Assembly: GCF_023715605.1 (NCBI RefSeq)
Contig: NZ_JAMBOL010000005.1
Location: 1-64,000, forward strand
Length of the DNA: 64,000 nt
DNA from: Halalkalibacter oceani
Lineage (GTDB): Bacteria; Bacillota; Bacilli; Bacillales; Bacillaceae_D
Direction of reading: 5' to 3'
Positions 1 to 64,000 of the stretch are shown here, piece by piece. The translations under genes were made by a program, and so were the position numbers. The notes under the pieces are model-generated. The model was not told the origin of the DNA. It worked only from the letters and a program-made list of their open reading frames with translations, and searched no databases. Every line of letters begins with the position of its first letter. The first letter of the stretch is position 1.

Positions 1-133
1 CCCTGTAAGAAATTTTAATTCGTTCTACTTCTATCCAGTAGTACTGGTGAGATTACTATTTGGTGTTAGTGAAATTTGGAGAATACACGAGTATTAGCGA
101 GAAAATTAAACTTTATTGAGGGAGGTTATGAAC

Positions 134-370
134 ATGGGATTTGTCCGTGTCGATGTAACAGGACAAGTAAAAGGGAAATACGAAGCGGGGACGCTGAATC
201 TTTACATTGGTGACACCCAAATTGGGAAAGTGTCGGAAACGAGTCAAGGCCTGCAGCATGACATGTTCCAGGGCTATGAATTTGAACAGGACAAAATTTA
301 CCGCTATGAGCAAGAAAAACCCGAACAAATCACCTCCTATGTCGACAGCTGCGAAGAAGGCTGGTGTTAA
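134..370 (+). CDS. yusG: YusG-like small protein (DUF2553)
   Basis: This 78-residue protein resembles YusG of Bacillus (DUF2553), a small soluble protein of unknown function. It has no signal peptide or membrane segment and ends in an acidic, cysteine-containing tail (SCEEGWC). Three in-frame starts are possible (TTG 116, ATG 128, ATG 134). The GGAGG at 121-125 lies about 8 bases before ATG 134 but almost touches ATG 128, so ATG 134 is chosen. It lies upstream of the met operon, as in B. subtilis, but hairpins and a separate promoter lie between, so it is probably transcribed independently. The family call rests on recalled similarity and context. Confidence 0.75.
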   Translation: MGFVRVDVTGQVKGKYEAGTLNLYIGDTQIGKVSETSQGLQHDMFQGYEFEQDKIYRYEQEKPEQITSYVDSCEEGWC

Positions 371-375
371 AGAGC

Positions 376-490
376 TGTATCAAAAGATGGTTTTCCTTTT
401 GATACAACCCCAAGCAGTAAGCGAAGTCTGCGCCTTGTGTTTAAAAGTCTGTCCCGAAGCGTTTTTCTTCGGTACAGACTTTGCGCAGAA
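376..490. other. Intergenic stretch with two strong hairpins
   Basis: Two inverted repeats follow yusG. The first pairs 376-386 with 396-406 (TGTATCAAAAG/CTTTTGATACA). The second pairs about 445-460 with 467-482, and an outer stem joins TCTGCGC near 427 to GCGCAGA near 484. Neither is followed by a clear U-tract, so they are not classic terminators, although the first probably ends or protects the yusG transcript. The minus strand of 380-592 is open for about 70 codons without a convincing protein. The stretch is best viewed as a structured intergenic element; nothing else is seen before the promoter at 646. Confidence 0.5.
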
Positions 491-645
491 CGAAGCCACT
501 GCCAGCAGTAAGGCATCGCTATCCACTAAGTATTTCCCCTGGCACACTGGCGCCTTCTTACCATAATCTCTTCTCCTCTTAAATAGTTCCATTTTTCAGA
601 AAATATCTTCCATATCTTCCTTTAACATTGGAAAAGGCAAAAAGA

Positions 646-675
646 TTGACAAGTATTTTTTCCTCGTGCTATTAT
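646..675 (+). promoter_or_regulatory. Sigma-A promoter of the met operon
   Basis: A perfect -35 box TTGACA (646-651), an 18-base spacer and the -10 box TATTAT (670-675) lie about 30 bases before the S-box aptamer, exactly where the promoter of a SAM-riboswitch transcript should be. Confidence 0.75.
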
Positions 676-705
676 TTCTTCATGCTAAAAGTAAGTATAA
701 TTTAG

Positions 706-805
706 CTCTTATCGAGAGCGGTGGAGGGACTGGCCCTGTGAAACCCGGCAACCATACCAATGGTGCTAAATCCTGCAAAGCGGAATGCTTTGAAAGATGA
801 GAGAG
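706..805 (+). promoter_or_regulatory. SAM-I riboswitch (S-box) aptamer
   Basis: The leader carries the conserved S-box core: a P1 arm near CTCTTATCGAGAG, then GGTGGAGGGACTGGCCCTG, GAAACCCGGCAACC, and the closing GATGAGAG arm near 796-805. Known S-boxes bind S-adenosylmethionine and then favour a terminator, shutting down methionine uptake and synthesis genes. It sits directly upstream of metNPQ, a classic S-box target. Confidence 0.93.
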
Positions 806-820
806 AGGCTCGTGTTCGCA

Positions 821-858
821 ACCTTTCTGTTCATTTGCTGATGCACAGGAGGGTTTTT
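821..858 (+). terminator. S-box expression-platform terminator
   Basis: ACCTTTCTGT (821-830) pairs with ACAGGAGGGT (845-854), with two G-U pairs, and is followed by a run of T. This is the hairpin expected to form when SAM is bound, ending transcription before metN. Confidence 0.8.
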
Positions 859-936
859 CTTATGAGAAACGTTCTGACATCCAGGAAACAAGTACTGTGC
901 AAAAAGAAAGTTAAGTGATCGGAAAGGTGTGATTTG

Positions 937-1965
937 ATGATTACGTTGCGCGATATTTATAAAGTATTTCAGACGAAGGATGGTCCGGTCCGAGCGGTGG
1001 ACGGGATTGATTTACGGATAAACGAAGGCGAGATCTTTGGCGTTATCGGTTATAGCGGCGCTGGGAAAAGTACATTGATCAGAATGGTGAATATGCTGGA
1101 ACGGCCGACTCAAGGGGAAGTCACGGTAGCCGGGCGCAACCTTTCGCAGTTACATGAGAAAGAGTTGCGGAAAGCGCGACAGGAAATCGGGATGATCTTT
1201 CAGCATTTTAATTTGCTTTGGTCCCGTACCGTGCGTGAAAACATCGCATTCCCGCTTGAAATCGCCGGAGTAAAGAAACCAGAGCGTGATCGGCGCGTTG
1301 ATGAATTAATTAAACTTGTCGGTCTGGCCGGCAGAGAAGAAAGCTATCCTTCACAGCTTAGTGGCGGTCAAAAGCAGCGGGTCGGGATCGCCAGGGCACT
1401 GGCGAATAATCCGAAGGTTCTTCTATGCGATGAAGCGACATCCGCTTTAGATCCGAAAACAACGGACGCGATTCTCGACTTACTCGTCGACATTAATGAA
1501 AAGCTTGGATTGACGATTATCTTGATTACGCATGAAATGCATGTCATCCGGAAAATCTGTCATCAGGTCGCCGTAATGGAAGCGGGCAAGGTCGTTGAGC
1601 AAGGGCCGGTACGCGAAGTGTTTAGAAAGCCAAAAGAGGCGATGACAAAGGAGTTTGTCAAGCAAATAACCGAGCCGGAGGAAACAGCCGACGCGATTTC
1701 GCATATGCTGGCTGAATCTCCTGAAGGGAAAGTTGTCCAACTGACATTTGTCGGAGAAGAAACAGAGCGGCCGCTTATTAGCCAGCTGATCCGTCAATTT
1801 GATATCGACGTCAATATTGTTCAAGGAAAAATAACGAAAATCCAGGCGGGCTCTTATGGAACGTTGTTTATTGCTCTTGATGGAAAACCCGAACAAATCG
1901 AAGCGGCGATTGCCTTTATCCGCAGTAAGCAGGTTGAGGTGGAGGTGATTTCGCATGTTGAATGA
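937..1965 (+). CDS. metN: Methionine ABC importer ATPase MetN
   Basis: The 342-residue ATPase drives methionine (and methionine sulfoxide) import with MetP and MetQ. The N-terminal ABC domain has Walker A GYSGAGKST near residue 38, signature LSGGQKQR near 138 and Walker B LLCDEATSALD. The last 80 or so residues form the NIL domain, which in known MetN proteins binds intracellular methionine and inhibits transport. TTG 934 lies just before ATG 937; AAAGGTG at 923-929 is better spaced to the ATG. The S-box leader controls it, and its end overlaps metP by 11 bases. Confidence 0.95.
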   Translation: MITLRDIYKVFQTKDGPVRAVDGIDLRINEGEIFGVIGYSGAGKSTLIRMVNMLERPTQGEVTVAGRNLSQLHEKELRKARQEIGMIFQHFNLLWSRTVRENIAFPLEIAGVKKPERDRRVDELIKLVGLAGREESYPSQLSGGQKQRVGIARALANNPKVLLCDEATSALDPKTTDAILDLLVDINEKLGLTIILITHEMHVIRKICHQVAVMEAGKVVEQGPVREVFRKPKEAMTKEFVKQITEPEETADAISHMLAESPEGKVVQLTFVGEETERPLISQLIRQFDIDVNIVQGKITKIQAGSYGTLFIALDGKPEQIEAAIAFIRSKQVEVEVISHVE

Positions 1966-2611
1966 AGTGAAATGGGACGGATTGTGGAATGCGACAGTGG
2001 AAACAGTTTATATGACCGGCATCTCCGTAGCGGCAACATTCTTCCTCGGTCTTATTCTCGGCTTGATTTTGTATTTAACAAGTAAAGGGAACCTGTGGGA
2101 AAACAGGTTTATCAACCAGCTGTTCAGTTTATTTGTTAATGTTTTTCGCTCTATTCCATTTATTATTTTGATTATTTTACTGATCCCGTTTACGCGTGCC
2201 CTTGTCGGTTCGATGCTTGGCGCGAACGCCGCCCTGCCGGCTTTAATTATTGGAGCGGCTCCTTTTTACGCGCGGATGGTGGAAATTGCTCTCCGTGAAA
2301 TCGATAAAGGGGTCATTGAAGCCTCCAAGGCAATGGGTGCGAGCAACTGGACGATTATCCGCAAGGTCTTGATTCCGGAAGCGTTGCCGGCGTTACTATC
2401 CGGCATTACCGTGACGGCGATCGCGCTCGTCAGTTATACGGCGATGGCCGGAGTGATCGGCGCCGGCGGTCTTGGGCATTTTGCCTTTTTGGAAGGATTC
2501 CAGCGTTCCAACAGTCAGATTACATTCGTGGCAACAATAGTCATCGTGATCATTGTCTTTATTATTCAATGGATCGGCGACTATTTTACCAATAAAACAG
2601 ACAAACGATAA
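1955..2611 (+). CDS. metP: Methionine ABC importer permease MetP
   Basis: This 218-residue inner-membrane permease has about five hydrophobic segments and the MetI/MetP EAA loop (EASKAMGASNWTIIRKVLIPEALP), followed by the conserved YTAMAGVIGAGGLG stretch. It forms a homodimeric channel with MetN. Its start overlaps the end of metN, showing translational coupling, and metQ follows after 17 bases. Length and motifs are normal for the family. Confidence 0.94.
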   Translation: MLNEVKWDGLWNATVETVYMTGISVAATFFLGLILGLILYLTSKGNLWENRFINQLFSLFVNVFRSIPFIILIILLIPFTRALVGSMLGANAALPALIIGAAPFYARMVEIALREIDKGVIEASKAMGASNWTIIRKVLIPEALPALLSGITVTAIALVSYTAMAGVIGAGGLGHFAFLEGFQRSNSQITFVATIVIVIIVFIIQWIGDYFTNKTDKR

Positions 2612-2628
2612 CGAAGGGGGAAACAAAT

Positions 2629-3486
2629 ATGAAAAAGTTTTTACACTTGATTGGAGCAGCGACATTGGCCCTGTCCTTGGCGGCGTGCGGAGGCACCGAT
2701 GAAGAAGCACCTGATACGGGAGCGGATGAAGCAGGTGAGCCGCAGGAGGAAGCTGTTACATTAAGCGTGGGGGCATCAGCTGTGCCACATGCTGAAATTC
2801 TTGAAGCGGCGAAGCCTTTATTAGCAGAAGAAGGAATTGAGCTCGAAATTGTGCCATTCCAGGATTATATTTTGCCGAACCACGCGTTGCGTGACGGCGA
2901 TATTGATGCAAACTATTTTCAGACGCCGGGTTATTTAGAAATGCAGATCGAAGAAAATGATTATGATTTTGTTAGTATCGGAGAAGTACACGCAGAACCG
3001 ATCGGGATTTATTCTCAGGAGTACAGCAGCCTGGATGAGCTTCCAGAGGGCGCGAACATTATTATGAGTGATTCAATCAGCGACCATGGCCGGATTTTGC
3101 CGATTTTTGAACGTGCCGGCTTGATTGAGCTGGATGTAGCGGAAGGCGAGCTTGCCACAGTCGATAACATTGTCTCCAACCCGAAAAATCTCCGTTTCGG
3201 TGAAACTCAGGTTGAAGCAAGAATGCTCGCGCCATCCTTTGAAAGCGGCGAAGGAGATGCCGTGGCGATTAATACGAATTACGCGCTGGAAGGCGGCATC
3301 GACATTGAACAGTACGGAATCGCGTTTGAAGGGGAAGACGTCCTTCAACCGAACTTAATTGTTGTCCGGGCTGAGGATGAAGAACGTCCAGAAGTGTTAA
3401 AGCTGCTGGAAGTTCTCCAATCCGAGGAAATCGAACAGTTTATTTTAGAGACGTATAACGGAGCCGTTATTCCGATTTCACAATAA
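2629..3486 (+). CDS. metQ: Methionine-binding lipoprotein MetQ
   Basis: The 285-residue extracellular substrate-binding lipoprotein delivers methionine to MetNP. The signal peptide ends in a lipobox (LSLAAC, Cys at about residue 20), so the mature protein is tethered to the membrane outer face. A low-complexity acidic linker follows, then the NlpA/MetQ fold with the typical VPHAEIL and DGDIDANYFQTPGY stretches. A good GGGG-type RBS precedes ATG 2629. The gene is last in the S-box operon and is followed by a strong terminator. Confidence 0.95.
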   Translation: MKKFLHLIGAATLALSLAACGGTDEEAPDTGADEAGEPQEEAVTLSVGASAVPHAEILEAAKPLLAEEGIELEIVPFQDYILPNHALRDGDIDANYFQTPGYLEMQIEENDYDFVSIGEVHAEPIGIYSQEYSSLDELPEGANIIMSDSISDHGRILPIFERAGLIELDVAEGELATVDNIVSNPKNLRFGETQVEARMLAPSFESGEGDAVAINTNYALEGGIDIEQYGIAFEGEDVLQPNLIVVRAEDEERPEVLKLLEVLQSEEIEQFILETYNGAVIPISQ

Positions 3487-3506
3487 CAATTAAATAAGAA
3501 GAAAGT

Positions 3507-3556
3507 GGGAGTGTGGAGAAAAAGGTGTTCCCTTTTTGCCACACTCCCTTTCTTTA
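3507..3556 (+). terminator. Terminator of metNPQ
   Basis: GGGAGTGTGG (3507-3516) pairs perfectly with CCACACTCCC (3539-3548), with an inner AAAAGG/CCTTTTT helix and a T-rich tail. Confidence 0.9.
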
Positions 3557-3763
3557 ATTTAGCTTTTGCGGCTGGAGTGTCCATGTACTTTCCCTCTTTA
3601 TCCGGTCATCTTTGGAGCGATGATGTATTCGGCAATGGCCGGGCCGACTAATAAGGGAGTTTATCATCAATTTGTTTTAACCATCCAGCATCGATCAGTC
3701 CTGGCGAATATTTAAGGGCAATTTACAAATAATAAGGCCATTACTAAAGGAGGCTTGAAAAGG

Positions 3764-4141
3764 ATGGAGCAGCAACAGGAGAACAGTCCAATCGAAATGG
3801 CGCTACAGGATTATAAAGAAGGAATCGGTTTTTTTACCGAAAAAATGCCGCAAATCGCCAAGAAATACAATGCTTTCACTGAGGCCTGTTTTGCCAAGGG
3901 GAAGCTTTCCCAAAAGGAAAAACAGCTGATCGCGCTCGGCATCAGTATTTTTTCTCAGGATGAGTACTGCATTATTTACCATACAAAAGGCTGTCTCGAT
4001 CAAGGCTGTGAAGAGGAAGAAATTCTTGAGGCTGTTGGCGTGACGGCTGCCTTTGGCGGAGGAGCGGCCTTAAGCCAGGCGGTGACGCTCGTGCAGGAGA
4101 CGATTCGTGACCTTTCGGGTAAAGATAAACAGATTCAGTAA
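3764..4141 (+). CDS. yurZ: Carboxymuconolactone decarboxylase/AhpD-fold protein YurZ
   Basis: The 125-residue, all-helical protein belongs to the carboxymuconolactone decarboxylase/AhpD superfamily. The diagnostic stretch is [16 protein letters not shown], with a Cys and a His three residues later, where peroxidase-type members have a redox-active CxxC plus His. The true substrate is not known for the B. subtilis homologue, which sits in the same place between metQ and sufC. AAAGGAGG at 3746-3753 supports ATG 3764 rather than TTG 3755, which would touch the RBS. It has its own downstream hairpin and is probably monocistronic. Confidence 0.78.
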
Positions 4142-4181
4142 TGGATCAGAAAGTGGAAACCACCTAACAGCATAACAAGGG

Positions 4182-4216
4182 AAAACTGAGTGGTGCGCCG
4201 GCTGCTCAGTTTTTTA
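4182..4216 (+). terminator. Terminator after yurZ
   Basis: AAAACTGAG (4182-4190) pairs with CTCAGTTTT (4205-4213) and runs into a T tract. Confidence 0.82.
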
Positions 4217-4296
4217 CATGAGAGCTTGTCAGATTTGCCCGCTGTCTTAGTTGCAAAATGACGACAGGGAATGTAAGGTAGAATCATTCACTTGCC

Positions 4297-4325
4297 TTGA
4301 ACTTATAATGGATTTGTTATAAGAT
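4297..4325 (+). promoter_or_regulatory. Candidate sigma-A promoter of the suf operon
   Basis: TTGAAC (4297-4302), a 17-base spacer and TAAGAT (4320-4325, within TATAAGAT) lie about 90 bases before sufC, in the only AT-rich region between the yurZ terminator and the operon. Other -10-like hexamers are close by, so the exact boxes are uncertain. Confidence 0.5.
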
Positions 4326-4412
4326 TAGAATGAGAATAGATTGAGAATAACACAAAAAAAGATTCATCCTATCTAAGGGTAGATGAAGGAAAATACATTG
4401 GAGGTCATTGGT

Positions 4413-5198
4413 ATGTCTGCACCATTTTTAAAGATTGAAGATTTACATGTAGCAGTTGAAGGTACGGAAATTTTGAAGGGATTTAACCTTGAGATAAAAG
4501 GTGGAGAAATTCACGCTATCATGGGGCCGAATGGAACTGGTAAATCAACTTTGGCGTCAGCGATTATGGGTCATCCGAAGTATGAGATTACATCCGGCTC
4601 TATTACAATGGACGGCGAGGATGTACTTGAAATGGAAGTTGACGAACGGGCAAAGGCCGGATTGTTTTTAGCAATGCAATATCCAAGCGAAATTAGCGGG
4701 ATTACAAATGCAGACTTTTTACGCTCTGCGATTAACTCAAAGCGTGAAGAAGGTGACGAAATTTCTTTAATGAAATTTATTCGCCAGCTTGACGAGAAGA
4801 TGGGCTTGCTTGAAATTGATGAATCATTCTCACATCGCTATTTAAATGAAGGTTTCTCAGGCGGAGAGAAGAAGCGTAATGAAATTCTTCAACTATTAAT
4901 GCTTGAGCCGAAAATTGCGATTCTTGATGAGATTGATTCAGGTTTGGATATTGACGCTCTTAAAGTCGTTTCTCAAGGCGTTAACGCGATGCGCGGTTCA
5001 GAATTCGGCTGTCTGATTATTACACACTATCAACGCCTCCTTAACTATATTACACCTGATAAAGTACACGTCATGATGCAGGGTCGCATTGTCAAGTCCG
5101 GCGGCTCAGAGCTTGCAACTCGTCTTGAAGCTGAAGGGTATGACTGGATCAAAGAAGAGCTTGGTATTGAAGATGAACGTGTCAATCAGGAAGCGTAA
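4413..5198 (+). CDS. sufC: Fe-S assembly ATPase SufC
   Basis: The 261-residue ABC-type ATPase forms the SufBC2D scaffold on which Fe-S clusters are built. Visible motifs are Walker A GPNGTGKST (about residue 37), the Suf-specific signature FSGGEKKR and Walker B IAILDEIDSGLD. It is cytosolic and lacks a partner permease. ATG 4413 is chosen because GGAGG at 4400-4404 is well placed; the in-frame ATG 4383 has no RBS. It opens the sufC-sufD-sufS-sufU-sufB order typical of Firmicutes. Confidence 0.96.
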   Translation: MSAPFLKIEDLHVAVEGTEILKGFNLEIKGGEIHAIMGPNGTGKSTLASAIMGHPKYEITSGSITMDGEDVLEMEVDERAKAGLFLAMQYPSEISGITNADFLRSAINSKREEGDEISLMKFIRQLDEKMGLLEIDESFSHRYLNEGFSGGEKKRNEILQLLMLEPKIAILDEIDSGLDIDALKVVSQGVNAMRGSEFGCLIITHYQRLLNYITPDKVHVMMQGRIVKSGGSELATRLEAEGYDWIKEELGIEDERVNQEA

Positions 5199-5250
5199 GA
5201 ACTTTTAAAGAAAAAGAAAACAGCAGAAACAATAGTAAAGGGTGGTATGT

Positions 5251-8217
<2,967 letters not shown>

Positions 8218-8251
8218 GTTTTGGTAAAGATAATTACAAGGAGGGTTTCAA

Positions 8252-9649
8252 ATGGCGAAAAAAATGCCTGAAATCGGGGAATATCAATATGGGTTCTCAG
8301 ACCGTGACGTATCGATTTTCCGTTCGAAGCGCGGGTTGACACGTGAAATCGTGGAAGAAATTTCACGGATGAAGGAAGAACCGCAGTGGATGCTTGATTT
8401 CCGCTTAAAATCATTAGAATTGTTTTACAGCATGCCGATGCCTCAATGGGGTGGCGACTTATCGGAATTAAACTTTGATGACATCACTTACTATGTAAAG
8501 CCATCAGAGAAGTCCGAGAAATCATGGGATGAAGTGCCGGAAGAAATTAAAAATACGTTCGATAAGCTCGGTATTCCAGAAGCGGAGCAAAAGTATTTAG
8601 CCGGTGTTTCAGCGCAATACGAATCAGAAGTTGTTTATCATAACATGAAGGAAGAATTGTCTGAACAAGGTATTCTGTTTACTGATACAGATACCGCTCT
8701 TAAAGAGCATGAGGAAATTTTCAGAGAGCACTTCGGTAAAACGATTCCGCCATCCGACAACAAGTTTGCCGCATTGAATTCAGCGGTTTGGTCCGGCGGT
8801 TCATTCATTTACGTGCCAAAAGGAGTCAAGTCGGATACGCCATTACAAGCGTATTTCCGGATTAACTCAGAAAACATGGGTCAATTTGAGCGGACGTTGA
8901 TTATCGCTGACGAAGAAAGCTCTGTCCACTATGTGGAAGGCTGTACGGCACCGGTTTATTCAACGAATTCCTTACACAGTGCAGTCGTTGAAATCATCGT
9001 TAAGAAAAATGCGTACTGCCGTTATACGACAATCCAAAACTGGGCGCCAAACATCTACAACCTCGTCACAAAGCGTGCCGTTGCAGATGCCGGAGCGACA
9101 ATGGAGTGGGTTGACGGTAACATCGGCTCGAAGCTGACAATGAAGTATCCTGCTGTTATTATGCGCGGTGAAGGAGCGAAAGGAACAGTGCTTTCGATCG
9201 CGATTGCCGGTAAAGGTCAGCATCAGGATGCTGGTGCGAAGGTGAGTCACCTTGCTCCAAATTGTTCTTCAACGATTGTATCGAAGTCGATTTCTAAGCA
9301 TGGCGGGAAAGTCACCTACCGTGGAATCTGCCACTTCGGCCGCCGTTCGGATGGGTCGAAGTCAAAGATCGAATGTGATACGTTGATTATGGATAACGAA
9401 TCAACATCAGATACAATCCCATACAACGAAATTTTAAATAACAACATCACACTAGAGCACGAAGCAACCGTTTCAAAAGTATCGGAAGACCAATTGTTCT
9501 ACTTGATGAGCCGTGGTATTTCTGAGCAGGAAGCAACAGAAATGATCGTCATGGGCTTCATCGAGCCATTCACAAAAGAACTTCCAATGGAATACGCCGT
9601 CGAAATGAACCGTTTGATTAAGTTCGAGATGGAAGGTTCAATTGGATAA
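8252..9649 (+). CDS. sufB: Fe-S scaffold subunit SufB
   Basis: The 465-residue SufB is the main scaffold subunit that receives sulfur and holds the nascent cluster with SufC and SufD. Conserved SufB stretches are [40 protein letters not shown] and [19 protein letters not shown]; Cys residues of the first and third are candidate cluster or sulfur ligands. AAGGAGGG precedes ATG 8252. It is last in the operon and is followed by a strong terminator. Confidence 0.96.
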
Positions 9650-9691
9650 TGAATGATTGAGACTTGAACTAAACAATTTAATAAAAACATC

Positions 9692-9736
9692 AAAAGACTC
9701 CGGTTATCGTTTTTGGGTAACCGGGGTCTTTTGTAT
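9692..9736 (+). terminator. Terminator of the suf operon
   Basis: AAAAGACTCCGGTTA (9692-9706) pairs with TAACCGGGGTCTTTT (9718-9732), a long stem ending in T residues. Confidence 0.9.
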
Positions 9737-9832
9737 GTCTCAAAAACATTTGCTGGAGTTGTCCCTCCTGAACCTGAAGTTCACCGAGTGAATGTTTTCG
9801 GGAGAATTGAGAGGAATGGGAGATGTTTTTGA

Positions 9833-9940
9833 CGATGCGTTGCGCGCCTTTCTTCGAAGTATCTACTCGTAGCAAGGCTTTAAGGCCCATTACTAAAAAG
9901 CTGCTGAAAGTGAAAATCGTATTTTTTCAGCAGCTTCGTC
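9833..9940. repeat. Dispersed intergenic repeat, copy A
   Basis: The segment contains CTCGTAGCAAGGCTTT and, after it, a hairpin AAAAAGCTGCTGAAA (9895-9909)/TTTTTTCAGCAGCTT (9922-9936). The same order of elements occurs at 63647-63780 on the same strand, and the hairpin motif recurs in the yunC terminator near 16074-16107. It fills the gap between sufB and the convergent hypothetical gene and may act as a terminator. Confidence 0.7.
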
Positions 9941-9960
9941 TATTTCGGATTATATTCTAT

Positions 9961-10530
9961 TCAGTTATCGTCATAGGTTTCCAATACGTCTACTTTCAAT
10001 TCAGAATATTGTTCGTTATTTATATTTAATTCTTCTTCCATTTCATCTTTTTCATCAATGTTAAATTTACCTTGGTTTAGTGAATTGATCCAATAACTTT
10101 TAGAGCCTTCCCTATATTTTAAAAATAATATATATTCAGCTCCTGCTTGTAGAGGTGTATAGTCATCGTAGAAATAAATGGTTTCTCCAGGTTGAATTCC
10201 GTTATCTATTCGATAGTATGGTTCTGTAACTTTAAGAGTTTGATTTTCCTTTAGAACCGCATGATCATCTTTTATAATATTTGTTATCAATACCTCTGTG
10301 TTTGTTCGACCATCTCTAAAGCCATACTCATTCATAATAATATTTTCTGATTTATCTGTTGCTACTGCTTCAATAACAAGGTCTGAATGGTTCGTAATTT
10401 CTTCGGCACTTTCAAATAAAACATGTTCAACTTGATTTCTTACTTCTTTAACGATGACATTGTCTGCAACTACGTTACTGGAAGTGGCAATAAAAATCAA
10501 GGACAACGAAACGAATAAACTCTTTTTCAC
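9961..10530 (-). CDS. Secreted hypothetical protein
   Basis: This 189-residue protein has a clear signal peptide (MKKSLFVSLSLIFIATSSNVVA) and a mature domain rich in acidic residues, with the stretches GETIYFYDDYTPLQAGAEYILFLKY and EEITNHSDLVIEAVA. I do not assign a function. The start is GTG at 10530, with a weak GGGGG RBS embedded in the end of the degenerate gene upstream (10534-10850), which suggests that the two formed an operon before the upstream gene decayed. Codon usage is more AT-rich than the suf and yun neighbours, consistent with an accessory origin. Confidence 0.7.
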   Translation of the reverse strand: MKKSLFVSLSLIFIATSSNVVADNVIVKEVRNQVEHVLFESAEEITNHSDLVIEAVATDKSENIIMNEYGFRDGRTNTEVLITNIIKDDHAVLKENQTLKVTEPYYRIDNGIQPGETIYFYDDYTPLQAGAEYILFLKYREGSKSYWINSLNQGKFNIDEKDEMEEELNINNEQYSELKVDVLETYDDN

Positions 10531-10533
10531 TTT

Positions 10534-10850
10534 AATACCCCCATTTTACTCTTAAGTGCGTAATATCAGTCGACGTTGGAGTAGACAATCTAAATCGACC
10601 ACTCTTCATCCAGTGATTTCCTGCGTGTGCAGGGCTATTTTTAAAATGATTCAGACCAAGAATGTGTCTCCAATTTCATGCCCGGCTACTTCACAGTTAG
10701 GATATCCTTCCTCTACTGATTGATCATGATCATATCTTATTCTTCCTTGGTCATAATTTTAACCATTAGTAACAGATGTTGCAGGAACTTGAGTGACTCC
10801 ACCATAAAAATTGTAATTCCAATAGTCAGCGACTGCAATTATTCTAGGTG
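10534..10850 (-). pseudogene. Degenerate secreted-protein gene remnant
   Basis: On the minus strand the codons from about 10845 to 10534 give a plausible protein broken by one in-frame stop and one frameshift. The readable pieces are DYWNYNFYGGVTQVPATSVTNG, then (after TAA) NYDQGRIRYDHDQSVEEGYP and NCEVAGHEIGDTF, then in another frame NSPAHAGNHWMKSGRFRLS and TDITHLRVKWGY, ending in TAA just before the gene at 10530. The 5' part is missing where it meets the mgtE remnant. The family is not recognised; the composition suggests a secreted protein. Confidence 0.6.
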
Positions 10851-10851
10851 G

Positions 10852-11292
10852 TCGCTGGAAGCAGTGGTGATGCTTGCTGTTTTTATCCCGATGGTCATGG
10901 GGTCGGCTGGAAATATTGGAACACAGTCTTTAGCCGTAGTAGTCCGAGGCTTAGCTGTAGGAACAATTGATAAAAAAAGTGTACGAAAGTTAATACAATG
11001 TCAATTTTTTATCGGGATTATTGTTGGTTTTTTATGTGGATTGGTGATCGCCATTGTGATCTCTCTTATTCCTTTCCTGCAAAGTTCGTGGTTATTGGGT
11101 TTAATTGTTGGCGGCTCAATTATGGCCTCATTAAGTGTCGTATGTGTCGTAGGAGCTGTTATGCCTTTACTTATTAATAAACTGAAACTTGATCCTGCGT
11201 TAGCTTCGGGTCCATTTGTGACGGCGATTGGTGATATACTCAGTTTATCAATCTACTTTTCGATCGCTACCTCTCTTTTAGAGTATTTATAA
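10852..11292 (+). pseudogene. mgtE: C-terminal fragment of an MgtE-type magnesium transporter
   Basis: About 146 residues match the C-terminal membrane domain of MgtE magnesium channels: FIPMVMGSAGNIGTQSLAVVVRGLAVG, followed by three or four hydrophobic segments and the normal terminus with LDPALASGPFVTAIGDILS. Full MgtE proteins are about 450 residues with N-terminal and CBS domains; these are absent. The open frame extends upstream to 10720, but those residues come from the antisense of the neighbouring remnant, so the join is near 10850. No RBS precedes the fragment. It is a 5'-truncated pseudogene. Confidence 0.8.
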
Positions 11293-11400
11293 GTGAAGGA
11301 TTAACTTCTTACTGCCTTATCCCGCCCTGAATTTGGTATACTTTAGTCAAGAAATTGGGAAAATGACAAGGGAAGAATACGTCTGAAAGGAGTGAGCGTT

Positions 11401-11841
11401 ATGGTTGGAGTAGAAATTGATATGGTTGTGAAGGATAGCTTAAAGGCTCTGGAGCTATACGAAACGATATTTGAGATTGAGCGGGTGGAGGTTTCCGATT
11501 TGCCCCGTGGTGAAAATGAGGCGGTCTTTACGTTATACGGCGTTCGTTTTCATCTGTTAGATGAAAATCCTGAGTTTCATTTGGTCGCCCCAACGGCTGA
11601 AGATCCAAAAACGAGCTGGATCAATGTATCGGTGCCGGATATTAAAGAAACGTACGACAAGGCGATGGAGGCAGGCTGCACGGAGGTGCAGCCGGTGACG
11701 GAGCTTCCGGACTACGGGGTATCGAACGCGATCTTTATGGACTCTTTTGGCTATATATGGATGCTGCATCAAGTCCATAAAGAGGTCAGTCATGAAGAAC
11801 GGTTGCGGCTTTGGGAGGAAAAAAAGAAGAAGGATCAATAG
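11401..11841 (+). CDS. VOC (glyoxalase/bleomycin-resistance fold) family protein
   Basis: The 146-residue cytosolic protein has the vicinal-oxygen-chelate fold: two beta-alpha-beta-beta-beta units, starting EIDMVVKDSLKALELYETIF and ending DSFGYIWMLHQVH, followed by a charged tail EERLRLWEEKKKKDQ. Substrate is unknown; YurT of B. subtilis, another glyoxalase-like protein, also lies downstream of the suf operon. AAAGGAG at 11386-11392 fits ATG 11401 and overlaps the alternative GTG 11392. A wobble-rich terminator follows. Confidence 0.78.
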   Translation: MVGVEIDMVVKDSLKALELYETIFEIERVEVSDLPRGENEAVFTLYGVRFHLLDENPEFHLVAPTAEDPKTSWINVSVPDIKETYDKAMEAGCTEVQPVTELPDYGVSNAIFMDSFGYIWMLHQVHKEVSHEERLRLWEEKKKKDQ

Positions 11842-11869
11842 GTGTAGCGGAGAAACGGACGTTACCTTT

Positions 11870-11902
11870 GAAGGCGGACTCGTAGAGTTTGTCTTCTTTT
11901 TT
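11870..11902 (+). terminator. Probable terminator after the VOC gene
   Basis: GAAGGCGGAC (11870-11879) pairs with GTTTGTCTTC (11887-11896), with several G-U pairs, followed by TTTTTT. Confidence 0.6.
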
Positions 11903-12012
11903 CTTTAGGAGGGCGGCAATGAATGGGGAGACTGGTGTCGTTTGTTACATTCATGTAATGGAGAAAAGAATTTGGCAATTCATGCTACTATAAAGAAATG
12001 GAGGTGGGAATT

Positions 12013-13029
12013 TTGAGAGAGGTAAAGGAAATTGTAGCTAACTCAAGTGAAGATGAAGTAAGATCCCTGTTGTTTTTGCTCTTAAGTAAGATAGGCATCG
12101 AGGCACAGACTGATGAAGAGCTGGCAAAGGATATGAAAAAGATTTACAGCGATTTTCTCGACTTGAAAGAAAGGCAAAAAAGGTCCGAGGATGATAAGAG
12201 CGTTAAGGTTGTGCATATTGCATTTGGTGCTTCCTCCGCAGGCAGTTTAAAAAACATCCAAGACGAGGAAAAGGTTATCTTCTTTTCGGATCAATTTTCG
12301 ATTGGACCAATATGGAAATTGCACGAAGAAACGGGTCTCTTGCAACGATACAAATGGTTGATGAACCATATAAATGTAGAGGAGGAGTACTTGTTTACTT
12401 ATTTAGCTTCCTTTAAAAAGACAGTTTCCGTGATTGAGGCAATTGATGAGCATGTAAGAATCTTCATCTGGGCGGGGAATAACTCTGATGAACAAACAGC
12501 GTTGCGCTATGTCCTTTATTTATTAAGGAAAAAAAGAAATACTATTATGTTAATAAATACGACAGTTGCGTATAAAACCGTTGTGGCTAAGCCGGAAGTT
12601 GAATACGTTCCTAGCCATACAGGTGAAATTGTACCTGAAAAATTAGGGGCGATTTATGATAGAAATAAGACTAATCAGCCTTTATCTCAAAAAGAAAGGG
12701 CACGCTATGAGTTTGAATGGGGCGAGCTATCTAATCAGATAGAGAACCTGAGAGTATGGGAGGATGAACAATTATTCAGTGTAGATGATGGTTATTACGA
12801 TGAATACATCATACAGACAGCAAGAAAATTACATGATGAGCAGAAAAATAAAGGCTTTATAAAATCAGCAAGACTGATTGGCGAGGTGATTGGTCATTTG
12901 GATCAAAGGATTGGTGACGAGTATTTTGAATATAGACTCATGCATTTAGTGGTAAAAGGAGTTTTTGAAATAGAAGGTGTCCCAAGGGCAATGAGGTTTT
13001 ATAGTGTGAAACTCCGTCAGGGCTATTAA
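12013..13029 (+). CDS. DUF1835/DUF3658-type protein
   Basis: This 338-residue cytosolic protein has a DUF1835-like core beginning KVVHIAFGASSAGSLK (about residues 66-81), followed by FFSDQFSIGPIW and FIWAGNNSDEQTALRYVLYLL, and a C-terminal DUF3658-like part. The function of these domains is not established. GGAGGTG at 12000-12006 lies 6 bases before TTG 12013, whereas the in-frame ATG 11998 overlaps the RBS itself, so TTG 12013 is chosen. The first 60 residues form a charged helical extension. The region is AT-rich relative to the yun genes, suggesting accessory status. Confidence 0.75.
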   Translation: MREVKEIVANSSEDEVRSLLFLLLSKIGIEAQTDEELAKDMKKIYSDFLDLKERQKRSEDDKSVKVVHIAFGASSAGSLKNIQDEEKVIFFSDQFSIGPIWKLHEETGLLQRYKWLMNHINVEEEYLFTYLASFKKTVSVIEAIDEHVRIFIWAGNNSDEQTALRYVLYLLRKKRNTIMLINTTVAYKTVVAKPEVEYVPSHTGEIVPEKLGAIYDRNKTNQPLSQKERARYEFEWGELSNQIENLRVWEDEQLFSVDDGYYDEYIIQTARKLHDEQKNKGFIKSARLIGEVIGHLDQRIGDEYFEYRLMHLVVKGVFEIEGVPRAMRFYSVKLRQGY

Positions 13030-13078
13030 GCAGAAAAGACATAGAAAAAAATAAATTCAAAGTGGGAGGTGTTTTTAC

Positions 13079-13258
13079 ATGAACAATTGGTGGTATAGTT
13101 TATATTTCCTTATTTTAGGGATCATCGCTTTTTTTACAGGAGAACTCATCACCTTTATCATGCTTGGCTTTATCTTGTTAAGTTTACATAATATAAACAA
13201 CACGCTGAAAAAGATTCATAAAGATAATCAGCAAAGGAAATCGACTTTAGAAGAGTAA
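13079..13258 (+). CDS. 59-residue two-helix membrane protein
   Basis: A short gene with a strong RBS (GGGAGGTG at about 13063-13071) encodes 59 residues: two closely spaced hydrophobic segments (YFLILGIIAFFTGELITF and IMLGFILLSLH) and a charged tail with KKIHKDNQQRKSTLEE. The positive tail predicts both termini in the cytoplasm. It follows the DUF1835 gene by 49 bases and could be cotranscribed. No family is recognised. Confidence 0.7.
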   Translation: MNNWWYSLYFLILGIIAFFTGELITFIMLGFILLSLHNINNTLKKIHKDNQQRKSTLEE

Positions 13259-13400
13259 AAATGATGGCAGAAAAGGTGAGGCGTGAGGATCGGGCCGAAT
13301 TCCGTTATAATAGAGAGAACGTGCGGATAACGGATTATCTTTACATGAATCAGGGAAAAGAGACGGTACATTGTAATTGCTGGACGAAGGAGAGGATCAG

Positions 13401-14255
13401 ATGATCTATATCGGGGTAACGGGCTGGAACGATCATGATTCCCTTTATGATGGCAGAGGAAAGGGATTGGAGGCCTATGCCGGGCATTTTCCGATTGTTG
13501 AACTGGATTCTTCATTTTATGCTATTCAGCCGAGCCGCAATATCGAGAAATGGCTGAAAGAGACACCAAAAAGCTTTCAGTTCATTGTCAAAGCCTATCA
13601 GGGAATGACGGGACACCAGCGGGGAATTCAGCCGTATGAGACAAAAGAGGAGATGTTTGAAGCATTTCGCCTTTCGGTTCGGCCGATCGCTGAGGCGGGC
13701 AAGCTCGGAATGGTTCTTTGTCAGTTTCCGCCATGGTTTGATTGCAAAAAAGAAAATGTCCAATGGCTGCGCTATGTGAAGCAGGAGCTGAAGGAGTTTC
13801 CTCTGGCGCTTGAATTTCGCCACCAATCATGGTTTGCAGAGGGAATGAAGGAAAGAACGTTAGCCTTTATGCAGGAGGAGGGCTGGATTCATAGCATTTG
13901 TGACGAGCCCCAGGCCGGAGCCGGTTCCATTCCGACGGTTTTGCAGGCGACTCATCCGGAAAAAACGCTGATCCGCTTACACGGCAGGAACATTCATGGC
14001 TGGAACGATCCTGGCAATGGCCGTTGGCGCGAGGTGCGCTATTTATACCGTTACAATGAAGCTGAGCTTTTGGAATGGAAAGAAAACATCAAGAAAGTAG
14101 ACGAACAAACAAAAGATATATACATTCTGTTTAATAACAACTCGGGGGGAGATGCCGCCGATAACGCCAAGCAAATGATTAATCTGCTGGGGATTGATTA
14201 TCAGGATCTGGCGCCACGGCAGCTTAATCTCTTCTTTGACGATGGACAAACATAA
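13401..14255 (+). CDS. yunF: DUF72 family protein YunF
   Basis: The 284-residue protein has the DUF72 TIM-barrel-like fold: IYIGVTGWNDHDSLY at the N-terminus, VELDSSFYAIQ, FQFIVKAYQGMTGH, LALEFRHQSWF and YILFNNNSGGDAADNAKQM. Biochemical function is unknown. AAGGAGAGG at 13387-13395 supports ATG 13401; an upstream in-frame TTG at 13377 lacks an RBS. yunF-yunD-yunC order is the same as in B. subtilis, with yunE absent here. Confidence 0.88.
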   Translation: MIYIGVTGWNDHDSLYDGRGKGLEAYAGHFPIVELDSSFYAIQPSRNIEKWLKETPKSFQFIVKAYQGMTGHQRGIQPYETKEEMFEAFRLSVRPIAEAGKLGMVLCQFPPWFDCKKENVQWLRYVKQELKEFPLALEFRHQSWFAEGMKERTLAFMQEEGWIHSICDEPQAGAGSIPTVLQATHPEKTLIRLHGRNIHGWNDPGNGRWREVRYLYRYNEAELLEWKENIKKVDEQTKDIYILFNNNSGGDAADNAKQMINLLGIDYQDLAPRQLNLFFDDGQT

Positions 14256-14289
14256 GAAAGATACAGGTTAGAAGGGGGGCAGCGAGGGA

Positions 14290-15660
14290 GTGGCTGTAAA
14301 ACGTCTTACGCTTTTTCATACAAATGATATCCACAGCTGCTTTGAGCATTGGGCACAGGTGGTCGCCCATATTAAAAATCAGCGGGATGAGAACACGCTT
14401 TATTTTGATTTAGGCGATCATGCCGACCGGAGCAACCCAGTGACAGAAGCCTCGATTGGTCAAGGAAATACGCGCCTGCTGAATGAAGCGCAAGTTGATT
14501 ATGTCACGATTGGCAACAACGAAGGGATCACCTTTGCGAAGGAGCAGCTGGAGCACCTTTATGACGAAGCTGCGTTTCCGGTTGTGTTAGCTAATCTGTT
14601 TGAGCAAAACGGCCGGCGGCCTGACTGGGTAAGACCGACGGCTTTACATAGATTGGATAACGGGCTGACGGTCGGACTGATTGGCGTGACGGCTCCATTT
14701 ACAACGTTTTATCAGCAGTTGGGCTGGAGAATTGCTCCGCCGAAGCCTGTGCTAAAAGAGCAGCTCGTCGCGCTGAGGCAAGAAGCGGATATCGTCATTT
14801 TGCTTTCTCATCTCGGCTTGTTTCGCGATGAGGAGATTGCGGCTGAATTTGAAGAGATTGATGTGATCATCGGCGCCCATACTCATCATGTGCTGCCGGC
14901 AGGTAAACGGGTCGTCGGCACATTGATTGCCCAGGCCGGCAAGTTTGGGGCGTATCTCGGCCAAGTTCAAATTGAATACGATACGGAAAGCCAGCAGGTA
15001 GTAGAAAGCGAAGCGACGTTAGTAGACATCAGCAAAAGCCCGGAGGATGAGCGGACGAAGACGCTGTTAGCTGATATGAAGGCCGAAACGGAGCGGCTGT
15101 TAGCGGAACAAGTTGCTGTTTTGCCGGAAAGGTTGCCTGTTGACTGGCAGGCAAGAACGAAGGGGACTCAGTTTCTTTGTGATGCGCTGACGGAGTGGTG
15201 TGACCAAGAGCTTGGAATGATGCATGCTGGGGTTTTACTCGAAGCGCTTGAAGCGGGCGTGATTACGAAAGGGGATATTCATCGTGTTTGTCCTCATCCG
15301 ATTAATCCATGTGTCGTGGAATTAACGGGCCGTCAGCTCGAAGAAACAGTGAAAAGAGCCTTTACAAAGGAATTACGCCAGCTGGAGCTGAAAGGATTTG
15401 GCTTCCGCGGCAAAGTGCTTGGGCAGATGATTTTTACCGGGATTGAGGTCGACGTGACGGCTGAGTCCGTGCACAGCATTACCATCCTGGGAGAAAAGCT
15501 TAGAGCGGACCAGATTTATTCGATTGCCACTCTTGATATGTACACGTTCGGGCATTTGCTTCCAGCAGTGGCAGACTCGGCAACAAAGCGCTATTTTATG
15601 CCTGAATTTTTACGGGACATTTTAGCGTGGAAACTAAGTCAACAGTGGGGGAACGCTTAA
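14290..15660 (+). CDS. yunD: 5'-nucleotidase-like metallophosphatase YunD
   Basis: The 456-residue protein belongs to the UshA/5'-nucleotidase family but lacks a signal peptide, so it is cytosolic. The metallophosphatase domain shows HTNDIHSCFEHW, DLGDHADRSNP, TIGNNEG, LLSHLGL and IIGAHTHHVLP, the usual metal-ligand stations. The C-terminal substrate domain begins near residue 280. In UshA-type enzymes this pair dephosphorylates nucleotides; the physiological substrate here is inferred. The start is GTG 14290, about 11 bases after GAAGGGGGG. Confidence 0.88.
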   Translation: MAVKRLTLFHTNDIHSCFEHWAQVVAHIKNQRDENTLYFDLGDHADRSNPVTEASIGQGNTRLLNEAQVDYVTIGNNEGITFAKEQLEHLYDEAAFPVVLANLFEQNGRRPDWVRPTALHRLDNGLTVGLIGVTAPFTTFYQQLGWRIAPPKPVLKEQLVALRQEADIVILLSHLGLFRDEEIAAEFEEIDVIIGAHTHHVLPAGKRVVGTLIAQAGKFGAYLGQVQIEYDTESQQVVESEATLVDISKSPEDERTKTLLADMKAETERLLAEQVAVLPERLPVDWQARTKGTQFLCDALTEWCDQELGMMHAGVLLEALEAGVITKGDIHRVCPHPINPCVVELTGRQLEETVKRAFTKELRQLELKGFGFRGKVLGQMIFTGIEVDVTAESVHSITILGEKLRADQIYSIATLDMYTFGHLLPAVADSATKRYFMPEFLRDILAWKLSQQWGNA

Positions 15661-15733
15661 ATCGGCTCACCTTTTTCTGTCATGGTCATATACTGTTTAT
15701 ATAATGACAATGATCAGATGGGGAGTGGGACAG

Positions 15734-16036
15734 TTGATTGAAATGAACCCAATTCAAATTGAGGAGCAAACTTTTATCGCTGTGACCCTAAAGCTGCCGA
15801 AGACGAATTTCATGGCAGTCATGAATGATACAGGCTATATTATGTGCGGAGCATTGGATGTGGCATTACTGAATGAAAAGCTGAAAGAGCGTAAAATTGT
15901 GGCGGGCCGTGCGGTTGGAGTGAGAACAATCGAACAGCTGCTTGACGCTCCATTGGAATCGGTGACGCTGGCCGCTGAGGAGCTTGGCATTACGCCGGGA
16001 ATGCGCGGCAAGGACGCTCTCTTAAAAATGATATAA
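15734..16036 (+). CDS. yunC: DUF1805 protein YunC
   Basis: A 100-residue compact protein matching B. subtilis YunC (DUF1805) along its whole length: KLPKTNFMAVMNDTGYIMCG, LDVALLNEKLKERKIVAGRAVGVRTIEQLLDAPLESVT. Function is unknown. The reading frame opens at ATG 15704, but GGGAG at 15721-15725 is positioned for TTG 15734, and this start gives the family length. A strong nested hairpin terminator follows. Confidence 0.88.
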   Translation: MIEMNPIQIEEQTFIAVTLKLPKTNFMAVMNDTGYIMCGALDVALLNEKLKERKIVAGRAVGVRTIEQLLDAPLESVTLAAEELGITPGMRGKDALLKMI

Positions 16037-16042
16037 GCGGGC

Positions 16043-16130
16043 CTGCCTTCAAAGAGCGATGAAGCCGCTTTGCTGCTAAAAAAATGAAAATTTCACTTTT
16101 TCAGCAGCTTCTTTGAAGGCAGCTTTTTTA
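16043..16130 (+). terminator. Nested-stem terminator after yunC
   Basis: Outer stem CTGCCTTCAAAGA (16043-16055)/TCTTTGAAGGCAG (16110-16122) encloses a second stem of the GCTGCT...TTTTTCAGCAGC type and ends in TTTTTT. The inner hairpin resembles that of the dispersed repeats at 9895 and 63733. Confidence 0.9.
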
Positions 16131-16281
16131 AATATATTGAGCGGTTCTGTGGATGTTATTCTGACTTCAATCATGTAAACTAAAGGGGACAAGCCTTTTA
16201 GGGCTGATGCGAGATTACATAGGGATCAAGGTGAAGTAAGGGCTAATGATGGATTTGATGAAGAGAAGGGATAGGGATACG

Positions 16282-17226
16282 ATGAAGCAATATTTAGAGC
16301 TTTGCAACTATGTGCTTGAGCACGGGGTGCGCAAAGAGGATCGGACAGGCACCGGAACGATAAGCGTGTTTGGGTATCAAATGAGGATGAATCTTCAGGA
16401 CGGCTTTCCATTGCTGACAACGAAACGCGTTCCGTTTCGCTTAGTGGCGACCGAGCTGATCTGGTTTTTGAAAGGCGATACGAATCTTCGTTATTTGCTT
16501 GAGCAAAACAATCATATTTGGGATGAGTGGGGCTTTCAAAAATGGGTGGAATCAAAAGAGTATACCGGGCCGGATATGACAAACTTCGGCTTGAGAAGTC
16601 AGGAAGACCCCGAGTTTGAACAGCTCTATAAGCAGCAGCTGGCAATTTATCAGCAGCGCGTGTTGGAGGACGACCGCTTTGCTGAGCAATTTGGCGATTT
16701 GGGTAACGTGTATGGCAAGCAGTGGCGGAGCTGGGAAGGGGCCGATGGTCAGGTGTATGACCAGATTCAATATATTATTGATGAAATTAAACGCAACCCG
16801 GATTCCAGACGGCTGCTATGTAACGCGTGGAGCGCGTCAGAATTGAAAAATCAGCAGCTTCCTCCTTGTCATTACGCTTTCCAATTTTATGTTCATGACG
16901 GGAAGCTCAGTTGTATGTTTCAGATGCGTTCAAATGATGTGTTTCTGGGGCTGCCATTTAATATCGCATCCTATGCGCTGTTAACCCATCTGATCGCTCA
17001 TGAATGCAATCTTGAAGTGGGTGAGCTGATTTACACCGGGGCGGATGTTCATATTTACTCCAATCACATTGAGCAGGTTCAAACGATGCTGGAACGGGAG
17101 CCGCGAGCTTTGCCGACCTTGAAGCTGAACCCTGAATTGAAAAGTATTTTTGATGTGGAATGGGACGATCTCGAACTGATTGGCTATGATCCGCATCCGC
17201 CGATTAAAGCGCATGTCGCAGTATAA
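16282..17226 (+). CDS. thyA: Thymidylate synthase ThyA (long, insert-containing form)
   Basis: The 314-residue enzyme methylates dUMP to dTMP with methylenetetrahydrofolate. Key parts are [15 protein letters not shown], the catalytic-cysteine loop [12 protein letters not shown], the Arg of [12 protein letters not shown] and ADVHIYSNH. It is about 50 residues longer than E. coli ThyA because of an insertion rich in Gln/Glu (about residues 90-145), as in the Lactobacillus casei enzyme. ATG 16282 is chosen because MKQYLELC matches the family start; ATG 16246 is an in-frame alternative. Its usual partner dfrA is 6.7 kb downstream. Confidence 0.93.
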
Positions 17227-17265
17227 AGAAAAAAGACAAAGGCTGACTCTATCCAAGCTGGAGCG

Positions 17266-17316
17266 GGACTTGTTTCAAAAGGTGAAAACGAACCTTTTGG
17301 GACAAGTCCTTTTTCT
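17266..17316 (+). terminator. Terminator of thyA
   Basis: GGACTTGTTTCAAAAGG (17266-17282) pairs with CCTTTTGGGACAAGTCC (17293-17309), allowing G-U pairs, followed by TTTTTCT. The rest of the 343-base gap before the next gene is AT-rich and holds the promoter at 17484. Confidence 0.88.
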
Positions 17317-17483
17317 GTTTGTGAAGAGGCGTTGTTGTTCTGAATTTTAAAAAAGTGTAAAGACTTTACAAAATATTAATGACGGAAAATTCGATTAATT
17401 TATTTCCGGGTTGCTGTAAATGGATTTTTTGTTTTCTCTGTTCTTCTTTACAAATGGTTTAAAAAAATCAACTTTATAATTTT

Positions 17484-17513
17484 TTTACAAATCTCACAAG
17501 GGAGCTTTATAGT
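17484..17513 (+). promoter_or_regulatory. Candidate promoter of the PHP-ABC operon
   Basis: TTTACA (17484-17489), an 18-base spacer and TATAGT (17508-17513) lie 57 bases before the PHP gene and after the thyA terminator. Confidence 0.5.
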
Positions 17514-17569
17514 AGATTGAAATTTTTCCTGTACTGTAGGGGATGTAAAAGAAAGTGAGGCGACAGAAG

Positions 17570-18400
17570 ATGATCGATTTGCATATGCACAGCACGCATT
17601 CAGATGGAGAGCTTTCTCCGGCACAGCTTGTTGAAGAGGCTGCCTCCCTTGGAGTTTCCGTGCTTTCTATTACAGATCATGACGCGGTATCCGCTTATTT
17701 CACGGCTAAAGAAACAGCAGAAGCACTTGGGCTTCGTTTGATTTCAGGAATTGAATGCAATACGGATGGAGAACAGGGAGAGCTTCATATTTTAGGATAT
17801 GCCTTTGATCCCGCACATCAGAGAATGGCTGATTATGTATCGTGGAGACAGGGCGAGAGAATGAAGTGGAGCAAAGCGATTGTTCAAGTATTACAGAAGC
17901 TTGGCTACCGGATTGATTGGGAGAATTGCCGGGAAAGAGCCGGAAACGATGTTATCGTTCGTACTCATATCGCCGATGAGTTAGTGGCGCGCGGTTATTT
18001 CAACGAGTCTGGACAAGCTTATCAAGCTTTGCTGACCAAAGGGGCTCCTGCCTTTATCGAGCGGGAAGGGTTGACGGCGGCCGAAGCGATCGCGCTTATT
18101 CATGAAGCCGGGGGAAAAGCTTTTTTAGCCCACCCTGGAATTTATCGGTGGGAATGGTCGCTGGCGGCGCTGGTGGAGCAGGGGCTTGATGGCATCGAAG
18201 TTTATTATTCGCAGCATGATGAGGCAGCGACCGTCTATTGGAATGACATGGCCGATCACTACAGGCTGTTCAAAAGCTGCGGCAGTGATTTTCACGGATA
18301 TAGCTCCAGAAGCCCATTTCCTCCTGGGTCGGTTGCCTGTCAAAAGGAAGAGCTGATGACCTGGCTTGAAAAGGTGAAAACAAAGGAGGGAGTACGTTGA
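17570..18400 (+). CDS. PHP-domain phosphoesterase (YciV/TrpH-like)
   Basis: The 276-residue protein is a PHP metallophosphoesterase. Metal ligands are visible as DLHMHSTHSDGELS near the start, SITDHDAVS, GIECNT, VIVRTHIAD, FLAHPGIY and GSDFHGYS near the end. Relatives hydrolyse 3'-phosphoadenosine phosphate, short RNAs or other phosphoesters; the substrate here is not known. AGTGAGG at 17554-17560 fits ATG 17570. It opens a tightly packed block: its stop overlaps the start of the next gene by 4 bases, and the block leads into SurE and an ABC importer, suggesting a shared phosphorylated substrate. Confidence 0.82.
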   Translation: MIDLHMHSTHSDGELSPAQLVEEAASLGVSVLSITDHDAVSAYFTAKETAEALGLRLISGIECNTDGEQGELHILGYAFDPAHQRMADYVSWRQGERMKWSKAIVQVLQKLGYRIDWENCRERAGNDVIVRTHIADELVARGYFNESGQAYQALLTKGAPAFIEREGLTAAEAIALIHEAGGKAFLAHPGIYRWEWSLAALVEQGLDGIEVYYSQHDEAATVYWNDMADHYRLFKSCGSDFHGYSSRSPFPPGSVACQKEELMTWLEKVKTKEGVR

Positions 18401-19194
18401 AGCTGTTGGCCTCATCGACGCTACTATGGGGAAAGGACATTGAGGAAATTGGCGCGGTCGTTTACAACCATAACCTGCGCGGGCTTGAGCTGTGGGCCGA
18501 GCAAGTCTGGTTCAGTCAGATGCGGGTCAGAGATATTCGCCGCGTTGCCAGGCGGTTTGACCTGGAGATCACCTTTCATGCGGCAAGCTGGGATTTAAAT
18601 ATTTGTTCGTTAAATGAAGGAATCCGGCGCCAGTCAGTTGAGGAAATTGTCCGCTCGTTCGCGCTTGCCGCTTCGATCGAAGCGACGAATGTCACCGTCC
18701 ATCCAGGGAGAAGAACGTTGACGGAGGAATGGACAGCGTGGCATGAGGAGGCGCTTCAGAAAAGCCTCGATTATTTAGAAGAGGCCGCCAAAACATATGG
18801 CGTCACGCTTTCGCTGGAATTAATGGAGGAAATCAAAAAGGAGTTTGTCACGAGCCCGCTGCAAATCAATCGTTTAGTTGATGGCCGGTCATCCGCTGTA
18901 CAAACGACGTTTGATGCGGCGCATATTGCACCCGGGAAGGATATACTCGCTACGTTCGCCGAGATGTCGCGAATTAATAAAATTCATCTTAGCGATTCAA
19001 CAAAAGCGAACTATCATGTCGCCCTCGGGGAAGGGGAACTGTTGCTCGAACGCTTTATCGGACATCTCCAGAGCGGGACATATCCCGTCGTTTTGGAAGG
19101 CTATGATACGAGCACGGAAGCGATTCTTCTACAAAAGCATTTGCGTTATTTGAACGCATGTGCACAACCGACTGCAAAGGAGATGAAAAGTTGA
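18397..19194 (+). CDS. Sugar-phosphate isomerase/epimerase-like TIM-barrel protein
   Basis: The 265-residue protein has the xylose-isomerase-like TIM-barrel fold (AP endonuclease family 2). Conserved elements are LRGLELWAEQVW, ITFHAASWDLNI, VTVHPGRR, LSLELMEEIKKEF, TTFDAAHI, KIHLSDS and YPVVLEGYD, consistent with metal ligands Glu, Asp, His and Glu. Members act as sugar isomerases, epimerases or endonucleases; sugar-related activity is inferred from the operon. It starts with TTG 18397 inside the PHP stop region, after GGAGGGA, and surE begins within its last codons. Confidence 0.75.
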   Translation: MKLLASSTLLWGKDIEEIGAVVYNHNLRGLELWAEQVWFSQMRVRDIRRVARRFDLEITFHAASWDLNICSLNEGIRRQSVEEIVRSFALAASIEATNVTVHPGRRTLTEEWTAWHEEALQKSLDYLEEAAKTYGVTLSLELMEEIKKEFVTSPLQINRLVDGRSSAVQTTFDAAHIAPGKDILATFAEMSRINKIHLSDSTKANYHVALGEGELLLERFIGHLQSGTYPVVLEGYDTSTEAILLQKHLRYLNACAQPTAKEMKS

Positions 19195-19994
19195 AATTTC
19201 TTGTCACAAATGATGATGGTATTTTTGCGCCGGGAGTAGAGGCTTTGGTTGAAGTGCTCCAGCATTTCGGCGATATTTATGTCGTATGTCCAGATCAGGA
19301 ACGAAGCGCGATCAGCCATTCGATAACATTGCGTCAGCCGCTGAAAGCGACGACGGTCACCCTTTTTGGAGCAGGGGTGAAAGCCTGGGCCGTAAACGGA
19401 ACACCGGCCGATTGTGTCAAACTCGGAGTGGAAGTGCTGGTAAAGGAAAAGCCGGATTTGGTCATATCCGGGATTAATATCGGCCCGAACCTGGGCAGGG
19501 ACGTCTATTATTCCGGCACGATGGCTGCGGCGGCGGAAGCTTCCCTGTTGCAAATTCCGGCGATCGCCGTTTCGCTCGACAGGCTGCAAACAAAAGATAC
19601 GAGCTTTCAAATGCCGAAACGGCTGCTCTACGAGGTGATCGAACCTTTGCTTTCCAACCGGATTCCGCCGGGCGTCTTCGTTAATGTTAACCTTCCATAT
19701 TTGGAAAAACACGCCTGCTCCGGCATTAAGGTCGTCCCGTTGGATTTGTCGGTCAGCCGTTATAAATATGTCGGCTTAAATGACCCGTATGGCCAGGTGT
19801 ATTACTGGCTGAAAGATCATATCGGTCAGCTTACTGAATTTGAAGAGGAAGGCGATTTTGCGAAATTAAAAGCAGGCTATGTCACCGTTACCCCATTAGA
19901 AGGCAAAGTTAGTCAAAAAAAGCATGTGCGCAGATTTGAAAAATGGTTCTCGAATCATAAATTACACTTTTCTAAGGAGGAAACATTCTCATGA
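19191..19994 (+). CDS. surE: SurE-type 5'/3'-nucleotidase
   Basis: The 267-residue cytosolic phosphatase shows the SurE signature FLVTNDDGIFAPG at its start, SISH-type region DQERSAISHSITL, NGTPADCVKLG and SGINIGPNLGRDVYYSGTMAAAAEA. SurE enzymes remove phosphate from nucleoside monophosphates and some other phosphomonoesters. TTG 19191 is chosen because AAAGGAG at 19177-19183 is well placed and the protein then begins at the family start. It overlaps the genes on both sides by 4 bases. Confidence 0.93.
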   Translation: MKFLVTNDDGIFAPGVEALVEVLQHFGDIYVVCPDQERSAISHSITLRQPLKATTVTLFGAGVKAWAVNGTPADCVKLGVEVLVKEKPDLVISGINIGPNLGRDVYYSGTMAAAAEASLLQIPAIAVSLDRLQTKDTSFQMPKRLLYEVIEPLLSNRIPPGVFVNVNLPYLEKHACSGIKVVPLDLSVSRYKYVGLNDPYGQVYYWLKDHIGQLTEFEEEGDFAKLKAGYVTVTPLEGKVSQKKHVRRFEKWFSNHKLHFSKEETFS

Positions 19995-21043
19995 AACGCT
20001 TTATTTATTCAGTCGCAGCTTTTTCAATCCTAGTGCTTGGAGCGTGTGGAGGGGCGGATACGCCGGAGACAACAGAAGACCTATCTACTGAAGAAACGCA
20101 GGCTGCCACTGAGGCAGAGGGCGCCATCTCAGGGACATTGGAGTTTTATACGTCTCAGCCGGACAGCGATGCCACAGCGCTTGTCGCAGCATTTAATGAG
20201 GCCTATCCTGAAGTCGAAGTAAACGTCTTTCGCTCAGGAACGGAAGAGGTGATGAGTAAAATCGCCGCAGAAAGTCAGGCGGGAGATATTCAGGCGGATG
20301 TCCTTCTTGTCGCTGATGCCGTCACATTTGAAACATTGAAGGAGCAGGATCTGCTTTTAGCGTATCAATCACCGGAAGCCGAGTTTATTCCGGCTGATTT
20401 GCTTGATCCCGATGGAATGTATGCGGGGACAAAGGTAATGGCGACGGTGCTGGCGGCGAACACAGCCAATGACGGCGAGCTGCCGGCTTCATGGAGCGTG
20501 CTGACGGAAGAGGAAGCAAAAGGGCAGGCGATTATGCCAAGTCCGCTTTATTCAGGAGCAGCAGCCTATAATGTTGGCGTGTTGAGCCGGCAGGATCAAT
20601 TCGGCTGGTCGTTTTTTGAAGGACTTCACGAAAATGAAATGACGGTCGTGCAAGGAAACGGCGCCGTCCTGCAAGCTGTCGCCAGCGGCGAAAAATCATA
20701 TGGCGTCGTCGTTGACTTCATGGTTGCCCGCGCCAAGGCGGAAGGGTCTCCGGTTGATCTTGTTTATCCGGAAGAAGGTGTGCCGGTTATTACAGAACCG
20801 ATTGGCATTATGAGCAACACTGAAAATGAAGAGGCGGCGAAAGCCTTTGTCGATTTCGTTCTGTCAGAAGAAGGACAACTTGTCGCTGCTGAACTTGGCT
20901 ATACGCCGATCCGTGAAGGAGTGGACGCTCCGGAAGGATTGAAGCCGATTAGTGAGATGAACGTCATTTCCCATGATATTCGTGAACTGCTTGAAACACG
21001 TGAAGCAGACAAGCAAGCGTTTATCGACATATTCGGCGAGTAA
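19991..21043 (+). CDS. ABC importer solute-binding lipoprotein (FbpA/AfuA-like family)
   Basis: The 350-residue lipoprotein has a signal peptide with lipobox VLGAC (Cys about 19) and an extracellular solute-binding domain starting GTLEFYTSQPDSDATALVAAF, similar to the FbpA/AfuA/phosphonate-binding group. The adjacent double Tyr that ligands iron in FbpA proteins is not seen anywhere, which argues against ferric iron. AfuA relatives bind hexose phosphates, and the upstream genes are phosphoesterases and a sugar-isomerase-like protein, so an organophosphate or sugar phosphate is the better guess. The start lies 4 bases inside surE, with AAGGAGG just ahead. Confidence 0.8.
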   Translation: MKRFIYSVAAFSILVLGACGGADTPETTEDLSTEETQAATEAEGAISGTLEFYTSQPDSDATALVAAFNEAYPEVEVNVFRSGTEEVMSKIAAESQAGDIQADVLLVADAVTFETLKEQDLLLAYQSPEAEFIPADLLDPDGMYAGTKVMATVLAANTANDGELPASWSVLTEEEAKGQAIMPSPLYSGAAAYNVGVLSRQDQFGWSFFEGLHENEMTVVQGNGAVLQAVASGEKSYGVVVDFMVARAKAEGSPVDLVYPEEGVPVITEPIGIMSNTENEEAAKAFVDFVLSEEGQLVAAELGYTPIREGVDAPEGLKPISEMNVISHDIRELLETREADKQAFIDIFGE

Positions 21044-21060
21044 GACGAGAGAGGTGTACT

Positions 21061-22791
21061 ATGGCTGAACAACATGTGCAAGGAAGATGGTCTGTTCGAT
21101 CTTCCTTCTTTTTTCCTTTGGATATCCGCAAAACCATTTGGTTGATTGTCTGTCTTAGTCTTATTTTCTTCCTGTTTGTCTGGCCGGTGTTCCGTCTGGT
21201 CGCTCTGAGCTTTGTGACGGATGGAAGCGCCTTTGCCAACTATTCAACGATCTTTCAGGAAGCGAGAACGTGGAAAATAGTATCGAATACCGGCCTGGTC
21301 GTCGCGGGATCAACGATCATCGCGCTAGTGATGGGAGTCGCTTCCGCCTGGCTTGTCGCCTACAGCGACATTCGCGCGAAAAAGTGGCTGCACGTCCTTG
21401 TCCTGCTCCCGTTTATCATTCCTTCGTACATCATCACCCTTTCCTGGACGCAGTTCTTAAGCAGCAACAGCCTGGCGGCGCGCCTGCTGGCGTTATTGCC
21501 CGGACAGCTTGAGCCGTTGAATCTGTACAGCCATACAGGCATCATTCTTGTTCTCGGATTGTCGCATTATCCCCTTGTTTTCCTATTGACGATGAGCGTG
21601 TTAAAACGGATTCCCCGCGAGCTGGAATGGGCGGTGCGTTCATCCGGAGGAAACAGCTGGACCGTTTTTCGCAAAGTGACGTTTCCGCTTGCGCTGCCCG
21701 GTGTGGCCAGCGGCGGACTGCTTGCCTTTCTCGCCAATTTGGACAACTTCGGCATCCCGGCATTTCTCGGTATTCCGGCGAATATTACCGTCTTGAGCAC
21801 AGCGATTTATCAGGAAATCGCCGGCTTCGGCCCGAGCGCCTTTTCCCGGGCGGCGACGTTTTCGGTTCTGTTGGGAATCATCGCCCTAGTAGCGACGGCC
21901 GGTCAATGGCTGCTGCTGCGCAAAGCGAAAACAGGGGAGAACAGTGAAATTGACGATAAGCCCCGCTTTTCGTTGGGGGCCTGGCGACCGGTAGTGGAGT
22001 TGCTGCTGTGGGGCTTTCTCCTGTTGATTAGTATCGTTCCGCTTTTTTCGATGTTCGGATCGTCGCTGATCCGCGCGTACGGACTGCCGTTTTCATTCGA
22101 AAATCTAACCTTGCAGCATTATCAGTTTGTCCTGTTTGAGCATGAAAAAGTGCGCGGGGCGTTGCTGAACAGTGTGAAGCTTGCCGTTAGCACAGGCGTG
22201 ATTTGTTTAGTGATTGGAACGGCGATTGCTTATTACCGGTTGCGAAAAAGAAATGTCGTCAGCAAAATTATCGAATTGGCGGTCGGCTTACCGTATGCGT
22301 TACCCGGCATGGTCCTTGCTTTAGCGATGATTCTGGCATGGATGCAGCCAATTCCGGGCTGGAATCCAGGAATTTACGGCAGCATCTGGATTTTGTTTAT
22401 AGCTTACGTGACGCGTTTTATGATTCTTCAGGTGCGCGGCAGTATGACGGCGATGTCGCAAATTGCGCCGGCGATGGAGGAAGCCGCTCATATGGCCGGG
22501 GCGGGGACGCTTGTCAAATGGCGTTCGATCATGCTTCCGCTTCTGCTGCCGGGATTGTTGAGCGGAGCCTTTCTGGTTGTGCTGACGACGCTGACTGAAC
22601 TGACCGTGTCCGCTCTTTTATGGTCGAGCGGCTCTGAAACGATTGGGCTGATGATCTTCAATTTTGAGCAGGCGGGCTATACGACTCATTCAACAGCGTT
22701 TTCAAGCTTGATTGTCGTGATGATGCTGGTCGTAACCGGCTTGCTCGCGGGAATGCAAAAGCTTTATGAAAAAAGGGTGAGAAAAGCATGA
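21061..22791 (+). CDS. Double-domain ABC importer permease
   Basis: The 576-residue permease fuses two binding-protein-dependent transport domains, as in FbpB/AfuB/ThiP, so one chain forms the channel. About twelve hydrophobic segments are visible. The two EAA loops are ELEWAVRSSGGNSWTVFRKVTFPLALPG (first half) and AMEEAAHMAGAGTLVKWRSIMLPLLLPG (second half), which contact the ATPase. It follows the binding protein by 17 bases and overlaps the ATPase gene by 4 bases. Confidence 0.88.
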   Translation: MAEQHVQGRWSVRSSFFFPLDIRKTIWLIVCLSLIFFLFVWPVFRLVALSFVTDGSAFANYSTIFQEARTWKIVSNTGLVVAGSTIIALVMGVASAWLVAYSDIRAKKWLHVLVLLPFIIPSYIITLSWTQFLSSNSLAARLLALLPGQLEPLNLYSHTGIILVLGLSHYPLVFLLTMSVLKRIPRELEWAVRSSGGNSWTVFRKVTFPLALPGVASGGLLAFLANLDNFGIPAFLGIPANITVLSTAIYQEIAGFGPSAFSRAATFSVLLGIIALVATAGQWLLLRKAKTGENSEIDDKPRFSLGAWRPVVELLLWGFLLLISIVPLFSMFGSSLIRAYGLPFSFENLTLQHYQFVLFEHEKVRGALLNSVKLAVSTGVICLVIGTAIAYYRLRKRNVVSKIIELAVGLPYALPGMVLALAMILAWMQPIPGWNPGIYGSIWILFIAYVTRFMILQVRGSMTAMSQIAPAMEEAAHMAGAGTLVKWRSIMLPLLLPGLLSGAFLVVLTTLTELTVSALLWSSGSETIGLMIFNFEQAGYTTHSTAFSSLIVVMMLVVTGLLAGMQKLYEKRVRKA

Positions 22792-23855
22792 GTACAGTTT
22801 TGGCAAATGTATCGAAAAAATTTGGTGACGTCTCCGCCTTGGCACCAATTGACTTGGCGATTGAAGAGGGGAAATTTATTGCGATCTTAGGTCCGTCCGG
22901 CTGCGGGAAAACGACGCTGCTGCGTCTGCTGGCCGGATTTGAAGCGCCGACGACGGGGGAAATAAGAATGAACGGCCAGCAGGTCGCCCATCCAGCACGG
23001 GTGACTCCGCCGGAAAAACGCAACATCGGGATGGTCTTTCAATCCTTTGCGCTTTGGCCGCATTTAAAGGTTAAAGAGCAGATTCAGTTTCCTTTAAAGC
23101 ATCACCGGTTCACTCCCGCGCATTTGAAGAAGCGGGCGAAGGAACGAGTCGAGGAAATGCTCGAGATTGTCGGCTTGCAGGAGTATGGAGAGCGGATGCC
23201 TAATGAGCTGTCAGGCGGGCAGAAGCAGCGGGTGGCGATCGCTCGTGCTTTGGCGCCGCAGCCGGCCCTGCTGTTGATGGATGAGCCGTTGAGCAGCCTT
23301 GATGCCGAGCTGCGCATGGATTTGCGTCAGGAGATTCAAACGATTCACCGGCTAGTGAAAACGTCAATCGTCTATGTGACTCATGACCAGGCCGAAGCCT
23401 TGGCGATGGCCGACGAAATTGTCGTGATGCGCGCCGGCCGGATTGAACAGGTTGGTACACCGGAACAAATCTATACCCAGCCCGCTACTCCGTTTGTGGC
23501 GACTTTTGTCGGAAAAGCGAATTTGATTAAAGGAAGCTGGTATGGCGATCAATTCAAGCCGTTCGGTGACGAGGCGGTCATCTGGCAGTCAAGTACGATT
23601 TCTCCGCAGATTCGGAAGCAGGGGTACTTTCCGGTACGGCCGGAGCAATTTGCGCTTGATAAGACAGGCTCCGGGATAACAGGCATTGTTCGGAATGTGA
23701 TGTTTCAAGGCAAAGAATTTCATTATTCAGTCGAGCTGAATGGTGAACTGATCACGGTTCATACCGACCAGTTGCAGCGCTATTCGCCCGGTGATGAGGT
23801 CGTTGTTAAGCTGAACCAGGCCGTCTCATTGGAGAAGCATGTCAGCCTCGTTTAA
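22788..23855 (+). CDS. ABC importer ATPase with TOBE-like C-terminus
   Basis: The 355-residue ATPase has Walker A GPSGCGKTT (about residue 35), signature LSGGQKQR, Walker B LLLMDEPLSSLD and switch His VTHDQAEA, followed by a C-terminal regulatory domain of the TOBE/MOP type (about residues 245-355, from VGKANLIKGSW). It energises the double-domain permease. ATG overlaps the permease stop (ATGA). It closes the PHP-isomerase-SurE-ABC block, and dfrA follows after 66 bases. Confidence 0.9.
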   Translation: MSTVLANVSKKFGDVSALAPIDLAIEEGKFIAILGPSGCGKTTLLRLLAGFEAPTTGEIRMNGQQVAHPARVTPPEKRNIGMVFQSFALWPHLKVKEQIQFPLKHHRFTPAHLKKRAKERVEEMLEIVGLQEYGERMPNELSGGQKQRVAIARALAPQPALLLMDEPLSSLDAELRMDLRQEIQTIHRLVKTSIVYVTHDQAEALAMADEIVVMRAGRIEQVGTPEQIYTQPATPFVATFVGKANLIKGSWYGDQFKPFGDEAVIWQSSTISPQIRKQGYFPVRPEQFALDKTGSGITGIVRNVMFQGKEFHYSVELNGELITVHTDQLQRYSPGDEVVVKLNQAVSLEKHVSLV

Positions 23856-23921
23856 GCGAGGGACTTCTACTCATTTTCCAGCCAATATGATACGATATGT
23901 GAAAATGAAGGAGTGGTAACG

Positions 23922-24407
23922 ATGCTGTCTTATATTGTTGCGATGGATCAGAACCGGGCGATCGGAAAAGAAAATCAGCTGCCGTGGCATTTACCGGCTG
24001 ATTTGCAATACTTTAAGCGAGTAACGACCGGCCACCCGATTGTTATGGGGAGGAAAACGTACCAATCGATTGGCCGGCCATTGCCAAAGCGCCGGAATGT
24101 AGTGATGACGCGTGACCGCGGCTTTGTGGCGGAAGGGTGCGAAGTCGTTCATGAACGTGAGCAGGTGATGGCGCTCAGCCGGGAGGGAGAGGAGTTTTTT
24201 GTGATTGGCGGAAGTGAGCTCTTCCAGCTTTTTTGGCATGATGTCGACCGGCTGTATGTCACGCTTATTCATGAGACTTTTGCGGCCGATACATTTTTCC
24301 CCCTGATTGATGAAGAGGAGTGGCGTCTGATCTCCTCGGTTGCCGGACAGCGTGATGAAAAAAATTGCTACGATCATGATTTTCTTGTCTATGAGCGGGC
24401 GAAGTAA
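23922..24407 (+). CDS. dfrA: Dihydrofolate reductase DfrA
   Basis: The 161-residue enzyme reduces dihydrofolate to tetrahydrofolate with NADPH, regenerating the cofactor used by ThyA. Conserved parts are YIVAMDQNRAIGKENQLPWHLPADL (with the catalytic Asp of the PWHLPAD stretch), GHPIVMGRKTYQSIG, and FVIGGSELFQ. GAAGGAGTGG before ATG 23922 decides the start over GTG 23913. It normally sits directly after thyA in Bacillaceae; here six genes intervene. Confidence 0.95.
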   Translation: MLSYIVAMDQNRAIGKENQLPWHLPADLQYFKRVTTGHPIVMGRKTYQSIGRPLPKRRNVVMTRDRGFVAEGCEVVHEREQVMALSREGEEFFVIGGSELFQLFWHDVDRLYVTLIHETFAADTFFPLIDEEEWRLISSVAGQRDEKNCYDHDFLVYERAK

Positions 24408-24484
24408 GCACTAAACAGAAAAAGAATCTTATCAAACTCTCTTTGCTTCGTGCATATACTTGTCAGCAAAGGGGGTTTTTTAGC

Positions 24485-25258
24485 ATGAGAGCACCCAAAA
24501 GAAGCAGACCCCAATCTAGAAAAGGTCCGCTCCCGTTTCGCTATGTATTACTGCTTTCATTTATTATTTTTGTTCTTTTAACTGTACTAGGGTTGTGGGT
24601 TATTGAAAAAGGAATTCGACCAACGCTTGTACATATAGCGACGACGGAAGCGCGGGTGATTGCGACAAAAGCGATTAATGACGCTGTCAATAAAAAGATC
24701 AGCACCGATCTGAATCAGGAAGAGTTATTTATTATTCAGTACGATGCTGATGGAATGGTGACAAGTGTCCAGCCGAATACTCAAATTTATAATCGTGTTG
24801 TGTCAGAGGCGACAGGCAGGGTGCAACGGCACTTGAAGGCAATTGAGCGCGGAGAAGCCTTTGATATTTCATTTGATGAGGGGGAGAGTAAGGACGATCT
24901 TTTAAGTTCAGCCGAAGGTGGGATTATTTATAGCATTCCATTGGGGCAGGCGACAAATAATGCATTGCTTGCTCAGTTAGGGCCACAAGTTCCAGTGCGG
25001 TTTTCAGCTATTGGTGACGTAAAAACGGATTTGAACTTGCAGGTGGAAAATATCGGTATTAACAATACGAAAATTACCCTTGCGTTTGATATGATCGTTG
25101 ATGCAAAGATTGTCATTCCTTTTGCGACAAATACCGAAGCGGTGAAAACAACGATTCCGATTGGCGTCATGACAACGTCAGGGAAAGTGCCGGATGTGTA
25201 TTCAGAAGGTGGAATGATTATTCCGTCTGATACACCGACATCGGGCAGCGGTCAATAG
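24485..25258 (+). CDS. yunB: Sporulation protein YunB
   Basis: The 257-residue protein matches YunB: a basic N-terminus, one signal-anchor segment (YVLLLSFIIFVLLTVLGLWVI, about residues 20-41) and an extracytoplasmic domain beginning RPTLVHIATTEARVIATKAIND. In B. subtilis, yunB is sporulation-specific and SigE-dependent. CATATACT at 24453-24460 resembles a SigE -10 box, but no good -35 was found. AAAGGGGG precedes ATG 24485. The anchor topology fits a role in the mother-cell or forespore membrane. Confidence 0.88.
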   Translation: MRAPKRSRPQSRKGPLPFRYVLLLSFIIFVLLTVLGLWVIEKGIRPTLVHIATTEARVIATKAINDAVNKKISTDLNQEELFIIQYDADGMVTSVQPNTQIYNRVVSEATGRVQRHLKAIERGEAFDISFDEGESKDDLLSSAEGGIIYSIPLGQATNNALLAQLGPQVPVRFSAIGDVKTDLNLQVENIGINNTKITLAFDMIVDAKIVIPFATNTEAVKTTIPIGVMTTSGKVPDVYSEGGMIIPSDTPTSGSGQ

Positions 25259-25368
25259 TCTTGTCAACCTTTGGGGCAATATGTTAATATGTTAAATTGG
25301 TTGTATATGATATGTGACTGACATCGTATATTCTTGCGGTTTGCTAACCATGATAAGAATAGAAGATT

Positions 25369-25519
25369 CTCCGGCGGGAAATTAGCCGTAACAGGTTTCC
25401 TTGCCGGAGAAAGGACGGCTTGTGATAAGTCCTTTTATCGTTGTAAAGAAAGCCGATGTAATGGAAAAGGACACTTGCGTGTTAAGCAGCAGGAGTGGGT
25501 GACCATTGCTGCTTTTTTT
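25369..25519 (+). promoter_or_regulatory. Structured leader with terminator before nhaC; candidate Na+ riboswitch
   Basis: The leader folds strongly. CTCCGGC (25369-25375) pairs with GCCGGAG (25403-25409), with inner GGAAA/TTTCC. GGAC (25413-25416) can pair with GTCC (25429-25432), and CGGCTT (25416-25421) with AAGCCG (25450-25455) or with TAGCCG (25383-25388), suggesting exclusive or pseudoknotted forms. A small ACAC/GTGT hairpin follows, then a terminator AAGCAGCA (25484-25491)/TGCTGCTT (25507-25514) plus T run, 30 bases before nhaC. Its position before a Na+/H+ antiporter and its multi-stem architecture suggest the DUF1646/Na+-I class; that assignment is from memory and unproven. Confidence 0.6.
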
Positions 25520-25549
25520 GTGCCAAAAAGAAGTGGAGGTAGATGTGAG

Positions 25550-27157
25550 ATGGAAGTAACGGTATGGTCCCTCGTGCCGCCCGTTCTGGCTCTTGTTATG
25601 GTCATTCTGACCAGGCGAGTGCTACTCTCTTTAGGAATGGGAATTGTGGTCGGTGCGTTAATGCTGCACCAATTTAATCCGATGCAAGCGCTCACGAATA
25701 TTTATGGAATTGTGATGGGGATTATTTTCGATTACGGCGAGGTTGAGCCGCTGACGATCGTCGGGATCACCCAGGCTGTTTTCCAAAACGGCTTTGCCCT
25801 CAACACGTGGGAGTTTTTTATTATTTTGTTTCTGCTGCTGCTCGGTATGATGGCGGCGCTGGTAACGCGATCCGGAGGAAGCAGAGCCTTTGGGGAATGG
25901 GCGATGAAGCACGTAAAGACAAGAATGGGCGCGCAAGTATTAACGGTGTTTTTAGGCATTTTAATTTTTATTGATGATTATTTTAACAGCCTGACCGTTG
26001 GAAATGTAAGTCGCCCATTAACGGACCGGCACCGGATTTCACGGGCCAAGCTGGCTTACCTCGTTGATTCGACCGCTGCGCCGATGTGTGTCATTGCGCC
26101 AATTTCGAGCTGGGGAGCTTATATTATTACAATTATCGCCGGGATTCTGGCAACTCATGGGGTGACGGAGTATGAGGCGCTCCAGGCTTTTCTTATCATG
26201 ATCCCAATGAATGTGTATGCCTGGATTGCGATCGGTCTTGTGCTGGCTGTCGCTTGGTTTAATTTAAATATTGGTTCGATGCGGACCCATGAGGAACGGG
26301 CGTTGAAAACGGGGGAACTGGTCGATCCGACAGCCGGCCCGATACCGGGAGCACAGGATGAAATTACAGCAAACGAGAAGGGGACGGTTGGTGATTTGAT
26401 CTGGCCGATCGTCGGCCTCGTCGCGGCGACGGTTTTCTTCATGGTGATGACAGGCGTCCAGGCAACAGAGGGAGCTTTGACGATACTGGCTGTATTTGAA
26501 AATACAGATGTGGCCGCTTCGCTTGTCTATGGCGGTATTGTCGGGCTGCTTATTGCGTTGCTCTTAAATATGCGAAATCCGAGTGGAGGGACAAGCCTGA
26601 CAAAGGCCTTGCTGCTCGGTATCCAATCGATGCTCCCGGCGATTTACATTCTTTTCTTCGCCTGGACGATTATTTCGATTATTGATGATTTAGGGACGGG
26701 ACAATATTTGGCTTCAATTGTCGATGGAACGATCTCACCGGTATTTTTACCGCTTTTGTTATTTTTGATAGCAGGGTTCGCTGCTTTTTCAACTGGCACA
26801 TCGTGGGGAACGTTTAGTCTGTTATTGCCGATTGCCGGCGAAATGGCGGCCGTCATCGACATTACCATGATGCTGCCGATGCTGGCGGCGGTATTGGCGG
26901 GAGCGATTTTCGGTGATCATTGTTCGCCGATATCGGATACGACCATTTTGTCGTCGACCGGAGCTGGAAGCCATCATATCGACCATGTGATGACCCAGCT
27001 GCCTTATGCGCTCATTGCCGCTGCGATCTCGTTATTGGCTTATTTCGTGCTCGGCCTGACAGGCAGCGTATGGCTTTGTACGGCAACAGCAGCATTGCTC
27101 CTTATCATTAGTATCGTCATCCTGCGTAAAATGTCACAAGGGGTGGCTAAAGGCTAA
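25550..27157 (+). CDS. NhaC-family Na+/H+ antiporter
   Basis: The 535-residue membrane protein has about 11-13 hydrophobic segments and the NhaC-family marks: LGILIFIDDYFNSLTVGNVSRPLTDRHRISRAKLAYLVDSTAAP and GAIFGDHCSPISDTTILSSTGA, whose Asp residues are likely ion-binding. Family members expel Na+ in exchange for protons; some relatives exchange amino or organic acids, so the substrate is not certain. ATG 25550 follows GTGGAGGT at 25533-25540; the reading frame continues upstream into the leader but lacks a proper start there. It is probably controlled by the leader. Confidence 0.85.
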   Translation: MEVTVWSLVPPVLALVMVILTRRVLLSLGMGIVVGALMLHQFNPMQALTNIYGIVMGIIFDYGEVEPLTIVGITQAVFQNGFALNTWEFFIILFLLLLGMMAALVTRSGGSRAFGEWAMKHVKTRMGAQVLTVFLGILIFIDDYFNSLTVGNVSRPLTDRHRISRAKLAYLVDSTAAPMCVIAPISSWGAYIITIIAGILATHGVTEYEALQAFLIMIPMNVYAWIAIGLVLAVAWFNLNIGSMRTHEERALKTGELVDPTAGPIPGAQDEITANEKGTVGDLIWPIVGLVAATVFFMVMTGVQATEGALTILAVFENTDVAASLVYGGIVGLLIALLLNMRNPSGGTSLTKALLLGIQSMLPAIYILFFAWTIISIIDDLGTGQYLASIVDGTISPVFLPLLLFLIAGFAAFSTGTSWGTFSLLLPIAGEMAAVIDITMMLPMLAAVLAGAIFGDHCSPISDTTILSSTGAGSHHIDHVMTQLPYALIAAAISLLAYFVLGLTGSVWLCTATAALLLIISIVILRKMSQGVAKG

Positions 27158-27170
27158 TTTGAAAGGCTGA

Positions 27171-27215
27171 AGGAATCTGGGGAGAAGGCGCTTTTCTCTA
27201 GATTCCTTTTATTTT
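27171..27215 (+). terminator. Terminator of nhaC
   Basis: AGGAATCT (27171-27178) pairs with AGATTCCT (27200-27207), with inner GGAGAA/TTCTCT, followed by TTTATTTT. Confidence 0.85.
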
Positions 27216-27248
27216 GTAGAAGAAAGAAAAAATGTTCAGACCGTAGAC

Positions 27249-27284
27249 AAAATGCCTTTGCGAAGGAACGCTCAAAGGCATTTT
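27249..27284. other. Perfect 12-bp hairpin
   Basis: AAAATGCCTTTG (27249-27260) pairs exactly with CAAAGGCATTTT (27273-27284). It lies after the nhaC terminator with no obvious transcript of its own and may be a bidirectional terminator or structural element. Confidence 0.55.
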
Positions 27285-27395
27285 ACGTGAATTCGTTCAT
27301 CGTCTGTTGATGATACGGAATGGGTGAGCATAGTTCTTTCCGAATGTGGAAAAGGGAAGGGGCTAGCTATCCTCGAATCCAAGCCTTTAATAACC

Positions 27396-27540
27396 AGCGA
27401 TACGCCAGCTCAAAGCGGACGGGATGGGAGGCCGACTCCTGCAGGAGGGAAGGGCTGGTGGAAATCCACCGGCGGAGCCGGTTAGTTCCACGCCCGCCTG
27501 CGGAAAGCGTGCCCCCATCCCGGGAGCGGATTCAAAGCAA
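27396..27540. repeat. Bacillaceae-type intergenic repeat element
   Basis: A GC-rich element in a non-coding gap. GGGATGGG (27421-27428) pairs with CCCATCCC (27514-27521); inside are CCGACTCCTGCAGGAGGG and a GGTGGAAATCCACCGG hairpin. It ends GGGAGCGGATTCAAAGC, nearly the reverse complement of GCTTCGAATCCGCTCCC at 29622-29638. The GACTCCTGC/GCCTGCGGAAAGCGT pieces resemble repeats I recall as common between genes in Bacillus relatives. Confidence 0.6.
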
Positions 27541-27624
27541 CTTATCATCGCAACTTTCTTTACCTGCAATCAGCCAGTCGACAGGCTGATATGTCTATAT
27601 TTCGTCATTTCCCTGAAAAAAATT

Positions 27625-27653
27625 TTGACAAATTTCGCAAGAATTATTATAAT
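27625..27653 (+). promoter_or_regulatory. Consensus sigma-A promoter P1 upstream of the NSS transporter
   Basis: TTGACA (27625-27630), a 17-base spacer and TATAAT (27648-27653): a perfect consensus promoter, 210 bases before the gene. Confidence 0.75.
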
Positions 27654-27769
27654 GGAATAACGAATTGTCTGAATATTGTCGAAGGGAGTTAGGGGATATC
27701 TACTGTTAATGCGCTTCTTTACAGCAAAGTAGCAAAGTGTTAAAGAAAGCAAATAATTTTCAAATAATT

Positions 27770-27798
27770 TTGACAAAAAGTATTCAAGCACTTATACT
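27770..27798 (+). promoter_or_regulatory. Sigma-A promoter P2 of the NSS transporter
   Basis: TTGACA (27770-27775), a 17-base spacer and TATACT (27793-27798), 65 bases before the start codon. Together with P1 it gives the gene two near-perfect tandem promoters. Confidence 0.8.
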
Positions 27799-27863
27799 AA
27801 TGTTGTAATTTTTTGAATATTTATGGAAAGAAAGACGAAAAAAATGTGAAAGGAGAATGAACA

Positions 27864-29399
27864 ATGAATGCAAGAGAGCAGTGGGGAACACGTGCCGGGT
27901 TCATTTTAGCCGCGATTGGATCGGCTGTCGGACTAGGTAACATTTGGCGGTTCCCATATGTAGCGTATGAGAATGGAGGGGGGGCTTTTTTCTTACCGTA
28001 TTTATTTGCACTTCTTACTGCCGGTATTCCGCTCTTAATTATGGAATTTACGCTCGGCCATAAATATCGTGGCTCCGCTCCGTTGTCGTATGCGCGTTTT
28101 ACTAAAAAAGCTGAATGGATCGGCTGGTGGCAGGTCGCGATTTCCTTTGTCATCGCAACGTATTATGCGGTTATTATTGCTTGGGCGATCTCGTATACGT
28201 TTTTCGCGTTTAATCAAAGCTGGGGAGAGGACACGGGCGGCTTCCTGATGGGCGAATATTTACAGCGCGTTGATATCGTTTCGGGAGGAGCGCCTGGGGA
28301 TTTCGGCTCGCTTGTTCCGGGAGTACTTATTCCTCTCATTGTCGTCTGGATTATTACCCTCGGTGTGTTATTTAAAGGGGTTAAGCGCGGGATTGAAGTC
28401 GCGAACCGAATTTTCATTCCGTTGCTCGTTGTAATGTTCTTATTAATTGTTATTCGTGCGGTCACGCTTGAAGGGGCCCTTGACGGCCTAAACGCATTCT
28501 TCAGACCGGACTGGGCGGAAATTATGTCGCCGGGAGTCTGGGTGGCTGCTTATGGCCAAATTTTCTTTAGTTTGTCAATTGCGTTTGCGATTATGATTAC
28601 TTATTCAAGTTATTTGCCGAAGAAAGCCGATATTAACAACAATGCCTTTATTACGGGCTTCAGTAATTCAAGCTTTGAGCTATTAGCAGGGATCGGGGTT
28701 TTTGCCGCGCTCGGCTTTATGGCAAGTGCCTCTGGTACAACAGTTGCTGATGTGGCGGATGCCGGTATCGGACTTGCGTTTGTCGTCTTTCCGGAGATCA
28801 TTAATACGTTCCCGGGGTTTAACGGGTTCTTCGGTGTTCTCTTCTTCGGGTCACTCGTCTTGGCGGGCTTATCCTCGCTCATTTCAATCGTTGAAACGTT
28901 TATTTCCGGTCTTCAGGATAAGTTCCAGATTTCCCGGGCGAAAGCGGTCGCTTTCGGTGGCGGTCTCTCTGCTTTAATTTCTTTACTGTATGCGACACAG
29001 GGAGGTCTGTTCTTCTTAGATGCGGCGGACTACTTTATTAATCAGTTCGGTGTTGCCCTAGCCGGTCTTGTCTCTGTAATTGCCGTAGCATGGTTTGTGA
29101 AAGGCTTGCCGACATTACAAAATCATGCCAATGGCGTTTCCGATTTCCGCACAGGTGCGTGGTGGAAAGTATGTCTTGGTGTCATTACCCCGTTTGTATT
29201 AGGGTATATGTTTATTCAAAACACGGTTATCAACCTGACATCGAATTATGAAGATTACCCGACTTCATTCCTGCTTGTTTCCGGCTGGGGCGTTGCGCTC
29301 GGAGCGATTATTGTCGGCTTTATTTTAGCGGCGTTTAAATGGAAAAAATCAGCTCTTGAGCTTCCGGCAGAGCAATCTGAAAAAGGGGTGGATCAATAA
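27864..29399 (+). CDS. NSS-family Na+-dependent amino-acid-type symporter
   Basis: The 511-residue transporter belongs to the neurotransmitter:sodium symporter (SNF) family. Transmembrane helix 1 carries the Na+/substrate-binding signature AAIGSAVGLGNIWRFPY, and about eleven to twelve hydrophobic segments follow, including FFSLSIAFAIMITYSSYL (TM6) and GLSSLISIVETFISGL (TM8). Bacterial members take up amino acids such as methionine, alanine or tryptophan; the substrate cannot be read from sequence. A strong GAAAGGAG precedes ATG 27864. The stop codon overlaps the start of a 36-residue MetS-like gene, a known arrangement for methionine/alanine NSS transporters. Confidence 0.9.
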   Translation: MNAREQWGTRAGFILAAIGSAVGLGNIWRFPYVAYENGGGAFFLPYLFALLTAGIPLLIMEFTLGHKYRGSAPLSYARFTKKAEWIGWWQVAISFVIATYYAVIIAWAISYTFFAFNQSWGEDTGGFLMGEYLQRVDIVSGGAPGDFGSLVPGVLIPLIVVWIITLGVLFKGVKRGIEVANRIFIPLLVVMFLLIVIRAVTLEGALDGLNAFFRPDWAEIMSPGVWVAAYGQIFFSLSIAFAIMITYSSYLPKKADINNNAFITGFSNSSFELLAGIGVFAALGFMASASGTTVADVADAGIGLAFVVFPEIINTFPGFNGFFGVLFFGSLVLAGLSSLISIVETFISGLQDKFQISRAKAVAFGGGLSALISLLYATQGGLFFLDAADYFINQFGVALAGLVSVIAVAWFVKGLPTLQNHANGVSDFRTGAWWKVCLGVITPFVLGYMFIQNTVINLTSNYEDYPTSFLLVSGWGVALGAIIVGFILAAFKWKKSALELPAEQSEKGVDQ

Positions 29400-29509
29400 T
29401 GAGCGGAAGTGCAATCGTGATGATGATTATCGGGATGGTTGTCATATGGGGCGGAATGGGTCTAAGCATTGCCAACGCCGTCAAAGTAGCGAAAGAGAAA
29501 AAACAATAA
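29399..29509 (+). CDS. metS: MetS-like small subunit of the NSS transporter
   Basis: A 36-residue gene starts in the TAATG overlap with the transporter stop. It has one hydrophobic segment (AIVMMIIGMVVIWGGMGLS) and a basic tail (NAVKVAKEKKQ), matching the MetS family of methionine/alanine importer small subunits known from Corynebacterium MetPS and many Firmicutes. It probably assembles with the preceding transporter in the membrane. It is easily missed because of its size. Confidence 0.78.
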   Translation: MSGSAIVMMIIGMVVIWGGMGLSIANAVKVAKEKKQ

Positions 29510-29546
29510 AAGCTTTAGGCGAAAGGTTGATTTTCACCTTCTGCCC

Positions 29547-29594
29547 AGCCTGTCGACAAAGTCTCGCAAAGCGAGACGATCGACAGGCTTTTTG
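29547..29594 (+). terminator. Terminator after the NSS-metS pair
   Basis: AGCCTGTCGA (29547-29556) pairs with TCGACAGGCT (29580-29589), with an inner GTCTCGC/GCGAGAC helix, followed by TTTT. Confidence 0.92.
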
Positions 29595-29621
29595 GGTATA
29601 AAGGATTTGTCACGATCCAGA

Positions 29622-29674
29622 GCTTCGAATCCGCTCCCGCGAAAGCGAAGACTATTTCAGGAGCGGCGGATTCC
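29622..29674. repeat. Short repeat element with hairpin
   Basis: GAATCCGCTCC (29627-29637) pairs with GGAGCGGCGGATTC (29660-29673). Its 5' end GCTTCGAATCCGCTCCC matches the inverted end of the element at 27396-27540, so the two flank the NSS-metS genes in opposite orientation. Confidence 0.55.
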
Positions 29675-29744
29675 CCTCTTTTCATTTGTTCGGATAGTCA
29701 GATAGAAAATACGTTTGACCAAGCAGCGTTATGTCTACGGTCTG

Positions 29745-29776
29745 GGATGACTCGACGAGCGAGTCATCCTCTTTTT
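29745..29776 (+). terminator. Terminator-like hairpin at the lytH 3' end
   Basis: GGATGACTCG (29745-29754) pairs with CGAGTCATCC (29760-29769), followed by TCTTTTT on the plus strand. It overlaps the lytH stop codon. In the minus direction it lacks a T tract, so it mainly blocks plus-strand read-through into lytH. Confidence 0.6.
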
Positions 29777-30765
29777 AATTTTCGGTAATCCTGTCTTTCC
29801 CATGCCTTTAAATAAGGGTACGGGTCAAACGACCATTCGGTATAGCCGTTATCGCGGTACATGCCGTAATGGAGATGCGGCGGGAATTTCCCTTGAGTTC
29901 CGGGCTTTCCATAGCCGGAGCTTCCGCAATAGCCAATCACATCGCCGGGAGAGACGATGCTGCCGACCTCGACCCCTTTTTCAAAACCGCTTAAATGAGC
30001 GAAGTAATGATAAATATTATCTAAGTCACGGATTCCGATGCGCCAGCCTCCGTATTTATTCCAGCCTAAAATTTCAACTCGGCCATAAGCCGTCGCCCGA
30101 ATTGGCACATTGTAGCCGGCAAAAATGTCGGTTCCCTCGTGAATCCGTCTACCTCCCCAGCCCCGCTTATCTCCCCATGTGTTGCGGTAGCTGTAAGTGG
30201 AACGGATCGGCATCGGAAAAGCATGATCATCAAGGTCAAGAGTTTCAAAATGCTTATACACTTTTGAGTGGCCATCAATGATGTTGACCGATTGCTCACG
30301 CTGATATTTTTCCCATAAGGCAATGCGGAAATCCTGCTCCGCGAAGCCATATCGCTCAAGAAAATGGGCGAGTGTATAAAGCACATCTTCATCATTTGTC
30401 CGTTCCGCCAGGCCATCGCCGTCCCCATCAAGTCCGACTCCGCCGAACAACTGGATGGAAAGTGGGTTCGTATCAGCCGGATCCGGGTTAAGCGGTCCGG
30501 CCCATTCTTCCTCTGTATAGAAAATCGATATGACCCCTTCTTCACGCGGCCGGTTTTTCAATGTCCGGCGCAAGCCGCGCTCAAACGTATCGACCGCGGC
30601 CAAATAGTGCCAGGGAATGCTCGTCAGCGCTTCTGCTTTCTGATAAAGCTCCATTCTTTTCTCGTATTTTTGCTCAGCTGTTAATTCATCTTTCGTCTCG
30701 GCTGAAACAGGAGAAGAAAGCATGAGACAAGAGACAATAAGGGATAATAGGGCTAACTGCTTCAT
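29764..30765 (-). CDS. lytH: Sporulation peptidoglycan endopeptidase LytH (YunA)
   Basis: The 333-residue protein has a signal peptide (cleavage after SPVSA, about residue 22), a helical N-terminal half with a lysozyme-like stretch (IPWHYLAAVDTFERG) and a C-terminal M23 metallopeptidase domain. Zinc ligands are in GRRIHEGTDIF and HLHYGMY. In B. subtilis, LytH is an L-Ala-D-Glu endopeptidase that leaves single L-Ala side chains in spore cortex and is SigK-dependent. The RBS GAAAGGAG lies about 12 bases before ATG 30765. The gene is divergent from lipA, as in B. subtilis. Confidence 0.9.
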   Translation of the reverse strand: MKQLALLSLIVSCLMLSSPVSAETKDELTAEQKYEKRMELYQKAEALTSIPWHYLAAVDTFERGLRRTLKNRPREEGVISIFYTEEEWAGPLNPDPADTNPLSIQLFGGVGLDGDGDGLAERTNDEDVLYTLAHFLERYGFAEQDFRIALWEKYQREQSVNIIDGHSKVYKHFETLDLDDHAFPMPIRSTYSYRNTWGDKRGWGGRRIHEGTDIFAGYNVPIRATAYGRVEILGWNKYGGWRIGIRDLDNIYHYFAHLSGFEKGVEVGSIVSPGDVIGYCGSSGYGKPGTQGKFPPHLHYGMYRDNGYTEWSFDPYPYLKAWERQDYRKLKRG

Positions 30766-30953
30766 GCTGCTGTCTGCTCCTTTCCTGGAATAAGTATAAC
30801 GATCAGATTTTTTCTGTCACCTTGTAGTGTGAGGTAAAGGCGCCCAAAAGATTGGTGTGAATCATTGGAAATTGAAGCGGCTGTTTGGTCATTTTGTTTG
30901 AATCATGATAAAGTAGAGAAAGAATACAAGCAATGCTGGATGGAGTGAACGAA

Positions 30954-31880
30954 ATGGCAAAAAAAGAAGAACATCTTCGCAAGCCGGATTGGCTTAAAAT
31001 TAAACTAAATACAAATGAATCCTATACAGGCTTGAAAAAAATGATGAGAGAGAAAAATTTACATACAGTCTGTGAAGAAGCGCGTTGTCCAAACATTCAT
31101 GAATGCTGGGCTGTCCGCAAAACAGCGACCTTCATGATTTTAGGAGATGTGTGTACGAGAGCCTGCCGCTTTTGCGCTGTGAAAACCGGCTTGCCGAATG
31201 AGCTTGATTTGCAGGAACCGGAACGCGTTGCCGATTCTGTTGAAACGATGGGCTTGAAGCATGTCGTCATCACGGCTGTAGCCAGAGATGATTTAAAGGA
31301 TGGCGGGGCCGGGGTTTTTGCGGAAACAGTCCGGGCGATCAGAAGACGAAATCCTTTCTGTACGATTGAAGTACTCCCATCTGATATGCTTGGGGGCTAT
31401 GACAATTTAAAAACGCTGATGGATGCCCGTCCTAATATCATGAACCATAATATTGAGACGGTAAAACGGCTGACTCCACGAGTGAGAGCACGGGCGACAT
31501 ATGAGCGCTCTTTAGAGTTTCTGCGCCGTGCGAAAGAAATGCATCCTGACATTCCGACTAAGTCAAGCTTAATGATCGGGCTTGGTGAAACGAAGGAAGA
31601 AATTATTGAAACGATGGACGATCTAAGAGCGGTTGATGTAGATATTATGACAATCGGTCAGTACCTTCAGCCGACAAAGAAACATTTGAAGGTGCAAAAG
31701 TATTATCATCCGGATGAATTTGCCGAGTTAAAGGAAATCGCCTTAAGCAAGGGCTTCAGCCATTGTGAAGCCGGACCTTTAGTGCGTTCTTCTTACCATG
31801 CGGATGAGCAGGTAAATGAAGCGCAGGTTCGTGCGGAAGCGGTCAAGGCTGCGCAAAAAGAAGACGTGACAAGTCGATAA
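30954..31880 (+). CDS. lipA: Lipoyl synthase LipA
   Basis: The 308-residue radical-SAM enzyme inserts two sulfurs into octanoyl groups to make lipoate. The radical-SAM cluster motif CTRACRFC (CxxxCxxC) is near residue 66; the auxiliary, sacrificial cluster motif [12 protein letters not shown] is near residue 39; a C-terminal SSYHADEQ stretch carries the conserved RSSY serine. GGAG at 30942-30945 favours ATG 30954 over the in-frame ATG 30933. It depends on the Suf system encoded in the same window. Confidence 0.96.
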
Positions 31881-31890
31881 CGTCATTTTT

Positions 31891-31940
31891 AGAGGCTGGA
31901 ACAAAAGGTTGTTTTTTTACCTTTTGCCAGCCTCTCTTCA
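31891..31940 (+). terminator. Terminator of lipA
   Basis: AGAGGCTGG (31891-31899) pairs with CCAGCCTCT (31927-31935), with inner AAAAGGT/ACCTTTT. It sits between two convergent genes. Confidence 0.85.
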
Positions 31941-31945
31941 TTCTA

Positions 31946-32587
31946 TTAGCGCGAGCGGTTGTCATGATTTAGGAGACGTTGCTGCTTTTGCTCCATTATT
32001 TCGAGATTTTCGTCATCTTGTTCATCATAGGCTCCCTGCGGCGATTGCTTCATTTCTTCAATTGTTTCGCGTAACGTGTCGGCGTCCGGCAGCGCTGAAG
32101 TTCGATTTTGAAAACGTTCAATCTCCTGGAAGTGTTCATGATTGTCTGAAATAAAGACTTCATAATAGCGTGGTACTATAGACACCGCGCTCCGCTTCAC
32201 TTGATCAGCTACATATTCACGATGATCATCATCCTCGAGATTATAAGTGACAAGAACATATTTATCGGTGACAAGGGTCGCCGCTTCGTCAACAGCTTGA
32301 TTTGTCAGAACGATACGTGTAACAGCATCGGCCAGTTGATTGCGATCAAACATCGGCACGGCCTGCTGCGCGGAGTTACGCGATTGTACCTGCTGGCGTT
32401 GAAAGCGAGTATAGCCATACTGCGTCTCGTTTGGTGTCTGATGCTGGTTTTGATGCAAAGCAAACGGACCGTTGGCCTGCCGGTTGGACTGGATCATCTG
32501 CCCTGTCTGCCCTTGTTGATCGGTTTGGCAGCCTGTTACGAGCATCAAACCGGCCAGTCCACCTAGTAACAGTGATTTTTTTATCAT
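31946..32587 (-). CDS. yutC: YhcN/YlaJ-family sporulation lipoprotein YutC
   Basis: The 213-residue lipoprotein has a short signal peptide with lipobox LMLVTGC (Cys about 20), a Gln/Asn-rich linker, and a YhcN/YlaJ-like domain: DAVTRIVLTNQAVDEAATLVTDKYVLVTYNLED and VPRYYEVFISDN. Family members are found in spores and spore membranes. AAAGGAGGTGGGAAG directly before ATG 32587 decides the start; the frame runs further upstream without an RBS. It is divergent from yutD. Confidence 0.87.
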   Translation of the reverse strand: MIKKSLLLGGLAGLMLVTGCQTDQQGQTGQMIQSNRQANGPFALHQNQHQTPNETQYGYTRFQRQQVQSRNSAQQAVPMFDRNQLADAVTRIVLTNQAVDEAATLVTDKYVLVTYNLEDDDHREYVADQVKRSAVSIVPRYYEVFISDNHEHFQEIERFQNRTSALPDADTLRETIEEMKQSPQGAYDEQDDENLEIMEQKQQRLLNHDNRSR

Positions 32588-32721
32588 CTTCCCACCTCCT
32601 TTACCTTCAGATTGACCAAAAGTGAATCGTTTTACAGCTAGTAAATGATGGAGAAGGAGAAGCTGTTGGGAAGCGAAACATGTGTTATAATAAGGGCAAC
32701 TAAAAGAACGAGGTGAGCCCA

Positions 32722-33000
32722 ATGGTTCGCATTCACGGGATGCAATATGAAGTGATGGAAGATGTGAAAAATGGCTGGGACGAAGAGGCGTTTAAAGCCC
32801 GCTTTAGCGAGGTGCTTAATAAATATGACTATATCGTAGGCGACTGGGGCTATAATCAGCTGAGGCTGCGCGGCTTTTTTGAGGACAGGCATAAGAAGTC
32901 CACCTATGATACAAAAATAAGCACGCTGCCTGATTATTTGTATGAGTATTGCAACTTCGGCTGCGCGTATTTCGTTCTTAAACGAATCAAGGAAAAATAG
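32722..33000 (+). CDS. yutD: YutD family protein (DUF1027)
   Basis: A 92-residue soluble protein matching YutD: DYIVGDWGYNQLRLRGFF, STYDTKISTLPDYLYEYCNFGCAYFVLKRI. The C-terminal Cys-rich stretch CNFGC is conserved. Function is unknown. GAGGTGAG at 32710-32717 fits ATG 32722; GTG 32713 overlaps it. Confidence 0.88.
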   Translation: MVRIHGMQYEVMEDVKNGWDEEAFKARFSEVLNKYDYIVGDWGYNQLRLRGFFEDRHKKSTYDTKISTLPDYLYEYCNFGCAYFVLKRIKEK

Positions 33001-33050
33001 AAAGAGGACATCTCAAAGGCTGTAATTCCCTTTGAGATGTCCTCTTTAAA
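33001..33050. terminator. Bidirectional terminator between yutD and the DUF3055 gene
   Basis: AAAGAGGACATCTCAAAGG (33001-33019) pairs with CCTTTGAGATGTCCTCTTT (33029-33047), a 19-bp stem with A and T runs on both sides. Confidence 0.88.
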
Positions 33051-33093
33051 CAATGAGCGGAACCGCCACGGGTCTGTAAAAGTTGCGGCCTTT

Positions 33094-33360
33094 TTAGACG
33101 ACTTCTCTGAGAAAGTCGCGCAGCTCTTCAGCTTCTTCCGCAGACAGGCGATAAGCATGCTCCAAGTAGCCTTCTTCGTCTAAATCATCCTGTCCGATGA
33201 TCGCAAAACGGTTGGATTGGACGTCAAGCACCAATTGCTTGCCATAATAGCGTGACGAAGAAATAATCGCTAAATCAAAACGTTGATGATCGCCCATAAA
33301 GCTGACAAATCTTGTTTTCGTATCTTCGGTCTCGTCATACAAATAAAAACGTTCAGACAT
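33094..33360 (-). CDS. DUF3055-like small protein
   Basis: An 88-residue acidic, cytosolic protein with ETEDTKTRFVSFMGDHQRFDLAI and SNRFAIIGQDDLDEEGYLEHAY, matching my memory of DUF3055 proteins of Bacillales. Function is unknown. GAAAGGAGC lies just before ATG 33360. It follows glpX on the same strand after 24 bases and is probably cotranscribed with it. Confidence 0.8.
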   Translation of the reverse strand: MSERFYLYDETEDTKTRFVSFMGDHQRFDLAIISSSRYYGKQLVLDVQSNRFAIIGQDDLDEEGYLEHAYRLSAEEAEELRDFLREVV

Positions 33361-33384
33361 ACGGCGCAGCTCCTTTCGCGGTGC

Positions 33385-34356
33385 TTATTTGTTCATGGAA
33401 AGATGAGGCTTATGGTTAAGGTGATGGTGGGTTTTAATATAGCGGACGGTTCTCGTCTTGGCCCGCATCACAATCGAATCGGTTTCCGCCAGGTCGCCAC
33501 CAAGAAAACGGACGCCCTCGACAAGCTCGCCGGAAGAGACACCGGTCGCCGCAAAAATCGCGTCATCGCCGCGTACCATATCGTTCAGTGTTAGCACTTT
33601 TAACGGATCTTCGAGACCCATCTTTTTACAGCGGGCAAGCTCCTCATCATTCATCGGTACAAGGCGGGCCTGCATATCGCCGCCGAGCGCCTTGATCGCC
33701 GCGGCTGAAATCACACCCTCCGGCGCCCCGCCCGTACCAACGAAAAGGTCAACTCCGGTTTGCGGCAAGGCTGTCGCGATCGCCGCGCCGACATCACCGT
33801 CTCCAAACAATTTCACGCGGGCTCCCTTTTCTCTGACGCGCTCAATCAATTGCTGGTGGCGTTCCCGTTCCTGAATAATGACCGTAACATCCTGGACGCG
33901 CTTACGCGTCATCTTCGCGACGATGTCGATTGTTTTTTCAATCGGGTCATCGAGTCTGATTAATCCTGCCGCTTCCGGACCGACGGCGATCTTTTCCATG
34001 TACATATCAGGTGCGTGAAGCAGGGTATCTTTATCGGCGACGGCGATTACGGCCATCGCATTAGGATGACCTTTGGCGACGATGTTCGTGCCTTCAAGCG
34101 GGTCGACGGCAATATCGACTTCAGGGCCATGGCCGCTTCCAACTTCTTCTCCTATGTAAAGCATTGGAGCTTCATCTAATTCTCCTTCTCCAATGACAAC
34201 TGTCCCTTTGCAGTTAACAGAGTCAAACATGGTTCTCATTGCTGTTGTAGCAGCATCATCTGCTTCATTTTTTTTACCGCGTCCCATCCACTGCGAAGAA
34301 GCAAGCGCCGCTGCTTCCGTGACGCGGACGATTTCCAATGCAAGTTCTCGATCCAT
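33385..34356 (-). CDS. glpX: Class II fructose-1,6-bisphosphatase GlpX
   Basis: The 323-residue enzyme hydrolyses fructose 1,6-bisphosphate in gluconeogenesis. Conserved metal and substrate segments are [40 protein letters not shown] and [23 protein letters not shown] lies about 6 bases before ATG 34356, preferred over the in-frame TTG 34371. It is divergent from yutE and heads a two-gene unit with the DUF3055 gene. Confidence 0.95.
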
Positions 34357-34529
34357 TTGAATGTCCCCCAATGTTGTATACTATCGCTGTACTCTGTAAA
34401 ATGAACTAAGGTACATCCTTTATCATAGCAAAAGCCAAGCCGAGAAGAAACCATTCTCGCACAATTAAGGTCACACTTTTTAAACGATGGCCGTTGAATA
34501 TGACATACTAATGAAAGGTGGAAACGGGA

Positions 34530-34985
34530 GTGTATTTTGTGGATCGCGAAAAGATTGAACGGACCCTCGCCTATATGGAAACGATATCTGAACGCTTCGT
34601 GCCGCCCATGGAGCCGCAAAATGAGCTGGAACGGTTAGCGCTCGAACGGGTCGCTTCAGTCCTGATTGAAGCAATTATCGACGTTGGCAACAGCATGATC
34701 GACGGTTTTATTATGAGAGATCCGGGGGGGTATACGGACATCATTGATATTCTGGAGGATGAAAAGGTGATTGGAGCGGAGCAGGCAGCCTCCTTAAAAG
34801 AGCTGATCCAGCTGCGAAAACAGCTTGTGCAGGAGTATGTTTCTGTCAATATTGCCGAAGTAATCGAGGTGATGACGAAAAGCGAGGCAGCCCTTCATGC
34901 TTTCCCAAAAGATGTTCGGCGCTATTTAGTGGAGGAGCTCGGCCCTGTATCTGCGTTTTTACCTGATAAGCAGACAGAGTTGTAG
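34530..34985 (+). CDS. yutE: DUF86/HepT-like protein YutE
   Basis: The 151-residue helical protein matches YutE (DUF86, HepT-like fold): YFVDREKIERTLAYME, IEAIIDVGNSMIDGFIMRDPGGYTDIIDILEDEKVI, and ELGPVSAFLPD. HepT proteins are RNase or AMP-modified toxins paired with MntA nucleotidyltransferases, but no mntA lies next to it and the RX4HXY toxin motif is not visible, so a housekeeping role is likelier. GTG 34530 is chosen: AAAGGTGG at 34514-34521 is well placed and the protein then begins MYFVDR like its relatives. Confidence 0.82.
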   Translation: MYFVDREKIERTLAYMETISERFVPPMEPQNELERLALERVASVLIEAIIDVGNSMIDGFIMRDPGGYTDIIDILEDEKVIGAEQAASLKELIQLRKQLVQEYVSVNIAEVIEVMTKSEAALHAFPKDVRRYLVEELGPVSAFLPDKQTEL

Positions 34986-35094
34986 ATTTTACAATCGAGT
35001 GATCATCGCCTACAATAGAGGCTGAGCCCCTTTTGCTTTGGATAAAGGAAGGATTGGTCTTCTAAGACTGTAAATAATAAAGGTGGTGGTTGTC

Positions 35095-35724
35095 TTGGGG
35101 AAAGAGACGAGCTCACGTCAAATCATCTTAACGATGTTAAAACGAAACCAAGAACAAACCGTAGCAGATTTAGCCGCTGAGTTAGGTGTAACTGAAATGG
35201 CGGTGCGAAGACATCTGCAAGGACTGGAAAAGGATGGTTTGATCCAGGCCCGCATTGAACGACAGGCGATGGGCAGACCAACTAATAAATATTCGTTGAC
35301 AAAAGCAGGAGATGAATGCTTTCCGCGAAATTACGGCGAGCTTTCACTTGGCATTTTGCAGGATCTTGAAAAGATAAGCGGACTGGAAGTTGTTGATCAA
35401 TTGTTTGAGCAACGACGAAATCGGCTTGAACAGCAATATGGGCCGGAAATATCCGGTTCGTTTGCGGAACGGGTGGCCGCGTTAGCACGCATTCAGACTG
35501 AAAATGGCTATATGGTTGATTATCAGGAGCTGGAGGATGGCTCTTATGAGTTCAAGGAATACAACTGTCCGATCGCCAAAGTAGCGAAGGAATACCCGGT
35601 TGCTTGCAAATGTGAACATCAATTGTTTCAGAAACTGCTTGGAACGGAGCATGTTGAACAAAAAACATGCATTGCCAAGGGCAAGACGAGCTGCTGCACG
35701 TATAAGCTGAAGGAACGCTCATAA
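35095..35724 (+). CDS. SufR-like winged-helix regulator with C-terminal cysteines
   Basis: The 209-residue protein has an N-terminal winged helix (TVADLAAELGVTEMAVRRHLQGLEKDGLI) with GRPTNKYSLTKAG wing, and a C-terminal domain with cysteines in CPIAKVAKEYPVACKC, KTCIAKG and SCC. This layout matches SufR-type regulators, which sense Fe-S clusters and control suf genes. The ligand and targets here are inferred. TTG 35095 follows AAAGGTGGTGG at 35079-35089. It is about 30 kb from the sufCDSUB operon in this window. Confidence 0.78.
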   Translation: MGKETSSRQIILTMLKRNQEQTVADLAAELGVTEMAVRRHLQGLEKDGLIQARIERQAMGRPTNKYSLTKAGDECFPRNYGELSLGILQDLEKISGLEVVDQLFEQRRNRLEQQYGPEISGSFAERVAALARIQTENGYMVDYQELEDGSYEFKEYNCPIAKVAKEYPVACKCEHQLFQKLLGTEHVEQKTCIAKGKTSCCTYKLKERS

Positions 35725-35781
35725 AAGCGGCAGGCGTTGCAAAGGGAAGAAACGATTGAAGCGTCTGACCTGTTGCTTCAT

Positions 35782-35835
35782 GAGCCTGGGAAAAGGGTAT
35801 GATGAATACCAACCTTTTGCCCCAGGCTCTATTTC
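35782..35835 (+). terminator. Terminator before yutF
   Basis: GAGCCTGGG (35782-35790) pairs with CCCAGGCTC (35820-35829), with inner AAAAGG/CCTTTT and GGTAT/ATACC helices, then ATTTCTG. It ends the regulator transcript. Confidence 0.75.
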
Positions 35836-35854
35836 TGTTAAAGGGGAGAAGGGC

Positions 35855-36622
35855 ATGAAACACTATAAAGGCTATTTAATTGATCTCGACGGCACGATTT
35901 ACCGCGGCAGGGAGGCGATTCCGGAAGCGGTCTCCTTTGTGAAGGAATTGGAGAAAAAGCAGCTGCCTTATTTATTTGTTACGAACAATTCAACAAAGCG
36001 TCCTGAGCAGGTAGCCGAGCTTCTGCGGACAATGGACGTTCCGGCAACGACGGAGCATGTGTTTACGACGAGCATGGCAACAGCGAGCTATCTTTCCGAG
36101 CTGAAGCGAGAGGCGAGAATCTATATGATTGGCGAAGAGGGCTTGCGCTCTGCTTTGATGGAGGAAGGGCATCTTCTCGTGGAAGAGGAGCCTGACTATG
36201 TCGTGATCGGCCTTGACCGCAACATTACATACGAAAAATTAGCAAAGGCCGCCCTGCATGTCCGCGCAGGGGCGTCCTTTATTGCGACAAATGGTGATGT
36301 CGCCTTACCGACGGAACGCGGACTCGTACCGGGGAATGGTTCACTTGTATCCGTCGTCGCTCTGTCAACAGGAGTGAAGCCGGTTTTTATCGGCAAACCG
36401 GAGGCGATCATCATCGAGCAGGCTTTAGACGTACTAGGCACAAGCAAGGCTGAGACGGTGATGGTCGGTGATAATTATCACACCGACATTCTCGCCGGCA
36501 TTCGGGCTGGAATGGATACGCTGCTCGTTTACACCGGGGTGTCAACGAAAGAAGAGATCGCCCAGGTGAAAGAGAAACCGACAAGCGCCATCGGCTCCCT
36601 CGCCGAATGGATGGTGATGTAA
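35855..36622 (+). CDS. yutF: HAD-superfamily IIA phosphatase YutF (NagD-like)
   Basis: The 255-residue phosphatase has the four HAD motifs: nucleophile YLIDLDGTIYRG, motif II VTNNSTKRP, the Lys of IGKPEAIIIEQA, and GDNYHTDILAGI. The large cap domain (residues about 85-180) marks the NagD/AraL subgroup, which acts on sugar phosphates or nucleotides. GGGGAGAAGGG before ATG 35855 decides the start. It is convergent with yutG. Confidence 0.9.
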   Translation: MKHYKGYLIDLDGTIYRGREAIPEAVSFVKELEKKQLPYLFVTNNSTKRPEQVAELLRTMDVPATTEHVFTTSMATASYLSELKREARIYMIGEEGLRSALMEEGHLLVEEEPDYVVIGLDRNITYEKLAKAALHVRAGASFIATNGDVALPTERGLVPGNGSLVSVVALSTGVKPVFIGKPEAIIIEQALDVLGTSKAETVMVGDNYHTDILAGIRAGMDTLLVYTGVSTKEEIAQVKEKPTSAIGSLAEWMVM

Positions 36623-36640
36623 GCAGCTTTTGGCGGGGCC

Positions 36641-36680
36641 AGGGGCAAAAGATGAAAGCTTGCTGTTCACCCTTTGCCCT
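36641..36680. terminator. Hairpin between convergent yutF and yutG
   Basis: AGGGGCAAAAG (36641-36651) pairs with CTTTGCCCT (36672-36680) with one bulge. No T tract follows, so its strength as a terminator is doubtful. Confidence 0.35.
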
Positions 36681-36743
36681 AGCGCGGCTTCTGCCCGTTT
36701 ACCGCTCTTTTCTCGCCCGACCCCGGTTTGACTGAGTTTTTTG

Positions 36744-37241
36744 TTATTCAGCGTTTTCTGCGCGATGGGCGAGCCGGCTTGAGGCAGCGGCGGCAATCGC
36801 TCCGACAATATCGTCAAGAAAGGTGTGACACTCACCGCTTGATTTATCATTCAGCCGTTCCAGAATGCCGGGCTTTTGTTTATCGATATAGCCATAATTG
36901 GTGAAGCCGATTGAGCCGTACACATTGACGATTGATAAAGCGATAATTTCATCGACGCCATATAGCCCTTCGTCTCGATCAATAATCCCCTGCAACGGCT
37001 GTTCCAGCATTCCTTTTTCGGCCAGGACATCGAGCTGAATCCCGGTAATAATCGCATTTTGCACCTCGCGCTTACTTACAACGCGATCGACATTTTCTAA
37101 ACAATCAGCGAGCTGAAGATCAGGATGGTATTTGACCTGTAAAAAATAAACAAGCTCCGCGATATCCTCTAATGTCACGCCACGCTCCTGCATCCAGGAG
37201 CGTGCTTTTTTTTCCACTTCATCCATGTTAGGTTTGCTCAT
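36744..37241 (-). CDS. yutG: Phosphatidylglycerophosphatase A-like protein YutG
   Basis: The 165-residue protein belongs to the PgpA-like group of Bacillus YutG: ALSIVNVYGSIGFTNYGYIDKQKPGI and a C-terminal CHTFLDDIVGAIAAAASSRLAHR. PgpA enzymes remove the phosphate of phosphatidylglycerophosphate, but YutG-type proteins lack clear transmembrane helices and their substrate is not firmly known. GGAGGGAATG precedes ATG 37241. It marks the left edge of the haem island; yutH, its neighbour in B. subtilis, lies 14 kb away. Confidence 0.85.
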   Translation of the reverse strand: MSKPNMDEVEKKARSWMQERGVTLEDIAELVYFLQVKYHPDLQLADCLENVDRVVSKREVQNAIITGIQLDVLAEKGMLEQPLQGIIDRDEGLYGVDEIIALSIVNVYGSIGFTNYGYIDKQKPGILERLNDKSSGECHTFLDDIVGAIAAAASSRLAHRAENAE

Positions 37242-37411
37242 TTCATTCCCTCCAGCATGATAGATAGTTACAGTTTACGGGACAACTGGTGATATTATAC
37301 TTCTGATGGAAAATAGCCGCAACGCTGTTTCTTTATACTTACTGGAAAAAGGGGCAATTGGGAAGGGCTAATCAAGGCGAAATTTCTTTATGAAGAAAAA
37401 AATTCCTAAGT

Positions 37412-37430
37412 GACAATGAAAATCTTTATC
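37412..37430. promoter_or_regulatory. Fur box 1
   Basis: GACAATGAAAATCTTTATC matches the 19-base Fur consensus GATAATGATAATCATTATC at 16 positions. It lies just upstream of the -35 box at 37438. Confidence 0.65.
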
Positions 37431-37437
37431 ATTTATA

Positions 37438-37465
37438 TTGACAATATTTTGATTTTGTTTATAAT
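37438..37465 (+). promoter_or_regulatory. Promoter of the first haem ABC operon
   Basis: TTGACA (37438-37443), a 16-base spacer and TATAAT (37460-37465), both perfect boxes, flanked by two Fur boxes. Confidence 0.85.
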
Positions 37466-37479
37466 TTTACACAAATGAT

Positions 37480-37498
37480 GATAATGATAATTGTTTTC
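37480..37498. promoter_or_regulatory. Fur box 2
   Basis: GATAATGATAATTGTTTTC matches the Fur consensus at 16 of 19 positions and lies around the expected transcription start. Bound Fur-Fe(II) would block the promoter, so the operon should open under iron limitation. Confidence 0.85.
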
Positions 37499-37515
37499 AA
37501 TTGGAGGAGTTGTTA

Positions 37516-38487
37516 GTGAGAGACATAGTGATGCGTAGACTGAGGGTTTCTCTCTTTTTTCTACTATTTATCCCGCTTGCAGCTTGTACGACAAGCGGGG
37601 AAACGGCGACTTTACCAGTGACGGGAGATGGCGGGGCAGGCGTGACTGTGACGGATTTCGCCGGACGGGAAGTCGGGCTTGAGCAGACGCCGCGGCGTCT
37701 CGTTTCTCTTGTTCAAGCAGATGCTGAAATTGTCCAGGCGCTCGGCGGGGAAGTCGTCGGCAGACCGACCGTGCAGAATCAGCAAGTTTCGGAGGCATTA
37801 CAAGGTGCGGAAGAGGTAGGGACCGCCCATGATATTGATTTTGAAAAAGTTGTCAGTCTTCAGCCGGATCTGGTGATCGGTCATGCTGAACTCAACCGGA
37901 AGGATGTTGATATGTTTGCTTCGCTCGGAATTCCGGTCGTCCTGACGAGCGGCAACAGCTATGACGATGTTTTACAGGCGGTCGAGCTGTATGGCCGGAT
38001 TCTCGGCAAGGAGGAACAGGCCGGAGAACTGCTTGCTTCGCTTGATGTCGACCAGCTTGAATTGACACCACTTGCTGAGGAAGTAAAGGCTCTCATTATT
38101 TTTGGCAGCGCGGATACGATGATGGCAGCCTTGCCTTCTTCGCTCTCGGGAGATTTGCTCGCCCTTGCCGGCGGGCTCAATATTGCCGAGGGGCTGCCGC
38201 AAATTGAGCACTATCCTCAATATGCGCAACTCAGCATGGAGCGTGTTCTTGAAGCAGACCCGGACATTGTTTACTTTATTGCCCACGGCGATGCAGAGGC
38301 TGTTAAGGAACAGTTTGAAGCGGAAGTAAAAAGTAATTCTTCATGGCAGCATTTACAGGCTGTGGAGCAAGGGCGCCTCGTCATCCTCCCGCCGGAGCTC
38401 TTCAGCTCCAATCCCGGTCCGCGTATCGGTGAGGCGCTGCAGTTTATCCATGAAAGCGTAACTGCGGTCGCGGAAAAGGGGAGATAG
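37516..38487 (+). CDS. Iron/haem ABC importer solute-binding lipoprotein
   Basis: The 323-residue lipoprotein has a signal peptide with lipobox PLAAC (about residue 24) and a class III (BtuF/FhuD/HmuT) binding domain: VTVTDFAGREVGLEQTPRRLVSL, LQPDLVIGHAE, LPQIEHYPQYAQLSMERVLEADPDIVYF. The ligand is inferred to be haem from the neighbouring NEAT, IsdG and sortase genes; siderophores or cobalamin remain possible. GGAGGA at 37503-37508 is best spaced to GTG 37516. It is the first gene of a Fur-controlled operon with the permease and ATPase. Confidence 0.83.
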   Translation: MRDIVMRRLRVSLFFLLFIPLAACTTSGETATLPVTGDGGAGVTVTDFAGREVGLEQTPRRLVSLVQADAEIVQALGGEVVGRPTVQNQQVSEALQGAEEVGTAHDIDFEKVVSLQPDLVIGHAELNRKDVDMFASLGIPVVLTSGNSYDDVLQAVELYGRILGKEEQAGELLASLDVDQLELTPLAEEVKALIIFGSADTMMAALPSSLSGDLLALAGGLNIAEGLPQIEHYPQYAQLSMERVLEADPDIVYFIAHGDAEAVKEQFEAEVKSNSSWQHLQAVEQGRLVILPPELFSSNPGPRIGEALQFIHESVTAVAEKGR

Positions 38488-38523
38488 CATGACGAACAAT
38501 ACTGGAAACAGCGGGGGTCAGTC

Positions 38524-39582
38524 ATGAAGGAAGCGAAGGAAATAATGGAGTTCGATGATTCTGTAGGAAAAGCGGCCCGAGGGGATCAGCGGACAAAGCG
38601 GCGCTGGACGACGTTGGTCATCGTCACTGCTCTTTGTGTCATTGCCGTTCTGTACAGCTTAATGACCGGTTCGGTCACGATACGAGTGTCCGAGGTATGG
38701 ACCGCGCTGTTCTCACCTGCCGATTCACTGCAGCGACAAATTGTCTGGGATTTGCGTCTGCCACGTATTGTAACAGGCCTGCTTGTCGGCGCCTGCCTGG
38801 CGATCGCCGGCGCGCTGCTGCAAGGAGTGATGAGAAATCCACTGGCCGATCCGGGAATTATCGGGGTTTCCGCCGGAGCCGGCTTAATGGCGGTGACGAT
38901 GATGCTCGTCCTGCCGCACTATCTTTCCCTGTTGCCGTTCGGCGCCTTTCTCGGGGCGCTGGCCGCGACGTTTCTCATTTATTTCATCGCCTGGGAAAAT
39001 GGCGTCTCTCCGTTAAGAATGATTCTTGCCGGTGTGGCGATCAACTCGCTGCTTGGGGCGTTGATGTCTGCGGTGATGATTCTTTACAGCGACAATGTTC
39101 AAGCGGTGCTTCCCTGGCTTGTCGGCGGATTAAGCGGGAGAGGCTGGTCCCATGTCGCGATCATTTTGCCGTATGCGCTGATCGGCATGGCCCTGTCGAT
39201 TTTCGCTGTCAAGCATGCCAATCTGCTTCTGCTTGGCGATGAAGTGGCGAAGCTTTTAGGATCCCAGGTGGAAAGAAGCAGGCTGTTTCTTATTTTGCTG
39301 GCGACTTTTCTGGCGGGGGCGGGAGTGAGTGTCGCCGGCTTAATCGGGTTTGTCGGCTTAGTCGTCCCCCATATGATGCGAATGATTGTCGGCAATGATT
39401 ATCGCTTCCTGCTGCCGACCTCGGCGCTCGGTGGAGCCTGTCTCGTCGTATTGGCTGACACGGCGGCGCGAAGCTGGTTCGATCCGATTGAACTGCCGGT
39501 CGGCATTTTGCTTGCGGCGTTGGGCGCTCCGTTCTTCTTGTATTTGCTGAGAGGAGGAATGAAAGGATGGAGGATGTCTTAA
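38524..39582 (+). CDS. FecCD-family permease, first importer
   Basis: The 352-residue permease has about ten hydrophobic segments and FecCD hallmarks: LRLPRIVTGLLVGACLAIAGALLQGVMRNPLADPGIIGVSAGAG, NGVSPLRMILAGVAINSLLGA, and AGLIGFVGLVVPHMMRMIVGNDYRFLLP. It would form a homodimeric channel for haem or iron chelates. A charged 35-residue N-terminal tail precedes the first segment. It overlaps the ATPase gene by 16 bases. Confidence 0.9.
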   Translation: MKEAKEIMEFDDSVGKAARGDQRTKRRWTTLVIVTALCVIAVLYSLMTGSVTIRVSEVWTALFSPADSLQRQIVWDLRLPRIVTGLLVGACLAIAGALLQGVMRNPLADPGIIGVSAGAGLMAVTMMLVLPHYLSLLPFGAFLGALAATFLIYFIAWENGVSPLRMILAGVAINSLLGALMSAVMILYSDNVQAVLPWLVGGLSGRGWSHVAIILPYALIGMALSIFAVKHANLLLLGDEVAKLLGSQVERSRLFLILLATFLAGAGVSVAGLIGFVGLVVPHMMRMIVGNDYRFLLPTSALGGACLVVLADTAARSWFDPIELPVGILLAALGAPFFLYLLRGGMKGWRMS

Positions 39583-40361
39583 CAGCGGATCAGCTAAGCT
39601 TCGGGTTTTCTGATTCGTATTACATAAAAGAGCTGTCGCTGCGTTTTAAAAAACGGGAAGTGGTCAGCATTATCGGTCCGAACGGTTCAGGGAAATCAAC
39701 GGTCCTTCGTTTGCTAACCCGGCTGCTCAAACCGGCACATGGCGCGGTTTACCTGGAGGGGAAGGAGCTCCATACGCTTTCTAGTAAGAATATTGCCAAA
39801 AAACTGACGATGCTGCCGCAAATTTATGATCATCGCTCGGAAATGACGGTGCGCGATTTAGTGAAATTCGGCCGTCAGCCGCATTTGAAATGGTATGAGG
39901 ATTATCATCAAAGTCATGACACCTATATTGATTGGGCGTTGGAGGCTACCAGGCTGACCGCGCTTCAGCACCGTCCGCTTTCCTCCTTGTCCGGCGGGGA
40001 GCGACAGCGCGCCTGGATTGCGATGACGATCGCGCAAACACCGCAAATTCTTTTATTGGATGAACCGACGAGCTATTTGGACATCGCCCACCAGCTTGAG
40101 GTGATGGAGCTGGTTCAGGAGCTCAATCGTTCGTTGGGACTGACGATCATCATGGTGCTGCATGATTTAAACCAAGCCGCCCGCTACAGCGATCAGATCA
40201 TCGCGATGAAAAATGGAAAGGTGGTGAGGCAAGGGAAACCGCTCGACGTGTATCATCCAGATTTTTTCCGGGACGTGTTTTCCATTGAAGCGCGTGTCTA
40301 TTCAGCCGGCGAGTATCCGGTCTGTGAACCGTACGGTGTTGTTCAAGCTACTCAATCTTAA
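39567..40361 (+). CDS. Iron/haem ABC importer ATPase, first importer
   Basis: The 264-residue ATPase has Walker A GPNGSGKST (about residue 35), signature LSGGERQRAWIAM, Walker B ILLLDEPTSYLD and VLHDLNQAARYSD, typical of FecE/HmuV ATPases. ATG 39567 lies inside the permease gene after GGAGGAATGAAAGG. The isdG-like gene follows after 22 bases, so transport and haem degradation are probably cotranscribed. Confidence 0.9.
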   Translation: MEDVLTADQLSFGFSDSYYIKELSLRFKKREVVSIIGPNGSGKSTVLRLLTRLLKPAHGAVYLEGKELHTLSSKNIAKKLTMLPQIYDHRSEMTVRDLVKFGRQPHLKWYEDYHQSHDTYIDWALEATRLTALQHRPLSSLSGGERQRAWIAMTIAQTPQILLLDEPTSYLDIAHQLEVMELVQELNRSLGLTIIMVLHDLNQAARYSDQIIAMKNGKVVRQGKPLDVYHPDFFRDVFSIEARVYSAGEYPVCEPYGVVQATQS

Positions 40362-40383
40362 TCTAAAAAGGAGAGAAAAAAAC

Positions 40384-40716
40384 ATGTTCGTAATTGAAAA
40401 CACTCTTAAAGTAAAAAAAGGATTCAGTGACCGCGTTGCCGCAAAGATGGCTCATATGGGACAAATCGAAAAGGTGCCGGGCTTTCTTGATATGAATCTT
40501 TTAAAGAAGCGCGGCAAAAAAGAGGAAGAATACGATATTTTGCTGATCTGGTCAAAATGGGAATCGCAGCAGGCCCATCACAGCTGGACATCGAGTGAGA
40601 TGTTTCGCAAAACGCATGACGGCGTGCGCTCTGATTATATTCTCGATTCTCAAATTGCCTTTTATGATGTCATCGGCGGACGTGAAGCGGTCGATCAAAA
40701 CCACAATGCAATGTAA
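40384..40716 (+). CDS. isdG: IsdG-family haem oxygenase
   Basis: The 110-residue ABM-fold enzyme opens the haem ring and frees iron. The three catalytic residues of IsdG-type enzymes are present in order: Asn6 (FVIENTLKV), Trp68 (HHSWTS) and His78 (FRKTHDG, likely proximal haem ligand). The open frame begins 99 bases upstream, inside the ATPase, but AAAAGGAGAG before ATG 40384 gives the family length. It places haem breakdown in the same Fur-controlled unit as uptake. Confidence 0.9.
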   Translation: MFVIENTLKVKKGFSDRVAAKMAHMGQIEKVPGFLDMNLLKKRGKKEEEYDILLIWSKWESQQAHHSWTSSEMFRKTHDGVRSDYILDSQIAFYDVIGGREAVDQNHNAM

Positions 40717-40734
40717 AAAGAAAGGAGCACAATG

Positions 40735-41658
40735 ATGATTGGAATTCTTCTGATGTCCTACGGTTCACCGGAAAGTCTCGGGCATGTCGGCGATTATGTC
40801 AATCATATTTTAAATGGTCGCCAGGCACCGGCCCGACAGCTTGAGCAGATTGATGCCCAATACCGGGCACTGGAGACGGCCGATCCGTTAGGACCTTTTA
40901 CGATCCAGCAGGCACAAGGACTCGAACGGCTTTTTCAATTAAAGGGACGGCAGGATGTGGTCGTGGAAGCGGGTTTTAAGCATGCCCCGCCATTTATCGA
41001 GGATGTCATCAGCCGTTTGATTGAGCGCGGCGTCAATTCCATCGTGACATTGCCGTTAACGCCGCTCTATTCGAAATCGGGCGCGGAGATGTACCAGCAG
41101 CAGGTACGCCGCTGTGTTGAGCAGACCGGCGCCGATATTAATGTGATTGATATTGAGAACTGGTCGACTCAACCATTATTTGTGGCAGCATTGGCCAATC
41201 GAGTGAAGTCAGCTTTAACTTGGTTGCCTGAAGCCGCGAGACAAAAGGTGGAGGTGATTTTCACAACGCATAGCAGACCTGGGTCAACAGAGAAAAACGT
41301 TGACTATTGCCAGCAATTTACGGCATTGGCTGAGCGAATTGCAGAACAGCTTCAATGGCCGGATTGGAAGCTGGCTTACCGTGGAGCGAGACCAGGACAG
41401 GAATGGCTCGGTCCGTCTGTGAAGGAGGTGGTCGAACAAGCCGGAAAAGAAGGGCGGAAAGGGATCGTTGTTTGCGACCTGCTGGCTGTCACGGCTCATG
41501 TCGAGGTTTTGCATGACATTGGCGGTCCGCTGAAAGCGCATGCCGAGCGATTCGGAATGACCTTTGTGCGGGCGGAATTTTTAAATGATTCAACCGATTT
41601 TATGCTCGCCTTGGCGACCATTGTGGAAGAGCAGCTTACGGTGCAGCACGTCTTTTAA
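40735..41658 (+). CDS. Ferrochelatase homologue (HemH/CpfC family)
   Basis: The 307-residue protein belongs to the ferrochelatase family. The metal-site His is in FTTHSRPG (His179) and the conserved Glu in VTAHVEVLHD (Glu257); LLMSYGSPESL and SIVTLPLTPLYS are also typical. Bacillus enzymes insert iron into coproporphyrin III. Here the gene sits in a haem-uptake operon rather than with hemE/hemY, so it may be a second, specialised copy. AAAGGAG at 40721-40727 better fits ATG 40735 than ATG 40732. Confidence 0.82.
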   Translation: MIGILLMSYGSPESLGHVGDYVNHILNGRQAPARQLEQIDAQYRALETADPLGPFTIQQAQGLERLFQLKGRQDVVVEAGFKHAPPFIEDVISRLIERGVNSIVTLPLTPLYSKSGAEMYQQQVRRCVEQTGADINVIDIENWSTQPLFVAALANRVKSALTWLPEAARQKVEVIFTTHSRPGSTEKNVDYCQQFTALAERIAEQLQWPDWKLAYRGARPGQEWLGPSVKEVVEQAGKEGRKGIVVCDLLAVTAHVEVLHDIGGPLKAHAERFGMTFVRAEFLNDSTDFMLALATIVEEQLTVQHVF

Positions 41659-41678
41659 CCCTTGCATGGGCAAAAAAT

Positions 41679-41711
41679 TTTACACACACATTGATAATGA
41701 TTATTGTTATC
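41679..41711 (+). promoter_or_regulatory. Fur-box-covered promoter of the NEAT operon
   Basis: GATAATGATTATTGTTATC (41693-41711) matches the palindromic Fur consensus at 17 of 19 positions. It covers a candidate promoter TTTACA (41679-41684)/TATTGT (41702-41707) with 17-base spacing, 25 bases before the first NEAT gene. The second half of the island should therefore be iron-repressed on its own. Confidence 0.85.
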
Positions 41712-41735
41712 AGTTTTGGTTGAGGAGGAACATTC

Positions 41736-42464
41736 ATGAAACAGAGACAAATGTTTATCGCCAGATTAATGATTGTAGTGATGATCCTATTTCTTGTGCC
41801 TGCGCCTTCCTCTGCTTCAGCGGCATTGGCGGATGGCACATATACGGCTCAATATACCGTGTTAAAAGCGGATAATGACTCAGCGTCGATGGCGAATGAT
41901 TATTTTCAAAAGCCGGCAACGTTAGTGGTGGAAAATGGCAACATTAATGCGCAAATCACATTGACAAAGAGCAACTGGATTAAAAGTGTGACTGTCAATG
42001 GAGCGGCTCCAAGTGTCATCTCTAGCAATGCCTCGGCAGACACAAGAACGATTCAATTCCGGGCGAATGACGTATCATCGCCAATCGTCTCCACGATTCA
42101 CGTCGATATTGAAGAGATGGATTACGATCATGTCTACACAATCCGATTTGCTTTTGATGAAAACAGCATTACCGCAGTAAATGTGGCAGACAACAGCAGC
42201 GGTCAGAATGAAAGCTCAGGCAGCACGCAAGCGGATTCGGGCGCGGCTTCCACAGCTTCAGGTGGAGGGAAGAGCCCATCTTCTGAGCAGCAAGGAAATC
42301 AAGCTGCCAGTCAAGTAGAGACAGAAGAAGCGGCAATTGGAACGGTCATTGAAAATCCGAAAACGGCCGACAATGCGCCAATCGCCACATTTGTCGTCAT
42401 GCTAATTGTCTCGGCTGCCGCTCTAGTCTGGATGCTCGCCAGAAAACGAGCCGTGTCATTATGA
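41736..42464 (+). CDS. isdC: Sortase-B-anchored single-NEAT haem protein (IsdC-like)
   Basis: The 242-residue protein has a signal peptide (to SSASA, about residue 29), one NEAT domain (about residues 31-150), a Ser/Gly/Gln-rich spacer and a C-terminal sorting signal NPKTADNAP plus hydrophobic segment and RKR. NPKTA is a sortase-B-type (NPQTN-like) motif, matching IsdC. Haem-binding marks are the SMANDY helix and the YxxxY pair in MDYDHVYTIRF. It should sit in the wall close to the membrane and pass haem to the IsdE-like lipoprotein. The sortase is encoded nine kilobases downstream. Confidence 0.88.
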   Translation: MKQRQMFIARLMIVVMILFLVPAPSSASAALADGTYTAQYTVLKADNDSASMANDYFQKPATLVVENGNINAQITLTKSNWIKSVTVNGAAPSVISSNASADTRTIQFRANDVSSPIVSTIHVDIEEMDYDHVYTIRFAFDENSITAVNVADNSSGQNESSGSTQADSGAASTASGGGKSPSSEQQGNQAASQVETEEAAIGTVIENPKTADNAPIATFVVMLIVSAAALVWMLARKRAVSL

Positions 42465-42478
42465 GAGGAGAATGAAAG

Positions 42479-45400
42479 GTGAAGAGACAAATCAAAAAAT
42501 GGGTAACCGTCTTTTCCATGTTACTGATCGTATTGTCAACGATCCTGCCTTCCATCGCATTGGCAGAAGACTCATCCACGCTTGCTGATGGGGAGTATAC
42601 AATCGACTTTACGTTCTTGAAGGATGGAACAGATGAAACATCGGTAATGGATGACTACACCGAGAAGCCGGCGACATTACTTGTTGATGATGGAGAGTAT
42701 GAGCTTCATCTCACATTAACGAACAGCGAGTGGATTAAAGAGTTTAAGGTCGAGCAGGACGGCGACTATGCTGATGCGGATGTTATTAAAAGCGATACGG
42801 ATGCCGATACGCGGGTCGTTGGTTTTCCGGTAGCCGATCTGGATGAGAAGATAAATGCTTTCACTCATGTCGTTGTGACGGGGGTTCCAGAGATACCAGG
42901 TTATGATCATGAATATGAGGTGCAGATTCAATTACATCCTGATAGTCTTGATCCGCTGGTAGACCCGAGTGATCCGGGAGAAGGAAGCCCGGGCACCCCA
43001 GGAGAGCCGAGTGACCCAGGAGAGGGAGACCCAGGTACTCCAGGAGAGCCGAGTGATCCAGGAGAGGGAGACCCTAGTACACCTGGTGAGCCGAGTGACC
43101 CAGGAGAGGGAGACCCTAGTACACCCGGTGAGCCGAGTGATCCAGGAGAGGGGGACCCTGGTACTCCAGGAGAGCCAAGTGATCCGGGAGAGGGAGACCC
43201 CGGTACCCCAGCGGACCCTGAAGAACCAGCTGACCCAGCTATCGCTGATGGGGAATATACAATCGACTTTACGTTCTTGAAGGATGGAACAGATGAAACA
43301 TCGGTAATGGACGGCTACACCGAGAAGCCGGCGACGTTGCTTGTTGATGATGGAGAGTATGAGCTTCATCTGACATTTACGAACAGCGAGTGGATTAAAG
43401 AGTTTAAAGTCGAACAGGACGGCGACTATGTTGATGCTGAGGTTATTGAAAACGATACGGCTAACAATAAAAGAATTGTCGGTTTCCCGGTAGCCGATCT
43501 TAATGAGAAGATAAATGCTTTCACTCACGTAGTTGTGACGGGTGTTCCAGGGTTACCAGGTTATGATCATGAATATGAGGTGCAGATTCAATTACATCCT
43601 GACAGTCTTGATCCGCCATCAGGTCCGACAGAGCCGGGAGATGGAGGAGAACCGGGCACACCGGGAGAGCCGACTGATCCAGGAGAAGGAGAACCAGAAG
43701 ATACAGAACTCCCCCAATTAGAAGATGGGGCTTACACAGTTGCATATGCAGCGATTCGCGCTGATAATGACGATCCATCATCCATGGATGGCCGTTTTAC
43801 AAAGCCGGCGACTCTCTTAGTAGAAAACGGCAAATACTATGTTTCCTTTGCGTTGGCAGATACGGAGTATATAACTGAGCTGGAGCTACAAGACCCTGAT
43901 GGACAATGGGTAGAGTTTAGTACAAAGGACTATGAAATTGAGGAATTTGAGATTGCTAGTCTCGCTGATATGATTGACGCGAAAGTGTCGATGCGCGTAC
44001 CAATGGGAGAGACAGTCTATGAAAATACGCAGCCTTTCCGGATTGCTTTTGATCCAAGCACGGTTAAGCTAGCAGACGGAACCTATGACATCAACTACAC
44101 GGCGATTCGCGATGACAACGACACCCCTTCATCCATGGATAGCCGCTTTGCGAAGCCGGCGACTTTGCTTGTGGAAGAAGGCAACTATTATGTTTCCTTT
44201 GTTTTGGCAAATGCCGAGTATGTAACGGGATTGGAGCTGCAGCAGACGGATGGAACATGGGTGGATTTTAGCGACAATGATTATCAAGTTGAGGAATTTG
44301 AGATTGCTAGTCTCTCAGAGGTGATTGACGCAAAGGTGTCGATGCGCGTCCCAATGGGAGGCGGAGCTGTTTATGAAAATACGCAGCCTTTCCGGATTGC
44401 TTTTGATCAAGCAGGTATCGTTCCACGTATCTCGCTTGCACTGGGAGCCGATGGTTCAGCTTCCTTTGACGATACTATAAAGGATACGAGATTTGACACG
44501 AGCTACGGAGGGACACCATTTAGCATTATCGTTCCTGCAGGAAGCAACTCATTATCTATTACTGACTTGGAATTCCAAGCAAATGAAATGCTGATCGAAA
44601 TTTCCGTTGGAGGATTAGGCACGAGAGAAGTGACGTTAATCCTGCCTAAACCAACCGGACTGGAGCCTGAGGAAGTCGGAGCCTTTCACCAGAAAGGTTC
44701 GATATGGGAATATCGAGAAGCGCGTGTAGACGGCGGCCACGTTTATGTCCAAACGAATTTAAGCGCGGTCAAGCTTGGCAAGAAAGTTAATGTTCCGGCA
44801 GGGTTAGCCGGTGATGCTTCAGGTAATCGCGTCACGCTTCAATGGGATGCAGTGGCTGGTGCTACATATGAGCTGAAGCGGATTGAAGGCGGGACTGAAA
44901 CTGTAATCGACAATATTACAGCAGAAACATATTCAGAGAATCTCAGCTATAGCAGCAGCTATTCGTATCAAGTTCGTGCTGTGGAGGCAGGACATCAATC
45001 CGCGTGGTCACCGGCAACAACGGTCACAACTGAAGCTGCACCTAGTTCCGGCGGCGGTGGCGGTAGTGATCAGTCAGATGGGGAGTACACGATCAATTAT
45101 CGTGTGCTGAAGGACGGCACGAATGAAACGTCGATCATGCAGGACTACACTGTTCGTCCGGCAAAGCTGACAGAACAAAATGGCCGTCAGTATATTACGA
45201 TCACGTTGAAAAACAGCAGCTGGATTCCAGTTTTCCGCGTAACGAAGAATGGTGGCAGCGCGTCGGTTGTGTCGCGAAATAATTCGGCTGATACGAGAGA
45301 TGTCCGATTTGAGGTTTATGATTTATCGAAGGATGTTGACGTATATACCGAGGTTGATGTACCAGCACTTAATTACAGCGGAAAGTATGACGTTCAATTC

Positions 45401-46936
45401 CGTTTTGATGAAAGCAGCATGAAACGCGGCTTTACTCAAAAGCCGGTAACGTCTAATCCGCTTCCAAATGAGTCGGATACGTCTAAAACAGAAATCAAGG
45501 CAGATAAAGGTGGTACGATCAAGTTTAACGGGGCTGAAATTAGGATTCCTAAGGATGCCTTTGGGCGCGACCTGGTCATCTCCGTTGAAAAAGTAACAAG
45601 ACGAAGTAATCTTCCACTGCCGGCTCAGATGAAATTTGTGAGTGATGTTTTGGAGATTACAAAGGATCGTAGTGGAAACTTTAGCAAGGAAGTGACAATT
45701 GCGATTCCATATGACAAAAAGGAAGTTGATTTTGACAAAGCTGATCTTGCCATTTACTGGCTGAACGAAAGAACAGATGAATGGATCAAGCTTGACAACG
45801 TCCGCATTGATCGCCAAAAAGGCATCGTAAGCGGCGACGTTGATCACTTTACGAAATTCGCCGTTTTAGCGACAGAAAAGCAGGTTGATGAGGAGCAAGA
45901 GGAAGAAACAGAACAACCTCAACCACCTCAGCAGCCGGGACAATCTGTCGAGCTTGCGGATATTCGCGGACACTGGGCCGAGGAAGCGATTCGGACTTTA
46001 GTCGAAGCGGGAGCCGTTCAAGGCTATGGAAATGGTGAGTTTAGACCGAACAATACGGTTACGAGAGCTGAATTTGCGAAAATTCTTGTCGAAGCGTTTG
46101 ATCTGACTGCTGATACCGAGGTTATTTTCCCGGACACGGCTCAGCATTGGGCGAGAGAAGCGGTTGCGGTTGCGGCAGGAGCCGGAATTGTGACCGGATA
46201 TAGTGAAGCCCGTTTTGGACCAAATGACAGAATTACGCGCGAGCAAATGGCGGTCATGATCGCCCGCACGCTGAACGTGAATGCTGAACAAGCGGCGCTG
46301 AACTTTGTTGATGCTGGGCAAATTGCCCTGTGGGCTAAAGAGGCGGTGGCGACAGCAGAGAGTCATCAAATCATTCAAGGCTACCCGAATAATCGCTTTG
46401 CGCCAAAGGGCCAGGCGACGCGGGCAGAAGCGGTTACCGTGATCGTTAAAGCGTTGCAGCTTGAAGATGACAGCACGCCGTCTGACCCGGAGCAGCCTGG
46501 AGAGTCCGAAGAGCCGGCTGAACCTGAACAACCAGGGGAGCCAGTGGAATCAGACTTCGCCGACGGGGAGTATGAGATCGGATTTACGTTCTTCAAGGAT
46601 GGGACAAATGAGGTTTCCGTCATGGACGACTATACGGAAAAGCCGGCAACGCTGTTTGTGGAAGATGGCAAGTATGAACTGCATCTGACATTAACGAACA
46701 GCAGCTGGACGAGAGAATTCAAAGTCGAGCAAGATGGCGCTTACGTTGATGCGAGAGTCGTGACAAGCGATTCGCAAGCCGACACACGCGTCGTCGCGTT
46801 TCCAGTAGCGGACCTTGACGAGAAGATTAATGTCTTTACCCATGTGATCGTCACCGGAATCCCAGGATTTAATTATGACAATGAATACACGGTACAGCTT
46901 GAGCTGGATCGTGACAGTGTAGATCCAGTTTCATAA
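42479..46936 (+). CDS. Giant S-layer-type protein with six NEAT domains and three SLH domains
   Basis: The 1485-residue secreted protein has a signal peptide (to SIALA, about residue 29), NEAT1 (36-155), a linker of six 14-residue repeats (164-247), NEAT2 (255-375), a Pro/Gly/Glu linker, NEAT3 (414-529), NEAT4 (531-647), a beta-rich region, an FN3-like domain (771-858), NEAT5 (867-982), a ZU5-like domain (1001-1134), three SLH domains (1159-1330) and NEAT6 (1360-1485). YxxxY haem pairs occur in NEAT1 (142/146), 2 (362/366), 5 (966/970) and 6 (1466/1470) but not in 3 and 4. SLH domains would hold it on wall polymers; no sortase motif exists. GTG 42479 follows GAGAGGAG. A surface haem collector is inferred. 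Confidence 0.9.
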   Translation: MKRQIKKWVTVFSMLLIVLSTILPSIALAEDSSTLADGEYTIDFTFLKDGTDETSVMDDYTEKPATLLVDDGEYELHLTLTNSEWIKEFKVEQDGDYADADVIKSDTDADTRVVGFPVADLDEKINAFTHVVVTGVPEIPGYDHEYEVQIQLHPDSLDPLVDPSDPGEGSPGTPGEPSDPGEGDPGTPGEPSDPGEGDPSTPGEPSDPGEGDPSTPGEPSDPGEGDPGTPGEPSDPGEGDPGTPADPEEPADPAIADGEYTIDFTFLKDGTDETSVMDGYTEKPATLLVDDGEYELHLTFTNSEWIKEFKVEQDGDYVDAEVIENDTANNKRIVGFPVADLNEKINAFTHVVVTGVPGLPGYDHEYEVQIQLHPDSLDPPSGPTEPGDGGEPGTPGEPTDPGEGEPEDTELPQLEDGAYTVAYAAIRADNDDPSSMDGRFTKPATLLVENGKYYVSFALADTEYITELELQDPDGQWVEFSTKDYEIEEFEIASLADMIDAKVSMRVPMGETVYENTQPFRIAFDPSTVKLADGTYDINYTAIRDDNDTPSSMDSRFAKPATLLVEEGNYYVSFVLANAEYVTGLELQQTDGTWVDFSDNDYQVEEFEIASLSEVIDAKVSMRVPMGGGAVYENTQPFRIAFDQAGIVPRISLALGADGSASFDDTIKDTRFDTSYGGTPFSIIVPAGSNSLSITDLEFQANEMLIEISVGGLGTREVTLILPKPTGLEPEEVGAFHQKGSIWEYREARVDGGHVYVQTNLSAVKLGKKVNVPAGLAGDASGNRVTLQWDAVAGATYELKRIEGGTETVIDNITAETYSENLSYSSSYSYQVRAVEAGHQSAWSPATTVTTEAAPSSGGGGGSDQSDGEYTINYRVLKDGTNETSIMQDYTVRPAKLTEQNGRQYITITLKNSSWIPVFRVTKNGGSASVVSRNNSADTRDVRFEVYDLSKDVDVYTEVDVPALNYSGKYDVQFRFDESSMKRGFTQKPVTSNPLPNESDTSKTEIKADKGGTIKFNGAEIRIPKDAFGRDLVISVEKVTRRSNLPLPAQMKFVSDVLEITKDRSGNFSKEVTIAIPYDKKEVDFDKADLAIYWLNERTDEWIKLDNVRIDRQKGIVSGDVDHFTKFAVLATEKQVDEEQEEETEQPQPPQQPGQSVELADIRGHWAEEAIRTLVEAGAVQGYGNGEFRPNNTVTRAEFAKILVEAFDLTADTEVIFPDTAQHWAREAVAVAAGAGIVTGYSEARFGPNDRITREQMAVMIARTLNVNAEQAALNFVDAGQIALWAKEAVATAESHQIIQGYPNNRFAPKGQATRAEAVTVIVKALQLEDDSTPSDPEQPGESEEPAEPEQPGEPVESDFADGEYEIGFTFFKDGTNEVSVMDDYTEKPATLFVEDGKYELHLTLTNSSWTREFKVEQDGAYVDARVVTSDSQADTRVVAFPVADLDEKINVFTHVIVTGIPGFNYDNEYTVQLELDRDSVDPVS
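42584..43618 (+). repeat. Tandem near-identical NEAT1/NEAT2 coding duplication (660-bp offset)
   Basis: The segment 42584-42958 recurs at 43244-43618 with very few changes (for example GATGACTACACC versus GACGGCTACACC), mostly in the third quarter where codons for the DAD/NNK loop differ. Exact 660-base spacing keeps the frame. This implies a recent internal duplication together with the repeat linker. Confidence 0.88.
42968..43219 (+). repeat. Six 42-bp coding tandem repeats
   Basis: Six consecutive 42-base units encode variants of SDPGEGDPGTPGEP (third and fourth copies have PST; the last ends PADP). The array forms a stiff, acidic Pro/Gly-rich spacer between NEAT1 and NEAT2 and is prone to copy-number change. 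Confidence 0.95.
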
Positions 46937-46951
46937 AAAAAGGATTGAATT

Positions 46952-46977
46952 GCCTCAAGGGAGTTGACCTTTGAGGC
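46952..46977 (+). other. Hairpin between the two NEAT genes
   Basis: GCCTCAA (46952-46958) pairs with TTGAGGC (46971-46977) in the 71-base gap. No T tract follows, so it may serve as an RNA-stability or weak attenuation element within the operon. Confidence 0.45.
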
Positions 46978-47007
46978 CGTTCATCCGCTTGGGAAAGGAG
47001 AATGAGA

Positions 47008-47874
47008 ATGAATAAGAGGCTATCTGCAATGATTGTGACAGTTTTCAGCTTGTTTGTTTTGTCATTATCGGTAAGTGCACAGGCGGTCAGCGAGCTGGAA
47101 GAGGGGACGTACTCGATTGACTTTCTTGTAGTAAAGGCTGGCGAGAATGAGCAATCAATGATGAATGATTACGTTGAAAAACCGGGCACGTTAACTGTGC
47201 GCGACGGAAAAGCATATGTGTCGTTTACGTTAACGGACAGCAAATCGATTACCGGCTTTAAAGTAAACCAAAATGGCGTGCTGACAGATGCCAACGTCAT
47301 TTCACAAAACGAGGCAGCCAATACAAGGTCTGTGGAATTCGAGGTGACCAGTTTTGCGGCGCCCATTGAGGCGTGGGTCAGTGTGTACATGAATTTGCCT
47401 GGATTTTTGTATGACGCTGATTACGATATCCGCATTCAGCTTGACGAGACATCCATCCGACCGGCAACACCTTCATCACCACCCCCTTCAGCTCAACCGA
47501 ACGGAGATGTGATCGTCCTTCATATTAACTCAAAAGCAGTGACCTCAAACGGTGCCCAGCATCAGCTGCTCGCAGCACCCTATGTCAAGAGCAACCGGAC
47601 ACTCGTTCCATTACGGTTTATTAGCGAGCATTTAGGCGCAGACGTGAAGTGGAATGGCAGTGAACGCAGTGTAACGGTCACCGTTGATGGAAAAACGCTT
47701 GTTCTTCATGAAGGAAGTCAGGTGATTCAAGTGAACGGGGCCCGGCACACAATTGAAGCAGCGCCGGAAATCAAGCAAGGAACTACTTTTGTTCCACTTC
47801 GTTTTATTTCCGAGCAATTAGGAGCGACAGTTGAGTGGAATCAGACTCAGCAACGGGTCACGATTCGAAACTAA
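47008..47874 (+). CDS. Secreted NEAT protein with copper-amine-oxidase-N-like repeats
   Basis: The 288-residue protein has a signal peptide (to VSAQA, about residue 26), one NEAT domain (about 28-150) with haem marks MMNDY and YDADY, a Pro/Ser linker, and a C-terminal copper-amine-oxidase-N-like domain with two copies of the RTLVPLRFISEHLGADVKWN type motif (second copy TTFVPLRFISEQLGATVEWN). That domain is common in secreted Bacillales and Clostridia proteins and may bind cell wall or self-associate. There is no SLH or sorting signal, so it is soluble or loosely bound, perhaps a hemophore. GAAAGGAG fits ATG 47008 better than ATG 47002. Confidence 0.87.
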   Translation: MNKRLSAMIVTVFSLFVLSLSVSAQAVSELEEGTYSIDFLVVKAGENEQSMMNDYVEKPGTLTVRDGKAYVSFTLTDSKSITGFKVNQNGVLTDANVISQNEAANTRSVEFEVTSFAAPIEAWVSVYMNLPGFLYDADYDIRIQLDETSIRPATPSSPPPSAQPNGDVIVLHINSKAVTSNGAQHQLLAAPYVKSNRTLVPLRFISEHLGADVKWNGSERSVTVTVDGKTLVLHEGSQVIQVNGARHTIEAAPEIKQGTTFVPLRFISEQLGATVEWNQTQQRVTIRN

Positions 47875-47904
47875 TTTTGAACAAATCAGATAGGGGGATT
47901 CGCG

Positions 47905-48813
47905 GTGAATAAAACGATTTCGGCTTTTCTTCTCTGTCTCCTGCTCGTTGCCCTTGCCGCATGCTCGGCTCAAGGAAGTGGGACAGAGCATGCGGATGGT
48001 GAAGCGGAAAAGGAGATCACAGAAGGAGAGCAGGAACCACGAATCATATCGACGACAGTGGCGATCACGGAAATTATGGACGAACTGGAGCTTGATTTGG
48101 TTGGCGTGCCAACAAGCTATAAGGAACTGCCATCACGCTATGACGGGGTGCAGGAGGTTGGCAATGTCAAAACGCCTGATTTGGAAATGATCCGGGCGCT
48201 GAATCCGACGGAAGTGTTGTCGGTTTCGACATTGGAGTACGATTTGCGACCGGTGTTTGAGGAGGTCGGCATTGAGGCCAAATTTGTTGAACTGGACAGC
48301 CTTCAGGAAATGCTCGATTCGATAACCGGGCTGGGAGAGGCTTATGAACGCGAGGCTCAGGCTGCGGAGATCGTCACGAGGCTGGAGGAAAAAGTCGCAG
48401 ACATTCAGGAGCAGACCGCGCAAAATGAGCCGCCGACCGTCTTGATTTTGCTCGGTATTCCCGGCAGTTATTTAGTCGCAACGGAGCACTCATACATCGG
48501 TGATCTCGTTAAACTGAGCGGCGGAATCAATGTTGTGACTGGAGAGAGCGTGGAATATGTCGCCTCAAACACCGAATATTTGCAGCAGTCGAATCCTGAT
48601 GTTATTTTGCGTGCGGCTCACGGCATGCCAGAGGAAGTCGTCGAGATGTTTGATCAGGAATTTAAACAAAATGATATTTGGAAGCATTTTGATGCGGTGA
48701 AAAATGGCCGGGTCTATGATCTTGAAGAAGAGCTGTTTGGCACGACTGCCAATCTGGCTGCCGCCGAAGCGCTCGATGAACTGATCGAAATGCTCTATCC
48801 GTCTCAGCGATGA
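47905..48813 (+). CDS. isdE: Haem-binding lipoprotein of the IsdE type
   Basis: The 302-residue lipoprotein has lipobox ALAAC (about residue 20) and an IsdE-like binding domain: LVGVPTSYKELPSRYDGVQEVGN, TEVLSVSTLEYDL and RAAHGMPEEVVEMFDQEF, whose His matches the haem-ligand His of IsdE. The Met ligand of S. aureus IsdE, expected just before the TPD of VGNVKTPDLEM, is not visible at that place. It should receive haem from the IsdC-like NEAT protein and feed IsdF. The start is GTG 47905 after GGGGG. Confidence 0.88.
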   Translation: MNKTISAFLLCLLLVALAACSAQGSGTEHADGEAEKEITEGEQEPRIISTTVAITEIMDELELDLVGVPTSYKELPSRYDGVQEVGNVKTPDLEMIRALNPTEVLSVSTLEYDLRPVFEEVGIEAKFVELDSLQEMLDSITGLGEAYEREAQAAEIVTRLEEKVADIQEQTAQNEPPTVLILLGIPGSYLVATEHSYIGDLVKLSGGINVVTGESVEYVASNTEYLQQSNPDVILRAAHGMPEEVVEMFDQEFKQNDIWKHFDAVKNGRVYDLEEELFGTTANLAAAEALDELIEMLYPSQR

Positions 48814-48840
48814 TTTTTTAGAGAAAATAGGTGAAGAGCT

Positions 48841-49824
48841 TTGCAAAAACAGAAAATCATTTGGAGCTTTGTCTCTGTCAGCTGCCTGCTCGTTGTCGTT
48901 AGCCTTTTTTCAGCGACGACGGGCAGCCTGCAAGTTACGATTACGGAACTGATTAAAGGGTTCATTTCTGAACCGAATGAGACGGTGCTCATTATTAAGG
49001 ATTTGCGTTTTCCGCGGATTATTATTTCTTTATTCACAGGGGCAGCACTCGCCGTTTCCGGCGTTCTGCTGCAGGCAGTCATGCGGAACCCGCTGGCCGA
49101 AGCGGGAATTATCGGCGTTGCGGCGGGAAGCAGGTTTGTGTTCCTGTTAATTGTCACCGCTTATCCGATGACGTTTTTTTATGCGCCATTGTTCGCCTTT
49201 ATCGGCGGAGCGCTGGCCTGCTTTTTAGTGTACGCTTTTTCCTGGAAATCAGGGCTGAGCCCGCTGCGGATGATTCTTGTCGGGGTCGCGGTAAACGCGG
49301 TGTTCACCGGCTTAAACCAGTCTTTCATCTACTTCGTCGGCTATTCGAGCGTCACTCATGCGACAGTCTCCAGCCTGGCGATGAAAACATGGAGTGAGGT
49401 TGACCTCGTTCTGATCTATGGCTCGCTCGGTTTGATCCTTTCTCTCTTTTTGACGACGTGGTGCAATGTGCTGGCGTTACAGGATAAAACGGCGCGAAAT
49501 CTCGGCTTTCAATTAAGTAGGCTGCGGCTGATTATTTCAGCAGTCGCCGTGCTGCTGGCGGCGGTCGCGACAGCCGTTGCCGGAGTGATTGCTTTTGTTG
49601 GCTTGCTCGTGCCACATATTGCCCGGCAGATTGTCGGCACAGACCATAAAGTACTGATTCCTTTTTCAGCGTTGGCCGGGGCGCTGCTCGTCCTGACAGC
49701 CGATACACTCGGGCGGCTCGTCATTGCGCCGAATGAAATTCCCGCCTCAATCATTATGGCTGTCATCGGCGGACCGTTTTTAATCTTTATGCTAAGAAAG
49801 AGTGATCGCATCCATGGAAGCTAA
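48841..49824 (+). CDS. isdF: Haem importer permease IsdF
   Basis: The 327-residue FecCD-type permease has about nine hydrophobic segments and the family stretches LRFPRIIISLFTGAALAVSGVLLQAVMRNPLAEAGIIGVAAGS, GLSPLRMILVGVAVNA and AGVIAFVGLLVPHIARQIVG. It starts with TTG 48841 after AGGTGAAG. It is clearly paralogous to the permease at 38524 but distinct, so the island has two complete importers. It overlaps the ATPase gene by 11 bases. Confidence 0.88.
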   Translation: MQKQKIIWSFVSVSCLLVVVSLFSATTGSLQVTITELIKGFISEPNETVLIIKDLRFPRIIISLFTGAALAVSGVLLQAVMRNPLAEAGIIGVAAGSRFVFLLIVTAYPMTFFYAPLFAFIGGALACFLVYAFSWKSGLSPLRMILVGVAVNAVFTGLNQSFIYFVGYSSVTHATVSSLAMKTWSEVDLVLIYGSLGLILSLFLTTWCNVLALQDKTARNLGFQLSRLRLIISAVAVLLAAVATAVAGVIAFVGLLVPHIARQIVGTDHKVLIPFSALAGALLVLTADTLGRLVIAPNEIPASIIMAVIGGPFLIFMLRKSDRIHGS

Positions 49825-50584
49825 AGAGATTACATTTTCATATGATGAGAAAACAGCGCAGTTAACGAATGTCAGCTGCGAAATTGAACAGGGAAAGGTG
49901 ACGACGATTATCGGTCCGAACGGAAGCGGAAAGTCGACGTTGCTTGGCGTTCTTTCAAAAAGCTATTTGCCTCAGGGCGGGCAAATTCTGTTAGACGGCA
50001 AAACGCTGAACCAATACAAACCGAAGGAGCTGGCAAAAAAATTGGCCGTCGTTCACCAGCAGAACGATGCCCCGGTTGACATGACGGTCGAGAAGCTGAC
50101 GAGTTTTGGCCGTTTGGCGCACCGACGTTTTTTGACGCCGCAGCATGACGAGGACGACGCAGCGATTGACTGGGCGCTGGCATGTACGAACCTGACGGAA
50201 AAACGGGAAAAAACGATCACGCAGCTGTCGGGAGGGGAGCGGCAACGCGTCTGGATTGCGATGGCGCTCGCCCAGAAAACACCGATCCTGTTTCTCGATG
50301 AACCGACCACCTATTTAGATATGTACTTTCAATTTGAAATTTTGGAGCTTGTCAAAAGCTTAAACGAGCGCCACGGACTGACGATTGTCATGGTGCTGCA
50401 TGACGTTAATCAGGCGATTCGCTACAGCGACCGCTTAATCGTGATGAAAGCAGGGGAGATCATCCTTGAAGGAACGCCGGAGGAGATGCTGACGGCTGAG
50501 ATGTTTAAAGCGGTTTATGGAGTTGACGTATTGATTAAAGAAGACGAAGAAATGGGTCTGTTTGTCGTGCCGAAAGGAATTTAG
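49814..50584 (+). CDS. ATPase of the second haem importer
   Basis: The 256-residue ATPase has Walker A GPNGSGKST, signature LSGGERQRVWIAM, Walker B ILFLDEPTTYLDM and VLHDVNQAIRYSD, like the FecE/HmuV group and the first ATPase of the island. In S. aureus the Isd importer borrows FhuC as its ATPase; here a dedicated subunit follows isdF. ATG 49814 lies 11 bases inside isdF; GTG 49802 is an alternative. Confidence 0.88.
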   Translation: MEAKEITFSYDEKTAQLTNVSCEIEQGKVTTIIGPNGSGKSTLLGVLSKSYLPQGGQILLDGKTLNQYKPKELAKKLAVVHQQNDAPVDMTVEKLTSFGRLAHRRFLTPQHDEDDAAIDWALACTNLTEKREKTITQLSGGERQRVWIAMALAQKTPILFLDEPTTYLDMYFQFEILELVKSLNERHGLTIVMVLHDVNQAIRYSDRLIVMKAGEIILEGTPEEMLTAEMFKAVYGVDVLIKEDEEMGLFVVPKGI

Positions 50585-50593
50585 GGGGAGCGT

Positions 50594-51352
50594 ATGAAGA
50601 AGCTGGCCGGGATATATCAACGTATTGGTATCAGTCTTTGTGTAACGGTAAGCGGATTTTCTCTGTTTCACGTAACGGATGTTTATGTGGAGGGGAAGCA
50701 GAACGAGGTAACGCTGGAAGAAGCGCGACAGCTTTATGAACCGGCGCCGGTACTCCCAGCGGCTGCTCAATCTGAACAAAAGCAGGTTGAGGAGCCACGT
50801 TTTGAAAAGCTGCGGCGCTTGAATGAAGATATCATCGGCTGGATTCAGATTGACGGGACACCGGTCGACTATCCCCTTCTTCAGGCAGCCGACAATGAAA
50901 CGTATTTGTCATTGGACTATAAAGGGGAGAAGCAGCGGGCAGGAAGCATTTTCGTTGATTATCGCAACGCAGCGCCATTGCAGGAGCGCCATACGATTAT
51001 TTACGGCCATCATATGCGCGATGGCTCGATGTTTGCCGGCTTGCAAAAGTTTGTCGAGCCTGACTTTCTGAAACGACATAAAATGTTTACGATTGAGACG
51101 CTGACAGACAGCTATCAGATCGAGATCTTCGCTGTGTACCGGACGACGACCGATTTTTATTATTTAGAGACTGATTTTCACAGCGATGAAGCGTTCCTGT
51201 CTTTCATCGAAGAGATCCAGGCGCGCTCTTTGCATCAAGCTGAAGTTGACATAACTGCTGACGATAAAATCGTCACCTTGTCCACATGCGACTATGTCGC
51301 CGATCCGGCAGACGGGCGTCTTGTCATTCACGGCAAAGTACGGGCTGATTAA
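50594..51352 (+). CDS. srtB: Class B sortase SrtB
   Basis: The 252-residue transpeptidase has an N-terminal membrane anchor (about residues 10-30) and the sortase-B fold with catalytic His139/140 (YGHHMRD), Cys232 (TLSTCDY) and Arg242 (GRLVIHG). The signature GWIQIDGTPVDYPLL is also typical of SrtB. It should cleave the NPKTA motif of the IsdC-like protein and join it to peptidoglycan. GGGGGAG precedes ATG 50594, and it ends the island operon. Confidence 0.93.
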   Translation: MKKLAGIYQRIGISLCVTVSGFSLFHVTDVYVEGKQNEVTLEEARQLYEPAPVLPAAAQSEQKQVEEPRFEKLRRLNEDIIGWIQIDGTPVDYPLLQAADNETYLSLDYKGEKQRAGSIFVDYRNAAPLQERHTIIYGHHMRDGSMFAGLQKFVEPDFLKRHKMFTIETLTDSYQIEIFAVYRTTTDFYYLETDFHSDEAFLSFIEEIQARSLHQAEVDITADDKIVTLSTCDYVADPADGRLVIHGKVRAD

Positions 51353-51452
51353 ACCTTATGTCAGAAATAAGAACGATTATACACATTCTCCCTTTTAGGC
51401 ACATAGACTAAAAAAGGGAAATGGGCTTTTGGAGCGGTAAGGAGGAGAGCCA

Positions 51453-52487
51453 ATGTTTGAGCGGAATGTGTATGACGTATACGGACTCTACTGTGAAGAA
51501 AGGTTTCATGTCGGCATGTACGATGCCTTTGAGGCCGGCGGACAATCCTATATTTTATTGCCGAAAGAAGAGTCGATGCTCAGAGAAGAAGAAATGATTG
51601 CTTTTACTGATTATATGAAATCAATCGGAGATACGACGATCCTTACTCCGTTGCCGACGTTGCGGGGACAGAGAGCGGGTCTGATTGATGGCCAGCTCGT
51701 TTATCTGTGTGCGTTGCCGCCGTTGCTGGAGGAAAGTCAGATGAGGGTGCGCAGCGAGGCCGATCAAGGAGCGCATTTGGCCGCGATTCACTATTACGGC
51801 CGGCAGATGCCCTACGAAGCACGGCAGTACGAGTTTTTCGGTCAATGGCATAAGCTGTGGGAAACGAGGCTTGATCAATTAGAGGGCTGGTATCAGCAGC
51901 TTCTGTATCAAGGACCTCAATCGTATGTGGATGAAGCTTTTTTATTTTCTTTTCCTTATTATATGGGACTGACAGAAAATGCAATTCAATTTGTTGTCGA
52001 TGCGATGCTCGACGATCCGAGCAAAGAACAAGAACGGCCGACGATTTGCCATCGGCGCTACACCGACCATACATGGCTCGTCCTTTCAGAACATGGAGCG
52101 ATTGTCAAACGGCCGACCGAGTTTGTGTATGATCACCCGTGCCGTGATCTCGCTGAATGGATTCGGGATCAGCGGCGTGACCAGCGTTCTTTCTCGTGGA
52201 ATCAAATTGAGAGCTTCCTGACGACCTATGAGCAATATGAGACATTAAGTTCGTATTCGTGGCGGCTTCTATATGCGCGCCTCGTTTTTCCATTGCATTA
52301 TTTTGAAGCTGTCGAAGACTATTATAGCAGTCAGATTCGCGAAGAGCAGATCAGTGCGGGGCAGCATCTCTTTCAATTGCTTGATACGGAAGGGGAAAAC
52401 GAGAAATTCCTTAAAGAATTCGCGGCGTTCATCTTGCCGGCAAAAGCCGGTGGACAGCTGCCGGTCATCGAATGGCTCGCCCAATGA
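51453..52487 (+). CDS. yutH: Spore-coat-associated kinase-fold protein YutH
   Basis: The 344-residue protein matches YutH, a CotS-family spore coat-associated protein with an aminoglycoside-phosphotransferase-like fold: GQSYILLPKEE, LAAIHYYGRQM, TICHRRYTDHTWLV (the catalytic-loop region, in which the usual HGD is replaced by HRRYTD) and a C-terminal ISAGQHLFQLLD helix. Kinase activity is therefore doubtful. GGAGGAG precedes ATG 51453. It marks the right edge of the haem island and precedes hom, as in B. subtilis. Confidence 0.85.
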   Translation: MFERNVYDVYGLYCEERFHVGMYDAFEAGGQSYILLPKEESMLREEEMIAFTDYMKSIGDTTILTPLPTLRGQRAGLIDGQLVYLCALPPLLEESQMRVRSEADQGAHLAAIHYYGRQMPYEARQYEFFGQWHKLWETRLDQLEGWYQQLLYQGPQSYVDEAFLFSFPYYMGLTENAIQFVVDAMLDDPSKEQERPTICHRRYTDHTWLVLSEHGAIVKRPTEFVYDHPCRDLAEWIRDQRRDQRSFSWNQIESFLTTYEQYETLSSYSWRLLYARLVFPLHYFEAVEDYYSSQIREEQISAGQHLFQLLDTEGENEKFLKEFAAFILPAKAGGQLPVIEWLAQ

Positions 52488-52530
52488 ACTGTCCCAATGG
52501 AAGCTGGAGTCAAAAGCAACAAAACGGATA

Positions 52531-52571
52531 ACGCGCAGTGCTTCTTACAAAAGACGCTGGGCGTTTTTTAG
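52531..52571 (+). terminator. Terminator of yutH
   Basis: AACGCGCAG (52531-52539) pairs with CTGGGCGTT (52558-52566), one mismatch, followed by TTTT. The rest of the 315-base gap before hom holds a TATAAT hexamer at 52686-52691 that may be the -10 box of the hom promoter; no good -35 is seen. Confidence 0.72.
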
Positions 52572-52802
52572 TGGAGGAAAGCGCAGGAAAACGGGACGGC
52601 TTTCGTTCTGCACAGCTGCGCCCCTGTCTTTGAAAACAAGAGAGCCGCTTCGCCCGTTGCGTGCGTTTTTTTATAGGGATTTGTGTATAATGAAAAAAAC
52701 AGAAAAATCCTCTTGTGCTATGAGGAGAACAGGTCTATAATGTCCTTTATAGATAAACACATGTTCATTTTAGGTATACATGGTGGAAAAGGAGTGGGGA
52801 GC

Positions 52803-54098
52803 ATGTCAGCGGAGGTTCGAGTTGGTTTACTAGGACTAGGGACAGTAGGTACGGGAGTTGTATCAATCATTAGCCGTCATCAGGAGGAATTGCGTCATCA
52901 AGTTGGCTGTCCTGTCACGGTAACCAAAGTATTAGTTCGTGATAAACAGAAGCATCGCCCCGTTGATTTTGATGGAGCGTTCATAACCGATGATATAAAT
53001 GACGTATTAACAGATCCGGAAATTGATATTATTATTGAAGTAATGGGTGGAGTTGAATCCACGAGAGAGCATTTATTGACAGCATTGAAAAACGGGAAGC
53101 ATGTCGTCACAGCAAACAAGGATTTAATGGCCCTCTATGGCTCTGAATTGTTGAAAGTAGCCGCGGAAAACGGTTGTGATCTTTATTATGAAGCAAGTGT
53201 AGCGGGAGGTATTCCGATCATCCGCAGCCTGTGCGATGGTCTGGCTGCTGACCGAATTACGAAGATGATGGGGATCGTCAATGGAACAACGAATTATATT
53301 TTGACAAAAATGATCCAGGAAGGCAGCTCATACGAGGACGTGCTTAAGCAGGCTCAGGAGCTTGGATTTGCTGAAAGCGATCCGACTGCGGATGTCGAAG
53401 GGCTCGATGCGGCCCGCAAAATGGCGATTTTGGCGACATTAGGCTTTTCGATGCCTGTCGGTTTGGATGATGTGTCGGTGCGCGGCATTTCTTCTGTCAC
53501 CAAGTCGGACCTTGAATATTGTGATCAGCTCGGCTATACGATGAAGCTGATCGGTTTGGCGAAGCGGGATGATGGCCGCGTGGAAGTCAGCGTCGAACCA
53601 ACACTGTTGCCGAAGACGCATCCGCTTGCCGCTGTCCATAATGAGTACAATGCGGTTTATGTGTACGGCGAGGCTGTCGGTGAAACGATGTTCTACGGCC
53701 CGGGTGCCGGTTCATTGCCGACAGCTACGGCTGTTGTGTCCGACCTTGTGACCGTCATGAAAAATATGCGCCTCGGCGTGAGCGGGAGAACGGTACAGGG
53801 TCCGCTGCATGAGCGCGTGCTAAAGCAGGATAATGAGATCGAGTCGAAATATTTCCTGCGTCTCCGGGTGCTTGATCAGGCCGGCACCTTCCAGGCGGTT
53901 ACGAGCCTGTTTGCCAGCCATGAAGTAAGCTTTGAAAAGCTGCTGCAGCTCCCGATTGAAGGGGAAGAGGTTGCGGAAGTGATCGTCATTACCCACCATA
54001 CAAGCAAGCAAAACTATGAAGCACTTTACAAAAAATTATCCGAGCTGGATGTCATTGAGTCGATTGAAAGCTGTTACCGTGTCGAAGGAGGACATTAA
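52803..54098 (+). CDS. hom: Homoserine dehydrogenase Hom
   Basis: The 431-residue enzyme reduces aspartate semialdehyde to homoserine. It has the NAD(P) loop [13 protein letters not shown], the catalytic domain with [11 protein letters not shown] and [14 protein letters not shown], and a C-terminal ACT domain (about residues 345-431) that usually senses threonine. AAAAGGAGTGGGG before ATG 52803 decides the start; the frame is open 120 bases further up. thrC starts one base after its stop. Confidence 0.95.
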
Positions 54099-54099
54099 G

Positions 54100-55164
54100 A
54101 TGAGTAGTTGGAAAGGGTTAATACAGGAATATAAGGAATTGTTGCCAGTTACGGAGGAGACGCCTCTTTTGACACTGCGTGAAGGAAACACACCGCTTGT
54201 TCCGCTTGAGCATTTATCGAAGGAGTGGGGTGTGGACGTTTATGTGAAGTATGAAGGCGCGAACCCGACTGGCTCCTTTAAAGACCGCGGCATGGTAATG
54301 GCTGTTGCAAAAGCGAAAGAAGAGGGTAGCAAGGCGATTATTTGCGCCTCAACAGGGAACACATCCGCCGCTGCGGCCGCTTACGGCGCAAGAGCCGGCC
54401 TGCGCTGCATCGTCGTCATTCCGGAAGGGAAAATCGCTCTCGGTAAGCTCGCTCAGGCCGTGATGTACGGGGCAGAAGTGCTGGAGGTAAAAGGGAATTT
54501 TGATAATGCGCTTGATATCGTCCGTGAGATCAGTAAGCAGGAGCCGATTACGCTTGTTAACTCTGTCAATCCGTACCGGATTGAAGGGCAGAAGACAGCA
54601 GCGTTTGAAATCTGCGATGCGTTGGGCCAAGCTCCCGATGTGCTGGCGATTCCTGTTGGGAATGCAGGTAATATTACAGCCTACTGGAAAGGGTTTAAAG
54701 AGTACAACGAGAAAAAAGGCACCGGCCTTCCACAAATGCGCGGTTTTGAAGCAGAAGGAGCAGCGGCGATCGTCCGTGATGAGGTGATCGAAGAACCTGA
54801 AACGATTGCAACGGCAATTCGTATCGGGAATCCTGCGAGCTGGAAGCAGGCCGTAGCGGCTGCTGAAGAATCGAATGGAAAAATTGATTATGTCACAGAT
54901 GAAGAAATTCTCGAAGCATATCAGCTGCTGGCTAAACGTGAGGGCGTGTTTGCCGAGCCGGCTTCCGCCGCTTCGATTGCCGGTTTGAAGAAGCAGATTG
55001 AATCGGGCGAAATTAAAAAAGGCTCAAAGGTTGTCTGCGTCTTAACAGGCAATGGGCTGAAGGACCCGAATACAGCGATGGGGACGGTAGATGTCAAGCC
55101 GGCTGTCCTTCCTAATGATAAGGAGGCCTTCCTCGCTCATATTAAAGGAGGGGTCCGGTCATGA
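54100..55164 (+). CDS. thrC: Threonine synthase ThrC
   Basis: The 354-residue PLP enzyme converts O-phosphohomoserine to threonine. The PLP lysine is in [11 protein letters not shown], with [12 protein letters not shown] and [13 protein letters not shown] as cofactor-binding loops. GAAGGAGG fits ATG 54100; the frame extends upstream inside hom without an RBS. It is the middle gene of hom-thrC-thrB and overlaps thrB by 4 bases. Confidence 0.95.
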
Positions 55165-56093
55165 GTTCCAGCGGCGAACCGTTTATGATTAAGGTTCCCG
55201 GCAGCTCAGCCAATCTAGGGCCAGGCTTTGATTCCGTTGGTCTTGCTGTTAACCGTTATTTAACACTGAACGTCAAGCCGGCGGATCAGTGGCAGTTTCA
55301 ATCAGTTTCGGAAGAGCTCAAGGATGTACCAGCTGGTACGGATAATTTGATCTGTCAAGTGGCACTGCATGTGGCGGCTAAGCTTGGTAAAGAGCTTCCC
55401 CCATGCGAAGTAGTGATGGAAAGCGATATTCCGCTGGCACGGGGACTGGGCAGCAGCGCGGCGGCGATTGTCGCCGGAATTGAACTGGCGAACCAGCTGA
55501 TGGGCGAGCCATTAACGGCTGATGAGAAAGTGCGCTTTGCCTCACTTTGGGAAGGGCATCCAGACAATGTAGCCGCCTCCGTGTATGGTGGACTGGTGAT
55601 TGGAACACATACGGAAGAACAGACAGAAGTGCTGTTTGGCGGGGTTCCGGAGCTCGATCTGATCCTGCTTGTCCCAAGCGAAGAGCTGAAAACAAAAAAA
55701 GCAAGGGGCGTTCTTCCAGATACGCTATCCTATCAACAGGCGGTGCGTGGAAGCTCCGTAGCTAACGTGCTCGTTGCCGCCTTGCTTCAAGGGGACTGGG
55801 AAAAAGCGGGAGCGATGATGACGGAGGACGTTTTTCATCACCCTTACCGAAAGGAGCTTGTCCCCCATCTCGAAGAAGTGATGACAGTTGCGGTCAAGGA
55901 AACAGAGGCTTATGGCGCGGCATTAAGCGGGGCCGGCCCGACGATGCTCTGCATCGCGCCTTACCAGCGAGGGCAAGGCATTCAGGACGTTCTGCAACGT
56001 CGGTTTCCGGATTTTCAGGTTGAATTGCTGAAGCCGGCGAGCCGGGGGATTACCGTACAAAAGAATGTTGAGGAAGAAACGACAATTCGCTGA
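55161..56093 (+). CDS. thrB: Homoserine kinase ThrB
   Basis: The 310-residue GHMP kinase phosphorylates homoserine. Motifs are [19 protein letters not shown], the ATP loop [16 protein letters not shown] and [15 protein letters not shown] 55161 overlaps the thrC stop (ATGA) and follows AAAGGAGGGG. It completes the threonine operon; the SplA-like gene begins 48 bases later. Confidence 0.95.
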
Positions 56094-56141
56094 ATAAAGA
56101 AAAGCATGGGTGGGCAAACCAATGAAAAAGGAGGCCCGCCC

Positions 56142-56372
56142 ATGATTGATTTATACGAGCTTGAAGAAGGGCAGAGCGTCTATATTATTTACCGTGATCC
56201 GCAAACGCCGACTGCTTCGACAATTCAGCAGGCGACGGTAGCGAGAGATCCGGATGGTACAGGACGGCTTGCCTTATTTTTGTTCGACGATTACCATCTT
56301 CTGGAAGAAGATGACGCGCTTTTCACCTCTTATGAAGAAGCAGAAACAATTTACGACCAGTTTATTTTTTAG
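56142..56372 (+). CDS. SplA-like small regulator
   Basis: The 76-residue protein resembles SplA, the TRAP-like repressor of the spore photoproduct lyase operon: GQSVYIIYRDPQTPTASTIQQATV and LALFLFDDYHLLEEDDALFTSYEEAETIYDQ. No splB (spore photoproduct lyase) lies next to it in this window, so its target is unclear. AAAGGAGG before ATG 56142 decides the start. It may be cotranscribed with thrB. Confidence 0.6.
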   Translation: MIDLYELEEGQSVYIIYRDPQTPTASTIQQATVARDPDGTGRLALFLFDDYHLLEEDDALFTSYEEAETIYDQFIF

Positions 56373-56403
56373 AGAAGGGACCCCCGATCGGGTCCCTTCT
56401 CTA
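56371..56403 (+). terminator. Terminator after the SplA-like gene
   Basis: AGAGAAGGGACCC (56371-56383) pairs with GGGTCCCTTCTCT (56390-56402). The loop is short and the stem perfect; only a short non-T tail follows, so part of its role may be 3' end protection. Confidence 0.7.
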
Positions 56404-56437
56404 AAGCAATGGGCGAAGCCGCTGCGAGTTTTTTTGA

Positions 56438-56468
56438 GTCTGCTAGGAGTGGGTTTCTCCTAGCAGAC
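56438..56468. other. Perfect 12-bp hairpin
   Basis: GTCTGCTAGGAG (56438-56449) pairs with CTCCTAGCAGAC (56457-56468). It is preceded by TTTTTTTGA, so it is not a terminator in either direction. Confidence 0.5.
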
Positions 56469-56509
56469 GGGCAGCGCGCGAAGCCATTGCCTCCCCGAAC
56501 AAAAAAAAG

Positions 56510-56541
56510 AAACGTCCGCTTTGCAGCCGGACGTTTTTTTC
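56510..56541. terminator. Bidirectional terminator between splA-like gene and yutI
   Basis: AAACGTCCG (56510-56518) pairs with CGGACGTTT (56528-56536), with A8 on the left and T7 on the right, so it can act on both strands. Confidence 0.88.
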
Positions 56542-56545
56542 AGTT

Positions 56546-56788
56546 TTAAAAAACTTGTTCAATCTCAGTGACGCCAGGTACTTCTTCAAGAAGAGCGCGC
56601 TCAATACCTGCTTTTAACGTAATTGTGGAACTTGGGCAAGAGCCGCATGCACCAAGAAGCCTTACACGGACGATCCCATCTTCTACTTCAACGAGCTCAA
56701 CATCCCCGCCATCACGTAGTAAGAAAGGACGAAGCTTATCTAATACTTCACTGACTTGATCATACATTTCAGTACTTGTTGCTGACAT
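56546..56788 (-). CDS. yutI: NifU C-terminal-domain Fe-S carrier YutI
   Basis: The 80-residue protein is a Nfu-type carrier: [20 protein letters not shown] followed by the cluster-binding CxxC in [18 protein letters not shown]. Nfu proteins carry 4Fe-4S clusters from the Suf scaffold to targets such as LipA. AAAGGAG lies about 10 bases before ATG 56788; TTG 56797 is too close to it. Confidence 0.92.
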
Positions 56789-56959
56789 ATTAAACAACTC
56801 CTTTCTATTGTTTATTATAAGGGTGTTGAGAAAAAAAATCCATCTTTCTGCTTTATTTTTCGCTGTTAATCATTATATGATATGACAGAAAAAAGCCACT
56901 GTGCGGTTTTCTTAAAAGATAACAGGATGCTTTTAAGAAAAGGCGCTGGGGCATAATTA

Positions 56960-57124
56960 ATGTGTTTACCTAAAGTAACGAACAAAACACTAACGCTGTG
57001 GAGGTATATTTCAGGAGCGGTGGATGACACTGCGAATATGCATGTAGCTACAATCTTTTTTCCACCATCGTTGCGTAATGAAAAGCAAAGGGCTATGCTA
57101 AAAAAGAATGAGCTCTATGACTAA
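56960..57124 (+). CDS. Possible 54-residue open frame between yutI and yuzD
   Basis: The gap between yutI and yuzD (about 350 bases) is otherwise featureless. It contains ATG 56960 opening 54 codons that start MCLPKVTNKTLTLWRYISG and end MLKKNELYD, just before the yuzD RBS. There is no strong RBS (only GGGG at 56948-56951) and no recognised family; a chance open frame is quite possible. Confidence 0.2.
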   Translation: MCLPKVTNKTLTLWRYISGAVDDTANMHVATIFFPPSLRNEKQRAMLKKNELYD

Positions 57125-57145
57125 TTGAATGAAAAGAGGAGAAAT

Positions 57146-57466
57146 ATGGATAAACAAGCATTAACGCTGACGGTATTTGGCGCGGAGGAGAAGTGCGCCA
57201 GCTGCGTTCATTTGCCAAGTGCAAAGGAAACATTTGAATGGCTTGAAGCGGCGATTTCACGCAAGTTCCCCGATATTCCGTTGACAGCTGTTTATGTCGA
57301 TATTGAAACGTCGGCGACGACCGATTGGCAGAAAAAAATGGCGGAAGCGATTCAGGATGAGGAGTACTTTTATCCGCTTGTGGCATTGAACGAGCAAATT
57401 GTCGCTGAGGGCAATCCGAATTTAAAGGCCGTTTTCGCGGAAATTGAGAAATGGAAAAAGAGTTAA
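57146..57466 (+). CDS. yuzD: YuzD-like protein (DUF1462)
   Basis: The 106-residue protein matches YuzD: LTVFGAEEKCASCVHLPSAKETFEWLEAAI, with a CxxC in a thioredoxin-like position, and FYPLVALNEQIVAEGNPNLK. The fold is probably thioredoxin-like; function is unknown. Its neighbours here (yutI, yutJ, yuzB, dapF) are the same as in B. subtilis. AAAAGAGGAG precedes ATG 57146. It is convergent with the yutJ fusion gene. Confidence 0.88.
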   Translation: MDKQALTLTVFGAEEKCASCVHLPSAKETFEWLEAAISRKFPDIPLTAVYVDIETSATTDWQKKMAEAIQDEEYFYPLVALNEQIVAEGNPNLKAVFAEIEKWKKS

Positions 57467-57508
57467 TCCAAGGCCTTTTGGGATTAACTCTTTCCTTCTT
57501 TCATCTCT

Positions 57509-59152
57509 TTACGAGCCGGAGTGATATTTGTACATCCAGAGGACGCCGCTTTTTAATACGCGCGGGACGCGGCCGAGCAGGGTGCGTTCTCCCATTAAGC
57601 CGAAGCCGTGCTTCTTTCCGAGTGATCCGAGCACGCCTTTTAGTTTGATTTTAGGCAGCTCTTCCGGCAGTGGCTCACCTTTCCACTGCTTTTTAAGGAT
57701 TGTTACGATTTGCTCCGCCTGACCCTCAGCAAGCTGGGCGCTTGGCGCATGTGGAAGGCTGGCGCAATCCCCGACAACGAACACATTTTCATCAGTAGGC
57801 AGAAAATGCTGCGGAGTCAGCTTGATCCGTCCCTGGCTGTCCTTTTCCACGTCAAGATTGCGAACCACTTCTACAGGTTGAACGCCCGCCGTCCAAATAA
57901 TCGCATCACAGGCAATCCGCTCATCATGGTTATAAAGAGCACCTTCTTCAACTTTCGTAATATTTGATTTATTAATAACATCAACCCCGTGGTCAATGAA
58001 CCAATTTTGAACATAGGTGCTCAGCTTGCGCGGAAACATCGATAAAATAATTTCGCCGCGGTCAAAGAGCTTAATGGTGAGGTCAGGACGGCTCTCGCGC
58101 AGTTCACTTGCCAGCTCGACGCCGCTTAATCCTGCGCCGACAATCGAGACGACTCCATTCGGACGGACATTATTGAGCGTTTCATATGTTTTTCTTGTCG
58201 CTCCCATCGTCTGGATACTATGTGTGTATTCCTTCGCGCCGGGGACATTATGATATTTGTCTTCACAGCCTAAGCCAATAACGAGCGTATCATAAGACAA
58301 TTCCTCTTCATGATCCAGCTCGACTGTTTTGCCGGCGAGATCAATATTTGTGATCGTCCCGTATTTAACGTTTAATCTCGGGTCTTCAGGAAATTCAACG
58401 CGCAAATGATGATCAGCGGCTGTACCTGCTGCCAGGGCATAGTATTCCGTTTTCAAACAGTGATAAGGTAAGCGATCGACAAGGGTCACTTCCACATCCT
58501 CAGGTAACTCGTTAGGGAGCAAGCGCTGCAAAATACGCATTCCTCCATAACCACCGCCTAAAATCAAAAGTTTTTTCATAAATGAATGACTCCTTTTTTC
58601 AATGATTGCATCTAAACTGGCTTCGACCAAAGTCATCACATTTGCAAGCAGCCGTTTCTTAGATGGTTCTGTTGCGAAGGTATGAATGCCGTGAGAAATC
58701 AAACTGTGAATGATATGACTCCACGTGTCAATGGGGACAGATAGCGCAATTTCGCCTTGCGCTTTTGCCGATTGAAGAAGTTCCTCCCAATGGGAAAAGA
58801 GTAAGGACTCTTCTTTAAGGACATGATTCCACATTTCAATTGTTAACGCAGGATACTGATCGTAATCATCCAAAATATACTGTAAGTAGGAGCGTAAGCG
58901 AACAGATAAAGGTCTGTTCCTCAGGTGAGGCTGTCTCACATAAGGGATTACCGATTGAAGCCGTTCGGTAGCTAGTGACTGCATAATGGAATCCTTTGTC
59001 GGAAAGTAGTTAAAGAACGTCCCTTTCGCTACTTTGGCGGCATTGGTAATCTCCTGCACAGTCGTGCGAGAATAGCCCTTCTCCTGAAATAGTGCCAACG
59101 CAGCCGTTTCAATCCTTTTTTTTGTCTGTTCTTTTTTCGCTCGTTCGGTCAT
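57509..59152 (-). CDS. yutJ: In-frame fusion of a TetR regulator with NDH-2-like YutJ
   Basis: One 547-residue frame joins two proteins. Residues 1-190 are a TetR regulator: helix-turn-helix TVQEITNAAKVAKGTFFNYFPTK and an all-helical ligand domain. From residue 192 an NADH-dehydrogenase-like flavoprotein follows: FAD loop LLILGGGYGGM, NAD loop VVSIVGAGLSGVELASEL and ENVFVVGDCASLPH. No stop separates them. ATG 58579 has its own AAAGGAG RBS, so a free 356-residue YutJ (57509-58579), the length of the B. subtilis protein, can also be made. ATG 59152 follows AAGGAG. The operator at 59176 suggests autoregulation. Whether the fused chain exists is open. Confidence 0.85.
   Translation of the reverse strand: MTERAKKEQTKKRIETAALALFQEKGYSRTTVQEITNAAKVAKGTFFNYFPTKDSIMQSLATERLQSVIPYVRQPHLRNRPLSVRLRSYLQYILDDYDQYPALTIEMWNHVLKEESLLFSHWEELLQSAKAQGEIALSVPIDTWSHIIHSLISHGIHTFATEPSKKRLLANVMTLVEASLDAIIEKRSHSFMKKLLILGGGYGGMRILQRLLPNELPEDVEVTLVDRLPYHCLKTEYYALAAGTAADHHLRVEFPEDPRLNVKYGTITNIDLAGKTVELDHEEELSYDTLVIGLGCEDKYHNVPGAKEYTHSIQTMGATRKTYETLNNVRPNGVVSIVGAGLSGVELASELRESRPDLTIKLFDRGEIILSMFPRKLSTYVQNWFIDHGVDVINKSNITKVEEGALYNHDERIACDAIIWTAGVQPVEVVRNLDVEKDSQGRIKLTPQHFLPTDENVFVVGDCASLPHAPSAQLAEGQAEQIVTILKKQWKGEPLPEELPKIKLKGVLGSLGKKHGFGLMGERTLLGRVPRVLKSGVLWMYKYHSGS
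58579..58601 (-). promoter_or_regulatory. Internal RBS and start for a free YutJ
   Basis: On the minus strand AAAAAAGGAG is followed by ten bases and ATG (58579-58577), in frame with both the TetR part and YutJ. This is a standard-strength initiation site inside the fused gene. Confidence 0.7.
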
Positions 59153-59175
59153 AAAAAGTAGCTCCTTCATAAAAA

Positions 59176-59199
59176 TGACCTTGGTCAGTTCCGATTATA
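59176..59199 (-). promoter_or_regulatory. TetR-type operator and -10 box of the tetR-yutJ gene
   Basis: TGACCTTGGTCA (59176-59187) has perfect TGACC/GGTCA arms, typical of TetR operators. A minus-strand TATAAT (59199-59194) lies 7 bases upstream in the direction of transcription, with TTGTGG at 59222-59217 as a weak -35. The regulator could block its own promoter. Confidence 0.65.
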
Positions 59200-59313
59200 A
59201 CGAGGAATGTCTAAAACCACAACAATTTTGTGAATTTTTTTTGGGCGAACGCGAAGATTGACTTCTCCCGGACACGCGGGTAGCATAAAGGAGGAGAGTA
59301 ACGAGGTGAAACA

Positions 59314-59550
59314 ATGAGACCAATTATCGAATTTTGTTTAAGTAATTTAGCCAGCGGCACACAAAAAGTAATGGAAGAACTTGAAAAAGATCCTAATTTG
59401 GATATTATTGAGTACGGCTGTTTAAGCAATTGCGGAAATTGTGCCTTTGAACCATTTGCTCTCGTTAATGGAGAGTATGTATCTGGCGAAACAAACGAAG
59501 AATTGCTGGAAAATATATATACATTTTTGGAAGAAAATCCGATGTTTTAA
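59314..59550 (+). CDS. yuzB: YuzB-like protein (DUF1450)
   Basis: The 78-residue protein matches Yuz[23 protein letters not shown] and the Cys pair [22 protein letters not shown] thioredoxin/ferredoxin-like fold with a CxxC is likely; function is unknown. It is divergent from the tetR-yutJ gene and shares its upstream region. AGGTGAAAC lies before ATG 59314. Confidence 0.9.
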
Positions 59551-59573
59551 GGAAGAAGGGAGGTTCCAGCGAA

Positions 59574-59822
59574 ATGGATGTCATCCCATTTAGCCACACG
59601 TGGCCTTATGAACGACAATTTGACGATATTTATTTTCAGTCCTGTCCATTTTGTGGACAAGAGAATGTCTTGCTCAATATGAAAAAATCCGAATTGAATC
59701 AGGCGCTGGAAGGAATTAAAACCTCTGTTAACCTTCCTTGCTGCCGCGGCAGATTAACAATCCTTGAAGCAGATCAGGATTACTTCTGGACAAATAAGCC
59801 GTTACGGAAGGATGAAGCGTAA
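59574..59822 (+). CDS. Small zinc-finger-like protein
   Basis: The 82-residue protein has cysteines spaced as QSCPFCGQENV and NLPCCRGRL, which could bind one zinc ion. No signal or membrane segment is seen and no family is firmly recognised. GGGAGG precedes ATG 59574. It lies between yuzB and dapF with only 23 bases and zero bases of spacing, so the three genes are probably an operon. Confidence 0.75.
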   Translation: MDVIPFSHTWPYERQFDDIYFQSCPFCGQENVLLNMKKSELNQALEGIKTSVNLPCCRGRLTILEADQDYFWTNKPLRKDEA

Positions 59823-60668
59823 GTGCAGTTCACGAAAATGCATGGTTTGGGAAACAGCTATATTTATGTCGATATGTTTAAAGAGCAATTAAAGGAAGAA
59901 GACCTGGCAGATCTGGCCATTCAAGTAGCCGATCAGCACAAGGGGATCGGGTCCGACGGATTAATTTTAGTGTGCCCATCCGAGCAGGCTCCTGTTAAAA
60001 TGCGAATCTTCAATAATGACGGCTCTGAAGCGAAAAACTGTGGCAACGGCCTGCGCTGTGTCGCAAAATTTGCCTATGAGCACGGCTATGTGCAGGAGAA
60101 AACCTTCCAAATTGAAACGTTAGCGGGCTTCGTTGAAGCGACTGTGGAACTGAACGGTGCACAGGTCGAGCGCGTCACTGTCGATATGGGAGCGCCTATT
60201 TTAGCGAGGGAAGCGATCCCAATGCTCGGAACAGCTTCAGATCAAGTCGTCGCCGAGCCTTTTGCTTTGGATGGAGCGACATTGGACGTAACAGCTGTTT
60301 CGATGGGAAATCCTCATGCTGTAATGTTTGTTCCCGATATTACCGAAGCGCCCGTTGAGACGGTCGGGCCAAAAATGGAGAAGGACCCCAGGTTTCCGGA
60401 ATGGGTCAATGTCGAATTTGTTGAGGTTGTGTCGCCGACTGAGCTGCACTTTCGTGTCTGGGAAAGGGGCTCGGGGATTACACAAGCATGCGGCACAGGC
60501 GCATGCGCCGCAGTTGTCGCTTCCGTATTAAACGGCTTTTCCAACAAAGGGGAAGATGTGACCGTTCATCTGCTTGGCGGTGATTTAATCATTCACTGGC
60601 GCGAAGACGGTCACGTCCTGATGACAGGTGGAGCCGAAGTGATTTGCGAAGGGGTTTATTACAGATAA
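59823..60668 (+). CDS. dapF: Diaminopimelate epimerase DapF
   Basis: The 281-residue PLP-independent epimerase converts LL- to meso-diaminopimelate for peptidoglycan and lysine. The two catalytic cysteines are in [15 protein letters not shown] and [14 protein letters not shown]. It starts with GTG 59823, immediately after the stop of the preceding gene (TAAGTG). A weak AAAGGT/ACCTTT hairpin follows near 60672-60704. Confidence 0.94.
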
Positions 60669-60753
60669 AAGGCAGGGCAGAAAGGTTATTTTACCTTTTT
60701 CCCGTCATTGAAGGCTTCATATCGTCTTATTACGGATTGAAAAAGTACGATAA

Positions 60754-60800
60754 AAAATAGCCGCACAAACCATGGCCTTGGTTTGTGCGGCTATTTTAGT
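60754..60800 (-). terminator. Terminator of mqnE (bidirectional)
   Basis: AAAATAGCCGCACAAACCA (60754-60772) pairs with TGGTTTGTGCGGCTATTTT (60779-60797), a perfect 19-bp stem just after the mqnE stop. It separates the convergent dapF and mqnE genes. Confidence 0.9.
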
Positions 60801-60806
60801 ATGATT

Positions 60807-61904
60807 TTATTGATAAACTTTTACGACGTTATAGAATGTGTCGCGTTCGACCGGGATTTTGCCGGCACTTTTAATCAGGTGAATCAGCTCATCCCGGGTA
60901 ATCCCCTGAGAGGTGAGAGCACCGACTGAATGGGAAATCCGTTCTTCAATCAAGGTTCCGTGAATGTCGCTTGAGCCGAAAGCTAAGGCCATTTGTGTCA
61001 GCTGAACGCCAATATTAATCCAATAGGCTTTAATATGATCAAAGTTATCAAGCATCAGACGGCTGATGGCAAGTGTTCTCATATCATCATAGGCTGACGT
61101 CCGCCGCTTAATTCCCGCCTCGACTTTTCTTGGCTGCATGGCAAGCGGAATAAAGACCATAAATCCGTTCGTCCGGTCCTGCAGCTGACGCAAACGATCC
61201 ATATGAATCAGACGCTCTTCCTTCGATTCGATCGACCCGTAAAGCATCGTCGCATGCGTTTTCAATCCAAGACCGTGGGCGATTTCATGGGCTTCCAGCC
61301 ATTGATCGGTTGACGCTTTGTCCGGGCTCATTTTCGCGCGGTAACGCTCCGTCAAAATTTCCGCCCCGCCGCCAGGCAGTGTATCAAGTCCGGCTTTGAT
61401 CAGCTCCTGCAGAACTTCCTTCATCGACAGACCGGAAAGGCGTGAGAAAAACTCGATTTCCGCCCCGGTGTACGCTTTCACTGTCACTTGCGGGTAGTGT
61501 TTTTTTAACGTGCGGATCGTATCTAAATAATAATCAAACGGGACTTCTGTGTTATGTCCGCCGACAATGTGAAATTCACGAATATTGTCATTCCATCTTT
61601 TCTCCACATAGTCGAGAAGGGCCGTCTCATCCATCGTGTAAGCGCCCTCTTCGCCCGGCTTGCGTTTAAAGCCGCAGAAGCCGCAGTTCGCTTCACAGAC
61701 ATTTGTCGGGTTAATATACATATTCTGAATGAAATAAACGTGATTGCCATTTTTTTTAAGGTTGACCTTGTTTGCCAGCTGGGCAACTCCTAATAGGTCA
61801 GGCGTCTCGTAAAGATATAAGCCATCCTCGATCGTCAGACGTTCTCCATCGGCAACTTTTGCAGCAATGGCAGCAAGTCTCGTATCGGTTAAAATTGTTT
61901 CCAT
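60807..61904 (-). CDS. mqnE: Aminofutalosine synthase MqnE (radical SAM)
   Basis: The 365-residue radical-SAM enzyme joins 3-enolpyruvyl-benzoate and SAM to make aminofutalosine, the second step of the futalosine menaquinone route. The cluster motif is in NPTNVCEANCGFCGFKR (CxxxCxxC); other marks are IVGGHNTEVPFDYYL, GLDTLPGGGAEI and FIPLAMQPRK. CofH and MqnC share the fold, so an MqnC-type role cannot be fully excluded. GGAGGAGC before ATG 61904 decides the start. The remaining mqn genes are not in the window. Confidence 0.85.
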   Translation of the reverse strand: METILTDTRLAAIAAKVADGERLTIEDGLYLYETPDLLGVAQLANKVNLKKNGNHVYFIQNMYINPTNVCEANCGFCGFKRKPGEEGAYTMDETALLDYVEKRWNDNIREFHIVGGHNTEVPFDYYLDTIRTLKKHYPQVTVKAYTGAEIEFFSRLSGLSMKEVLQELIKAGLDTLPGGGAEILTERYRAKMSPDKASTDQWLEAHEIAHGLGLKTHATMLYGSIESKEERLIHMDRLRQLQDRTNGFMVFIPLAMQPRKVEAGIKRRTSAYDDMRTLAISRLMLDNFDHIKAYWINIGVQLTQMALAFGSSDIHGTLIEERISHSVGALTSQGITRDELIHLIKSAGKIPVERDTFYNVVKVYQ

Positions 61905-62225
61905 CTGTTTGCTCCTCCGTTTCGTCATTACAGAGAGTCGTTTCTCCCCCATTTGTTGAAACTGAATGATTTTTCTTTCGTGTGACCCTCCTATTATACT
62001 ATCAGAATAAAGCAAGAAAAAGAAAGGGAGTATACTTGGAAATGCCAGTCACTGTAAAAAAAGAAGTGAAAATATAAAAAAACCTTTAAAACCGGCTGTT
62101 TTTTGCGTTTGTTAGTTGCGTTCTATATGGTTATTTTGTAAACTTAAGTAAATCATTTGAAATTATTTGCAGTGGTTGATTGATCTTTCTGATAATTTTG
62201 ACTATTGGACGGAGAGGTGATTTGG
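61905..62225. other. Intergenic region between mqnE and the Spo0E-like gene
   Basis: This 321-base divergent gap holds a minus-strand TATAAT (61998-61993) that may be the -10 of mqnE, and an AT-rich stretch upstream of the Spo0E-like gene with TTGCAG near 62168 as a weak -35 candidate. The mqnE frame stays open upstream to about 62015 but lacks a suitable start. No other gene or RNA is seen. Confidence 0.4.
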
Positions 62226-62432
62226 ATGAACCATGCTTTAACCGAGGAAGTTTGCAGGAAAAGAATCGAAGAACTACGAGGTAAAATGGTTAGTGCAGCC
62301 AAGCAATATGGCATGTCTCATCCTCTCGTATTACGATATAGTCAGGAATTAGATCGTGCTCACAATAAAATGCTGAAATTAAATCAACCCCAGCCCTATA
62401 TATGGTCTCAGCCGGTTTATGAAAGGCTGTAA
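62226..62432 (+). CDS. Spo0E-like aspartyl-phosphate phosphatase
   Basis: The 68-residue two-helix protein has the Spo0E signature SQELD in LRYSQELDRAHNKML and an N-terminal helix ALTEEVCRKRIEELRGKM. Spo0E-type phosphatases remove phosphate from Spo0A and so delay sporulation. GGAGAGGTG at 62211-62219 fits ATG 62226; the frame starts upstream at TTG 62205. The gene stands alone ahead of yutM. Confidence 0.85.
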   Translation: MNHALTEEVCRKRIEELRGKMVSAAKQYGMSHPLVLRYSQELDRAHNKMLKLNQPQPYIWSQPVYERL

Positions 62433-62515
62433 GGTGGAAAAAAGCAGCATCCTTGAGCTTGGATGCACGAAGGAGTATACTTAGACGTAAGAATGATAAC
62501 AGGAGGGATGATGTC

Positions 62516-62869
62516 ATGATTACGTTAACAGATGCGGCTGTCAGCCAAATTAAGGATATGATGGAAGCGGAAGAAGAACAAGGCTTGATGCTGCGCGTCG
62601 GTGTCAAAGGTGGCGGATGTTCCGGCCTTTCCTATGGAATGGGCTTTGACACAGAACAGAACGATGATGATACGAAGCTGGATATAAACGGTCTGACTGT
62701 GCTGATTGATAAGGAAAGCGCACCGATTATTAAAGATATCGTGATTGATTATAAACAAAATATGATGGGCGGGGGCTTTACGATTGATAACCCTAACGCG
62801 ATCGCTTCATGCGGCTGCGGCTCATCTTTCCGCACAGCGGCTCACGCTGGAACACCGGAAGAATGTTAA
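62516..62869 (+). CDS. yutM: HesB/IscA-type Fe-S carrier YutM
   Basis: The 117-residue A-type carrier has the three conserved cysteines in GGGCSGLSYGM and ASCGCGSSF. A-type proteins accept Fe-S clusters and pass them to target enzymes. AGGAGGGA at 62501-62508 fits ATG 62516; ATG 62511 is out of frame. With suf, yutI and the SufR-like gene it makes this a window rich in Fe-S assembly functions. Confidence 0.92.
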   Translation: MITLTDAAVSQIKDMMEAEEEQGLMLRVGVKGGGCSGLSYGMGFDTEQNDDDTKLDINGLTVLIDKESAPIIKDIVIDYKQNMMGGGFTIDNPNAIASCGCGSSFRTAAHAGTPEEC

Positions 62870-62876
62870 AAAAGAG

Positions 62877-62920
62877 AAAAGTCTCAAAAGGTTTAACAGC
62901 CTTTTGGGACTTTTTTTTCA
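62877..62920 (+). terminator. Terminator of yutM
   Basis: AAAAGTCTCAAAAGG (62877-62891) pairs with CCTTTTGGGACTTTT (62900-62914), followed by more T. Confidence 0.9.
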
Positions 62921-63075
62921 TTATATTATATATTTAATAAAGGAAATTACTGTTACAATTTACAAAAAACAAAGAGAGAGATTTATAGTAAGGCTTTGAC
63001 TCTTCGACCTCGCTCACGGGATGGGGGGCTTGACGATAAGTAGAGAGTCTTAATTTAGTCATAAGGAGAAAGGAA

Positions 63076-63588
63076 ATGCTAAAACGAATTATTACGGTAG
63101 TTATAATCGTAATCGCCATCTCTTTGGCAGCATTTGTTATTTTATTATCTGGATTCAATAATGATTCACCTGTAAATGCAGGTGATGATGCAATAAATTT
63201 TAGTTTGGAAAATATGCAAGGAGAAATTGTAACCTTATCTGAATTTGAAGGAAAGACAATAATTGTTAACTTTTGGGCTTCTTGGTGCAAACCTTGTATC
63301 AATGAAATGCCAGAATTAATGAAAATTCAAAAATTATACAAAGATAAGGTCGTTGTAGTAGCCGTTAACCGTACATTAACTGAACGAACTGTCACGGCCC
63401 CTGAAGAATTTATAAAAGAACATCAAATAAACCTGGAAGTCCTATTTGATACCGAGGATGAAGTATCAAATTTATATAAAGTTATTGATATGCCTGAAAC
63501 GTTCATAATAGATGAAAACTTTAAAGTGAAGGAAAGATTTTTGGGCGAACTCAATGCTGATATATTAGTTAACCTTATTGAGGAATAA
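63076..63588 (+). CDS. Membrane-anchored thioredoxin-like protein (TlpA/ResA family)
   Basis: The 170-residue protein has one N-terminal membrane segment (IITVVIIVIAISLAAFVILL) and an extracytoplasmic thioredoxin domain with active site NFWASWCKPCINEMPEL and cis-Pro region DMPETFII. ResA/StoA-type proteins reduce cytochrome c or spore-envelope disulfides; the target here is unknown. The gene is clearly more AT-rich than its neighbours and is flanked by a terminator on one side and a dispersed repeat on the other, hinting at later acquisition. GGAGAAAGG precedes ATG 63076. Confidence 0.87.
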   Translation: MLKRIITVVIIVIAISLAAFVILLSGFNNDSPVNAGDDAINFSLENMQGEIVTLSEFEGKTIIVNFWASWCKPCINEMPELMKIQKLYKDKVVVVAVNRTLTERTVTAPEEFIKEHQINLEVLFDTEDEVSNLYKVIDMPETFIIDENFKVKERFLGELNADILVNLIEE

Positions 63589-63646
63589 GGATTTAAAACG
63601 GGGGAGGGCACTGAAAACTTCCTTTTTCGTAGCTCGAAGAAGAGTG

Positions 63647-63780
63647 TAATGGCTCCGCGCGTTCGCGCCTTGCTTCGAGAAACCCGCTCGTAGCAAGGCT
63701 TTCAAAATCAGGCAACGGCTACGCTCATTACGAAAAAGCTGCTGAAAAAGTGTAAAACGTCCTTTTTCAGCAGCTTCCTC
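63647..63780. repeat. Dispersed intergenic repeat, copy B
   Basis: It shares with 9833-9940 the CGCGCCTT, CTCGTAGCAAGGCTTT, CTCATTAC and hairpin elements in the same order. The hairpin is AAAAAGCTGCTGAAAAAG (63733-63750)/CTTTTTCAGCAGCTT (63762-63776). It fills the gap between the thioredoxin-like gene and yumC. Confidence 0.7.
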
Positions 63781-63829
63781 ACAACGGGCTTTCAAAGATC
63801 GTGGCGGTTTCGCTCATTGTCCAAGTCTT

Positions 63830-64000
63830 TTAAAACAAACTTGTGCTGTGGCCGGGGAAGACTTTGGCGTTTGGATCGACGTATGCTTTGGCGTTGTTAA
63901 CGGCGGTTGGGGCTTCCCCGAAGCCTGTTGCGATTAATTTCACTTTGCCGGCGTACGTGCAGACATCCCCGGCGGCGTAGACGCCTTTGAGGTTTGTTTC
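63830..64000 (-). CDS. yumC: Ferredoxin/flavodoxin-NADP+ reductase YumC, C-terminal part
   Basis: Partial gene: only the last 56 codons are in the window. They read [20 protein letters not shown], then [18 protein letters not shown] and FPGHSTSLF before TAA. The AAGDV FAD-binding motif and the HSTS ending match YumC-type ferredoxin-NADP+ reductases of the thioredoxin-reductase fold, which lie near yutM in B. subtilis too. Direction is toward the repeat at 63647. Confidence 0.85.

What the first reader, a model, noticed from the sequence alone, without database searches (positions are those of the whole stretch)
42479..46936. 1485-residue S-layer protein carrying six NEAT domains, an FN3-like and a ZU5-like domain
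Directly visible: signal peptide, six NEAT-type units, six 14-residue spacer repeats, three SLH domains placed before the last NEAT domain. NEAT-SLH proteins are known (BslK of B. anthracis has one NEAT; IlsA of B. cereus has NEAT plus other domains), but six NEATs in one SLH protein with NEAT6 beyond the SLH block is unusual to my knowledge. It could act as a multivalent haem sponge reaching outward on both sides of the SLH anchor.
Basis: partly seen in the sequence, partly recalled or inferred. Interest (0 to 1): 0.72.

Follow-up and report, generated by a model that had tools for sequence, protein, structure and literature searches.

The report
S-layer-anchored six-NEAT haem receptor
This looks like the large surface haem-collecting protein of a bacterial iron-scavenging (Isd-type) gene cluster, which holds on to the cell wall with S-layer anchors instead of the sortase tail seen in many relatives and carries one predicted haem-binding unit beyond the anchor.

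Summary
In detail: one 1485-aa frame with six NEAT and three SLH domains, NEAT6 after the SLH block, six 14-aa spacers. FN3 scores just under Pfam's cut-off; ZU5 is unsupported. Six NEATs are no record (7 and 11 seen). NEAT+SLH frames occur in 9 of 18 inspected NEAT-bearing genomes of a class sample. NEAT after SLH is rare (2 of 15 such frames; the other is Paenibacillus pinihumi) and probably arose twice. A CsaB-like gene accompanies the SLH form (9 of 9 genomes) more than the sortase-tail form (3 of 27). NEAT1, 2, 5, 6 carry the haem signature; NEAT3/4 (YENTQ) do not. No haemoglobin motif. Best reading: a wall-type-adapted, IsdX2-like haem collector passing haem to IsdC; a new variant of a known kind.

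The parts
42479..46936 (+). gene for the 1485-aa SLH-anchored multi-NEAT protein (called BIG here), GTG start
42479..42565 (+). signal peptide (aa 1-29, ends ...SIALA)
   Evidence: read from the sequence; no signal-peptide program was run
42578..42934 (+). NEAT1, SVMDDY / YDHEY (haem signature YxxxY)
42968..43219 (+). six 14-aa SDPGEGxPxTPGEP-type spacer repeats (aa 164-247)
43241..43594 (+). NEAT2, YxxxY, 87% identical to NEAT1
43715..44053 (+). NEAT3, YENTQ (non-canonical)
44066..44407 (+). NEAT4, YENTQ, 73% identical to NEAT3, almost no linker between them; modelled as two NEAT folds
44426..44782 (+). beta-rich domain with no Pfam match (aa ~650-768)
44813..45025 (+). FN3 domain (24.1 bits, cut-off 25)
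45074..45409 (+). NEAT5, SIMQDY / YSGKY (YxxxY); best PDB match IsdX2 NEAT5 (4H8P)
45959..46432 (+). three SLH domains (TRAE/TREQ/TRAE)
46556..46909 (+). NEAT6, YxxxY, beyond the SLH block; 74% identical to NEAT1
37438..37499 (+). 12-of-12 sigma-70-type promoter match (37438-37465) followed by overlapping Fur-like boxes (37476-37499)
   Evidence: consensus matches only
41692..41712 (+). overlapping Fur-like boxes, 2 mismatches each, just before isdC
   Evidence: consensus match only
37501..40361 (+). ABC transporter: substrate-binding protein (IsdE model 137 bits, under its cut-off 298.65), FecCD permease, ATPase (ATP1)
40384..40716 (+). IsdG/HmoB-like ABM-fold protein, the only ABM match found in the genome (haem-oxygenase models under their cut-offs)
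40732..41658 (+). second ferrochelatase (HemH2); the stronger hemH match is on contig C36
41736..42464 (+). IsdC with sortase-B-type sorting signal NPKTAD
47002..47874 (+). NEAT protein with C-terminal Cu_amine_oxidN1 domain (called NEATCu here)
47905..50584 (+). isdE (over equivalog cut-off), isdF-type permease, ATPase (ATP2)
50594..51352 (+). class B sortase SrtB
37230..51436 (+). island absent at this site from the three genus relatives compared here (G003, G004, G007)

Best explanation
It is the large haem collector of an Isd-type haem-uptake system, in the operon slot of the multi-NEAT hemophore IsdX2, but bound non-covalently to the wall polymer by three SLH domains instead of being secreted or sortase-anchored. 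NEAT1, 2, 5 and 6 bind haem by the Tyr-Tyr signature, spaced by long acidic Pro/Gly linkers and beta domains; the NEAT3-NEAT4 pair probably does not bind haem and serves as spacer or partner-binding unit. Haem is passed to sortase-B-anchored IsdC (or to the NEAT/Cu-amine-oxidase-N protein), then to IsdE/F, and opened by the IsdG-like enzyme. The anchor type goes with the wall: SLH where the genome has the CsaB machinery, usually a sortase tail otherwise. Shown by computation: domains, ligand residues, gene order, Fur-like sites, CsaB association, duplication pattern. Inferred: haem binding, transfer route, SLH attachment, the role of NEAT3/4.
For: Six NEAT and three SLH domains. An isd neighbourhood with IsdC, IsdE and SrtB over their equivalog cut-offs and an IsdG-like protein (ABM over Pfam cut-off, haem-oxygenase models under theirs). 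Fur-like sites: 24 in the window against 3.7 expected, 0 of 100 shuffles as many, two clusters upstream of the first gene and of isdC, the first beside a 12-of-12 promoter match. The IsdX2 model matches with 500 bits, under its whole-protein cut-off. A frame with two or more NEATs was found in 16 of 18 fetched loci sets of NEAT-bearing genomes of the order sample, typically beside isdC. YxxxY in 4 of 6 NEATs. The genome has 91 SLH matches and one CsaB over cut-off. CsaB-like hit of 150 bits or more in 9 of 9 SLH-type and 3 of 27 sortase-tail genomes; by genus 7 of 7 against 3 of 14, Fisher p 0.001.
Against: No binding, localisation or growth data. The 150-bit line was drawn after seeing the scores; at the curated cut-off it is 6 of 9 against 1 of 27 (genus level 4 of 7 against 1 of 14, p 0.025), and these tests ignore deeper kinship. 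Three CsaB-positive genomes have unanchored 7-10-NEAT proteins, so CsaB does not dictate SLH; G143, G232 and G658 are sortase-tail genomes with a CsaB-like hit. 12 of the 24 Fur-like sites lie outside the island and several inside coding sequence; promoter-like sites as a whole are no more than shuffles give (14 against 13.9).
Confidence: 0.75

Rival explanations
1. It is a haemoglobin receptor: NEAT3/4 dock haemoglobin and the other NEATs pull haem out, as in IsdB/IsdH or as proposed for IsdX2.
For: IsdX2 NEAT2 (YKQTH) does not bind haem but was reported to interact with haemoglobin (passage of PMC4143258); NEAT3/4 likewise lack the second Tyr. The NEAT3-4 model ranks IsdB/IsdH-haemoglobin entries high in Foldseek, but with rmsd 18.8-20.9 A over 306-343 columns for the first four of these. 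Counted from the Ser, the helix 'fourth position' holds an amide in NEAT5 (Q), IsdC and NEATCu (N).
Against: No (F/Y)YH(Y/F) motif in any of the three NEAT proteins of the operon; the review PMC7815599 (section 7 read) holds that at present only NEATs with that motif appear to act as haemoglobin receptors. The residue at the place of the IsdX2 glutamine of the Q29T mutant (4H8Q title; place from the alignments) is D, G, G, S, D, D in NEAT1-6.
Confidence: 0.12
2. It collects other tetrapyrroles from soil, such as chlorophyll breakdown products or iron-free porphyrins.
For: A chlorophyll role has been proposed for NEAT domains of soil bacteria (PMC7815599 section 7). A ferrochelatase lies in the same operon.
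Against: The operon also has an IsdG-like gene and Fur-like sites, marks of iron-from-haem uptake. The YxxxY ligand signature favours an iron porphyrin.
Confidence: 0.18
3. It is mainly a structural or adhesive SLH wall protein; NEATs are used as immunoglobulin-like spacers.
For: Long repeats, an FN3-type domain and two unassigned beta domains; NEAT3/4 lack the haem signature.
Against: Four of six NEATs keep the full haem signature and the gene is embedded in an isd operon whose order is kept in other genomes.
Confidence: 0.05

Closest known systems
IsdX2 of Bacillus anthracis (five-NEAT secreted hemophore)
   Same: Multi-NEAT protein encoded after isdC in an isd locus, with one NEAT lacking the second Tyr among haem-binding ones (passages of PMC4143258 and PMC2515342); NCBIfam IsdX2 model 500 bits.
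   Different: IsdX2 is described as secreted with no sortase motif, about 24% in the wall fraction; here an SLH anchor, FN3-type and extra beta domains, six NEATs, one beyond the anchor. Score is under the IsdX2 cut-off of 1400.
BslK of Bacillus anthracis (one NEAT, three SLH)
   Same: NEAT plus three SLH domains in one surface protein (passage of PMC4143258).
   Different: BslK has a single NEAT; that it lies outside the isd locus is recalled.
   Same: Several NEATs plus three SLH in an isd locus; P. pinihumi also has a NEAT after the SLH block; L071 shares the unassigned beta domain and the FN3 region.
   Different: Three to five NEATs detected rather than six; in all of these but P. pinihumi the SLH block ends the protein. 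L071 has a run of N inside the gene, so its NEAT count is open.
Sortase-tailed multi-NEAT proteins of Bacillaceae (e.g. Sutcliffiella halmapala, 7 NEATs)
   Same: Beside isdC in an isd locus; YxxxQ-type NEATs between YxxxY ones.
   Different: C-terminal NxKTxD-type sorting signal instead of SLH.
Hbp2 of Listeria monocytogenes
   Same: NEAT protein; its N2 structure (4MYP) is among the nearest to NEAT3-4.
   Different: Seen only as PDB and plasmid-collection hits; its architecture and locus were not compared here.

Membership tests
NEAT-domain protein (PF05031) | domain score over the curated cut-off | tested here: met
   six of six stretches over cut-off
SLH-anchored surface protein (PF00395) | SLH domains, and a CsaB-type pyruvyl transferase in the genome | tested here: met
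SLH-anchored surface protein (PF00395) | actual binding to the wall polymer | not testable with these tools
   needs a bench test
Isd haem-uptake system | isdC, isdE, permease, srtB and a haem-degrading gene together | tested here: met
   the IsdG-like gene is under the haem-oxygenase cut-offs
Isd haem-uptake system | iron regulation by Fur | tested here: inconclusive
   Fur-like consensus sites only
IsdX2 (NCBIfam NF058656) | whole-protein score over 1400 bits | tested here: not met
   499.6 bits; works like IsdX2, not filed as IsdX2
IsdX2-type hemophore | secreted, no wall anchor | tested here: not met
   three SLH domains
IsdC (TIGR03656 equivalog) | whole-protein score over 155.85 bits | tested here: met
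   507 bits, but summed over six NEATs; the true IsdC is the gene before it
IsdC (TIGR03656 equivalog) | sortase-type C-terminal signal | tested here: not met
   no such tail
haem-binding NEAT | SxxxxY helix and YxxxY strand in NEAT1, 2, 5, 6 | tested here: met
haem-binding NEAT | SxxxxY helix and YxxxY strand in NEAT3 and NEAT4 | tested here: not met
   SSMDGR/YENTQ and SSMDSR/YENTQ
haemoglobin-receptor NEAT | (F/Y)YH(Y/F) motif | tested here: not met
   absent in all three NEAT proteins of the operon
ZU5 domain | Pfam match | tested here: not met
   no ZU5 match for the excised segment at E up to 10
FN3 domain | Pfam match over cut-off | tested here: inconclusive
   E 4.3e-05, 24.1 bits against 25

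The most novel reading that the evidence does not exclude
The operon is a broadened tetrapyrrole-salvage form of the Isd system: the SLH-anchored protein gathers haem and iron-free porphyrins at both ends of its anchor, and the operon's own second ferrochelatase either inserts iron into imported porphyrin or works backwards to release iron, beside the IsdG-like route. The order transporter - IsdG-like - ferrochelatase - isdC - SLH multi-NEAT - NEATCu - isdE/F - ATPase - srtB is kept in the window, L071, L129 and L130, and in L072 without NEATCu.
Probability: 0.15. Interest if true: 0.7.

Novelty: new variant of a known kind. Interest (0 to 1): 0.42.

Why it matters
It indicates that the large haem collector of Isd systems changes its wall anchor (sortase tail, SLH, or none) while keeping its operon slot, and that the choice goes with wall chemistry. 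The second appearance of a NEAT beyond the SLH block, probably by copying the protein's own NEAT1, and a class of NEATs without the haem signature placed inside many multi-NEAT proteins, make it testable outside pathogens what the extra domains are for.

Tried and rejected
ZU5 by Pfam on the excised segment (no match) and by PDB sequence search (only weak Ras-GAP SH3-type hits, best E 0.044). Foldseek on the 640-1160 model returned NEAT entries in all 50 rows shown, so the FN3-type, ZU5-like and unassigned beta domains stayed untested by fold. Contamination of the assembly: rejected, because the flanking genes lie in the same order in three genus relatives and in the sister G008, whose flank is 95% identical. 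Assembly collapse as cause of the G008 deletion: judged unlikely, ATP1 and ATP2 share 53% of nucleotides and no exact run over 17. The ferrochelatase alignment holds rows L116 and L118 read on the wrong strand; they were ignored. The helix 'fourth position' of PMC4143258 was first counted from the Ser; the 4H8Q title (Q29T) with the alignments points to the residue before Tyr; both places were tallied. Not examined: six NEAT-bearing genomes of the class sample (G493, G565, G611, G698, G745, G761), three of the order sample (G293, G333, G409), and the island site in the other genus members except G003, G004, G007 and G008.

Full report
WHAT IS THERE. The frame 42479-46936 (+) encodes 1485 aa with a signal-peptide-like start. 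Pfam finds six NEAT and three SLH domains. The order is NEAT1 - six 14-aa spacers - NEAT2 - NEAT3 - NEAT4 - beta domain - FN3-type - NEAT5 - beta domain - SLH x3 - NEAT6. FN3 scores 24.1 bits, cut-off 25; the 'ZU5-like' domain has no Pfam support.

SURROUNDINGS. The gene lies in an isd cluster, 14 bases after isdC. Order: substrate-binding protein, FecCD permease, ATPase, IsdG-like ABM protein (the only ABM match in the genome; haem-oxygenase models under their cut-offs), a second ferrochelatase (a stronger ferrochelatase match is on another contig), IsdC with NPKTAD sorting signal, this gene, a NEAT plus Cu_amine_oxidN1 protein, IsdE, permease, ATPase, sortase B. A 12-of-12 promoter match followed by Fur-like boxes precedes the first gene, and Fur-like boxes precede isdC; 24 Fur-like sites lie in the window against 3.7 expected, 12 of them inside the island and 12 outside, several in coding sequence. 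Promoter-like sites in general are no more frequent than in shuffles. In Bacillus anthracis the order is isdC isdX1 isdX2 isdE1 isdE2 isdF-srtB-isdG with Fur boxes (passage of PMC2515342); the present gene holds the isdX2 slot.

ORGANISM AND HISTORY. The window's genus code is shared by G005, one contig of which has the length of the Halalkalibacter hemicellulosilyticus JCM 9152 contig found by name. Only 2 of 13 genus genomes, the window's included, have NEAT. In the three relatives compared (G003, G004, G007) the genes on both sides of the island are neighbours without it. A tree of IsdE+IsdF+ATPase (27 rows) puts the window with Peribacillus loiseleuriae and Paenibacillus sp. FJAT-29882 (100/100), apart from G005 of its own genus, so the locus probably came by transfer. 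The sister genome G008 (flank 95% identical over 19 kb) lacks the seven genes between the two ATPase genes and carries one chimeric ATPase, 5' part like ATP1 and 3' part like ATP2, in frame, with srtB left over; no NEAT was found in it. This looks like a deletion by recombination inside related genes.

HOW COMMON. In the order sample 21 of 397 genomes have NEAT; of the 18 whose loci were fetched, 16 have a frame with two or more NEATs (window included). NEAT counts of 7 (Sutcliffiella halmapala) and 11 (Paenibacillus terrae), by an HMM built from the window's NEATs, exceed six (Pfam also gives 7 for the same Sutcliffiella-type frame). In the class sample 24 of 398 genomes have NEAT; of the 18 inspected, 9 have a frame with two or more NEATs and two or more SLH hits. 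Among 15 such frames in the window, the 28 named loci and the class-sample loci, NEAT follows the SLH block in 2: the window and P. pinihumi. The whole gene order with IsdG-like, ferrochelatase and NEATCu occurs in L071, L129 (G502) and L130 (G454), and in L072 without NEATCu.

DUPLICATION. In a tree of 89 NEAT domains (116 columns, bootstrap not settled) NEAT6 groups with NEAT1 and NEAT2 of the same protein (100/98), and the C-terminal NEAT of P. pinihumi groups with that protein's own NEAT1 (98/93). So the NEAT beyond the anchor was probably gained twice.

TWO CLASSES OF NEAT. Of 193 NEAT domains in the window and 28 named loci, 130 have YxxxY, 24 YxxxQ, 11 YxxxH and 28 something else or a gap. 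Of 28 frames with three or more NEATs, 17 begin and end with YxxxY and have one or more other NEATs inside; 5 are pieces of broken or cut genes; 6 do not fit (Aeribacillus composti, the four Paenibacillus of the terrae type, and P. macerans, whose four are all YxxxY) (my count). NEAT3 and NEAT4 are YENTQ and model as two NEAT folds in tandem (mean pLDDT 85.5). IsdX2 NEAT2 (YKQTH) does not bind haem (passage of PMC4143258). That YENTQ domains do not bind haem is inferred.

HAEMOGLOBIN. The (F/Y)YH(Y/F) motif is absent from the three NEAT proteins. The glutamine changed in the Q29T mutant of IsdX2 NEAT5 (4H8Q) is the residue before the helix Tyr in the alignments; it is not an amide in any of the eight NEATs of the operon. 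Of 130 YxxxY domains 6 have Q or N there. Against this reading: if the 'fourth position' of PMC4143258 is counted from the Ser, NEAT5 (Q), IsdC and NEATCu (N) do have the amide. A haem rather than haemoglobin collector is the likelier reading; the haemoglobin claims for IsdX2 NEAT5 are themselves in doubt (PMC7815599 section 7).

ANCHOR AND WALL. The genome has 91 SLH matches and one CsaB over cut-off. Of 41 genomes searched for CsaB, 36 could be typed as SLH (9) or sortase-tail (27). A hit of 150 bits or more is present in 9 of 9 and 3 of 27; over the curated cut-off 6 of 9 and 1 of 27; by genus 7 of 7 and 3 of 14, or 4 of 7 and 1 of 14. The 150-bit line was drawn after seeing the scores. The other five are three with unanchored proteins (all over the CsaB cut-off), one with an LPETG tail (G678, no hit) and G008 (over the cut-off, no NEAT). 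The tests treat genomes or genera as independent, which they are not.

WHAT IS NOVEL. NEAT plus SLH is known: BslK, and PMC4143258 says some NEAT proteins have SLH (passages). In the literature searches I saw listings, abstracts, passages of PMC4143258 and PMC2515342 and one section of PMC7815599, and no account of anchor switching of the IsdX2-slot protein or of a NEAT beyond the SLH block; subscription papers and all supplements were out of reach. A ferrochelatase inside an isd operon was searched once; the nearest paper, on two ferrochelatases in B. thuringiensis (PMC11988928, abstract and passages), has hemH2 co-transcribed with katB, not in an isd operon.

Noticed in passing
40732-41658: Second ferrochelatase inside the isd operon, at the same place in L071, L072, L129 and L130, and beside transporter genes of an isd region in L135 and L138. 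The window copy keeps the His and Glu that I recall as catalytic (alignment).
   Followed up: partly
39567-40361 and 49802-50584; L124 15236-16012: Sister genome G008 lost seven genes between the two ATPase genes and carries an in-frame chimeric ATPase; srtB remains.
   Followed up: yes
L071 and L072: Isd loci of a Peribacillus and a Paenibacillus are close sisters in the tree although the hosts are in different families.
   Followed up: partly
47002-47874: NEAT protein ending in a Cu_amine_oxidN1 domain, also in L071 and matched in L129 and L130; the C-terminal domain may be another wall anchor.
   Followed up: no
L082 10661-15346: Paenibacillus terrae protein with 11 NEAT hits, no SLH and no sorting signal, in a locus where no srtB was matched.
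   Followed up: partly
window genome: 91 SLH matches in 34 open frames (frames counted by eye): an SLH-rich genome.
   Followed up: no
44426-44782: Beta-rich domain without Pfam match, shared with Peribacillus loiseleuriae.
   Followed up: partly
42479-46936: The protein scores 507 bits against the IsdC equivalog model (cut-off 155.85), so automatic annotation could name it IsdC.
   Followed up: no
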